Origin: a virus
DNA: 24,621 bases
Reading direction: 5' to 3' (one strand)
IMG/VR virus record: IMGVR_UViG_3300030085_003035
Span: 1 to 24,621 of that record
Shown: piece after piece, positions 1 through 24,621 of the stretch
Layout: every line of letters begins with the position of its first letter
Position numbering within the stretch: the stretch's first letter is position 1
The notes under the pieces: model-generated
The model's database searches: none
Seen by the model: only the letters and a program-made list of their open reading frames with translations
Told to the model about the DNA's origin: nothing
Translations under genes and position numbers: made by a program

Positions 1-295
1 AGTTGAGTTCGCCAACAGGATCAGGTTGACCAATAGATGTAAGGCTGTTTTCGATATACCACTGACCAGTTGGTCCTTTGAATCCATGGTCCCAATATCT
101 GACCCATGGTAAGTCTGCACCTTCGGCGGCTGGCAAGAATCTGAGTACTGCATATCCATTCCCTGCTTTGTCGACTGTAGGTTTCCACTCGCGTTCGTCA
201 GCGTATGACTTTTTCTCACCGCCACCGACGGCTTCAGCTGCTTGTACGAGTTTGGAGATTTGATCGCGATTGCGTTTTAGATTTTCGAATGACAT
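1..295 (-). CDS. 32: gp32 single-stranded DNA-binding protein, 5' part
   Basis: N-terminal 98 residues of a T4 gp32-type single-stranded DNA-binding protein; the gene runs off the left edge. gp32 coats ssDNA during replication, recombination and repair. The recognisable core is KAGNGYAVLRFLP (residues 43-55), then DHGFKG (69-74) and GQWYIENSLTSIG (77-89), which lines up with the T4 stretch NAGNGQAVIRFLP...NHGFKKNGKWYIE. The zinc ligands of T4 gp32 are largely missing: the histidine is kept (H70), but the cysteine positions read S84, D92 and G95 (DPVG where T4 has CPVC). The start ATG at 295 follows an AAAGGAAAA Shine-Dalgarno-like tract. The gene has its own early-type promoter at 328-356 and a TATAAATA site at 359-366. 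Confidence 0.93.
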   Translation of the reverse strand, partial: MSFENLKRNRDQISKLVQAAEAVGGGEKKSYADEREWKPTVDKAGNGYAVLRFLPAAEGADLPWVRYWDHGFKGPTGQWYIENSLTSIGQPDPVGELN

Positions 296-327
296 TGTAT
301 TTTCCTTTGTATTGCAATGTATGATTT

Positions 328-356
328 ATTATAACACAGTATGACTGTAATGTACA
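328..356 (-). promoter_or_regulatory. Early-type (sigma70-like) promoter for gp32
   Basis: Read on the minus strand: TGTACA (-35, 356-351), 17 bp, TATAAT (-10, 333-328), preceded by TGT, which gives an extended -10. It lies 33 bp upstream of the gp32 start. Its layout matches nine other promoters in the window. Confidence 0.75.
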
Positions 357-358
357 AC

Positions 359-366
359 TATTTATA
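359..366 (-). promoter_or_regulatory. Candidate T4-type late promoter (TATAAATA)
   Basis: An exact match to the T4 late promoter octamer TATAAATA on the minus strand, in the short gap between the gp33 stop and the gp32 early promoter. T4 gene 32 is also transcribed late, so early plus late control of gp32 is plausible. An AT-rich octamer can occur by chance. Confidence 0.5.
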
Positions 367-372
367 TTCAAC

Positions 373-615
373 TTATTCGAATAATGCAGAATCAATTGAA
401 TTAGTTTTTGGCAAGAAGTTGAGACCCATAGCCTCAGCTTCAAGCTTTCCTTTTATGATAGGGGATACAAATTTCTTTACATCCTCTGGCTCAATATCGT
501 TCTTCTCACAGATGTAGAGAATAGCATCCATATAACTAAGCTTTAAATCACCTACTGCTTTTTCTACTAACTTTGAGAACTTGGCTTTATTGAGAAACTG
601 ATCTTCTACTTTCAT
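373..615 (-). CDS. 33: gp33 late transcription co-activator
   Basis: An 80-residue homologue of T4 gp33, which binds host RNA polymerase and, with the late sigma gp55, links late transcription to the gp45 sliding clamp. The core LKLSYMDAILYICEKNDIEP (25-44) matches T4 gp33 MSYLEATTAFLEENSIPE. The C-terminus (LNFLPKTNSIDSALFE) ends in an acidic/hydrophobic tail like the clamp-binding tails of gp33 (NTLDFLL) and gp55. T4 gp33 is longer (about 112 residues), the difference being mostly at the N-terminus. It overlaps the upstream 372-residue gene by 4 bp (ATGA), indicating translational coupling. The 32-33 neighbourhood matches T4 gene order. Assignment is by motif comparison, so it is strong but not searched. 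Confidence 0.85.
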   Translation of the reverse strand: MKVEDQFLNKAKFSKLVEKAVGDLKLSYMDAILYICEKNDIEPEDVKKFVSPIIKGKLEAEAMGLNFLPKTNSIDSALFE

Positions 616-1730
616 TTGTCCAACACCCTTAGCAAGATTGTATCACTGTTGATTCGACCATTTGGTATTCTTTCTTTTGTTGTTAGATCATTCCAAGCTT
701 TATCAATTTGCTTTGGTGTTCTGTCAAATATTTCAGGTAAGAACTCATTCGGCTTACGTAGACTACGTGATCTACTATTAACCTTATCGAAGTTCTTGAT
801 TGTAGATCCTGAGATTTCAAAACCTGCTGCCGATTGAGTAACATACTCTGTAATTACACGATACTTTGTATTGAACGTGTACAGACGAACTTGACCGACA
901 ATCTTAATTGGTGGTATAGACACCAACTTAAACTCGTTATCCTCTTTCTTGTATTGAACCTTAGCGACTTGTTTGTCTGCAGACTTTGGACCCTTTGCTT
1001 TCGTAGCTCGAGTTGCTTTGGCTGCAGCCTTAAGACGATCAAGGTCAGACAACATAGACTGACAACATTTAATGCGGCGATTGAGTTCAGGTCTTTTCAA
1101 ATGTGCATAACCTTCAACAGCATCAGGACAACGCTTATGGTAAGCATCTTCATAATCAAGTAACCATCCCTCAATCACCTGCCTTACAGAGCTTGTAGCA
1201 CTGTTAGGCAAACCGTGTCGTTTGAATTCTTGGTAAACATCCAACTCTGCTTTTTCTCCATCCATCCACTGATCTTCTAGATCAAGTAGATCTTGCATAA
1301 TGGTGTTACTTATTTTATTTTGTAATCTTTGCATAGGAGAAAGAGATACAACTTTATCTGAGTCTTTCAACTTAGCTTGCTTTTCGAAATACAGTGCCTT
1401 ACCTATTTCAGTACATTCGGTTAGGTGTTGATATAAACCTTCGGCATACATCTTAACCTTATCGTCTGAAGGTAGACCAGCATCAATCCAGAATGCTGTA
1501 GCACACTTATGAGTAAAAGCATAGAACTTATAATCAGGACAAGACAAGACATATCGTGCTTGTTCTTTATCCATGTTCTTCTTTACATATGATTTCATAG
1601 TGCTGATCAAATCTTTACGATCAACTTCCATGTGAAAGTAATTTAGAGCGGCACTAAATCCTTTATCGATAGGAACACCAGATAAACCGGTCTTGGCCTT
1701 TGCACGAATTTTTTGTTTACGCTTTGCCAT
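612..1730 (-). CDS. Conserved marine T4-like phage protein, 372 aa
   Basis: I do not know its function. It is a basic protein with a lysine/arginine-rich N-terminus (MAKRKQKIRAKAKTGLSG), a helical middle, a lysine/alanine linker around 234-258 (AAAKATRATKAKGPKSADKQ), and a C-terminal domain containing LYTFNTKYRVITEYV (about 283-297), SRSLRKPNEFLPEIFDRTP (about 321-339) and PNGRINSDTILL. That C-terminal pattern resembles a conserved hypothetical of marine T4-like phages. It sits directly upstream of gp33, the slot occupied by helicase loader gene 59 in T4, but I see no gp59 similarity and it is much longer than gp59 (217 aa). The ATG at 1730 shares one base with the stop of the upstream small gene, so the two are probably coupled and transcribed from the 1951-1979 promoter. 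Confidence 0.85.
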   Translation of the reverse strand: MAKRKQKIRAKAKTGLSGVPIDKGFSAALNYFHMEVDRKDLISTMKSYVKKNMDKEQARYVLSCPDYKFYAFTHKCATAFWIDAGLPSDDKVKMYAEGLYQHLTECTEIGKALYFEKQAKLKDSDKVVSLSPMQRLQNKISNTIMQDLLDLEDQWMDGEKAELDVYQEFKRHGLPNSATSSVRQVIEGWLLDYEDAYHKRCPDAVEGYAHLKRPELNRRIKCCQSMLSDLDRLKAAAKATRATKAKGPKSADKQVAKVQYKKEDNEFKLVSIPPIKIVGQVRLYTFNTKYRVITEYVTQSAAGFEISGSTIKNFDKVNSRSRSLRKPNEFLPEIFDRTPKQIDKAWNDLTTKERIPNGRINSDTILLRVLDK

Positions 1731-1921
1731 TACTTACCTCTTTTCTCATGATTTTCTAAAAGTTCTAGTACTGCATTAGCTCGAGCAAACATAAGTTTTT
1801 TCGAAAAACCGTACGGTCCTTTAGCACTAAGACGAATATCCTCTTTGACTTCTTCAGCCAAAATTCTTGCGAGTACTGTAAGCTCACCATACTTGAATGC
1901 ATGTGTATTTTCAATTGACAT
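1730..1921 (-). CDS. Small hypothetical protein, 63 aa
   Basis: Unrecognised small soluble protein, mostly helical in appearance (ARILAEEVKEDIRLSA; KLMFARANAVLELLENHEKR). It is the first gene after the 1951-1979 promoter. Its ATG follows a strong Shine-Dalgarno (GAGGAGCTAAA), and its stop overlaps the start of the 372-residue gene. The promoter, RBS and coupling support it as real. Confidence 0.75.
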   Translation of the reverse strand: MSIENTHAFKYGELTVLARILAEEVKEDIRLSAKGPYGFSKKLMFARANAVLELLENHEKRGK

Positions 1922-1950
1922 TTTAGCTCCTCTATTTTTATTCTAGATCT

Positions 1951-1979
1951 ATTCTACCACAGTTCTCCGCAAAAGTAAA
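1951..1979 (-). promoter_or_regulatory. Early-type promoter, TAGATCTA class
   Basis: Minus strand: TTTACT (-35, 1979-1974), 17 bp ending in TGTGG, TAGAAT (-10, 1956-1951), then AGATCTA. It drives the 63-aa gene, the 372-aa gene and gp33. It is almost identical over about 40 bp to the promoter at 4388-4416. Confidence 0.8.
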
Positions 1980-2004
1980 GGAAAAAATGCACTGATATGC
2001 ATTT

Positions 2005-2352
2005 TTATCTACGCATGTTTGCAATTGCAACTGCATCTTTACTGTCTTTGCGGATAGGAACCATGTTAGATTTGTGTAGGGTGCCAATGCCGGCAAGCTC
2101 ATTACCGGTATACTGATTAGCTTTGCGCTTGCCGGACACTGGCATTATGACGTCGCTAGTTGGCACAGTACTGCTTACCGTGTAGTTAGGCATTGGAGCC
2201 TTGTAAACACGACCAGCGTTGCGATCATAGCCTAAAGACTTGAGGAGCTTCGCTGTCTTACGTTCTTCTTCAAGGACTGCAGCAGTCTTACGCCGAGCCT
2301 TACGCTTACGAGTACTGGTGGTAGTCATACCACGAACCAAATGCATAGTCAT
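2005..2352 (-). CDS. Conserved hypothetical phage protein, 115 aa
   Basis: Function unknown. The N-terminus carries MHLVRGMTTTSTRKRKARRK (residues 3-22), a basic segment. The C-terminus carries NQYTGNELAGIGTLHKSN and PIRKDSKDAVAIANMRR. This combination (YTGNELAGI...HKSN...P-RKD...MRR) resembles a small conserved protein I associate with cyanophages and other marine T4-like phages. It is very basic and could bind nucleic acid, which is inference only. The ATG at 2352 follows GGAG at about 11 bp. It is downstream of the 61-aa gene and probably shares the 2547-2575 promoter. Confidence 0.8.
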   Translation of the reverse strand: MTMHLVRGMTTTSTRKRKARRKTAAVLEEERKTAKLLKSLGYDRNAGRVYKAPMPNYTVSSTVPTSDVIMPVSGKRKANQYTGNELAGIGTLHKSNMVPIRKDSKDAVAIANMRR

Positions 2353-2354
2353 AA

Positions 2355-2540
2355 TTAACGATACTCCGTTGTTGAAAGATGATGGCCTTTTCTAGTCATC
2401 TCATTAATACGTTCTTGTAAATATTGACGTACAATCTTTTGGACTGTGTCATACTTACCGTCAGTAAGTATTTTCATACGCTGAAGCTCACCTTCAAAAA
2501 TACGTACTGCTAACATTCGATCACTAGATAAATTTTCCAT
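2355..2540 (-). CDS. Small hypothetical protein, 61 aa, apparently leaderless
   Basis: Unrecognised helical protein (MLAVRIFEGELQRMKIL; KIVRQYLQERINEMTRK). The ATG at 2540 lies exactly 6 bases after the -10 hexamer of the promoter at 2547-2575. Transcription would therefore start at or next to the ATG, leaving no room for a ribosome binding site. The next in-frame ATG (about 2516) has no Shine-Dalgarno either. The gene is followed directly by the 115-aa gene. Confidence 0.65.
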   Translation of the reverse strand: MENLSSDRMLAVRIFEGELQRMKILTDGKYDTVQKIVRQYLQERINEMTRKGHHLSTTEYR

Positions 2541-2546
2541 TATACT

Positions 2547-2575
2547 ATTCTACCACAGTTTAATCTAAATGTACA
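2547..2575 (-). promoter_or_regulatory. Early-type promoter ahead of a leaderless gene
   Basis: Minus strand: TGTACA (-35, 2575-2570), 17 bp ending in CTGTGG, TAGAAT (-10, 2552-2547). The spacer matches the TAGATCTA class, but the bases after the -10 are AGTATA and then the ATG of the 61-aa gene. Confidence 0.75.
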
Positions 2576-2578
2576 CCA

Positions 2579-3265
2579 TTAATTTACTTCAGGATCAGGT
2601 ATTCCATAAGGTTGACGTGGATCTTCTTTATTAACACCATTAATTGCATCCACTAGCACTTTTGCTTCAGCAAGCTCATCAGCTTTTTGAGCGGCTACAT
2701 TATCGTCAAGCTCTTTGAATGCACGTGTTTCACGAAGCTTTTCAAGTAAGTATTCATTCTGACTGATACGAGTTTTGATCACAGCGTTGGCTGTAGCATT
2801 CTTATACTCAAGTAGAACATATGCACGATACTGAGTTCCATGCTGTACGATCTTTTGTTCTTTGACAGAGTAACCAGCAACATCAGCGTCTGCAATCAGA
2901 TTACGAGTTACTTGCTCAAAGTTATTTTGAACAGTAGCATCATAGTCAGTAACACCTACTTTAGTCTTAAACAATTTTAATTGAGACCTGATACGACTAT
3001 CAACACGATCAGCAAGAGTTGTCTTAGCTGAAAGTACTGCAATATCAACTGATAACTGAAGATCAGGTGTAGCTGAAGTACCTACTGCATATACAGCATC
3101 ATCTTCCTTTGGTATATCAGTATACCAATCAGGCATCTCATCAATTTGATTTTCAATCTGAGCTACCTTATACTCAAACAATTCTTTTGACATTGACACA
3201 TCGGGTGGTGTCTTATCACATGCTGCAGCCATTGCAGCAATTGGTAGTAACATAAATTTTTTCAT
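2579..3265 (-). CDS. LPP20-like lipoprotein, 228 aa
   Basis: Predicted secreted lipoprotein. Residues 1-16 form a lysine-led hydrophobic signal peptide ending in MAAAC, with Cys16 as the lipidation site. The following residue is Asp17; by the E. coli Lol rule this would favour retention in the inner membrane, though the host's sorting rule is unknown. The mature part has the LPP20-type pattern: PDWY (about 45-48), AVGTS (60-64), repeated alanine-spaced helices (VDIAVLSAKTTLADRVDSR), then a beta segment YRAYVLLEY. LPP20 family proteins are envelope proteins of bacteria; I do not know a role for one in a phage. It is the last gene of the 4416-2579 operon and follows a 41-aa membrane protein by one base, with an AAGGAGCT RBS. 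Confidence 0.75.
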   Translation of the reverse strand: MKKFMLLPIAAMAAACDKTPPDVSMSKELFEYKVAQIENQIDEMPDWYTDIPKEDDAVYAVGTSATPDLQLSVDIAVLSAKTTLADRVDSRIRSQLKLFKTKVGVTDYDATVQNNFEQVTRNLIADADVAGYSVKEQKIVQHGTQYRAYVLLEYKNATANAVIKTRISQNEYLLEKLRETRAFKELDDNVAAQKADELAEAKVLVDAINGVNKEDPRQPYGIPDPEVN

Positions 3266-3266
3266 C

Positions 3267-3392
3267 TTATAGCTCCTTCAACCTTTCGATGATTGCGTCA
3301 CGGCTGCCACTATCGACAAACCAAGTTAAAATATCTGGATATAATATAACGAGTGTCACTCCAGTAATAACACCGAAAATAAATCTAATCAT
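3267..3392 (-). CDS. Single-pass small membrane protein, 41 aa
   Basis: The ORF begins MIRFIFGVITGVTLVILYPD and ends IERLKEL. Residues 2-18 form one hydrophobic segment, followed by a short soluble tail. The ATG overlaps the stop of the upstream lipoprotein gene (ATGA), and a GGAGGAG Shine-Dalgarno lies inside that gene's last codons, which is strong evidence that it is translated. The stop is one base before the LPP20-like gene. Function unknown; its place between two lipoprotein genes suggests an envelope role. Confidence 0.7.
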   Translation of the reverse strand: MIRFIFGVITGVTLVILYPDILTWFVDSGSRDAIIERLKEL

Positions 3393-3676
3393 AGAACTCC
3401 TCCACCGACTAGAATTTGTAGTACATGACTCAAGGAATCATTCTCCTCGAGGCGAAACAGCCAATCCCCTAATGTTTTTGGTTCTGCTTCTTTCTCAACC
3501 ACGATAACTTCTGGTGGTAGAGAGTTGGTACAGTCGTACCGTTGGAATGCGGTGATGGTTTCACCGTTCTTATATTGAACTTGCTTTTCATAGAAACAAT
3601 CTTGTGCTACTGCAGGGTTGCAGCCACTAATTCCAATCGTTATCCATAGCAATAGTATCGCGCATCCTTTCGCCAT
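3389..3676 (-). CDS. Small lipoprotein, 95 aa
   Basis: Residues 1-19 are a signal peptide (MAKGCAILLLWITIGISGC) with a lipobox GISGC and lipidated Cys19. The mature part is about 77 residues with two further cysteines (C27, C49) that could form a disulfide, and no second membrane segment of note. I chose the ATG at 3676 over upstream in-frame starts because it has a GGAGA Shine-Dalgarno and puts the signal peptide at the N-terminus. It overlaps the upstream gene by 50 bp and the downstream 41-aa gene by 4 bp. Function unknown. Confidence 0.7.
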   Translation of the reverse strand: MAKGCAILLLWITIGISGCNPAVAQDCFYEKQVQYKNGETITAFQRYDCTNSLPPEVIVVEKEAEPKTLGDWLFRLEENDSLSHVLQILVGGGVL

Positions 3677-3875
3677 AATATTTCTCCGCATACTGAGGTG
3701 CATCAGTCCAATGATTATAATTTTCGTCAAGATCTTGACCTTTCTTAGGCTCAACTTCTTGACGAGTATAATAAGCTTCACGCTTCTTCAAGGCAGCCAA
3801 TCTTTTTGATGCAGCACGGATAGCATCCATACGCTCTTCATAGGTTGACTCTTTAGTAATAACAAACTCAGACAT
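3627..3875 (-). CDS. Hypothetical protein, 82 aa
   Basis: Unrecognised soluble, charged protein starting MSEFVITKESTYEERMDAI, with a helical basic stretch (RAASKRLAALKKREAYYTRQ) and an acidic/aromatic C-terminus. The start at 3875 gives an 8-bp overlap with the upstream gene; a longer reading to 3914 would run deeper into it. Its 3' end overlaps the lipoprotein gene by 50 bp. Confidence 0.65.
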   Translation of the reverse strand: MSEFVITKESTYEERMDAIRAASKRLAALKKREAYYTRQEVEPKKGQDLDENYNHWTDAPQYAEKYYGERMRDTIAMDNDWN

Positions 3876-4077
3876 TATATTCGCTCCAAAAATTATTCCA
3901 ACATTCTTCAACAAACTCGAGTTTCGCAGTATCAGTCATGTGTAACAGTAACTTCATGCAACCATCTTTTTCAAGACTTTCGAGTAGTTCACCAACACAT
4001 TCAGTTCCACCGATACGAGCAGATACTTCATCAATGAAGTCATCTTCGAGATCCATTATGTAACTTGACATACCCAT
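3868..4077 (-). CDS. Hypothetical protein, 69 aa
   Basis: Unrecognised acidic protein (MGMSSYIMDLEDDFIDEVSA ...). The ATG at 4077 overlaps the end of the upstream gene closely and has GAGG about 10 bases ahead; a second ATG two codons later is also possible. Part of a chain of coupled genes from the 4388-4416 promoter. Confidence 0.65.
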   Translation of the reverse strand: MGMSSYIMDLEDDFIDEVSARIGGTECVGELLESLEKDGCMKLLLHMTDTAKLEFVEECWNNFWSEYNV

Positions 4078-4078
4078 A

Positions 4079-4351
4079 TTAACGTACCTCATAACCAAGA
4101 TTTTCAAGAACCCAATCTTCACCAAGATCAGCAGCGAAAGCCATTACCACACCTTCACGAGGATGTGTATCCATACGATCGATGAAGGTACGAAGCGAAC
4201 CCATATGACCACGCTTATAGCGCTCTTTAACTTCGATGACATCGTTACGATCTTCGGCATACATTTCAGCCATGTCATGGTCAACACCAACAAACTCAAC
4301 GTGGCTTTTCCAAAGATTTTTTTCCAGCTTTGTAAGATTTTCTAAAAACAT
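4079..4351 (-). CDS. Hypothetical protein, 90 aa
   Basis: Unrecognised soluble protein (MFLENLTKLEKNLWKSHVEF...). It is the first gene after the 4388-4416 promoter and has a strong AGGAG Shine-Dalgarno ahead of the ATG at 4351. A longer in-frame reading exists upstream but would begin before the promoter, so I reject it. Confidence 0.7.
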   Translation of the reverse strand: MFLENLTKLEKNLWKSHVEFVGVDHDMAEMYAEDRNDVIEVKERYKRGHMGSLRTFIDRMDTHPREGVVMAFAADLGEDWVLENLGYEVR

Positions 4352-4387
4352 ATCAGGACTCCTCTTCCTTTTCCATTTTATAGATCT

Positions 4388-4416
4388 ATTATACACTATT
4401 TTCACGCAAAAGTAAA
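4388..4416 (-). promoter_or_regulatory. Early-type promoter, TAGATCTA class
   Basis: Minus strand: TTTACT (-35, 4416-4411), 17 bp, TATAAT (-10, 4393-4388), AGATCTA. It heads a six-gene run ending with the LPP20-like lipoprotein. Confidence 0.85.
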
Positions 4417-4468
4417 GGAAAAAGTGCAATATTTTTTCCTTCGAAAACAAACAGTTACGTTTTTTTTC

Positions 4469-4732
4469 TTATGATTTGTAAATTTTAAGAAGGTGAGCTT
4501 CAAATTGCTCGACCTTATCAATCCTGTTAGGCCACAGAATGTATTCTTTTTCTGGGTTCTTTTTAAGATTGTTGAGTAATGGGGTAATTGCATTATATAA
4601 ACTATCCAATTTTTCTTGAGTATTTAGTGCATCTGCACCGAGAGATTCTGCTTTCTTTGATACTTCCTGCACTGCTTTGAGTTCAGACTCATCTACTGCG
4701 GTAAAACCAAAATCGAAAAAATCATCAGACAT
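4469..4732 (-). CDS. Conserved hypothetical phage protein, 87 aa
   Basis: Starts MSDDFFDFGFTAVDESELKA and ends with LLNNLKKNPEKEYILWPNR (about 52-70) and a short helical tail. The acidic phenylalanine-rich N-terminus plus the NNLKKNPEKEYI-WPNR block looks like a small protein conserved in marine T4-like phages; function unknown to me. The ATG at 4732 has an AAAGGAG Shine-Dalgarno and overlaps the 3' end of the 46-aa membrane protein gene. Expression could be late, from the TATAAATA at 4882-4889. Confidence 0.8.
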   Translation of the reverse strand: MSDDFFDFGFTAVDESELKAVQEVSKKAESLGADALNTQEKLDSLYNAITPLLNNLKKNPEKEYILWPNRIDKVEQFEAHLLKIYKS

Positions 4733-4865
4733 TACCAAGTCTCCTTTGAGTTATATAAATGTTATAAGCAACCCAAGCAATCAAAGCCCAGCCTAGATTA
4801 TAGAGTAAACCTTGACTCAAGATATGAGCGAATACGCCGATCATTAAAAAATCATACCATTTCAT
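4725..4865 (-). CDS. Small membrane protein, 46 aa
   Basis: Begins MKWYDFLMIGVFAHILSQGL and continues through NLGWALIAWVAYNIYI to a basic end (QRRLGN). It is hydrophobic along most of its length, with one or two membrane segments. A GAGGAG Shine-Dalgarno lies just before the ATG at 4865, and the stop overlaps the start of the next gene by 8 bp. It lies 16 bp downstream of a TATAAATA site, so it may be a late gene. Function unknown. Confidence 0.65.
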   Translation of the reverse strand: MKWYDFLMIGVFAHILSQGLLYNLGWALIAWVAYNIYITQRRLGNV

Positions 4866-4881
4866 TTAAGTCTCCTCTATC

Positions 4882-4889
4882 TATTTATA
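4882..4889 (-). promoter_or_regulatory. Candidate T4-type late promoter (TATAAATA)
   Basis: Exact TATAAATA on the minus strand, 16 bp before the 46-aa membrane protein ATG, with a GAGGAG RBS between. It is the best-placed of the late-promoter candidates because it is intergenic and immediately ahead of a gene pair. Confidence 0.6.
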
Positions 4890-4892
4890 AGA

Positions 4893-4978
4893 GAAAGGAA
4901 CCTTCTGCGGTGTTCCTTTCCAAATTTTGCAGAGCTAACAAATGAACGTTAGTTGCTGGACCGCAGTCCTCTCCTTTC
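4893..4978 (-). other. Structured stretch with alternative hairpins
   Basis: Two mutually exclusive foldings are visible in the minus-strand RNA. One is a 9-bp hairpin pairing 4893-4901 with 4912-4920 (GAAAGGAAC/GTTCCTTTC, 10-base loop). The other is a nested structure: 4893-4899 with 4972-4978 (7 bp), 4905-4911 with 4960-4966 (CTGCGGT/ACCGCAG, 7 bp), and an inner 4935-4939/4948-4952 stem. The short hairpin has only a weak U-rich tail, so it is a poor terminator. Together with the neighbouring open frames, this accounts for the roughly 290-base gap between the 46-aa gene and the gene ending at 5160. Confidence 0.4.
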
Positions 4979-5063
4979 GGTTGACGTCACGGTATTGTGA
5001 CGGTGAGTCTTTCTTATGAGGGCGCTCTATAATTTCCCACCAGCGTCTTAATTTTAGAGTCGT
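4935..5063 (-). other. Open frame without a start, possible frameshift continuation
   Basis: A 42-codon open stretch with no ATG, GTG or TTG, ending TAG at 4935. Its translation looks like real protein: LRRWWEIIERPHKKD, then QYRDVNRKERTAVQQLTFIC. It lies in a different frame from the 50-codon ORF at 5014-5166. A one-base skip in the run of four A residues (minus strand, 5055-5052) would join the two into a 76-residue basic protein. This may be a +1 frameshift, a recent mutation or a sequence error. Confidence 0.4.
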
Positions 5064-5166
5064 TTACTGGCTTAACCGCGTTATGTCGCTCGACTATTGG
5101 ATTAGTAAGAAGGCATCTACTGAGAGAGGAGCGAGACAGGAGCCTCCTTACTAAACTTTTTACCAT
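5014..5166 (-). CDS. Basic hypothetical protein, 50 aa, possibly frameshifted
   Basis: ORF starting MVKSLVRRLLSRSSLSRCLL and ending SKIKTLVGNYRAPS. The ATG at 5166 sits inside the last codons of the upstream 82-aa gene, with a GAGG tract about 14 bases away. The first part is arginine/serine-rich. The last 12 residues after NDSK look less natural than the alternative frame (see the open stretch ending at 4935). Function unknown. Confidence 0.4.
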   Translation of the reverse strand: MVKSLVRRLLSRSSLSRCLLTNPIVERHNAVKPVNDSKIKTLVGNYRAPS

Positions 5167-5408
5167 ATCCACTCAACCTCGATACCGAACTCACGTTCTT
5201 TGTCTTGTGTTTGAGTGACATGATTGAAACCACTATTATTATAGGTACGCATATTTAGAATATTTTTACCAGCATTCTGGTATTCCTCTCTTAATTCTGC
5301 AAACCTATCTGTTAAACTTACACCATCACCATTGTATTCATCAAAAGGATGAGTAGTGTAATAACTGAGTTCTCCTTCATCATTATATATTTCAGTTGTT
5401 TGTACCAT
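5160..5408 (-). CDS. Hypothetical protein, 82 aa
   Basis: Unrecognised acidic soluble protein (MVQTTEIYNDEGELSYYTTH ... IEVEWIW). Its ATG overlaps the stop of the upstream gene (TAATG), indicating coupling. It is the second gene from the 5749-5777 promoter. Confidence 0.7.
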   Translation of the reverse strand: MVQTTEIYNDEGELSYYTTHPFDEYNGDGVSLTDRFAELREEYQNAGKNILNMRTYNNSGFNHVTQTQDKEREFGIEVEWIW

Positions 5409-5719
5409 TATGCAACCTCCAGCATTTTGATTGCAGATTCAAGCTCAACTTCGAGCTCCTCGTCGGTAAAGACTTCAAGCCGCATGGCACGAGCGTAGCC
5501 TTTGCTGTAAGCATCTGCTACAGCATAGTAGACACTCTCCTCGAGTTCGATGCGCTTGTACTCTTTAAGAGTACCACTAGGAACACGTGACTCCCAGTAC
5601 TCGAGGTCTGTTGCCTCGGGCATCATACCCATGAAACAACCGGGTTGCTTGCTGAACTCTTCAGCTTCAGCACGCTGGGCGTTAATAAGATCAACCAAAC
5701 CTTTTTCTAACTTATACAT
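5408..5719 (-). CDS. Hypothetical protein, 103 aa
   Basis: Unrecognised, strongly helical and acidic protein (MYKLEKGLVDLINAQRAEAE ... DEELEVELESAIKMLEVA). I place the start at 5719 because GAGGAGCTAAAA immediately precedes it; an in-frame ATG six codons earlier would use up this RBS. It is the first gene from the TAGATCTA-class promoter at 5749-5777. Confidence 0.75.
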   Translation of the reverse strand: MYKLEKGLVDLINAQRAEAEEFSKQPGCFMGMMPEATDLEYWESRVPSGTLKEYKRIELEESVYYAVADAYSKGYARAMRLEVFTDEELEVELESAIKMLEVA

Positions 5720-5748
5720 TTTTAGCTCCTCTTCCATTTTATAGATCT

Positions 5749-5777
5749 ATTATACCATAGTTTTTCGTAAAAGTAAA
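5749..5777 (-). promoter_or_regulatory. Early-type promoter, TAGATCTA class
   Basis: Minus strand: TTTACT (-35, 5777-5772), 17 bp ending in TATGG, TATAAT (-10, 5754-5749), AGATCTA. It follows the 51-aa coiled-coil gene and drives the 103-aa and 82-aa genes. Confidence 0.85.
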
Positions 5778-5806
5778 CCATAAAATGCATTTATTTTAAT
5801 TTTTTT

Positions 5807-5962
5807 TTATCCCGCTGTTCCATAGTCTGTATGAGTATTTCCACGAGATTTAATATTATCTAACTCTTCTCTTAATTCTTTGATGCGTATATAAGCTTCT
5901 TGTAGTTGCCTTTGCAATTCTTTAATATTATTTCTTAAGATGTCTTCTTGTGTTTGTTCCAT
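5807..5962 (-). CDS. Small coiled-coil protein, 51 aa
   Basis: Residues 5-38 form a heptad-like helix (NNIKELQRQLQEAYIRIKEL, then REELDNIKS), followed by a polar tail. It overlaps the end of the HExxH gene by 28 bp. The RBS is weak (AGAGGA about 13 bases upstream), so translation may depend on coupling. Function unknown; short coiled-coil proteins of this kind are common in T4-like phages. Confidence 0.65.
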   Translation of the reverse strand: MEQTQEDILRNNIKELQRQLQEAYIRIKELREELDNIKSRGNTHTDYGTAG

Positions 5963-6327
5963 TGCTCTAATAGTTCCTCTTGTTTAGCATATGCTTCAAC
6001 TTCCCAAGGTAAATTCAAATATTCTTCTCGACTTTCGTAAAAATTGCATTCAGTAAAAAACTCTCGATATACCAGTTGTTTGACATGTGTCATCTCATGA
6101 AAGATGGTGGTAATAAAGTCATCACCTAGACTTAATCTTTTTTCTACTTCAATATCGAATTCTCTATCACCTATATCTAAACAAGTACCATGATACACTT
6201 TGAGTTTCTTCAACTTAAAATTAACTGTACACTTACGTATACGTGGCATAAGTTTCATCCATGCAAATGATGCTATATCATATGTTAGTTCCCTTTGCTT
6301 TCGGCTACCGCCATCTACAAAAATCAT
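5935..6327 (-). CDS. HExxH metallopeptidase-like protein, 130 aa
   Basis: Contains TTIFHEMTHVKQLVYREFF, with HEMTH at residues 77-81, the zinc-binding HExxH signature of zincin peptidases, in a helix preceded by beta-rich sequence. A downstream glutamate that could be the third ligand is present in several places (for example EVEAYAKQEE). The target is unknown. There is no signal peptide, so it would act inside the cell. I chose the ATG at 6327 because GGAGGAG lies right before it; the ATG at 6339 contains that RBS and is too close to the promoter. It is the first gene from the 6349-6377 promoter. Confidence 0.7.
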   Translation of the reverse strand: MIFVDGGSRKQRELTYDIASFAWMKLMPRIRKCTVNFKLKKLKVYHGTCLDIGDREFDIEVEKRLSLGDDFITTIFHEMTHVKQLVYREFFTECNFYESREEYLNLPWEVEAYAKQEELLEQWNKHKKTS

Positions 6328-6348
6328 TTGCTCCTCCATTGTAGATCT

Positions 6349-6377
6349 ATTATACCACAACTAAAGAGGAATGTACA
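6349..6377 (-). promoter_or_regulatory. Early-type promoter, TAGATCTA class
   Basis: Minus strand: TGTACA (-35, 6377-6372), 17 bp ending in TGTGG, TATAAT (-10, 6354-6349), AGATCTA. The -35 starts 4 bp after the stop of the last glycan-cassette gene; no terminator is visible between them. Confidence 0.85.
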
Positions 6378-6380
6378 CCA

Positions 6381-7049
6381 CTAATCTCTCAAATCTATAG
6401 TTTTTATTGAACCGCTTTGTTTACCGGCATCAACAATTTCACCACGCATTTTGTAACTATGAACCTCAACATTCTCTGGTACTTCAAATTTAAGTGCGCT
6501 ATGGAAGTGGTGTAGATTTATTTTAGTCTCATTAAAATCTTTGAACATATTATTAAAAAGAGGACGCCAGTTATTGGTTAACCGGTTATTGTTCATGCTA
6601 CCTCTATCAGAATTAATATACATGTCAGTGCTTGATCTTAAATTAAAATCAAAAATAGAATCGAATCCGTACATATGTACTACCTCTGCTTTTAAGTGTT
6701 CTAATGCAAAGTATGTTGCCATGTGACCACAATTAAAGTCCGTATAGTTTGCAGCATACTTAGGTAGTTTCGTATAGAATTGTTTGATTTGTCGTGCTCT
6801 CTTGGTGTAAAAGTTTGGATGTTTATCCATATACATCTTAGGTCGAGCACCAAGAATCCAATCACCCGGTACATCAACGATACCAGTATTAATAGTATGC
6901 ATCATCTTAAAATCGACTATGCATGCAGCATATGAATCTGGTATTTCAAATGGTGCTAAGTTACACGTAAGCTTCAAACCTTTTCTTTTTTCTTCGTGAT
7001 ACAATACAGAAGAATCACCATTGCCAATAATATGTACTGTTCTAGGCAC
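6381..7049 (-). CDS. MptE/DUF115-like protein, 222 aa
   Basis: Begins MPRTVHIIGNGDSSVLYHEE, a beta strand plus glycine-rich loop like a nucleotide-binding fold. It continues with ACIVDFKMMHTINTG and CGHMATYFALEHL, then VVHMYGFDSIFDFNLRSS (about 123-140) and DRGSMNNNRLTNNWRP. The YGFDS and NCGHMA segments resemble MptE/DUF115-type proteins, often found beside glycosyltransferases in phages and in motility-protein glycosylation loci. The exact reaction is unknown. It is the last gene of the glycan cassette and overlaps the upstream GT by 8 bp. Confidence 0.65.
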   Translation of the reverse strand: MPRTVHIIGNGDSSVLYHEEKRKGLKLTCNLAPFEIPDSYAACIVDFKMMHTINTGIVDVPGDWILGARPKMYMDKHPNFYTKRARQIKQFYTKLPKYAANYTDFNCGHMATYFALEHLKAEVVHMYGFDSIFDFNLRSSTDMYINSDRGSMNNNRLTNNWRPLFNNMFKDFNETKINLHHFHSALKFEVPENVEVHSYKMRGEIVDAGKQSGSIKTIDLRD

Positions 7050-7722
7050 GAATAGCCTCCTTAATCTTCATTAGCCCTTTAATTCTGTCATTACCTTTAG
7101 CTCCGGTCCAATGCATAATTTTCTTATCACTAGAATCTTCGTTATCATGCTCTATCTGTAACCTGAGCCAATTCCATTTATTTGGTAGTTCATTAATATA
7201 TATTTGCCTGTTAAGAGGATCAAGCATGGAGTGTAAAACTTCTTGATCTCCAACTTTAGGTGTAGCTTCAACTTGTGATGCCCACTTATATAGGATTTCT
7301 GGTTTATTAACTATTCCCACAACACCTGAATTGAACCATTCCTCTTGTCTGCGTTTTAACCAAGGCCTATCCATAACCATATTAAGCTTGTTTGGTTCTA
7401 ATATTCTAAAGATATGTTCTAGATTTGCTAGTACTTGACAGTCAGTATCAAGCCATACGACCTTTTTACCCGGTGCTTTCAGCATTGCAGCCGGCTTTAA
7501 GAACCATCCTTTTTCAAATTGTCCTTGTTGATCATGATGCATCAGGCAAAAAGCATGACTTTTTGTTTCAACCCAATGTATCATTTCATCGGACATACCA
7601 AAATTACCAATAGCAATCGGTGTGTTGTTATGCTTAAAATAGTTTTCTAAAAACCAAGGCAACTGCCACTCGGTTTTTTCATCACATCCCGTTAGGAATA
7701 AATTATCTGGCATCTTAGGCAT
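7042..7722 (-). CDS. GT-A fold glycosyltransferase, GT8-like, 226 aa
   Basis: Likely transfers a sugar from a nucleotide sugar. The metal-binding DxD is DTD at 92-94 in KKVVWLDTDCQVL, preceded by FLKPAAMLKA, as in glycogenin/GT8 enzymes where a lysine and small residues precede the DxD strand. NSGVVGIVNK (about 131-140) fits the acceptor-side strand, and a late histidine (KIMHWTG) could be the second metal ligand. No membrane segment, so it is cytoplasmic. Acceptor and donor are unknown. Overlaps by 8 bp on both sides. Confidence 0.75.
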   Translation of the reverse strand: MPKMPDNLFLTGCDEKTEWQLPWFLENYFKHNNTPIAIGNFGMSDEMIHWVETKSHAFCLMHHDQQGQFEKGWFLKPAAMLKAPGKKVVWLDTDCQVLANLEHIFRILEPNKLNMVMDRPWLKRRQEEWFNSGVVGIVNKPEILYKWASQVEATPKVGDQEVLHSMLDPLNRQIYINELPNKWNWLRLQIEHDNEDSSDKKIMHWTGAKGNDRIKGLMKIKEAIRA

Positions 7723-8365
7723 TGATTATCTTATATCCAATTTTATAGTTGTGTTTTGCTAAACAACCTGTTTTATTCTGTATTGTAGAAAAAGAATCGG
7801 CAGCCATGCAGACCCATGGATAGTATTCTTGTAACCAAGGGAAATTTTCTTTATTGAGATATAGATCCGTAGGACCTGCATGTGATACTGCTTTTTCGAC
7901 TAATTCCTTTGCACCATCTGGATTAACGATATAACCATGTGCACCACCAAAGTATGGTTTTTGGATTAGTCCATCAACACCGAGTTTAAGTGGTGTTTTG
8001 TACTTTCCATAGGAAGGTTTAGAGAATGTCATGACTTTATCAAATTCGACATCAACCGGAACTTGACCTGTCACTAAAGCATCATGTTCAAATATTACAA
8101 CTCTTTCGTTCATGTCTCTGGATATTTCCCAACACGAATAGTGAGAAATGAAAGCAGACATGCAATTTTCTGCTCTAGAATATACTTCATTAAACCTATT
8201 TGGATTGATACCACGAGACTTTAAGAATTTTTCAGGATTGTCTTTTGGAGTAAAGGCATCGAATTGTTTTATTTCGAGACCATATTTTGCTCCGGATGCA
8301 ATGCATCTTTTAGCAGCCTTCACTGATCTTTCGTTATCTTGAATTGTTATTACAAATGCTTTCAT
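7715..8365 (-). CDS. Glycosyltransferase family 25-like, 216 aa
   Basis: Resembles GT25, the family of LPS beta-galactosyltransferases (LgtB type) and collagen galactosyltransferases. Seen: the N-terminal strand MKAFVITIQD, SCWEISRDMNERVVIFEHDA with the EHD motif (93-95) replacing DxD, and GGAHGYIVNPDGAKELVEKA, typical of the family's C-terminal half. Cytoplasmic, with no membrane segment. The upstream neighbour is a paralogue, so the pair probably arose by tandem duplication. The stop of that gene and the start of this one share one base. Confidence 0.78.
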   Translation of the reverse strand: MKAFVITIQDNERSVKAAKRCIASGAKYGLEIKQFDAFTPKDNPEKFLKSRGINPNRFNEVYSRAENCMSAFISHYSCWEISRDMNERVVIFEHDALVTGQVPVDVEFDKVMTFSKPSYGKYKTPLKLGVDGLIQKPYFGGAHGYIVNPDGAKELVEKAVSHAGPTDLYLNKENFPWLQEYYPWVCMAADSFSTIQNKTGCLAKHNYKIGYKIINA

Positions 8366-9060
8366 TATGTCACCGTTGTTGATGGCAGACCTTGAACTCG
8401 AGTATAATAAGTCTTAGTCACACCGAGGTTTGGGATAATCTGTTTACACATTATCGCATCATTTGGCCAGAGTCCGTGTTCCTTTACAGCATCAAGTACA
8501 GCCTTAGCTCCGGCTGGCTTGATTATATATGCGCTGTTTCCGGCTAAACCTTGAGGTACATTGAACTCATCAATTGTAGGTACAGGTTGTATCAGAGCAT
8601 GTGTAGCTTGTACTTTGTCATGGAATTCATGAGCTTTACGAGTAGCGGCCGCAGGACTATTGATTCCTATGATGTCATACTTACTGTCTATGATCTTATC
8701 GTGATCAAGCTTTTTGATAAACAAAGCGTCATGCTCGAGAATAAGCAATGGTTCATCACTACTTAAACATTTATGCCACAACAACCAGTGACTCAGAGCA
8801 CATGCAATTCTTGTATTACGATTAGCAGTAGGGTACGCAGTTTTAATTAGACCAGTTTTAATGTCTGTTTCTTGTCCTTCCCAAGGATACTTCCATCTAA
8901 TGCCATTACCGGACATGACAGTCCTTGCCATTTTTGACACAATAGCATTGAACTTTTTAATCTGAAAAGAATTTTTTACTTTCTTTGAAGACGCTTCAAG
9001 ATTAGTATATCCTTGTTCAGATACTTCATGACCTTCTATGACAATAGCATAAGCTTCCAT
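8365..9060 (-). CDS. Glycosyltransferase family 25-like, 231 aa
   Basis: Second GT25-like enzyme. Begins MEAYAIVIEGHEVSEQGY, then ALSHWLLWHKC and PLLILEHDALF (EHD at 109-111). The C-terminal half carries GLAGNSAYIIKPAGAKAVLD, matching the GYIV-P-GAK block of its neighbour. It probably adds a hexose to LPS or a glycoprotein acceptor; the substrate is unknown. The start at 9060 shares a base with the stop of the upstream 73-aa gene. Confidence 0.75.
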   Translation of the reverse strand: MEAYAIVIEGHEVSEQGYTNLEASSKKVKNSFQIKKFNAIVSKMARTVMSGNGIRWKYPWEGQETDIKTGLIKTAYPTANRNTRIACALSHWLLWHKCLSSDEPLLILEHDALFIKKLDHDKIIDSKYDIIGINSPAAATRKAHEFHDKVQATHALIQPVPTIDEFNVPQGLAGNSAYIIKPAGAKAVLDAVKEHGLWPNDAIMCKQIIPNLGVTKTYYTRVQGLPSTTVT

Positions 9061-9281
9061 TAGTCTGTCACAATCACCCACTGTACACCAGTTTCAGGTG
9101 AATCGCCTACTACAAAGTTGCCGGGTTTTGACCAGTCAACATTTGCCAGCATGTTAGCATGTTCTACGTCTCTATGAAACTTTGAAATATTTTGCGTACT
9201 TTGTGTACTATGAATTTCATCTGGTTGATTAAGATAATGTGATCCGGCAGCTAGTGCTCCGATAATAAGTAATGCTTCCAT
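9060..9281 (-). CDS. Small membrane-anchored protein, 73 aa
   Basis: Begins MEALLIIGALAAGSHYLNQP: a short hydrophobic N-terminus (2-14) that could be a membrane anchor or signal peptide, then a polar domain with SKPGNFVVGDSPETG. The ATG at 9281 follows AAGGACTTAATA, a good RBS; longer in-frame readings do not have one. Function unknown. It sits inside the glycan cassette between a methyltransferase-like gene and a GT25-like gene. Confidence 0.65.
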   Translation of the reverse strand: MEALLIIGALAAGSHYLNQPDEIHSTQSTQNISKFHRDVEHANMLANVDWSKPGNFVVGDSPETGVQWVIVTD

Positions 9282-9283
9282 TA

Positions 9284-9874
9284 TTAAGTCCTTTTCAATA
9301 CGGTGTAACCAACGTTTTCTACACCTCGTTCTTCGACTTTCCACGACGGATTGTCTATACAAAAATTTACTAGGCATTCGTAGAGTTCAACCAAGTTACT
9401 TGACTGTGCTCTACTCGTATCATGAGCAACGATGTATTTTGTAACCATCTGCCCGTGAATCTGTAATTCTTTTTCCATGTGTGGTCTCTTATGAATTGAA
9501 TCAATTACAAGCATGTCCACTGCTTTACTTGACATAGAACCTAGACCACCGGAATCTGCCTCTCTTACTACGAGTTCAATACCATGTTCTTTACAGTATG
9601 GTTCTGCTAGTGCTTTGAGAGTCTTACGATATTTAACATGATCAATATCGATAAGTTCCATATACTTTGGTTTATTATCTGACAACATTGCCGCAGCTGC
9701 ACTCGCACCTTGATGAGTACCTAGTTCTTTATATGACCTACAGTCTTTCATAAACTTCTGAATAGCATCGTGCATTGCACAGTAATGAAGACCATGTGCT
9801 TCTTCTTGTTGCCAACGTATCTCTTGATAAAACTCTTCAACTGATTTTACGTGATCTATTTTAGCTGTTAACAT
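9284..9874 (-). CDS. Class I SAM methyltransferase-like, 196 aa
   Basis: Rossmann-type pattern: SYKELGTHQGASAAAAML (47-64) with ELGTHQG as motif I, KYMELIDID (70-78) as motif II, VDMLVIDSIHKRPHMEKEL as the motif IV region, then KYIVAHDT. This resembles the Methyltransf_24/CmcI group, which O-methylates sugars and small molecules. In this setting it may methylate a sugar. There is a 14-bp overlap with the upstream GT gene, and it is directly followed by the 73-aa gene. Confidence 0.7.
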   Translation of the reverse strand: MLTAKIDHVKSVEEFYQEIRWQQEEAHGLHYCAMHDAIQKFMKDCRSYKELGTHQGASAAAAMLSDNKPKYMELIDIDHVKYRKTLKALAEPYCKEHGIELVVREADSGGLGSMSSKAVDMLVIDSIHKRPHMEKELQIHGQMVTKYIVAHDTSRAQSSNLVELYECLVNFCIDNPSWKVEERGVENVGYTVLKRT

Positions 9875-10739
9875 TAGATATATTCCTCAATTGGCTTACT
9901 AGGCTATTGTCTTGTTTTGGTGGATCATTTGGCCACTCCTTGTGTAGATGCAAATTCCACTCGGCTATTGGTTTATTGGTGATTCTCCAAAGAACGTCAG
10001 TTGACCAATCATCGGCAGTGCGGAACATGATATGAACCAACTTAGCATTATCAGGCCTATTGTCCCCAATCTTTGCGTTTGGATGTGAACCTACTTTATG
10101 CATATAGCAATTCCATTCATTAGGTAATCGCTTAAAGTTAAACGTTGGTAGATGTATAAAGGCTGAGAAATAGTCCTGAAAGTATCGATAGAAATTAGGA
10201 AATTCACGCATTTGATTTACGTACTGCTGGAATGTAGGCCACTCAGTTTTAATCTTTTTCAGACCAGCTTTTGAAATAACTACAACACCTGTGTTGAATA
10301 CTTCGGGTCTATCGAGTTTATCGAAAGAATATTCGACACCCCAATTCTTTTTGCATACCTCTACCCAGCGTTTATCAATATCGCTGGTAATACCACCCGA
10401 TGCGTATATAGTTCTGAAATATGGTTGCTTCGGTTCTGTACAGATTCCAGCATCTTCTCCATCTAATAAATCAAAAATGTTATCTGACAATCCTTCGGTT
10501 GGAAATATATCAACATCACAAAGCATAACGTTGTCATACTCATCAAACTCATCGCATATAAGTGGATTAGCCGGTTCATAGTAGATAGGAACATTGACTA
10601 CCTTACCGGCAATCGTTTTATTCAAATCAAATCTATACTCTGCACCAATACGCTTGGCATATTCTTTCATAAGCTTACAGCTATATTTTACACCCGGCTT
10701 TAGATCGCCTTTCCAGTACTGGTAAATTATATTTTTCAT
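9861..10739 (-). CDS. GT-A glycosyltransferase-like protein, 292 aa
   Basis: Begins MKNIIYQYWKGDLKPGVKYS, with KEYAKRIGAEYRF (25-37), then a DxD in NVMLCDVDIFP (DVD 75-77), and later FNTGVVVISKAGLKKI. This layout (N-terminal Q-Y/F strand, YAK-GAEY helix, DxD strand) is shared with the products of 11746-12417 and 13371-14159, so these three are paralogues. It probably uses a nucleotide sugar; acceptor unknown. The start at 10739 shares one base with the stop of glf. Confidence 0.72.
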   Translation of the reverse strand: MKNIIYQYWKGDLKPGVKYSCKLMKEYAKRIGAEYRFDLNKTIAGKVVNVPIYYEPANPLICDEFDEYDNVMLCDVDIFPTEGLSDNIFDLLDGEDAGICTEPKQPYFRTIYASGGITSDIDKRWVEVCKKNWGVEYSFDKLDRPEVFNTGVVVISKAGLKKIKTEWPTFQQYVNQMREFPNFYRYFQDYFSAFIHLPTFNFKRLPNEWNCYMHKVGSHPNAKIGDNRPDNAKLVHIMFRTADDWSTDVLWRITNKPIAEWNLHLHKEWPNDPPKQDNSLVSQLRNISNVNS

Positions 10740-11749
10740 TATGATTTTTCCTTAATAAATCTTTCAGTTGTAGCAAGAGAAGAACTAATAGCCTGGTGCA
10801 TATCAATATAAACATACATGCCACATCTTCCTATAAATGTCATGTCCTTATTTAATTTAGCCTTATAGCTTTTATATATTCTCTGGTTAACGCCGTCAAT
10901 ATCTTTTACTGGATAATACCTTTGATAATCGTTGTCGCTATAGTTGCATGGTTCTTCATATGTCAAAGTTGTCCATCCGTCATTGTGGCCATGACATGGA
11001 TAATTTTTCCACTCGGTAATACGAGTATATTTTTCTTGATGAGTAAAATTAACTGTTGGTACCGGTAATAATTTTGGCATAGGTAAGTTTACATCATGAA
11101 ATTTTAGTGAACGATATGGCAGCTCACCAAACTCATAATCATAATACTCATCAATTGCCATTGAATTAAATACATGCTCATACCAGCCTTCCATATATTT
11201 TTTGAAAGGTTTATTTAATTCAACTGTTATGTTTTCATGATCAAGTATTTCTTCAATTACTTTTGTATAACCGTGTTTAGGCATGACCCCGTATTTGTCA
11301 TTTGGAAAGTAGTAATCATTATCATCATCGCGAGTTGCGACTCTGTTAACAATATTTGGATCAAGTTCTTCTAACTCCATAGCCCACATTTTTCGAGTGT
11401 ATGGTCTAAAGAATGTGTCAATAATATTTTCTTCACCAACAATATCTTTAGTTTCTCGATTAACGGGTAGTGTTACATATTTGCCATCAGATAAAAGAGC
11501 TTTTACTTTATGATGGTATTCTACCCATTCTCCAAATTGTGTAATCCAGTCATATGCTTTTTTGTTGTTAGTATGAAAGATGTGTGGACCATACTTATGT
11601 ACACGTATACCCAAGGAATTAGTATAGTCGTAAGCATTACCGGCAATATGGTCGCGCTTTTCAATCACATGAACTTTATAACCAGCATTGGCTAATTCAT
11701 GCGCAACTACAGCACCAGCAAAACCTGCTCCAACAACTAGTATACTCAT
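10739..11749 (-). CDS. glf: UDP-galactopyranose mutase
   Basis: FAD enzyme that interconverts UDP-galactopyranose and UDP-galactofuranose, the donor of galactofuranose (Galf) residues. Seen: FAD motif VVGAGFAGAVVAHELA (5-20), EKRDHIAGNAYD (30-41), KYGPHIFHT (52-60), RPYTRKMWAMELEELDP (115-131) and ATRDDDNDYYFPNDKYGVMP (138-157), which contains the conserved arginine/tyrosine region of UGMs. At 336 residues it is somewhat shorter than typical bacterial enzymes (about 370-385). Cytoplasmic. It lies at the centre of a glycosyltransferase cluster, with 4-bp and 1-bp overlaps to GT genes on either side, so Galf is probably used by one of these transferases. Confidence 0.92.
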   Translation of the reverse strand: MSILVVGAGFAGAVVAHELANAGYKVHVIEKRDHIAGNAYDYTNSLGIRVHKYGPHIFHTNNKKAYDWITQFGEWVEYHHKVKALLSDGKYVTLPVNRETKDIVGEENIIDTFFRPYTRKMWAMELEELDPNIVNRVATRDDDNDYYFPNDKYGVMPKHGYTKVIEEILDHENITVELNKPFKKYMEGWYEHVFNSMAIDEYYDYEFGELPYRSLKFHDVNLPMPKLLPVPTVNFTHQEKYTRITEWKNYPCHGHNDGWTTLTYEEPCNYSDNDYQRYYPVKDIDGVNQRIYKSYKAKLNKDMTFIGRCGMYVYIDMHQAISSSLATTERFIKEKS

Positions 11750-12417
11750 ATTATACCTTTTAACTTAAGCTCATAATAATTTTCAATCTTTTCTCGCTTT
11801 GGTCCTTGCGGCGTAATCTTTGTTCTCACATGAATAAATCCTGCTTTTTCGGGATTAGGTAAGAAAGAACATTGGCACCACCGCTGATGCATATAAGGTT
11901 CTTCTGGTTGGAAGTGTGCTCTCTTTGCAAGGATATGCATAATGCCTTCATCTTCAAACTTATACGCCTCGTTAAATTGTTCCATCCACGACTCATCACC
12001 ACCTAGATGTTCTCTTAAAATCTTTCGAGTTGGTAAGTCCATTTTATATATCGCTCCACCCCAATAGGGATAGAGCATACTACCGCCGGCGGTGTTAGCT
12101 ATTTTTCGGTGTAACATTTGTTGAGTACTGGCGTATAGACCAATACCCGGAACTTTGAATACATTTGTAAACATACCCTTTGGAGCAAACATATCAATAT
12201 CAACCATGAGTACTTGATCGTAATCATCATAGTGTTCTGATAACATAAACACTTTTTGACATGCACCAGTTAGATGTTTTCTGAAAGGCCTACCTCTTAC
12301 AAGAGCATACTCTGCACCTACAAATTTAGCGTACTGTTTCATGTTTTCAATTGATAAATGATCTAGTTCTCGTAAATCGCCATCAAAATGCTGTAAAATA
12401 ATATTAGGCCTAGACAC
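11746..12417 (-). CDS. GT-A glycosyltransferase-like protein, 223 aa
   Basis: Paralogue of the neighbouring cassette GTs: SRPNIILQHFDGDL, then NMKQYAKFVGAEYALVRG (25-42), and DQVLMVDIDMFAPKG with DID at 73-75. I chose the GTG at 12417 because AAGGA lies about 10 bases upstream; the longer TTG reading from 12438 has no RBS. Overlaps glf by 4 bp and the upstream gene by 8 bp. Donor and acceptor unknown. Confidence 0.7.
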   Translation of the reverse strand: MSRPNIILQHFDGDLRELDHLSIENMKQYAKFVGAEYALVRGRPFRKHLTGACQKVFMLSEHYDDYDQVLMVDIDMFAPKGMFTNVFKVPGIGLYASTQQMLHRKIANTAGGSMLYPYWGGAIYKMDLPTRKILREHLGGDESWMEQFNEAYKFEDEGIMHILAKRAHFQPEEPYMHQRWCQCSFLPNPEKAGFIHVRTKITPQGPKREKIENYYELKLKGII

Positions 12418-12790
12418 TGTACATTGTTCCTTTCTCAATTATTTCTGGATTGTACTTATCTATGTAAGAGTTCATATTGAAGTCATTCATTTCCAGACAT
12501 TTATTTTTTTCACAACTTACTGCGTTGTTCTTAGTAGACAGACCTATGAAAACTTTCGGCACTAGTATTGTATTGTCACGTAATTTTTCAAGCATTATCA
12601 TTGTTTCATATGTAGGTACAAGATTTGTTGTAGTAATAAAAATATGTTTGTTGACAGCTTTTTCTATCGCATGCATATGTGAATGCTCATTAAAAATAAA
12701 TTCCATCTTAGCATGTTTCAACCTCAGAGGTGTCCAGTACTCTGGAAATTTGTAATGAGATTGAGTACAATCAACAATTATTGTTACCAT
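12410..12790 (-). CDS. Hypothetical protein in glycan cassette, 126 aa
   Basis: I do not recognise it. Begins MVTIIVDCTQSHYKFPEYWT, with a later alternating beta/alpha pattern (KHIFITTTNLVPTYETM; TILVPKVFIGLS), which could be one half of a Rossmann-like fold. Three cysteines and many histidines are present without an obvious motif. Embedded between a methyltransferase-like and a GT gene, overlapping both, so a role in the same glycan pathway is likely but not shown. Confidence 0.65.
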   Translation of the reverse strand: MVTIIVDCTQSHYKFPEYWTPLRLKHAKMEFIFNEHSHMHAIEKAVNKHIFITTTNLVPTYETMIMLEKLRDNTILVPKVFIGLSTKNNAVSCEKNKCLEMNDFNMNSYIDKYNPEIIEKGTMYSV

Positions 12791-13386
12791 TTAGTTGCTT
12801 CCACTACTGCAGAATGTAGAGCTCTTATTCTTCCGGGTGTATCGATATTAGCAAAATCTGCCGTGCGACTTTCCATATACTTATGTTCTTTTACGTCACT
12901 AAATCCTAATGACTTGAGTGTATCTATCATTTCAGCTTTGCTCCATATATGCAAATGCTGTCCTTTCTGATGTAGTAAACCTAATGCACACTGCTCTCTT
13001 TTACTTCTATGTCCATTCCCTGGTGGTGAGAATTTTTCTCTTACGATATAAAAATTATAGTAATGATCTACAAAGTTAGTTTCGTGTTCATCTAGTTTTT
13101 CATCACTTACTAATCTTTCTACAAATTCATACGGAGGCCATACAGTTCTTATGACACCACCTGGCTGCAATATCCTTTTTACTTCCTTAAAAAAGTTTAT
13201 GCCTTGGTACTTGTACATGTGTTCGATAAAGTGTTCTGAATATACACCATTGAATTCTTTATCACCGTAAGGTAATGGTAGGTTAGTAGCATCACCTTTC
13301 GCAACTCCACTATGTGTTGCTAAGTTCATAACTGTCCAGTTCAGACCGCGTGGTTTCTCTGCAGCTATCTCTAAGTACCTTGCCAT
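12784..13386 (-). CDS. Methyltransferase-like protein with degenerate motif I, 200 aa
   Basis: Resembles Methyltransf_11-type SAM enzymes found in sugar and LPS loci: KGDATNLPLPYGDKEFNGVY (30-49), SEHFIEHM (50-57), FFKEVKRILQPGGVIRTVWP (65-84). These are motifs II to IV and post-IV. The glycine-rich SAM loop normally at the N-terminus (G-G-P) reads YLEIAAEKPRG (4-14) here, with the key glycines replaced. It may be catalytically impaired or use SAM differently. Overlaps its upstream GT gene by 16 bp. Confidence 0.7.
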   Translation of the reverse strand: MARYLEIAAEKPRGLNWTVMNLATHSGVAKGDATNLPLPYGDKEFNGVYSEHFIEHMYKYQGINFFKEVKRILQPGGVIRTVWPPYEFVERLVSDEKLDEHETNFVDHYYNFYIVREKFSPPGNGHRSKREQCALGLLHQKGQHLHIWSKAEMIDTLKSLGFSDVKEHKYMESRTADFANIDTPGRIRALHSAVVEATKW

Positions 13387-14159
13387 ATACTTAACTCCGT
13401 ATGTTCTAGTCTTGGCATTTCAAATTTAGTACGAGCCAAGAAGTGATTTAATTTTCCATCAGGTTTACCACGCCATTGATAAGGCATGCGATTCCAAGTT
13501 GTACTAAACTCGGTTACATTAAAAATTGGCTGGTTAATTCCACGTGGAATTGGTTGTGATAATTGGAGATTGACATACATCTGTTCTGTATATCTTGTGT
13601 GTAGGACGTAGTTATCAATGGAAGTAAAGTGCTCTCTTGCTTTTGCTCTACCTTCTTTACTCCATAATTGAAAGCCTCCATTGAGATAACGGAACCTTTC
13701 TTCTGGATAACGAGTTGATTTCGGAAACATCCAGTCCTTTCCGAATAGGTGTTTGCCGTATGCAATGATTCCTCTTTCTTGTAGAGGTTTATCCATGACA
13801 TTGCGCAACCATGCTGCTGGTCCGCCCGTATGCACACCATATTCATGCACCATTGCTACATCTGCAATGTCACGTTCGAATACGTTGTCTTTACTTGCTA
13901 TGAGCATGTCTAGATCTAAACAGAGTACGTGGTCATATTGTTCAAATTGTGGATCATAGAATAAACGGATGGAATCTAAACGAGGATCCAGATGCGGGAA
14001 AAACCGGTCAGTGGTGAACATGTAATCTGCACCACAATTATCTGCATATGCTTTTGCAGATCTTTGACCGGCCTTTGCCCATTCAGGCATTTCTTTTCCA
14101 CCCATATCTGCATCAAAAGATTCATATGGGATATAATATTGAAATATCAAATTCCTCAT
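13371..14159 (-). CDS. GT-A glycosyltransferase-like protein, 262 aa
   Basis: First sugar-transfer gene of the cassette. MRNLIFQYYIPYESFDADMG, then AKAYADNCGADYMFTTD (35-51), DHVLCLDLDMLIASKD with DLD at 82-84, and RYLNGGFQLWSKEG, the NGG strand found in GT8-like enzymes. Same organisation as the products of 9861-10739 and 11746-12417. The ATG at 14159 follows GAGGTG directly. Substrates unknown. Confidence 0.72.
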   Translation of the reverse strand: MRNLIFQYYIPYESFDADMGGKEMPEWAKAGQRSAKAYADNCGADYMFTTDRFFPHLDPRLDSIRLFYDPQFEQYDHVLCLDLDMLIASKDNVFERDIADVAMVHEYGVHTGGPAAWLRNVMDKPLQERGIIAYGKHLFGKDWMFPKSTRYPEERFRYLNGGFQLWSKEGRAKAREHFTSIDNYVLHTRYTEQMYVNLQLSQPIPRGINQPIFNVTEFSTTWNRMPYQWRGKPDGKLNHFLARTKFEMPRLEHTELSIWQGT

Positions 14160-14166
14160 TATCACC

Positions 14167-14382
14167 TCAAAAAAGTGGAGCTGTAAGTCTTCCTTTCGGT
14201 AGGGGTCTACATTTCCACCTAGTTGCTTTGTATCCTATCATATGTATATGTACATCTTCTGACATTTCGAGTGCTCTCACTTCACATCTTTCATACGATT
14301 TATACGGACCTCTTTGGTCTTCAAGGATTTTACAACTTTCTGTATTCCATACTAAGCAAGCCCAAACTAAGGCCTGATACAT
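14167..14382 (-). CDS. Conserved small phage protein, 71 aa
   Basis: Begins MYQALVWACLVWNTESCKIL and continues EDQRGPYKSYERCEVRALEM, ending with GYKATRWKC. A hydrophobic, possibly cleaved N-terminus is followed by a cysteine-containing domain (five cysteines in all). It resembles a small protein I associate with marine T4-like phages. The ATG shares one base with the stop of the EF-hand gene. Function unknown. Confidence 0.7.
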   Translation of the reverse strand: MYQALVWACLVWNTESCKILEDQRGPYKSYERCEVRALEMSEDVHIHMIGYKATRWKCRPLPKGRLTAPLF

Positions 14383-14747
14383 TAACTAGTGCCATTCTTC
14401 TTTGTCTTCTGGTATGCTTGTGCACCAAAGAAAGCACCAACTAGAGCTGAGATTGCGACAAAGTAGGTAGGAGCAATGTCTGCAAGTAATTGTCCTGTTG
14501 TTTCATACCCCACCATATCTGCGCAAAAAATGCCAACAGGATATAGAAGCATACCCCATAAAGCAAACCATGCCATACGTCTAATTTGATCTTCTTTTGC
14601 ATCTTCATTCTGTTGCATAGTTCGTTTATGTTCAAACTCTGCTATCTCTTTCGCTCTTGCCATTTCTTCATCTGTAATAATACCATCGCCATCAGTATCT
14701 AGCTTTTCAAAGATAGACCCTGATTCAAGTGTTTTTGATTTTGCCAT
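14382..14747 (-). CDS. EF-hand membrane protein, 121 aa
   Basis: A canonical EF-hand calcium loop lies at residues 17-28 (DTDGDGIITDEE; ligands D17, D19, D21, T25, E28), flanked by helices. It is followed by two predicted membrane segments at about 58-76 (MAWFALWGMLLYPVGIF) and 92-110 (APTYFVAISALVGAFFGAQ). A helical linker with many acidic/basic residues separates the parts. This implies an inner-membrane protein that senses or binds calcium. A strong CGGAGG RBS precedes the ATG at 14747. It overlaps the upstream gene by 49 bp. Role in infection unknown. Confidence 0.8.
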   Translation of the reverse strand: MAKSKTLESGSIFEKLDTDGDGIITDEEMARAKEIAEFEHKRTMQQNEDAKEDQIRRMAWFALWGMLLYPVGIFCADMVGYETTGQLLADIAPTYFVAISALVGAFFGAQAYQKTKKNGTS

Positions 14748-14944
14748 GTGCTAACCTCCGTAAGGATTTTCTCAGCGATTTCCATTGCATCATTAAATCC
14801 ATTACGAAGTGAGTTAGACTTATGTCCATTCTCAACAAACCACTTTAGGCTATTTATACTACTACCAATATGCCCATTCATATTATAGCACTCAGTTATA
14901 TTTTCAAATTCAGTTCTACAATTAAGTATTTCTTGAACGTTCAA
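14699..14944 (-). CDS. Hypothetical protein, 81 aa
   Basis: Unrecognised protein (MNVQEILNCRTEFENITECY ... NGFNDAMEIAEKILTEVSTW). The ATG at 14944 overlaps the 3' end of the nucleotidase gene by 23 bp, and the tail overlaps the EF-hand gene by 49 bp in another frame. The last 15 residues (NQKHLNQGLSLKS) lie in that overlap. Plausible but less certain than its neighbours. Confidence 0.55.
   Translation of the reverse strand: MNVQEILNCRTEFENITECYNMNGHIGSSINSLKWFVENGHKSNSLRNGFNDAMEIAEKILTEVSTWQNQKHLNQGLSLKS
14851..14858 (-). promoter_or_regulatory. Possible late promoter motif (TATAAATA)
   Basis: Exact octamer on the minus strand, but inside the 81-aa coding region and 104 bp ahead of the EF-hand gene start. 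It may be a chance match. Confidence 0.25.
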
Positions 14945-15473
14945 TCGCCTTCTCCAGTTCTACAAAGAGGTATTCTTCTAAGTCATCTTCATTAGTCTGG
15001 AAGCGAATACCAATTCCTCCAGCTTCTGTCCAACGCTTGATATTTTCAGGCTTATCATCTACCAAGATGTTTGGCTTGCGTGTTAGTGCATTCCAAGCAT
15101 ACTTATGTTTATTAGATGTGATGATAAGATTTTCTGTAAGTGGTGGCATATAATTTTTATCTTCGAGCCAACGTCTCTTCCAGTAACCTGAGTTCATTGT
15201 ATCGCCACGTAGTGGAGAAGTACATATACCCCAGTCACCTCCAGATATTTCATTTGTAAACCTTACGATTTCGCAAGAGATACTAGCTCCTGCTCGCCTT
15301 GGTCCACGATCTTCTCTGAAAATTGGAATTGTGTGAAAGAAGTTAGTGTTAGCAAGTTCCTTGAACTTGATTTCACGATCTTGTATTGACTTCCAGTGGT
15401 CAACACCGTATTTCAATTCAAGGCCACTAAAGAAGTCCGCAATGACTCCATCCATGTCTAGATATACTGTCAT
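14922..15473 (-). CDS. HAD-family 5'(3')-deoxyribonucleotidase, 183 aa
   Basis: Predicted to dephosphorylate deoxynucleoside monophosphates (NT5C-type HAD fold). Seen: motif I YLDMDGVIADFF (4-15) with nucleophile D6 and acid D8; motif II in ICTSPLRGDTMNSGYWKRRW with TSP and conserved arginine/lysine; motif IV ILVDDKPENIKRW with DD. The length of 183 is usual. In a phage it would take part in salvaging or balancing dNMPs. Its start overlaps the upstream 61-aa gene by 4 bp. Confidence 0.85.
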   Translation of the reverse strand: MTVYLDMDGVIADFFSGLELKYGVDHWKSIQDREIKFKELANTNFFHTIPIFREDRGPRRAGASISCEIVRFTNEISGGDWGICTSPLRGDTMNSGYWKRRWLEDKNYMPPLTENLIITSNKHKYAWNALTRKPNILVDDKPENIKRWTEAGGIGIRFQTNEDDLEEYLFVELEKAIERSRNT

Positions 15474-15655
15474 GCTGCTTCTCCCATATCAATTGCTACA
15501 CAATGGCAGGCATCTTCTACTACTACAAGTAGATTTTTCAAATGTCTACGCTCATCGCTTGTTAGTCGAGAAACTTCATCAAAGATATTTTCGACTGATG
15601 AATCCTTTGCAATATTGGCTAATACTGATTCTAGTACTTTATAACGATATTCCAT
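15470..15655 (-). CDS. Hypothetical protein, 61 aa
   Basis: Unrecognised helical acidic protein (MEYRYKVLESVLANIAKDSS ... RHLKNLLVVVEDACHCVAID). It is the first gene from the 15690-15718 promoter, with a GAGGAG RBS about 8 bases ahead of the ATG. Confidence 0.7.
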   Translation of the reverse strand: MEYRYKVLESVLANIAKDSSVENIFDEVSRLTSDERRHLKNLLVVVEDACHCVAIDMGEAA

Positions 15656-15689
15656 AATAAAATTCTCCTCTTTTTTTATTATAGATCTA

Positions 15690-15718
15690 TTATACCACAG
15701 TTTTTCTTAAATGTACAC
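15690..15718 (-). promoter_or_regulatory. Early-type promoter, TAGATCTA class
   Basis: Minus strand: TGTACA (-35, 15718-15713), 17 bp ending in CTGTGG, TATAAT (-10, 15695-15690), AGATCTA. It is the only clear promoter I see for the 17-gene run down to 6381, which includes the glycan cassette. Confidence 0.85.
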
Positions 15719-15730
15719 CATAAAATGCAC

Positions 15731-16402
15731 TTAATGTGAAAATAATTTACGAGTATCGTATTCTTTCTTTGTATCAATGAGGAGTTGTATGTGGTTGTCT
15801 CTATGTTCTTTGAATACCAGAGGTTCATTATCATCTACATCCATAATAATTACTGTGTTGGTTATTGGCATGCCTGTACGTTCTTCCCACATCACTGCAT
15901 AACCAGCCATCTGTGCAAAGTAATTCGAGATCCATTCTTTTTTCTTCGGTTTACGTGATGTCTTAAAATCTACTATGGATGGAACACCGTCAAACTCAGC
16001 GACACAATCGCATCGGCCAGCAACACCGAGGTAAGAACTATAAAGAGGTACCTCGAGGCCGTAGATCGTTCCGATCCGGCTATCCAGAATTGGACGTAGG
16101 TTTTCGAGGCTTTGTCTAATGTGTGGCAAATATTCTTTAGTATTTTCATTGAGTAAGTATTTCTCCACTATAGAGTGGACTAGAGTTCCACGGGCGGATG
16201 CTCGCCCGCCTACGCGGTTTGCTTCATCTTCACCTACCCTTTTACGCCACGCTGCAATACCAGCTTCAGATAGTATTCCTAGGACTGTAGTAATGCTAGG
16301 ATAACGAACACCGTCAGGAGTAATGTAAGTACGGCCTGTTGGCTGTGTATCTGCAACCAAGTCACCATAGCCAAGATCAATTGTTTCATGTTTGAATTCC
16401 AT
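15731..16402 (-). CDS. PD-(D/E)XK nuclease, RecB/Cas4/MGME1-like, 223 aa
   Basis: DNA exonuclease-type fold. Seen: RGTLVHSIVEKYL (71-83) with H76, LEVPLYSSYLGVAGRCDCVA (116-135) with E117 and D132, VDFKTSRK (144-151) giving the D145-x-K147 pair, and QMAGYAVMWEE (164-174) with the Q-x3-Y motif of the RecB nuclease family. It may process phage or host DNA ends. Cytoplasmic. It starts exactly at the stop of the upstream 78-aa gene. Confidence 0.85.
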   Translation of the reverse strand: MEFKHETIDLGYGDLVADTQPTGRTYITPDGVRYPSITTVLGILSEAGIAAWRKRVGEDEANRVGGRASARGTLVHSIVEKYLLNENTKEYLPHIRQSLENLRPILDSRIGTIYGLEVPLYSSYLGVAGRCDCVAEFDGVPSIVDFKTSRKPKKKEWISNYFAQMAGYAVMWEERTGMPITNTVIIMDVDDNEPLVFKEHRDNHIQLLIDTKKEYDTRKLFSH

Positions 16403-16638
16403 TACGTTTTTATAGTGTTATTCTTTCCAGAACCTTTTTTAATTCTACCTAAAAGATCCTTCCAGCCATCGCTGGTTTTTGAATTAGCATGTGTTTGAGT
16501 ATTGCCAACAAAATTTGGAGTTGACAAAACCTTGATTAAATCAGGTTGTGCATCCAAGATCTGCTGCAATTCGTCATAAGTACATGTTACATCGTGTTCT
16601 TGTCGAGTCTTAATATCTCTTAATGTGTAGACTGGCAT
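16402..16638 (-). CDS. FmdB-like small phage protein, 78 aa
   Basis: Begins MPVYTLRDIKTRQEHDVTCT, then YDELQQILDAQPDLIKVLST, with WKDLLGRIKKGSGKNNTIKT at the C-terminus. The layout (MP-Y-...-C-SYDEL..., then D/G-x-LLGRIKKG) resembles FmdB-type regulatory proteins, but the CxxC zinc ribbon is missing; only one cysteine remains. Such zinc-less versions look familiar from marine T4-like phages. Function unknown. Confidence 0.65.
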   Translation of the reverse strand: MPVYTLRDIKTRQEHDVTCTYDELQQILDAQPDLIKVLSTPNFVGNTQTHANSKTSDGWKDLLGRIKKGSGKNNTIKT

Positions 16639-16795
16639 CTTCTCGAATTTCTTTCTTTATAGCGTTAACACGCCTTTGCATCCATCCAATAGCAGTACTT
16701 ATATGTCCCGTATCTTGTGGTTGCAAACATGATTCAGCATACGCAATTTCATTTTCAATAATATCTATTTGATCTAGTCTATCCAAATTGTCCAT
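16610..16795 (-). CDS. Hypothetical protein, 61 aa
   Basis: Unrecognised acidic, helical protein (MDNLDRLDQIDIIENEIAYA ... MQRRVNAIKKEIREDASLHI). It overlaps the next gene by 29 bp and the previous one by 17 bp. Confidence 0.6.
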   Translation of the reverse strand: MDNLDRLDQIDIIENEIAYAESCLQPQDTGHISTAIGWMQRRVNAIKKEIREDASLHIKRY

Positions 16796-17009
16796 TACAT
16801 TCCTCCTGACCTGAACACTCTTTTGGGAAACAATGGCCTTTCATATGATAGTACTCATTTTCGTAAGAAGATTCCCACATTTTATCGTGTATCATATATT
16901 CACATTGCTCTTTTGTCATAGGTTGTTGTAGAGCAAGTTGGCCAATGTAATGATCGTCAACACCATCACTACCCCACATTGATATAACTAATATGAAAAC
17001 TTTATCCAT
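16779..17009 (-). CDS. Hypothetical protein, 76 aa
   Basis: Begins MDKVFILVISMWGSDGVDDH; the C-terminus has HCFPKECSGQEEC, a cysteine-rich end (three Cys in 12 residues). The first 12 residues are hydrophobic but short. The ATG at 17009 is chosen because GGAG lies about 8 bases upstream; a longer reading would intrude further into the previous gene. Unknown function. Confidence 0.65.
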   Translation of the reverse strand: MDKVFILVISMWGSDGVDDHYIGQLALQQPMTKEQCEYMIHDKMWESSYENEYYHMKGHCFPKECSGQEECNGQFG

Positions 17010-17580
17010 CACATTTCTCCATAAACCATTCAGGCATTTCACGTTTTGTCCATACCATTTTGAATCGTGCTTGTTTTGTTTTGTAGAATGCTCGATAAGA
17101 TCTTACCGGTTCATGGTAGAAAAAGCATTCTGGATTGGAACCCATTGCTAGTCTGAAAGGAGTCATTGGACCTTTTGGTATATTACGTGGTGCAGAATAC
17201 AATGGACCACCTAGAACTCGTGCTGTCTTATGTAGTTTTTCATACCGGTATGTATACTCGTCGCATAGACCAATAAAGTGTTCATAGTGCCAGCGATAGT
17301 TAGCCTCGCTTTCCATCGTCCATTGAGTACATGGATGACCGACATGAACTGCAGCATAGTAAGTTAGTTCTGCTTCGAGGTCGTCGGCACCTTCGTAAAG
17401 ATCCCAATACTTTACCATAGTCTTGCCAGATTTTGAGGGGCGTTTAGTTAGCTTACCATCGAGAACACGATGGGCAGTCGACAACATTTGAGCAGATTCC
17501 ACTACCATTTTTGGAATATGCTTATCACACTGCATTTGCGCAGCGATAACCGGGTCTTCATGTAAAATAAAAATATTCAT
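17002..17580 (-). CDS. Conserved phage protein, 192 aa, apparently leaderless
   Basis: Begins MNIFILHEDPVIAAQMQCDK, then PKMVVESAQMLSTAHRVL; the centre contains HPCTQWTMESEANYRWHYEH and the C-terminal third has GPMTPFRLAM. The N-terminal block (MNIF-L-EDP--AAQ--CDKH--KM-VESAQML) matches a conserved hypothetical of marine phages, which fixes the start at 17580. That ATG lies 6 bases from the TATAAT at 17592-17587, so the mRNA would begin at the start codon. Several histidines and cysteines are conserved-looking, but I cannot name a function. Confidence 0.8.
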   Translation of the reverse strand: MNIFILHEDPVIAAQMQCDKHIPKMVVESAQMLSTAHRVLDGKLTKRPSKSGKTMVKYWDLYEGADDLEAELTYYAAVHVGHPCTQWTMESEANYRWHYEHFIGLCDEYTYRYEKLHKTARVLGGPLYSAPRNIPKGPMTPFRLAMGSNPECFFYHEPVRSYRAFYKTKQARFKMVWTKREMPEWFMEKCDG

Positions 17581-17586
17581 TATATA

Positions 17587-17615
17587 ATTATACACCTTCT
17601 ATCATAATAAGTACA
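17587..17615 (-). promoter_or_regulatory. Early-type promoter ahead of a leaderless gene
   Basis: Minus strand: TGTACT (-35, 17615-17610), 17 bp, TATAAT (-10, 17592-17587), then TATATA and ATG. It lacks the TAGATCTA tail. The -35 is preceded by ATGG, as in other copies. Confidence 0.65.
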
Positions 17616-17641
17616 CCATTATTTTTTATTTTAAGAAGAAA

Positions 17642-17872
17642 TTACTGCGCTGGTGTAGGCAGAGGTAATCTTCCCGTTTTTAGTAATTTCAATTGATTCA
17701 TTCTCCATAATCTCATTAGCACTCTTCGTCTTCGTCTGTCCTTTTGTTTTCTTATTTTTAACCAATTCTGATTTCTTAGATACAACATCACTCTCTTATC
17801 ATGACGCAATAGTTGTTTTTTCATTTGGTGGTACAGTTTTTTTTGTCTTAACGGTTTGAGTTCTAGGTTCAT
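17642..17872 (-). CDS. Uncertain ORF, 76 aa, in a region with conflicting frames
   Basis: Starts ATG at 17872 with AGGA five bases ahead, and reads MNLELKPLRQKKLYHQMKKQ ... LKLLKTGRLPLPTPAQ, including five arginines in a row. The composition looks like an out-of-frame reading. The +1 frame reads ELNEPRTQTVKTKKTVPPNE, KTTIAS, then two stops (TGA TAA), and afterwards SKKSELVKNKKTKG and NESIEITKNGKITSAYTSAV before a final stop; this second frame looks more like phage protein but has no start codon. I cannot decide whether the ATG frame is real or the region is a broken gene. Confidence 0.35.
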   Translation of the reverse strand: MNLELKPLRQKKLYHQMKKQLLRHDKRVMLYLRNQNWLKIRKQKDRRRRRVLMRLWRMNQLKLLKTGRLPLPTPAQ

Positions 17873-17892
17873 TGAGTTCCTATTTGTTGAAG

Positions 17893-18309
17893 TTAATCCG
17901 TGAGCAGACCTGGAAATGCCTCCTCTACGATTGGCCGAGAAAGGCCGGTTGGGGTTTTCTTATTAATCATATCAACAATTACCAGTGCATCCTGAGGATG
18001 TACTCCTTCGAGTATTCCTAAGAATATCTTTTCTCTTTTATATGCTGGTAACGATTCACATAGCTTTTGCCCTTGGACAAAGTATACGAACTGTTTATGT
18101 TCGCGATGTAAGCTGGCTGGATGATTGTGTGCTTCAGAAGCAGTATATGGTGGTTCACCATCTGGTAGCTTCCATTTAATATTAGAATCCATTGATCCTC
18201 TTAAAACATCTTTTAATGCCCAAGTTTCATTTTCTTTTAAGATACGAACTTTATCTTTCTTATGCCGTTGTTTACCGGCTTTTTCTAATATTTCGAATAT
18301 GTCCATCAT
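17893..18309 (-). CDS. DUF6433-like conserved phage protein, 138 aa
   Basis: Begins MMDIFEILEKAGKQRHKKDK, then ALKDVLRGSMDSNIKWKLPD and GEPPYTASEA, LHREHKQFVYFVQGQ, KREKIFLGILEGVHPQDA and VEEAFPGLL. This order (VLRG, LP-G-PPY, R--IF--LLE-VHP-DA, EAFP-LL) matches the DUF6433 family of marine T4-like phages; function unknown. It overlaps the end of rnh by 4 bp. A TATAAATA 44 bp upstream of its start may give extra late expression. Confidence 0.8.
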   Translation of the reverse strand: MMDIFEILEKAGKQRHKKDKVRILKENETWALKDVLRGSMDSNIKWKLPDGEPPYTASEAHNHPASLHREHKQFVYFVQGQKLCESLPAYKREKIFLGILEGVHPQDALVIVDMINKKTPTGLSRPIVEEAFPGLLTD

Positions 18310-19163
18310 TTAATAAATTCCTCTACTGATTCAATCAACATCTTACAATTTTTATTTATAAGATACGGGAGTACACGAGCTGTGTTATTACTAGGTTCTT
18401 GATGCTCATACTCATTTATAATATTGTGTTTAAGATTTTGCGGTGTTTGTGTAAGATCAATTAGCTTTTCATTGCGTTGGTAATTACGATACCAGCTGGC
18501 TGCATATAGAAGCTCGCCTTCGGATAGATCTTCTAAGATTGCTAGTTTCTTTTTCTTTGATAGTGGTGTTTGTCTTTCACCATTAACAAAGGTATCGTCA
18601 TGTGATAACACGTTAGGTATACCATCACCGGCATCGCCTTGTAGAATCTTAAGTTTTAGATTTTGACGAGGATGAGTTTCTTCTACATACTTTTTAGTCA
18701 ATGGTGAAAACTGAGAAACATTATCATACTTTTGTAATTGCTTAAAGTCACCATCTGCAGATACGATCATTACCTTTTGGTATTGACCGAATTGCTGTGT
18801 ATGTTCTACCAATGTACCGATAATGTCATCGGCCTCACAACCATCTTCATGGATTAGTTTGTAAGGAAAGTTTTCTTTGATTTCTTCGCGGACTTGAGTT
18901 AGAATAGACCATGCCTTATTCCAATCAAAAGTTGATTCATCGCGACTTTTCTTGCGGTTGGCTTTGTATTGAGGATAGTATTGTCTACGCCAGTTATTAC
19001 CAGCATCGCAAGCTAGAACAATATCTGTACCGTATTCGTCTTTGAATTTCTTACGATACATACGAATTGAATTAAGAATCATATGACGGATCATAGACTC
19101 ATCATTCATTTTTTGTACAATGATATTAGCAACGGCGATACCACTGAAGTCGATTATAATCAT
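18306..19163 (-). CDS. rnh: T4 RNase H-type 5'-3' nuclease, 285 aa
   Basis: FEN-1/T4 RNase H family: removes RNA primers and 5' ends of Okazaki fragments. Acidic metal-binding residues appear in order: D5 (MIIIDFSGIA), D53 (VLACDAGNNW), E110/D112/D113 (DGCEADDIIGTL), D137/D139 (SADGDFKQL) and D177/D180 (QGDAGDGIPN). The helical-arch basic block QYYPQYKANRKKSRDE (61-76) is also present. T4 RNase H is 305 residues. The ATG at 19163 has AAGGAG seven bases ahead; the longer reading to 19181 has none. It is the first gene from the 19192-19220 promoter. Confidence 0.9.
   Translation of the reverse strand: MIIIDFSGIAVANIIVQKMNDESMIRHMILNSIRMYRKKFKDEYGTDIVLACDAGNNWRRQYYPQYKANRKKSRDESTFDWNKAWSILTQVREEIKENFPYKLIHEDGCEADDIIGTLVEHTQQFGQYQKVMIVSADGDFKQLQKYDNVSQFSPLTKKYVEETHPRQNLKLKILQGDAGDGIPNVLSHDDTFVNGERQTPLSKKKKLAILEDLSEGELLYAASWYRNYQRNEKLIDLTQTPQNLKHNIINEYEHQEPSNNTARVLPYLINKNCKMLIESVEEFIK
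18353..18360 (-). promoter_or_regulatory. Candidate late promoter motif (TATAAATA)
   Basis: Exact octamer on the minus strand, within the last codons of rnh and 44 bp ahead of the DUF6433-like gene start. Its position favours a role, but it lies in coding sequence and may be chance. Confidence 0.35.
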
Positions 19164-19191
19164 AACATAGCTCCTTTTCAATCGTAGATAT

Positions 19192-19220
19192 ATTATACCA
19201 TAGATTTCAAAGAATGTAAA
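19192..19220 (-). promoter_or_regulatory. Early-type promoter for rnh
   Basis: Minus strand: TTTACA (-35, 19220-19215), 17 bp ending in TATGG, TATAAT (-10, 19197-19192), then ATATCTA, a variant of the AGATCTA tail. Confidence 0.8.
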
Positions 19221-19230
19221 CCATTAAATG

Positions 19231-19632
19231 CTATTCATCTAATTTTAGCATAGTCCTATTATGTAAGTGTTCACTTACTATTTCATCTTTCGATTGACCG
19301 TGGTATGCAACCGCATGGTGTTCAGAAACCATTTTCTGATTAATGTTGACATCGTTATACCACAATTCACCGAGTATACGACCGAACTTACCTTCGGCAT
19401 CTTTTTGTGTCTTTAATGTAATATTACCTGCTTCCAACCATTTGGTTAAAAATTCCTTTGCAGCAAGTCCATACTTCTTTTCTTCGAGATCTCGTGTTCT
19501 CGATTCTGGTGTATCGATACCATATAGACGTATACGTTCATTACGCATCCAAACACCAAATCCTAAATCAATGTCGACATCAACCGTATCGCCATCAATA
19601 ATCTTTACTATCTCGCATCTGTATTCGTACAT
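19231..19632 (-). CDS. Staphylococcal nuclease-like (SNase) protein, 133 aa
   Basis: SNase fold: IIDGDTVDVDIDLG (11-24) with metal-binding aspartates, RIRLYGIDTPESR (33-45) with the catalytic arginine and glutamate (E43), KYGLAAKEFL (53-62) and GKFGRILGELW (81-91) with the second arginine. It cuts DNA and RNA in a calcium-dependent way in known members. There is no signal peptide, so it would act in the host cytoplasm, possibly on host DNA. It directly follows the GIY-YIG-like gene (one base shared). Confidence 0.87.
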   Translation of the reverse strand: MYEYRCEIVKIIDGDTVDVDIDLGFGVWMRNERIRLYGIDTPESRTRDLEEKKYGLAAKEFLTKWLEAGNITLKTQKDAEGKFGRILGELWYNDVNINQKMVSEHHAVAYHGQSKDEIVSEHLHNRTMLKLDE

Positions 19633-20045
19633 TATTTTGGTTCCTGCTTCTTTATATGTTTTGAGTGAATCTTACATCCAATAAACTCGTTATAGTAATC
19701 ATCACGTAATAACACATCATGTTTGAATTGCAGTTTTGCTTCGTAATAAGACATTTCACCTTTTGTCTTACATAATATCAAGATTTCTCTTTTGTAATTA
19801 CTTGACCCTTTTCGTTCAACGAGAATTTGAACTTCCTTATTTGATCCATAATATGATCGCCAGTCAGACTCAACTCTTGTTTTGATTCGCCTAGTTCTTT
19901 TTGAATTCTTTGGTAATGTCTTAGGCCTCCAGAAGTTCTTTTTACCGATATATTTCTTATCTGTATCCAGTTCTGTGATGAGGTAGACAAATCCTTGGTA
20001 GGCTTCAGGAGTTTCGTCAAATTGTTCATTATCGTAGTACCACAT
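19632..20045 (-). CDS. GIY-YIG-like endonuclease, 137 aa
   Basis: Seen: GFVYLITELDTDKKYIGKKN (18-37), the GIY...YIG signature with V in place of I, and SDWRSYYGSNKEVQ (60-73). Later KREILILCKTKGEMSYYEAK (85-104) includes a glutamate at the place of the GIY-YIG catalytic Glu. It has no recognisable DNA-binding tail, so it could be a structure-specific nuclease or a solitary homing-type enzyme. The RBS is weak, and coupling with the zinc-ribbon gene 8 bp upstream is likely. Confidence 0.7.
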   Translation of the reverse strand: MWYYDNEQFDETPEAYQGFVYLITELDTDKKYIGKKNFWRPKTLPKNSKRTRRIKTRVESDWRSYYGSNKEVQILVERKGSSNYKREILILCKTKGEMSYYEAKLQFKHDVLLRDDYYNEFIGCKIHSKHIKKQEPK

Positions 20046-20053
20046 ACATGTAT

Positions 20054-20200
20054 TTATTCATCATCCCAATAGTCATCATCTTCTTTTACTATTTGAATTA
20101 CTGCTCTTCTACCACAAATAGGACAATACATTGGTTCTTCAAAGCTTCCTACAAAGGATGTATTTTCGCATTCTTCACATTCAATTTTATGTTCGATCAC
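20054..20200 (-). CDS. Small zinc-ribbon protein, 48 aa, GTG start
   Basis: Reads VIEHKIECEECENTSFVGSF with the first CxxC (8-11), then EEPMYCPICGRRAV with the second CxxC (26-29), and an acidic end. This is a classic two-knuckle zinc ribbon. The GTG at 20200 has AAGGA six bases upstream, inside the DUF1289 gene, so the two overlap by 14 bp. Too short to carry a catalytic domain; probably nucleic-acid or protein binding. Confidence 0.75.
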   Translation of the reverse strand: MIEHKIECEECENTSFVGSFEEPMYCPICGRRAVIQIVKEDDDYWDDE

Positions 20201-20339
20201 GTTCAATCCTTTCTAGGATTTCTATTTTTCTTTCATCGGTTGCGGTAAGCCACTCGGTTATTTCATCCTTGTGTCTATCACAACCGATACAGTAGTCATC
20301 TACAATTGTACAGATTTGAATGCATGGACTAGAAGTCAA
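20187..20339 (-). CDS. DUF1289 family protein, about 50 aa
   Basis: Contains SPCIQICTIVDDYCIGCDRH, with four cysteines in the DUF1289 pattern, followed by EITEWLTATDERKIEILERI. DUF1289 proteins are small Fe-S or zinc-type proteins of proteobacteria, and carriage here hints at such a host. The start is uncertain: I take the TTG at 20339, nine bases after GGAG, giving M-TSSPC; a GTG at 20345 is also possible. Both overlap the end of nrdJ by 11-17 bp. Confidence 0.75.
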   Translation of the reverse strand: MTSSPCIQICTIVDDYCIGCDRHKDEITEWLTATDERKIEILERIERDRT

Positions 20340-22548
20340 TTTCACAGGCTCCGCCGGCGCATGCGGCAGCACCCATAGTATCTACATCGGTAAATACTTG
20401 TTCTGTTAAATCTTCATTCCAATTTGGCATTACCAGATACTGTTGGATCTTATTCCATTTATGCATGAGATAAGCATCTTTCAAACAATATTCAGTCTTC
20501 TTAATATCACCTTTCAAATAGTTATTTGCAAAATTTTCAAATCGCCGAACCCAATCCTGTCTTGCAGAATTTTCAGAAGATTCAAGACTAATATCCATAC
20601 CCATACCTTGTGCTGTTGAGCATGCATCCCATAGGTTCGGGAATACTTTCATAGCGTCAACTACAAGACCAGATGCAAAGATTGCAGCCGCACCGTATAG
20701 TTTTACCATTTGCTTCTCATCAATCACCGCGGTGTTCGGTGCTTGGTTGTAGTCCTTGTCACCAGACATACCAAGGAATGAAATACCGGAGAAAGAATAA
20801 CGATTCTCAAATACGTATTTCTCTACTTCGTCCCAATCATCAACAATAATAGTATTAGAGACATTATGACGAATACCTTCATCAGCGCAAAGTTCCTCAT
20901 TTGTACCAGCAACGACCCAGTGCTTTTGTGCCTTTGCAACCAATTCCAAATGCTTGACACCATAGAGTTCATCCTTATACATTGATCCTTTATGTGGTAC
21001 AATAGGATACGAAATAACTACATCCGTACCATTGGCAGACCATACAGATTCTTCAACCATATAAGGATTTGACTTGATGATAGCCTGAGTAATTTCAGAC
21101 TCTTTATTCATTTGGATGTTTCGGATGTACATCGGGGAATGTTCTGCGTGGATTCCGCTTGCTGTTTGTAGGAGGACGCTTGCGTTACCGCTTGGCTTAA
21201 CGCATGTAGTCCGAGCAGCAGGATTAATGCCAATGATAGCAGCGACCTCTCTATTAATTTTCTTAACAATTTTAGCTCCCTTTTCAAGAACCTTTGCATC
21301 GAAGAGTACGTCCGGATTATTCATCCAACCAGTAATCGATACACCGAGCAATGCTTCACGGTCAAAGATTTTCTTAGATACTGGAGAAAGAAATTTGAAG
21401 TCTGTGTAACCGGCTTGCAGTGTACCAAGGATAGCACCAGCTCGACAAGCCAAATAAAAATCTTCTGGTGTTTTACACATGCCACCATTGATTTCTGTAA
21501 GGTTACAACCTTGCCAACCAGATTCTCCTTCGTACTGTGGATACATTCCGATCTCAACACAAGGATTTGTTGTATGTTCCTTTGACGTAGTAAAGTAGAA
21601 TCCTGGCTCACCAAATGATTTGACTGATTCCATAATCTTAGCAAACATTTCTGGTGTTGCCTCATCACGTACAATCACTGCTGAGTTGTTGGATCTGCCA
21701 CGTTGTGCATTGTCCATAAACCAGTTGCCGGTTTTTGCATTCATCATCTCATCATCTTCTGGTGAGAACAAACAAATAGTAGCCGAACGACGAACACCAC
21801 CAGATAATACTGCATCAGCGGCATGCATACAGATGTCATATACTGTGATTGGTTTTAGTTTAACTGGTTCTTTTGAATCGATAACCAGACCTTGTAGTAA
21901 CAACTCGATTTTATCGAGTGCTTTACGTAAACCTTCTGGTCCCGGTGCTTTGAATCCACCAGATATTTTTGATCCTTTTGGTCTAATATGAGTTAGATCA
22001 AAAAATACTCTGCGGCCTTCGTACTCCGGAAACTTACCACCACCTACAAAATAAGAAGACATCAACACGTCGAGAGCTGAAGCCCAGCCTTCAATAGAGT
22101 CTTCTACAATATAACCTTTGGCCTGTTTAGTTCTGCTTTGAATATTTGGAAATTTAGCTACGTGATGTTGCTGCACAGAAAATCCTGCGCCTGCACCACA
22201 TAGTAAAATATAAAAGAATTCTCCAAAGAACTCTGCACGATCTGCATAAGATGATGTGCAATTGTACATGCGCATTTGGTGTTTTAGTAGTTGTTCACCA
22301 CCAAACTGTAAAGCTCTTTGTGCTCCTAGTACTCGCTGCTCTTTATACGCAGTGCGAGCCTCTTCTAAATATGACTGCAATTTACCGGCAGCCTCATCAT
22401 AATTTTCTTGGTGCATGTTAATGACTCGATCTACCGATTCATCCCATGACTCATAACCACCATTACCGGTTTCTTTGAACCGAGAGTATCCTTCGTAAAA
22501 TTTAGTTTGCGATAAAAATTCTCTAGTGTCCACAAACGGAGTTTGCAT
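20329..22548 (-). CDS. nrdJ: Adenosylcobalamin-dependent ribonucleotide reductase (class II)
   Basis: Monomeric class II RNR, reducing ribonucleotides to deoxyribonucleotides with coenzyme B12. With the start at 22548 the protein is 739 residues, the same length as Lactobacillus leichmannii RTPR. Seen: C97 in YNCTSSY and C348 in GCNL (redox pair), thiyl-radical loop NPCVE at 328-332 (C330), and the C-terminal thiol pair C730/C735 in CAGGAC. Conserved segments CGAGAGFSVQ, SGGVRRSATI and PSGNASVLL are also present. The ATG at 22548 has AGGA six bases ahead; the earlier ATG at 22563 has no RBS. It depends on B12 supplied by the host. First gene of a five-gene operon. Confidence 0.93.
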   Translation of the reverse strand: MQTPFVDTREFLSQTKFYEGYSRFKETGNGGYESWDESVDRVINMHQENYDEAAGKLQSYLEEARTAYKEQRVLGAQRALQFGGEQLLKHQMRMYNCTSSYADRAEFFGEFFYILLCGAGAGFSVQQHHVAKFPNIQSRTKQAKGYIVEDSIEGWASALDVLMSSYFVGGGKFPEYEGRRVFFDLTHIRPKGSKISGGFKAPGPEGLRKALDKIELLLQGLVIDSKEPVKLKPITVYDICMHAADAVLSGGVRRSATICLFSPEDDEMMNAKTGNWFMDNAQRGRSNNSAVIVRDEATPEMFAKIMESVKSFGEPGFYFTTSKEHTTNPCVEIGMYPQYEGESGWQGCNLTEINGGMCKTPEDFYLACRAGAILGTLQAGYTDFKFLSPVSKKIFDREALLGVSITGWMNNPDVLFDAKVLEKGAKIVKKINREVAAIIGINPAARTTCVKPSGNASVLLQTASGIHAEHSPMYIRNIQMNKESEITQAIIKSNPYMVEESVWSANGTDVVISYPIVPHKGSMYKDELYGVKHLELVAKAQKHWVVAGTNEELCADEGIRHNVSNTIIVDDWDEVEKYVFENRYSFSGISFLGMSGDKDYNQAPNTAVIDEKQMVKLYGAAAIFASGLVVDAMKVFPNLWDACSTAQGMGMDISLESSENSARQDWVRRFENFANNYLKGDIKKTEYCLKDAYLMHKWNKIQQYLVMPNWNEDLTEQVFTDVDTMGAAACAGGACEIDF

Positions 22549-22588
22549 TCTCTGTCCTAACATATAGCTGAATTGTTTTATTGGTAGT

Positions 22589-22617
22589 ATTATATATCAA
22601 AACGCAGTTTTTGTAAA
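22589..22617 (-). promoter_or_regulatory. nrdJ promoter
   Basis: Minus strand: TTTACA (-35, 22617-22612), 17 bp, TATAAT (-10, 22594-22589). It lacks the TAGATCTA tail and the TGTGG spacer end of the other copies. The right arm of a 14-bp inverted repeat occupies most of the spacer. Confidence 0.8.
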
Positions 22618-22647
22618 CCCCTAAAATGGCCTTAAAACTGCGTTTTG
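22598..22647. repeat. 14-bp inverted repeat around the nrdJ -35 box
   Basis: Perfect arms CAAAACGCAGTTTT (22598-22611) and AAAACTGCGTTTTG (22634-22647), separated by 22 bases that contain the -35. Arm centres are about 36 bp apart. A regulator binding both arms could block the promoter. On the plus strand the repeat is followed by TTAATTTTTTTTT, so it could also act as a terminator for rightward antisense transcripts; in the minus direction no U-run follows. Confidence 0.65.
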
Positions 22648-22663
22648 TTAATTTTTTTTTCTT

Positions 22664-22876
22664 TTAATCAGAAAAATGTTCGTTGATCGTATCAATCACA
22701 TCTTGCCAACGAGCAATTTTTTCCATCTCAGCTACTACAGCTTCTGTAATATCCGAGTGTTCACCGATACCAGCTGGATTAGCAAGGTATACTTCAACAT
22801 TCATTTTATGAACCGCAATGTTACCTTTAGCATATTCTTCTACTGCAGCTAACATATCATCTCTAGTGTCAATCAT
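22664..22876 (-). CDS. Conserved hypothetical phage protein, 70 aa
   Basis: Acidic helical protein (MIDTRDDMLAAVEEYAKGNI ... NEHFSD). It resembles small conserved genes of marine T4-like phages. The RBS is weak: GGAG lies 12 bases from the ATG. It follows the 53-aa membrane protein gene by 9 bp. Function unknown. Confidence 0.7.
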   Translation of the reverse strand: MIDTRDDMLAAVEEYAKGNIAVHKMNVEVYLANPAGIGEHSDITEAVVAEMEKIARWQDVIDTINEHFSD

Positions 22877-22885
22877 TTTTATTTT

Positions 22886-23047
22886 TTACTCCGATTTCCA
22901 AATTGTCCATGCACCATAAGCAATTGCTGCGTATGCTGCCATTTTTGCGAAAGGTCCGGCAAATAAAATTACAACACCTACAGCAACAAGTGCTGCGCCG
23001 TCCCACGATGTTCTTTCACTTATCCTGTTATTTATCCATTCTCTCAT
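22886..23047 (-). CDS. Small two-segment membrane protein, holin candidate, 53 aa
   Basis: Begins MREWINNRISERTSWDGAAL, then a hydrophobic run VAVGVVILFAGPFAKMAAYA and AIAYGAWTIWKSE. Two membrane segments (about 17-30 and 36-50) with a short turn at GPFAK, a charged N-terminus and a short polar C-terminus. Its place right after the membrane-anchored DUF1353 gene and the spanin pair makes a holin role possible, but sequence alone does not show it. Confidence 0.7.
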   Translation of the reverse strand: MREWINNRISERTSWDGAALVAVGVVILFAGPFAKMAAYAAIAYGAWTIWKSE

Positions 23048-23048
23048 G

Positions 23049-23675
23049 CTACTCTCCTAATAATTTCTTTTCGTTGAACTCATTGAGTCCTTCGATTTTA
23101 CAGTTACGTTTACGGTGTCCATTCCATGCTGCGAATCCTCCAATACGCAATGCCCAATAAGCAAGGTTATTAAGGAAATGAAAACCGTTTTGCTCGATGT
23201 TAATATCTCTAAATATTTCATCGGCTCTTTTCTGGTCAATGACTCCTAATGTTTCTTTCTGACCAGATCGCAACAGAGTTTCATATTTATATGCGTAGTC
23301 GTGTACGAGACCACCCATTAACAAAACACCTGTTGGCGATAACCACGTATGCAAGAACTTTGGTATCGATGCTCCATCGAACTGAAAGCCTTGCGGTATA
23401 ATAAATCCTTCTCCATTAATCTCAAATGCCCAGTCATCTGCTACTTCCCAATGACGTGTACCAAGTAACCACATCCATATTGCACCCCAAAAACCTTTGC
23501 CGGCTGTGGGGATAGGAATCGGTCTTAGTTTTGGCATTACATTATATTTGAATCCTATAAGTTCTTTATCATTGTCTACACCAAAAAGATTAATAATAAA
23601 TCCGATAATAATAAGAACACCGACTACTGTGAATTGCCACCATGTTATAAGTTGATCTATAATAAAAGACATCAT
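23049..23675 (-). CDS. Membrane-anchored DUF1353 protein, 208 aa
   Basis: Residues 8-31 form one membrane helix (LITWWQFTVVGVLIIIGFII). The rest matches DUF1353: HWEVADDWAFEINGEGFIIP (75-94), GFQFDGASIPKFLHTWLSP (96-114), LMGGLVHDYAYKYE (119-132) with the conserved HD at 125-126, and RADEIFRDI (150-158). DUF1353 is common in tailed phages; its activity is not established to my knowledge. Next to spanins and with an N-terminal anchor, it could be a cell-wall enzyme. The ATG overlaps the o-spanin stop by 4 bp (ATGA), with AAGGAG upstream. Confidence 0.78.
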   Translation of the reverse strand: MMSFIIDQLITWWQFTVVGVLIIIGFIINLFGVDNDKELIGFKYNVMPKLRPIPIPTAGKGFWGAIWMWLLGTRHWEVADDWAFEINGEGFIIPQGFQFDGASIPKFLHTWLSPTGVLLMGGLVHDYAYKYETLLRSGQKETLGVIDQKRADEIFRDINIEQNGFHFLNNLAYWALRIGGFAAWNGHRKRNCKIEGLNEFNEKKLLGE

Positions 23676-24064
23676 TCTTCTTTCTCCTTATCTGTTACAG
23701 CATCTTCGTAATATACAATAATGTTTTTTTGTTGATTAATATATCTTCGAAGCTCTGCAATGTTAAGAGCTAAGTTCTCATAATCTTTCATTGATAAAGC
23801 AACAAAAGCAAGTTCACCGTTTTCCGCGGTAAACTCTTTTACGAATTCTTCATAGATCTCTTCGTTTACTACGTAAACTCGAACATCATTCAGTTGTACT
23901 GGCTTCGGTCGTGCTACCGTCGGTATCGTTACTTTCTCGATCTTGGTTACCGTCTTCACTTCCGCTGGCAGCCTTAGACTGCTGCAGCCAGTTAGGAATA
24001 GGACGGCCACCATCGCCACCGGTATCGGTAGTAATTTCACGCCAGATTTTAGCAGTTGCACCAT
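23672..24064 (-). CDS. o-spanin (Rz1-like) outer-membrane lipoprotein, 130 aa
   Basis: Signal peptide with lipobox LTGC (24-27; Cys27), followed by Ser28, which fits outer-membrane sorting. The mature part begins SSLRLPAEVKTVTKIEK, with proline-containing stretches, then a predicted helix. It overlaps the i-spanin candidate gene by 179 bp in another frame, the out-of-frame overlapping arrangement seen in many Rz/Rz1 pairs. It is longer than lambda Rz1. Function: joins the inner spanin to fuse the membranes at lysis. Confidence 0.7.
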   Translation of the reverse strand: MVQLLKSGVKLLPIPVAMVAVLFLTGCSSLRLPAEVKTVTKIEKVTIPTVARPKPVQLNDVRVYVVNEEIYEEFVKEFTAENGELAFVALSMKDYENLALNIAELRRYINQQKNIIVYYEDAVTDKEKEE

Positions 24065-24389
24065 TCATTCTACCTTCTAAGTCTTTTGCATCTGTCAGTG
24101 CATCTTTGACTAGATTGAGTTGTTGTAATTTATCACGGAGACTATCTCCGTATTGTTCAGCCTTTTGTAAATCTACTTGCAGAGATTTATTGAGTGCTCC
24201 TAATTTTTCTTGATTTTCGATTGCTGCATCTAAACTCGCCGATGCTGTCTGTACAGCAACTTCGAGTTGTGCATTGTTCTCAGTAAGGATCGCAATCTTA
24301 TTTTGTGTAGTGTCATAATAGTATTTAGCACCATACGCAACAGCACCAATGATTGCCATAACAAATATTAAGATGTATATTCTAAGCAT
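23886..24389 (-). CDS. i-spanin (Rz-like) protein, 167 aa
   Basis: N-terminal membrane anchor at 4-20 (IYILIFVMAIIGAVAYG), then a long coiled coil (about 27-105, for example NKSLQVDLQKAEQYGDSLRD) and an acidic, serine/threonine-rich end. This is the topology of inner-membrane spanins. The acidic C-terminal part overlaps the start of the o-spanin gene in a different frame, which may explain its low-complexity composition. Assignment rests on topology and context, not on sequence identity. Confidence 0.68.
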   Translation of the reverse strand: MLRIYILIFVMAIIGAVAYGAKYYYDTTQNKIAILTENNAQLEVAVQTASASLDAAIENQEKLGALNKSLQVDLQKAEQYGDSLRDKLQQLNLVKDALTDAKDLEGRMNGATAKIWREITTDTGGDGGRPIPNWLQQSKAASGSEDGNQDRESNDTDGSTTEASTTE

Positions 24390-24391
24390 TG

Positions 24392-24571
24392 CTAATCTGC
24401 CGCCGCTATTGTAATAGTTCCGGCATCTACTTGTTTTATTATTTCATCATAATGCATGTTACCTACTGCACCCACTGCAACAGACATTTCAGTTTGTCCA
24501 TTACATGTAAATTTTATTGATATGTTATTTCCACTTTGATCTTTAACATACTTTAAATTAGTAAAAATCAT
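24392..24571 (-). CDS. Small conserved phage protein, 59 aa
   Basis: Begins MIFTNLKYVKDQSGNNISIK, then a beta-rich body and HYDEIIKQVDAGTITIAAAD. The pattern (initial beta strands with a KYVKD motif, then Y-EI-K-V-AGT) resembles small proteins found near phage structural genes. The ATG at 24571 follows CGGAG by six bases. Function unknown. Confidence 0.7.
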   Translation of the reverse strand: MIFTNLKYVKDQSGNNISIKFTCNGQTEMSVAVGAVGNMHYDEIIKQVDAGTITIAAAD

Positions 24572-24572
24572 T

Positions 24573-24621
24573 TTATATCTCCGCTGAAAAATCAAATGAA
24601 ACATCAATAGCACCGCTAGCG
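24573..24621 (-). CDS. 3' end of an upstream gene (partial)
   Basis: The last 15 codons of an open frame entering from the right edge: ASGAIDVSFDFSAEI followed by a stop at 24573-24575. The RBS of the next gene lies within its last codons. Too short to name; possibly structural. Confidence 0.5.
   Translation of the reverse strand, partial: ASGAIDVSFDFSAEI

Follow-up and report, generated by a model that had tools for sequence, protein, structure and literature searches.

Lysis of Gram-negative hosts by phages involves three steps, in which the inner membrane, the wall and the outer membrane are breached by holin, endolysin and spanin, respectively. The spanins of lambda, Rz/Rz1, are a membrane-anchored i-spanin and a lipoprotein o-spanin encoded by overlapping genes, and the signal-anchor-release (SAR) endolysins (P1 Lyz, N4 type) are lysis-operon products with a single N-terminal membrane helix. 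Group XIV phospholipases A2 (PLA2s) are Ca2+-dependent; the secreted members SvPLA2 (1LWB/1FAZ), TbSP1 (4AUP) and 8K1W are disulphide-bonded. A phospholipase has been proposed as a lysis enzyme of phage WO, which lacks endolysin and spanins and in which a patatin-like PLA2 is encoded beside a holin-like gene (PMC9203015).

The DUF1353 family includes a member of established activity. For TtaP (typhoid-toxin-associated phospholipase A2), a soluble protein of 125 aa from a bacterial islet, phospholipase A2 activity was demonstrated experimentally in 2024; the D85A change abolishes it, and the His/Asp residues of the protein were matched to those of group XIV PLA2 (PMC11525133). The native host showed no envelope phenotype after deletion of ttaP, and the authors reason that the enzyme must be kept inactive or spatially restricted (PMC11525133). 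In the accessible parts of that report, they mention DUF1353 proteins in prophages without tying them to lysis. Our literature search, which covered mostly non-subscription journals, returned no paper linking DUF1353 to phage lysis.

Here we analyse a virus fragment of 24.6 kb (24,621 nt; IMG/VR record IMGVR_UViG_3300030085_003035), called the window throughout. By their DUF1353 proteins, its nearest sequenced relatives are two Kyanoviridae with genomes of 141-147 kb, Methylophilales phage Melnitz (72% identity) and Pelagibacter phage HTVC008M (56%); the window would represent about one sixth of such a genome. What is new here is a spanin lysis module containing a membrane-anchored, TtaP-like predicted phospholipase. 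The idea of a phospholipase in lysis had already been proposed for WO, but the WO patatin belongs to an unrelated family and its phage has neither endolysin nor spanins (PMC9203015); the present module includes spanins, and endolysins occur in its relatives.

The spanin-DUF1353 module and its conservation

The module lies on the minus strand and is transcribed in the order i-spanin, o-spanin, DUF1353 protein, 53-aa protein and 70-aa protein. The tightly packed run of four ORFs given in the preliminary description, from the spanin pair to the 53-aa gene, was recovered in full. The i-spanin (Rz-like; 23886..24389, 167 aa) has an N-terminal membrane helix and a periplasmic coiled coil, matches phrog_739 (lysis, Rz-like spanin; E=2.4e-4), a match that reaches E=5e-17 for its orthologue in Melnitz. 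The o-spanin (Rz1-like; 23672..24064, 130 aa) starts inside the i-spanin gene, with an overlap of 179 bp, and its product is a lipoprotein that matches phrog_812 (lysis, Rz-like spanin; E=2e-14) and carries the lipobox LTGC, read from the sequence. Helix, lipobox and overlapping genes are together the features of a two-component spanin, as in lambda; the window spanins differ from Rz/Rz1 in being joined to a putative DUF1353 enzyme. The o-spanin stop and the start of the DUF1353 gene (23049..23675, 208 aa) overlap by 4 bp, a 1-bp gap separates the DUF1353 stop from the start of the 53-aa gene (22886..23047), and a 9-bp gap separates the latter from the possibly co-transcribed 70-aa gene (22664..22876; phrog_1811, E=2.5e-26; present in 49 relatives), so the co-oriented run extends past the 53-aa gene. 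At its other end, a truncated co-oriented ORF (24392-24619) lies 2 bp before the i-spanin. T4-type late promoters (TATAAATA) occurred at a frequency no different from chance.

We gathered 160 related loci from IMG/VR and counted linkage in the 107 with at least 1.5 kb of flank on both sides. Both spanin genes were found within 2.6 kb of the DUF1353 gene, on the same strand, in every one of them (107/107), a linkage that exceeds chance. Gene order varied, the spanins being upstream in 65 loci and downstream in 42. Since the linkage persists through rearrangement, it argues for shared function and not for one inherited gene order. The relatives thus bear out the claim that DUF1353 is a fixed part of a lysis module.

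The 53-aa protein is conserved with the module and was detected in 77 relatives; among the 107 fully flanked loci, 49 had its gene no more than 2.6 kb from DUF1353, at several module positions. Its hydropathy profile has a strong first hydrophobic segment and a weaker second one, it matches no family, and it is possibly the holin, for which we regard it as a candidate only. Another holin or lysis-accessory candidate, which joins the module in 36/107 relatives, is a coiled-coil protein of the DUF7201 family; it has a membrane helix at its C-terminus and weakly resembles the XhlA 'hemolysin' lysis proteins (examples at 12579-13034 of locus L002 and 13360-13782 of L003).

Other parts of the window carry an apparent sugar-modification cassette, a run of glycosyltransferase-like and methyltransferase-like genes (6381-14165) with a UDP-galactopyranose-mutase-like gene (10739-11749). 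A PF09056 match inside the latter (14.5 bits, below cut-off) was set aside as chance. The window also encodes a 121-aa protein (14382-14747) with two hydrophobic stretches and an EF-hand-like Ca2+ motif (PF00036, E=1.5e-4, below cut-off), possibly relevant if Ca2+ gates lysis.

Putative active site, fold and membrane anchor of the DUF1353 protein

The window protein matches PF07087 (E=1.1e-13; 51 bits against a curated cut-off of 22.5), DUF1353 being its sole Pfam domain (23151..23450). Four residues, D100 (23376-23378), H125-D126 (23298-23303) and D152 (23220-23222), are identical in 161/161 relatives, 125 of which have distinct sequences. H125-D126 corresponds to the HD pair, and D152 to the second Asp, of TtaP and group XIV chemistry; by analogy, D100 and D126 may form a putative metal (Ca2+) site. 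The window protein and TtaP share the Pfam family, the His, its adjacent Asp and the second Asp, and neither has a disulphide-rich fold; the window protein differs in its membrane helix, its spanin neighbours and the length of the loop from the His to the second Asp (27 vs 15 residues) (PMC11525133).

Similarity to group XIV PLA2 is detectable by profile only. When a diverse DUF1353 profile with the window protein among its members was aligned to these enzymes (4aup, 1faz) in hhalign, the probability was 89.9 and the score 40, compared to scores of at most 18 for 60 column-shuffled profiles; the matched positions include the HD motif, the second Asp and a C-terminal YxAVRxFGW motif. A profile built from pelagimyophages alone gave no match to PLA2 (probability 1.2); the PLA2 link therefore runs through family membership, that is, through the Pfam match. 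Sequence searches of the PDB returned chance matches only with the pelagimyophage profile, and the 4aup PLA2 only at E=1.8 with the diverse one. Note that the DUF1353 proteins of this lineage have 0-2 Cys, mostly 0-1, so they lack the disulphides of the classical secreted group XIV enzymes and we file them as TtaP-like. Three distant members (S2B, Vibrio 1.050 and ctjLE16; loci L172, L173 and L177) keep the HD pair and seem to be without the second Asp, and some family members may hence be inactive.

AlphaFold2 models reached a pLDDT of 76 for the full-length protein and 83 for the domain. The domain model matched DUF1353 proteins of other phages in BFVD (E=5.7e-7, TM 0.63). DUF1353-like folds also occur there in metagenomic giant viruses (A0A481Z3V6 and A0A481YVG4; Pithovirus LCPAC001, Marseillevirus LCMAC102). 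Against 475 PDB chains, the full model ranked the PLA2 8k1w first but weakly (Z 4.5, next 2.4), and 8k1w was absent among the candidates for the domain model; we therefore do not use the fold as proof. Foldseek returned no significant PDB match for either model. A wall hydrolase was prominent in neither structure list, a result that excludes nothing.

The single N-terminal membrane helix noted earlier was confirmed as a strong hydrophobic segment at residues about 8-33 (23577..23654; Kyte-Doolittle peak 2.63), and the AlphaFold2 model places a helix at residues 2-31. Across 161 orthologues, the N-tail contains 0-2 Lys/Arg; compared with it, the 15 residues that follow the helix contain more Lys/Arg in 146 orthologues, the same number in 15 and fewer in no case. 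The positive-inside rule predicts from this that the catalytic domain faces the cytoplasm more likely than the periplasm; acidic flank residues render the signal ambiguous in the subclade to which the window belongs. The likeness to a SAR anchor that had been suggested is not supported by this prediction: the N-tail never has more Lys/Arg than the C-flank, a pattern that in most orthologues is opposite to what an N-in/C-out anchor would show and that is ambiguous in the window subclade. None of the 24 DUF1353 proteins that we examined from other phages carries a membrane helix, so the anchor is particular to the window's lineage.

Endolysins of the relatives and DUF1353 genes of other phages

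No endolysin was found in the window; searches for GH108 and Hydrolase_2 were negative and ten other ORFs were checked. The observation that no classical endolysin is visible therefore stands for these 24.6 kb. Close relatives with the same module encode wall hydrolases elsewhere in the genome: HTVC008M, Melnitz and the contigs of loci L036 and L023 have a soluble GH108 muramidase-type protein, and Melnitz, L058, L025 and L036 have one of the SleB-like Hydrolase_2 type. A GH108-like gene of Melnitz has been proposed as endolysin or autolysin (PMC9004378). The GH108 proteins of the relatives have no membrane helix and thus require a holin or another pore. With wall hydrolases of both types in close relatives, DUF1353 need not be the endolysin. 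The preliminary description had set a classical endolysin elsewhere in the genome, together with a virion location of the DUF1353 protein, against its own reading; the endolysin half of this was seen, in close relatives. Peptidoglycan hydrolases in the same element are also a point of likeness to TtaP (PMC11525133).

DUF1353 loci were also picked from phage matches whose neighbourhoods were not known beforehand, giving 25 lineages, the pelagimyophages included. A recognised lysis gene (endolysin, holin or spanin) lay at most three genes from DUF1353 in 12 of them. The neighbours are spanins in the pelagimyophages, an amidase in Cobetia Carin1 and Fusobacterium Fnu1, endolysin and holin in Fusobacterium phiRTG5, a peptidase in Fusobacterium Funu2, endolysins, holin and spanin in Salmonella gmqsjt-1/E. 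coli Bas80, a phrog_3427 holin (E=3e-29) in Vibrio Bakedbeans, a CHAP protein in podovirus ctjLE16, a lysozyme in Erwinia phiEaH2, and an M15 peptidase in Erwinia Phobos, in Caulobacter DMCA and in a Helicobacter pullorum prophage. The remaining 13/25 lineages had no recognised lysis gene nearby, and some of the copies lie beside tail or nucleotide-metabolism genes. If the chance for a random gene is 0.14, a guess from 2-4 lysis genes per genome, the probability of at least 11 of 25 copies near a lysis gene is 2.7e-4, for lineages that are not strictly independent and the first few of which are matches of the window protein itself.

In Bas80, the DUF1353 gene (Bas80_0020; 2905-3246 of locus L174) closes an endolysin-endolysin-holin-spanin operon, the next gene being on the opposite strand, and the nearest annotated tail gene, the major tail gene, is 13 kb away. 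This position contradicts the label 'tail assembly chaperone' that RefSeq and PHROG 1158 give to DUF1353, which is probably a misannotation. A tail chaperone gene would be expected between the major tail protein and the tape measure; the pelagimyophage copies are found beside spanins and the Bas80 copy in the lysis operon. Note that in the metagenome-assembled genomes from the phylum of locus L180 (L199-L227), DUF1353 is present in 49/288 genomes, mostly beside tail-fibre genes, so the link to lysis is not universal and a second, tail-end context exists.

Proposed role in lysis and alternative explanations

We favour, with moderate confidence, a reading in which the genes form the lysis module of a marine myophage of the Melnitz/HTVC008M type and DUF1353 serves as a PLA2 lysis accessory, membrane-tethered in this lineage; both the enzyme activity and the lysis role are predicted from sequence comparison. 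By analogy with group XIV enzymes, the protein would depend on Ca2+; as a phospholipase A2 it would work through H125/D152, D126 and D100 lying close to the metal, and it would be held at the inner membrane, its catalytic domain more likely on the cytoplasmic face. Low cytoplasmic Ca2+ would keep it silent, a state suggested by that low Ca2+ together with the restraint that the TtaP authors consider necessary (PMC11525133). A holin, possibly the 53-aa protein, would then open the membrane and admit Ca2+ at seawater level, and the activated enzyme would cut phospholipids into lysophospholipids and fatty acids. A soluble GH108 and/or SleB-like endolysin encoded elsewhere would cut the wall, and phospholipase damage together with spanin-mediated membrane fusion would then clear the barriers that are left. 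The soluble DUF1353 proteins of unrelated phages would be released together with the endolysin.

The rival that we take most seriously, and still hold to be rather unlikely, is a PLA2 with a role outside lysis, in host lipid remodelling or recycling or in an envelope change against superinfection, that sits beside the spanins through shared late expression. It would fit the absence of an envelope defect after ttaP deletion (PMC11525133), the copies near nucleotide-metabolism or tail genes, and an anchor that would confine activity to one membrane. It sits poorly with a spanin linkage kept in 107/107 loci despite reshuffled order and with the recurrence of DUF1353 beside endolysins and holins of unrelated phages. 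The membrane anchor and the tight module would suit a catalytically dispensable timing or scaffold protein, for instance one that serves the spanins or the 53-aa protein as an anchor or as an antiholin partner, and the apparent loss of the second Asp in some distant members points the same way. A part for DUF1353 in lysis control, as had been raised earlier, is possible, but the invariance of the four putative active-site residues in 161 relatives makes a dispensable active site improbable.

That DUF1353 is a tail assembly chaperone or another virion or tail factor appears decidedly improbable: the window protein does match phrog_1158, which bears that name, at E=1.9e-26, and tail or tail-fibre genes surround some of the copies, but neither the Bas80 operon, far from tail genes, nor the spanin-adjoining pelagimyophage copies agree with it, and nor do the conserved putative enzyme active site and the membrane helix. 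The reading in the preliminary description, a cell-wall-degrading enzyme held in the membrane as a SAR endolysin, we consider very improbable. In its favour are a spanin operon whose DUF1353 product has one N-terminal membrane helix and an HD motif of catalytic appearance, and a 24.6-kb window in which no endolysin was found. The member of the family that has been studied is a phospholipase (PMC11525133), and its residues are kept; the window protein matches no wall-hydrolase family in Pfam or NCBIfam, and GH108 and SleB-like enzymes exist in relatives. As to the anchor, an N-in/C-out orientation would call for positive charges that are missing from the N-tail, and the flanking charges are opposite to those of SAR endolysins.

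Returning to the PLA2 lysis accessory, our results suggest that some phages add a membrane-digesting enzyme to the usual wall-digesting enzymes for host burst. A broader generalisation, which we put forward tentatively, is that DUF1353 represents a general class of phage lysis enzymes: cytoplasmic, Ca2+-gated PLA2s, inactive until the holin admits Ca2+, that would then digest membranes beside holin, endolysin and spanin. The pelagimyophages would tether theirs to the inner membrane, and the PLA2 gene of the typhoid toxin islet would have been captured from phage lysis genes, as would its phage-type muramidase neighbour. The PLA2 lysis idea is directly testable in the laboratory coliphage Bas80, which requires no marine host culture. 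If true, a lysis-operon phospholipase of many unrelated phages, masked by the name 'tail assembly chaperone', would extend the three-step scheme by one enzyme class; it would also make a large family of unknown function open to a meaningful test and hint at the origin of the typhoid toxin islet phospholipase.
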